NCBI GenBank assembly: GCA_020061125.1
Contig: JAGUYV010000338.1
Coordinates: 1-6,449 of the forward strand
Direction of reading: 5' to 3'
Length of the DNA stretch: 6,449 bases
From: a bacterium
GTDB taxonomy: Bacteria; UBP15; UBA6099; DSWB01
Both the position numbers and the translations under genes were made by a program. The notes beneath the pieces are model-generated. The model did no database searches. It worked only from the letters and a program-made list of their open reading frames with translations, and was not told the DNA's origin. Shown one piece after another: positions 1-6,449 of the stretch; position 1 is the stretch's first letter, and each line of letters opens with the position of its first letter.

Positions 1-243
1 GTAGTCTTCGTCGTCGTATCCGGAAAAATCTTCATCCGCAGGCGGCGCGGGCGCGGGAATGTCTTCGGGCCGCACGGTCACGCGCAATTTGTAGATTTTG
101 GTGGACAGCAGCCCGAAAAACCGATCCCGCTGCTGGGTGTGCATCTCTTCGATGTCAACCCGGTCCTCGGTCACGCCGAGCTGGGACAGGGCCTGGGCCA
201 GAGCTTCCTCGCGGGTTTTTCCTTCGGTGACGACTTCGTTCAT
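1..243 (-). CDS. jag: Jag/KhpB RNA-binding protein, N-terminal part (runs off the left edge)
   Basis: Reading leftward from the ATG at 243-241, about 81 codons stay open to the window edge. The first 55 or so residues match a Jag_N domain: an EGKTREEALAQAL helix, then LGVTEDRVDIEEM, then RDRFFGLLSTKIYKLRVTV. The usual GFLGxGxKPA signature is loosely kept as RFFGLLSTK. After it comes a Pro/Ala stretch and an acidic linker (DEDFSGYDDEDY). The KH and R3H domains that bind RNA would lie outside the window. A GGGAG ribosome binding site stands 6 bases before the ATG, which supports this start. Jag follows yidC in many bacteria and acts as a cytoplasmic RNA chaperone, often with KhpA. Identity rests on Jag_N and gene order; the C-terminus is unseen. 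Confidence 0.88.
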   Translation of the reverse strand, partial: MNEVVTEGKTREEALAQALSQLGVTEDRVDIEEMHTQQRDRFFGLLSTKIYKLRVTVRPEDIPAPAPPADEDFSGYDDEDY

Positions 244-276
244 AAGATGCTCCCGGTATGAGTGATTTTTCCGGAT

Positions 277-293
277 TCCCGAACGGATCGGGA
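277..293 (-). other. Small inverted repeat in the yidC-jag gap
   Basis: The 158-base gap between the yidC stop and the jag ATG holds no credible gene. It contains a perfect 6-base inverted repeat (TCCCGA, 5-base loop, TCGGGA) about 34 bases upstream of jag. No T-run follows it on the minus strand, so it does not look like a terminator. It could be an mRNA stability or processing hairpin, or chance in GC-rich sequence. Confidence 0.25.
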
Positions 294-401
294 CGGGGCC
301 GGAATGTCATCAAGAAAACCGCTGTGCGGAACCCGCCTGCCGGGAGAGCGCCCGCGGCCATGCCAGGCGCGCGAACGGGCGGGGTCCGCGAACGGTGTGA
401 T

Positions 402-1289
402 TTACTTTTTTCCGCGCTTTTTCTTCTTCTTGCTTTGCGCGGCGGCCTGTGTGGCCGGGGCCGCCGCGGCGGATTGCGCGCCGTTCTTGCCTTTGGCGCC
501 GGATTTGTTCTGCTCTTTTGCCGGAACGGGTTTGCCCGCGGCCGCGGCCGGCGGAGTCATGGGTCCGGTGAACTTCTGCTGCACGATCTGGAACAGGTTG
601 CCCAGCACCCAGTACAGAAGCACGCCCGAGGGCATGATCGCGGCGAAGTAGATGAGCATGAGATTCATCATCATCATCATGCCCTTCTGGTTCGGGTCCA
701 CGATCATCTGTTTCTGCTGAATGATGGTAGTGACGGCCATGCCCGCGGCCAGAATCAGCGTGGGCAGGTACAGATAAGTGTTCTGGAGGAAGCCGATGTT
801 TGTGATGGACAGGTCAATCATGCCCGGCATGGCCAGGGTCATGCCGCGCAGAAACGCGGGCGGGATGCGCGTGACCGCAGCAGTGGTGAGGTCCATGCCG
901 TAAAACGACGAATTCACCAGAATGAATCCGTTGAGTTCCGGGGTGTTCAACACGCGGAACAGCAGGATGAAAATGGGAAGCTGCAGCAGCAGGGGCAGGC
1001 ACCCGCCCATGGGGTTGGCCCCGTGCTCCTTGAACAATTCCATCTGCTTCTTGGCCAGGGCTTCGCGGTCGTTCTTGTACTTCTCCTGCAGCTCCTTCAT
1101 TTTGGGCTGCAGCTCCTGCATGGCCTTCATGCTCTTGATGCTCTTGAAGGTGAGCGGCAGGATGAGGACGCGGAAAATGAGGGTGAGCAGGATAATGCTC
1201 CACCCGTAGTTGTGCGTCACATTTTCGTTGAGGAAAATGAGGGAATTGACAATGAAGTTGGTCGCGCCGTTAACGATGTTTTGCCACAT
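402..1289 (-). CDS. yidC: YidC/Oxa1-type membrane protein insertase, short form
   Basis: YidC inserts and folds inner-membrane proteins, alone or with SecYEG. This 295-residue protein starts directly with a short amphipathic segment and TM1 at about 30-47. It lacks the large periplasmic domain of proteobacterial YidC. TM1 carries the groove arginine R40 (LIFRVLILPL). The cytoplasmic helical hairpin follows (about 50-92, KMKELQEKYKND), then NPMGGCLP leading into TM2 (about 98-118), TM3 at about 172-190, TM4 at about 205-220 with five consecutive Met, and TM5 at about 222-238. The tail from about 242 is Pro/Ala/Lys-rich and ends KKKKKRGKK. Such basic tails contact ribosomes in Oxa1 and some short-form YidCs; here that is inference. 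No strong ribosome binding site precedes the ATG, only a weak GGAT. The gene lies 48 bases after yidD and is probably in the rpmH operon. Confidence 0.96.
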   Translation of the reverse strand: MWQNIVNGATNFIVNSLIFLNENVTHNYGWSIILLTLIFRVLILPLTFKSIKSMKAMQELQPKMKELQEKYKNDREALAKKQMELFKEHGANPMGGCLPLLLQLPIFILLFRVLNTPELNGFILVNSSFYGMDLTTAAVTRIPPAFLRGMTLAMPGMIDLSITNIGFLQNTYLYLPTLILAAGMAVTTIIQQKQMIVDPNQKGMMMMMNLMLIYFAAIMPSGVLLYWVLGNLFQIVQQKFTGPMTPPAAAAGKPVPAKEQNKSGAKGKNGAQSAAAAPATQAAAQSKKKKKRGKK

Positions 1290-1309
1290 AAGATTACAAA
1301 TCCGGTTCG

Positions 1310-1323
1310 GGCCGCGAGCGGCC
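1310..1323 (-). other. GC-rich hairpin between yidD and yidC
   Basis: The 48-base gap between the yidD stop and the yidC start holds the perfect inverted repeat GGCCGC-TC-GCGGCC. As RNA it can form a 5-pair stem with a CUCG loop. The minus strand continues into CGAACCGG, not a T-run, so a terminator is unlikely. It may stabilise or mark processing of the operon mRNA. It lies about 20 bases before the yidC ATG, near enough to affect yidC translation. Confidence 0.4.
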
Positions 1324-1337
1324 GGGAGAGACAGAGA

Positions 1338-1550
1338 TTACGGGACCGGGTCGAAGCCGCCCTTGTTGAAAGGGTTGCAGCGAAGAACGCGCCAGACGGA
1401 CAGGCCCGTGCCGCGCACGAAGCCGTGCTTGCGGTAGGCTTCCAGGGCATACTGCGAGCACGAAGGGGTGAAGCGGCAGGCGCTCGGCAGGATGCGCGAC
1501 AGGGTCAACTGGTAGAGCCTGATGGCTGCGATGGCGGCTTTGGCGAGCAT
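1338..1550 (-). CDS. yidD: YidD membrane protein insertion efficiency factor
   Basis: A 70-residue protein with the full YidD signature: an amphipathic N-terminal helix ([17 protein letters not shown]), then CRFTPSCSQYALEAYRKHG with its three cysteines when the later CNPF is counted, then GLSVWRVLRCNPFNKGGFDPVP to the stop. YidD is a small inner-membrane-associated protein that assists YidC-dependent insertion. The chosen ATG at 1550 begins exactly at the family's usual N-terminus. An open frame extends 30 codons upstream but shows no YidD similarity. The start lies 46 bases inside the end of rnpA, a common arrangement suggesting translational coupling; no strong ribosome binding site is seen. 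Length and motifs are normal. Confidence 0.95.
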   Translation of the reverse strand: MLAKAAIAAIRLYQLTLSRILPSACRFTPSCSQYALEAYRKHGFVRGTGLSVWRVLRCNPFNKGGFDPVP

Positions 1551-1945
1551 TGTGAACCGTCGGCGAACTTTCGCAGGAGCGAAGCGGCTTCGCGGTGCGC
1601 GTGCCGGGCGGCCTCCTCGGTGATCGGGCCTTTCCAGCACAGCGCCATGTCAAAGGGCATGGCCCTGACATTTGGCGCGAGGCGGGCTTCCTCCTTGAGA
1701 ATTCTTCGGATGCGGTTGCGTTTGACCGCATTCCCGCAGCGGCGCGGCACCACAAGAGCCAGGCGCGCGCCGCCCGGCGCCCCCGTGGCCTCGTACACCA
1801 GTGTCAGGTGCCTGTCGCGCATGCGGCGTCCTGTGCGCAGCAATTGCCCGATGGCCCGGCTGCTGGTGATGGCCGGCAGGGGCGTGCGCCGCTCACACGT
1901 TGGTGAGCCGTTTGCGTCCCTTGGCCCGGCGGTTGTTGATGACAC
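1505..1945 (-). CDS. rnpA: Ribonuclease P protein component (start uncertain)
   Basis: RnpA is the protein cofactor of RNase P, which removes the 5' leader of pre-tRNAs. The diagnostic core is clear: [16 protein letters not shown], then [27 protein letters not shown] with the RNR motif, ILKEEARL and FDMALCWKG. The conserved region begins around base 1879, 13 bases after the rpmH stop. Between that stop and the core there is no ATG, GTG or TTG in this frame. Canonical starts are either too late (TTG 1843, ATG 1822, both losing conserved N-terminal residues) or inside rpmH. The inner ones are GTG 1945, with AAGGG 8 bases upstream, and ATG 1984. I use GTG 1945, giving 146 residues against a usual 110-130. 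A CTG at 1879 is the non-standard alternative. The 3' end overlaps yidD by 46 bases. Confidence 0.92.
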
Positions 1946-2030
1946 GCCTTCCGCCCTTGCTGGACATGCGCTTGCGGAATCCATGCTCCCGGACCCGCCT
2001 GCGGTTTCTCGGTCGGTAACTCGGTTTCAT
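1893..2030 (-). CDS. rpmH: 50S ribosomal protein L34
   Basis: A 45-residue, very basic protein with the L34 pattern: [28 protein letters not shown], and RRAKGRKRL near the C-terminus. L34 is a small protein of the large ribosomal subunit. The ATG at 2030 is preceded by GGGAG at 2041-2045, 10 bases upstream. The frame is open further upstream to 2114, but those codons show no L34 similarity. It is the first gene of the leftward cluster and has its own likely promoter at 2120-2148. The rnpA frame is open across nearly all of this gene, beginning just after an out-of-frame TGA formed by the rpmH start (ATGA). Confidence 0.97.
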
Positions 2031-2098
2031 TGTCTCTATTCTCCCAGCACACGGCTGCGTAGTGATCTGGTCCCAAAACTTCGGCCAACACAAAATCC

Positions 2099-2112
2099 GG
2101 CGCTCTGGCGCC
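2099..2112 (-). promoter_or_regulatory. Hairpin at the predicted 5' end of the rpmH mRNA
   Basis: On the minus strand GGCGC-CAGA-GCGCC is a perfect 5-pair, 4-base-loop stem. It begins 7 bases after the predicted -10 box, so it would occupy roughly +1 to +14 of the transcript. Such 5'-terminal stems can protect an mRNA from 5'-end-dependent decay. It is followed by GGATTTTG, too short a T-run for a convincing terminator. Confidence 0.4.
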
Positions 2113-2119
2113 AAATAAA

Positions 2120-2148
2120 AACATAACAGATCATCCCGCGCTTTTCAA
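2120..2148 (-). promoter_or_regulatory. Likely sigma-70-type promoter of the rpmH cluster
   Basis: On the minus strand a -35 box TTGAAA (2148-2143, five of six consensus bases) is separated by exactly 17 bases from a -10 box TATGTT (2125-2120, four of six). A TATTTTC stretch precedes the -35 box. Predicted transcription starts near 2113 and gives a leader of about 80 bases before rpmH. No competing pair of comparable quality was seen in this gap. Confidence 0.6.
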
Positions 2149-2290
2149 GAAAATACACAATTTGTTCCATTTCCTTACAGATATCAAATCCGGGCATTGC
2201 CGCATTTTCGCTTGATTCCACCAGAAAAACCAGCCCTGTCCGGCAATGAAAAACAACACGCACGCTCAATGCCAAAAAGCAGGCGAATCA

Positions 2291-2299
2291 TGGTATAAT
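2291..2299 (+). promoter_or_regulatory. Extended -10 promoter for the secreted-protein gene
   Basis: TGGTATAAT matches the extended -10 form TGnTATAAT perfectly. No good -35 box lies 16-18 bases upstream, which extended -10 promoters can tolerate. Transcription would start near 2306 and give a leader of about 76 bases. The in-frame ATG at 2298 overlaps this -10 box, so it cannot be the start on a transcript from this promoter; that favours the downstream start at 2382. Confidence 0.6.
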
Positions 2300-2381
2300 G
2301 CCCGGGAATAAAGGACCGGAGCTTACAGTTGCGCTGCGCTCAAATCAAGCTGCAAACGCCAGTATTGTGCCGGAGTCTATG

Positions 2382-3446
2382 ATGAGCAATAACAATATTC
2401 GTTTGGGTGCAATCGTCTTTCTATTGGCAATGCATCTGTTTTTTTTGTGCTCAACAAATGCGAAAGCAATCACGCATCCTGAAACCCCGCCAATAATTCC
2501 GATCTTCGTTAATCAAACGGAAATCATGATCATCGAACAGGAAGAAATGGGATCAAACATTGCCAGAACAATCCCGGCTCATCATGTTTGCGTCCGCCTG
2601 CTTGAGATCAAGGAAGAACCCTTCAGCGGTTTGCTTTGTTTGGCAAATTGGCTTGGCGCTGCTGATGATATTTGGTTGTTAAAAAATGACAAACACACGG
2701 GCACAAAACTCTCTGTTTATTACACAGGCTATAGATTGAGTGATGTTTTTCCAGAAAGAGCTCTTGGTTTGCATCATTTTTTTTATGAATCTAACAATAC
2801 ATTACTGAATAATCTAAAAATCAACAAGCTTGAACATAGTGTTAATAATGGCATTTTAACCATATCCATATCGTTGTCATTTATGAGATCTCTTCGTGTA
2901 TTCAAAGACCAGCTTATCGACGGCGTAATAAACATTAACCTTAATGACATTTTATTGGATACTGACATTGACGGTCTCACGGATTTAGCTGAAAAGAAAA
3001 TCGGCACATCATCAATAAACAAGGATAGCGATCAAGATGGTATTGTAGATACGCATGACAATAATCCATTAACAGCACTCGGCAACGACAAGCCGCGTTG
3101 CGCGCTTTACGAAGAAGCAATAAGTGCAATTATTACCGAAATGAAAATCATCGATTTGCCGATACCTGTTGCCGTTATACGGTTGGATGGAAAAACGGCA
3201 TGCTCATTTGAGCTGTTTCAATCAATTGTTCTCACCACAAATTTACCTTTTAGCGCTTTTTTTCCCAAATCTGGATACGACACCTTTGTTTTTATTGGTA
3301 TAGATAAAATTGAAATTGAAAAAAATTCAATTTTATCAATAAGAGCATTTATTTCAGCAACGGGCAAAATGAGAGGATTATATGATCTCCTGTTTGCCAA
3401 AGATAATGGCAAATGGTCGTTAAAGAAGCGCCATCGTTTTCATTAA
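2382..3446 (+). CDS. Secreted protein of unknown function with two TSP3-type calcium-binding loops
   Basis: The gene encodes 354 residues from the ATG at 2382, with GGAG 6 bases upstream; the ATG at 2379 is possible but leaves only 3 bases. Residues 1-29 form a signal peptide: polar N-region with one Arg, a hydrophobic core (IVFLLAMHLFFL), and an NAKA cleavage site. C23 does not fit a good lipobox. Residues 30-190 are a region I do not recognise. At about 193-204 (DTDIDGLTDLAE) and 215-226 (DSDQDGIVDTHD, then NNP) are two thrombospondin-type-3/EF-hand-like loops, which in known families bind calcium. The remaining 125 residues look strand-rich, end in GKWSLKKRHRFH and are also unrecognised. 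The gene is AT-rich (22 of 60 G/C at 2701-2760), unlike all its neighbours, and has its own promoter. Acquisition by transfer is likely. Function is unknown; an extracytoplasmic location is inferred. Confidence 0.85.
   Translation: MSNNNIRLGAIVFLLAMHLFFLCSTNAKAITHPETPPIIPIFVNQTEIMIIEQEEMGSNIARTIPAHHVCVRLLEIKEEPFSGLLCLANWLGAADDIWLLKNDKHTGTKLSVYYTGYRLSDVFPERALGLHHFFYESNNTLLNNLKINKLEHSVNNGILTISISLSFMRSLRVFKDQLIDGVININLNDILLDTDIDGLTDLAEKKIGTSSINKDSDQDGIVDTHDNNPLTALGNDKPRCALYEEAISAIITEMKIIDLPIPVAVIRLDGKTACSFELFQSIVLTTNLPFSAFFPKSGYDTFVFIGIDKIEIEKNSILSIRAFISATGKMRGLYDLLFAKDNGKWSLKKRHRFH
3303..3337 (+). repeat. 12-base perfect inverted repeat inside the secreted-protein gene
   Basis: GATAAAATTGAA at 3303-3314 and TTCAATTTTATC at 3326-3337 are exact reverse complements around an 11-base A-rich loop. 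The repeat lies within the coding sequence (residues around DKIEIEKNSILS). It could form a hairpin in DNA or mRNA. In sequence this AT-rich it may also be fortuitous. Confidence 0.5.
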
Positions 3447-3488
3447 TATCGGTTGAGCGAATTGGGCTTTTGTCGCGCGGTGCGGGGG

Positions 3489-4574
3489 TCAGACGACGAT
3501 TGTGCGGTTCTGGTCCGAGCGGAACAGCGATGCGTCTTCGAGGGCGCGAAGCGCCAGATCGCGAACCATGTCGTATGGAATGCCGCGCACAAATCCCACG
3601 CGCTCCCGCTCCTGCTGGCTCATGCGCTCCCAGCCCTCGGGCGGGTTCTTCATCAATGTGACGGATGTGCTGCTCAAGGGCCTCCAGATGGAATCCCCGG
3701 CGGCCCAGAGGCCGATCACGGGCGTGGCCACGGATTCGGCGATGTGCGTCAGCCCGGTGGAGCCGCCCACCAGCGCATGGCACCGCTTCACCACGCCCGC
3801 AACCTGCAGCAGCGGCATGTTCACTTCCCAGCGCGCGCCGGGCAGGGCCTCAATTTCTTTGTGATACTGCTCCCAGGCGTCTGTTTCATACGGGCCTGTG
3901 GCGATGAAAATGTTGTGTCCCGCGGAGGAGAGGTCGCGCGCCAGGCGCATGAAATTATCGGCGCCCCAGCGCCACATGGGGATGGAGCCGCCGATGCACA
4001 GGGCCGCAGTTTTTGCGCGGCCGCCAAAGTGTTGTAGGGCGTACTGCTCCCCGAAGGATTCGACCTCGGGCGGCAGGGCGATGATCTGGCGGGACACAAG
4101 CTCGGCCTGGTCAGCCGTGATGCCGAGTGGCGCGGCCAGGCTCATGTACGCGTTCATGATGTGTTCGTAGCCGTCCCGGAGCCAGTGTGTTTCCGCGCCG
4201 GTGTGATCCAGGGACGAGCGCACGGGGATGCCCGCGAGTTTGGCCCAGTAGCCGTAGCTCTTCTTGGGCCTGAAGATCAACGCGGCGTCCGCGCGCGCGG
4301 CCGCGGTCACGGCGAAGGCGCGCAGGTTGGTCCACACGCGCCCCGGCTTGAGCCGGTTCTGCAGCTTGTCTTTTTTGGTGTCTATGAAAACGATCTCGCC
4401 CAGCTCGGGCAGCACGGGCAGCAGGTTCAGGTACCGGGTGTCTCTTTTCACCAGGGTGATGATGCGCCCCGGAAATTTCTCGCGCAGCACCCGCACCGCG
4501 GGCACGGCCTTGAGGAAATCTCCGATGCCCGGACAGGTCAGAAACAATACGATGGTTCCGCGCGCATCCGCCAT
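3489..4574 (-). CDS. Glycosyltransferase family 9 (heptosyltransferase-like)
   Basis: The 361-residue protein has the two-Rossmann (GT-B) layout of GT9 enzymes, which transfer heptose or related sugars from nucleotide donors onto lipopolysaccharide or other surface glycans at the cytoplasmic face of the inner membrane. The N-terminal part shows LTCPGIGDFLKAVPAVRVL (GIGD at 16-19, whose Asp matches the proposed catalytic base) and FPGRIITLVKR. The C-terminal part shows ALCIGGSIPMWRWGADNFMRLA, then HALVGGSTGLTHIAESVATP at about 266-285, the donor-site motif. In WaaC and WaaF this motif carries Asp (DTGLSH, DSGLMH); here it is Ser (STGLTH), a form I recall from other GT9 branches. Acceptor and donor therefore cannot be named. 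The ATG at 4574 is preferred over a TTG at 4586, which overlaps the -10 box. The gene faces the AT-rich gene tail to tail, 42 bases apart, with no visible terminator between. Confidence 0.88.
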   Translation of the reverse strand: MADARGTIVLFLTCPGIGDFLKAVPAVRVLREKFPGRIITLVKRDTRYLNLLPVLPELGEIVFIDTKKDKLQNRLKPGRVWTNLRAFAVTAAARADAALIFRPKKSYGYWAKLAGIPVRSSLDHTGAETHWLRDGYEHIMNAYMSLAAPLGITADQAELVSRQIIALPPEVESFGEQYALQHFGGRAKTAALCIGGSIPMWRWGADNFMRLARDLSSAGHNIFIATGPYETDAWEQYHKEIEALPGARWEVNMPLLQVAGVVKRCHALVGGSTGLTHIAESVATPVIGLWAAGDSIWRPLSSTSVTLMKNPPEGWERMSQQERERVGFVRGIPYDMVRDLALRALEDASLFRSDQNRTIVV

Positions 4575-4585
4575 GACAGGTTCCA

Positions 4586-4591
4586 ATTATA
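4586..4591 (-). promoter_or_regulatory. Likely -10 box just before the glycosyltransferase gene
   Basis: The minus strand has a perfect TATAAT hexamer only 11 bases before the GT9 ATG at 4574. No clear -35 box or TGn extension is present. If used, transcription would start near 4579 and leave about 5 bases of leader, so the mRNA would be nearly leaderless. A weak GGAA lies within this span. Confidence 0.4.
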
Positions 4592-4603
4592 CAGCAATAA
4601 CGG

Positions 4604-4626
4604 AAAACAGAGCGGGCTTTTCCCGC
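4604..4626 (-). terminator. Probable intrinsic terminator after the spermidine-synthase-like gene
   Basis: In the minus direction a GCGGG-AAAAG-CCCGC hairpin (4626-4612) is followed by TCTG and then TTTTCC. The stem is 5 G/C pairs and the T-run is short, so termination may be partial. It lies about 30 bases after the stop at 4655 and just before the GT9 -10 box, a sensible place to separate the two transcripts. Confidence 0.5.
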
Positions 4627-4654
4627 GCGAGCCGCAGGCGCCCCGGGCCGCGCA

Positions 4655-6449
4655 TTATGAACCCTGGGCGGAGAATTGCTTTTCGGAGATTTTGAACAGG
4701 AGCGCGGCGAACAGAAACGCGAATCCCGCGGCCGGGGCGCTCGCGGCATATCCCAGAAACGCCACAAGCCACTGGAACAGGTACATGCCGGCCAGTGCGC
4801 CGAACAGCATGAGGCCCAGAGCGCGGGGCCGTGCGCTCTCGCTCACACGATCGAGCGCGCCCATCCAGAACACCGCGGCGAGAAACATCACGGCCCATGC
4901 GAGCAGGCTCGTCAGTCCCAGGGACAACGCGCCGGATTCCAGAGCCTTCAGCGCGGGGATCATCAGAAGCGCGGCCAGCGCCGTGTGCTTCGTGCGCCTG
5001 GCCATGGCGGCGCGCGGAACCGCGAGGAATGCGGCGAACCCGAGCGCGCAGATTACGCCCAGCCACACCATGCCGTACGCCGGGCCGCCGGGATACAGCC
5101 GCGCGATGCGCGAGTGCAGATAGGTCTCGGCCAGGCCCGCGCCCAGCCCCGCGAACCAGCAGCAGGTGGCGATGCGTCCCCTTCCGGCAACAAACGCCGC
5201 GCCCCATTTCCCTATCGAGCGGATCAGGTACTGCGCGAGAAAGCCCGCCAGGGCGAGGACAAGGAAGGTGCACAGCGCGCGCGTGCCGTGCGTCATGGGA
5301 ACCTTGTGGACCAGGACCTCGCCCATGTTGCCGGAGAAGAAGATCAGATAAAGCAGGAGCAGCACGGCGGCGTACCACGCGGCGTATGCGGGCCGCACGG
5401 GCATGCGCCACGGCTCACGGAACCCGGCGTGCGCCGTGGCCGCAACGAGCACAATGAAGAACGGGAGCATGAGCACCAGCAGGCCAGGGGCCAGGGGCTT
5501 GTGGTGGATGGGCCGGTTTTCTCCGAACCGCGCGGCCGCGGCCTGGCGCGCGTCAATTTTCACCTCGCGCACTGTGGGCATCTGCAGCATGCGCTCCGCG
5601 ATGCGGTCGAGTTGCGCTTTGTCCCGCGACGCCACCACATAGAACAGCGGCAGGCCGCTAAGCGGAAACTCGCCAATCCAGATGTGGAATGCGCGCACAC
5701 TCACGCCCTCGGGGATGTTCGCCAGCATGGGATACACTTCGTCCTCCATGCTGGATCCCCAGTCTATGACAAAGACCCCGCCGGGCGCCAGGAGCCTGTT
5801 GAAGATGTCGCTGTAATTCTCTCTGGCGGTGAGGTAATCCTCCTGCAGGAACACGCTGCGGGGCATGTTGAACAGGCGGATGCCGATGCCGTTCTGGAAG
5901 ATGAGATCGTACTGTTTGCCCGCGTCCGCGCGCGCGCGGATGGCCTGGCGCAGGTCCGCGGTTTCCACGCTCATGCCGGGGCGCTGGAACACGCGGCCGT
6001 TGTATTCCGCGTAACGGCCCGCCATGAGCCGCGGAACCACGGGATCGAATTCCACGGACTCGAATGTGCGGAACCGCGGGTTGGCGTCAAGGAGCATGCC
6101 CGCGTACAGGCCGTCCGTGCGCCCGGCCAGAAGCACGCGCTCCCTGCCCCGCGCCAGCTCGGCCATCAGGCGCCGCATCTCCGTGGGATAATGCTCCACG
6201 CTGTCGCACGCGTACCAGATCATGATGGTGTTGTACACGCCGCCCACGCACCGGCCGTCCTTGAACGAGATGAAGTCCAGCCGGTAGTACGGCGTCCAGT
6301 GCGTGGACATGTTGGTGTATTCGTCAATGCGCCACACATAAAAGGATTCGTTTTTGTTGTGAGCCGAGGTCCAGGCCGCGGCGCCGCACAGGAGCAGCCC
6401 GATGAGGGCCGCGCGCCGGTGCGGAAGCAGGAACGCCACCACCGCGCAC
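4655..6449 (-). CDS. Membrane protein with a spermidine-synthase-like domain (5' end beyond the window)
   Basis: The frame is open to the right edge; a GTG at 6442 is the first possible start, but the gene probably begins outside. Numbering from that GTG (595 residues): one hydrophobic helix (about 11-25), a spermidine-synthase/SAM-fold domain (about 45-300), then eight or nine predicted membrane helices between about 319 and 584. The fold is supported by PYYRLDF, RVLLAGRTDG (glycine loop 102-111), VEFD (130-133, ribose-binding acidic residue), KQYDLIFQNG and LLAPGGVFVIDWG. In true spermidine synthases the segment after YDVII carries the catalytic aspartates (DxxD); here it reads NGIG at 184-187, so aminopropyl transfer is unlikely. 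Similar membrane-anchored spermidine-synthase-like proteins occur in many bacteria with unknown role. It precedes the GT9 gene on the same strand by 80 bases, separated by a probable terminator. Confidence 0.82.
   Translation of the reverse strand, partial: CAVVAFLLPHRRAALIGLLLCGAAAWTSAHNKNESFYVWRIDEYTNMSTHWTPYYRLDFISFKDGRCVGGVYNTIMIWYACDSVEHYPTEMRRLMAELARGRERVLLAGRTDGLYAGMLLDANPRFRTFESVEFDPVVPRLMAGRYAEYNGRVFQRPGMSVETADLRQAIRARADAGKQYDLIFQNGIGIRLFNMPRSVFLQEDYLTARENYSDIFNRLLAPGGVFVIDWGSSMEDEVYPMLANIPEGVSVRAFHIWIGEFPLSGLPLFYVVASRDKAQLDRIAERMLQMPTVREVKIDARQAAAARFGENRPIHHKPLAPGLLVLMLPFFIVLVAATAHAGFREPWRMPVRPAYAAWYAAVLLLLYLIFFSGNMGEVLVHKVPMTHGTRALCTFLVLALAGFLAQYLIRSIGKWGAAFVAGRGRIATCCWFAGLGAGLAETYLHSRIARLYPGGPAYGMVWLGVICALGFAAFLAVPRAAMARRTKHTALAALLMIPALKALESGALSLGLTSLLAWAVMFLAAVFWMGALDRVSESARPRALGLMLFGALAGMYLFQWLVAFLGYAASAPAAGFAFLFAALLFKISEKQFSAQGS

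Follow-up and report, generated by a model that had tools for sequence, protein, structure and literature searches.

In Thermus, the gene for ribosomal protein L34, rpmH, is wholly nested within rnpA, the gene for the RNase P protein, in another reading frame, and two AUG codons (AUGGAUG) share one initiation site (Feltens et al. 2003, as recounted in PMC9841429). In that account, the rnpA-rpmH overlap of Thermus is termed the sole described case. Short stop-start overlaps of rpmH and rnpA, of up to about 20 nt, are found in several of the bacterial lineages surveyed here.

The rpmH-rnpA junction

The window analysed here is a stretch of 6,449 nucleotides, the entire contig of a draft genome of candidate phylum UBP15 in 513 contigs, with the assembly 79% complete. 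On its minus strand, rpmH, rnpA, yidD, yidC and jag follow one another in the usual bacterial order and belong to the same protein families as in ordinary bacteria, but rnpA, unlike in the ordinary arrangement, has no start codon after rpmH. The evidence below suggests that rnpA most probably begins inside rpmH, with a tail encoded by rpmH and a normal RnpA fold after it. The features of the region are listed here.

1893..2030, minus strand: rpmH, ribosomal protein L34, 45 aa (PF00468, 66.5 bits; TIGR01030 above cut-off)
1505..1945, minus strand: rnpA, RNase P protein, 146 aa from the favoured GTG (PF00825; AlphaFold2 model resembles solved RnpA structures)
1565..1867, minus strand: conserved RnpA domain, Pfam positions 8-108
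1893..1945, minus strand: putative out-of-phase overlap of rpmH and rnpA, 53 nt
2027..2029, minus strand: rnpA-frame TGA overlapping the rpmH start codon (ATGA), excluding enclosure of rpmH
1338..1550, minus strand: yidD (TIGR00278, 81.9 bits), its ATG within the 3' end of rnpA
1289..402, minus strand: yidC
from 243, minus strand: jag, incomplete

The rnpA frame is +1 relative to rpmH and ends at a stop at 1505 on the minus strand. As an earlier note on this DNA had stated, this frame lacks ATG, GTG and TTG from the rpmH stop (1893) to the RnpA fold, and the first canonical start past the rpmH stop is a TTG located 49 nt downstream, within helix 1 of the fold. Upstream of the rpmH stop, the frame is open back to the TGA at 2029..2027 and contains solely GTG 1945 and ATG 1984 as canonical starts, which the note had also located correctly, together with the AAGGG 8 nt before the GTG. 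The overlap is 53 nt when counted from GTG 1945 and 92 nt when counted from ATG 1984. At its other end, rnpA shares 46 nt with yidD (1505-1550), so rnpA overlaps both neighbours.

As in Thermus, rnpA and rpmH of UBP15 overlap out of frame and rpmH DNA would encode part of RnpA. Unlike in Thermus, rnpA of the window would start within the final two fifths of rpmH, and the TGA across the rpmH start codon bars nesting. The window is a partial out-of-phase overlap, not one of the Thermus type, and the description "as in Thermus" in the earlier note does not hold. Short stop-start overlaps also place the rnpA start inside the end of rpmH, but the UBP15 overlap is longer (41-53 nt) and would add roughly 10-17 residues to the canonical N-terminus.

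Conservation of the junction in UBP15

Seven UBP15 genomes were compared, the window and six relatives (G001-G006) from three genera in two other families; the sample is thin, and four of the seven (G002, G003, G004 and G006) belong to one genus, g3. In all seven, rpmH is immediately followed by rnpA in the +1 frame, and six of them, including five of the six relatives, have no canonical rnpA start past the rpmH stop. The exception, G005, has a possible TTG start with a Shine-Dalgarno (SD) sequence 10 nt past the rpmH stop, the only candidate among the relatives for a normal start just after rpmH. The earlier note had named such a start as evidence against its proposal, but in G005 the internal ATG is retained as well.

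An ATG inside rpmH was observed at one homologous place in all six relatives; it precedes the rpmH stop by 41 nt, or by 44 nt in G005, where L34 is one residue longer. It arises from AAT GC. (Asn-Ala) of rpmH, and the share of AAT among Asn codons in these genomes is 0.23-0.37. The window has lost this ATG and has ACA at the homologous place (1936..1934), because its L34 has Asn-Asn there; GTG 1945 is located 9 nt upstream. The proposal of the earlier note that rnpA starts inside rpmH is thereby supported by the relatives it had asked to be compared, with the internal ATG conserved in 6/6 and the window itself departing from them in codon and position. Its claim of an almost completely open frame within rpmH is true of the window and does not extend to the relatives, whose rnpA frames are closed by stops 44-68 nt upstream of the rpmH stop codon; the internal ATG is separated from such a stop by one codon or none in G001 and G005. 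This openness was dropped as evidence, since the frames of the relatives are closed upstream.

In genus g3, the internal ATG is the sole canonical rnpA start. Codon lists, and for G002 a near-cognate scan, further showed no CTG, ATT, ATC or ATA between the internal ATG and the conserved core in G002, G003 and G006, while G004 has one additional CTG in this interval. The internal ATG being the sole canonical or near-cognate codon in these three genomes, rnpA of genus g3 therefore starts within rpmH, unless a still rarer codon is used.

For the chance expectation, rpmH was recoded synonymously at each genome's own codon usage in 20,000 trials. By chance, a +1 tail that is open and holds at least one canonical start was expected at 0.39 in the window, 0.14 in G002, 0.39 in G001 and 0.20 in G005, and such a tail was observed in 4/4 genus-level lineages. 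The joint probability is about 0.004 if the lineages are independent; this value and the AAT usage figures are weakened by their shared descent and are indicative only, as is the apparent excess of such tails over chance in UBP15.

Candidate start codons and Shine-Dalgarno signals

The codons and signals considered for initiation of rnpA in the window are as follows.

1943..1945, minus strand: GTG, favoured rnpA start inside rpmH, 9 nt upstream of the ATG place of the relatives in the codon alignment
1982..1984, minus strand: ATG, alternative rnpA start inside rpmH, in frame; absent from the relatives, whose frames are closed there
1877..1879, minus strand: CTG, rival near-cognate start after rpmH, with a weak SD and not conserved
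1954..1958, minus strand: AAGGG, possible SD of GTG 1945, 8 nt before it

If rnpA starts inside rpmH, GTG 1945 is the likelier start in the window and ATG 1984 the less likely one. The best anti-SD pairing was -6.8 kcal/mol ahead of GTG 1945 and -6.3 kcal/mol ahead of ATG 1984, compared with -7.3 kcal/mol ahead of the rpmH ATG and a background median of about -3 at random sites; ahead of CTG 1879, it was -2.5 kcal/mol, weaker than the background median. The internal ATGs of the relatives had weak pairing (-4.7 and -3.2), and that of G005 reached -10.7 but at a spacing of 13 nt. SD pairing gives mixed support, with a fair value for GTG 1945 and weak ones for the ATG of the relatives, and these energies discriminate poorly. 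Folding of the overlap mRNA compared with shuffled sequences showed nothing special (z 0.65).

RnpA and its probable extra N-terminus

The RnpA of the window matched PF00825 with 54 bits (cut-off 22.3) and scored 31.3 against the NCBIfam equivalog TIGR00188, below the cut-off of 38.35. In a profile of the seven UBP15 RnpAs, position 13 aligns to residue 3 of T. maritima RnpA, for which structures are solved, so the canonical N-terminus would fall near the rpmH stop. When modelled with AlphaFold2 from GTG 1945, RnpA had a mean pLDDT of 77.9 and a pTM of 0.67, with residues 1-19 below pLDDT 50 and a folded core after them, and the top Foldseek matches of the model were all RnpA (E 1e-7 to 5e-4). 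The rpmH-encoded extra residues would number about 17 from GTG 1945 or 30 from ATG 1984; the 22-35 given in the earlier note had been counted from CTG 1879. The extra stretch of about 17 residues is predicted to be disordered.

RNase P RNA was detected in five of the seven UBP15 genomes and not in the 79%-complete assembly of the window, in which rnpA is single-copy, so rnpA should be translated. We propose that rpmH and rnpA are carried on one shared mRNA and read in different frames, with the ribosome initiating RnpA independently inside the rpmH coding sequence. The resulting RnpA would consist of the tail encoded out of frame by rpmH and the normal fold directly past the rpmH stop, and initiation within a translated gene may keep RnpA scarce relative to L34.

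Alternative explanations

Initiation of RnpA could instead use a near-cognate codon located at the rpmH stop or past it, such as CTG 1879 or an ACG or ATC nearby, in which case RnpA would carry no rpmH-encoded tail. The N-terminus from CTG 1879 would be nearly normal, and AUU or CUG is apparently used for rnpA in other lineages, but no such codon is conserved in the relatives, the near-cognate codons listed above are missing from G002, G003 and G006, and the SD pairing of CTG 1879 is poor. We regard this as unlikely. The conserved junction and internal ATG of the relatives argue against both the CTG 1879 start and a sequencing error, the two alternatives that the earlier note had raised. Loss of a normal rnpA start codon through a sequencing or assembly error is conceivable in a draft genome in so many contigs, but the same absence after rpmH recurs in five separately assembled relatives and both frames are intact, which leaves it very improbable.

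A +1 ribosomal frameshift at the rpmH end, yielding an L34-RnpA fusion, fits the position of rnpA in the +1 frame and abutting rpmH; it is slightly less probable still, as the codon ahead of the TGA varies (GTG, GTC or GTA), inspection of the junctions of the window and relatives showed no prfB-like CUU-UGA slip site, and a proper ATG is present in the relatives. The least credible explanation is nesting of the Thermus type, with rnpA starting at or before the rpmH start and a single initiation site for both, which the almost complete openness of the frame in the window would allow but which is blocked by the TGA at 2029..2027 and by the stops within rpmH in the relatives. The sequence alone refutes it, barring an error in that TGA. 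The candidate starts inside rpmH are 46 and 85 nt away from the rpmH ATG, and no single SD is shared.

Rivals aside, we favour initiation of rnpA within rpmH.

Survey of other bacteria

We surveyed 119 loci with rpmH beside rnpA in diverse genomes, a set biased to strong PF00825 matches. In 93/119 loci, a canonical rnpA start either follows rpmH or overlaps the rpmH stop by no more than 4 nt; in 11 loci, canonical starts were found only inside rpmH, 5 had them solely at the rpmH start or farther upstream, and 10 had none. Near-cognate starts may serve in many loci of the last two classes.

In Desulfovibrionales (L008 and L144-L173; the order of G029), an ATT in the rnpA frame was located 13 nt before the rpmH stop in 27 of 32 loci, and in most of them what comes next resembles an ordinary RnpA N-terminus, such as M-S-R-L-T-F-P. 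The ATT was retained even in several G+C-rich loci in which TTA makes up 0-2% of leucine codons. Of the five loci that lack it, three carry rnpA in a different frame that has a canonical start. This ATT has the appearance of an AUU start of rnpA conserved inside rpmH. Within the collection of papers searched, none on an AUU start of rnpA was found.

Because the only starts found coincided with the rpmH start or lay upstream of it, Thermus-like enclosure was initially suspected in three loci. It was rejected for L008 (G029) and L048, a Nitrospirae metagenome-assembled genome (MAG), as an ATT inside rpmH fits better in both. It may hold in the third, L046, a MAG of Desulfovibrionaceae: its rpmH start reads ATGCATG, no stop interrupts the rnpA frame, and the ATT at -13 is missing. 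Of all surveyed loci, it most resembles the Thermus AUGNAUG site.

Other candidates were found in smaller groups. In family f23 and its kin (L117, L138, L200 and L020), an ATT 7 nt before the rpmH stop overlaps the rpmH end (CC-ATT-TTA-A or similar), with no canonical rnpA start except a late TTG in L020, and is a second candidate AUU start. In family f106 (L186, L203 and L221), a CTG 4 nt before the rpmH stop and overlapping it (CTGA) is the sole shared start-like codon for rnpA and a candidate CUG start. In L109 (WOR-3), the rnpA frame has no ATG, GTG or TTG from a stop inside rpmH to the RnpA core.

The data suggest that members of an entire candidate phylum begin rnpA within rpmH and that other bacteria do so too, in arrangements unlike that of Thermus. 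If this is true, RnpA in these groups may be truncated or given a wrong start by automatic annotation, and it becomes testable whether a ribosomal protein and a tRNA-processing enzyme are coupled at translation start. Initiation factor IF3 limits initiation of infC. Tentatively, an rnpA start inside rpmH might be a recurrent, independently evolved device holding RnpA below L34. An internal ATG or GTG would serve in UBP15; in Desulfovibrionales it would be the conserved AUU, the use of which IF3 could be expected to restrict.

Other open reading frames in the window

The window contains two further long open reading frames. One, at 4655-6442, encodes 595 aa with apparent membrane segments and matched nothing in Pfam or NCBIfam at E 0.01. 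The other, at 2298-3446, encodes 382 aa without a Pfam match, is AT-rich (about 38% GC, compared with 58-69% in the flanking genes) and contains Asp-rich repeats like DTDIDGLTD and DSDQDGIVD; it was possibly acquired.
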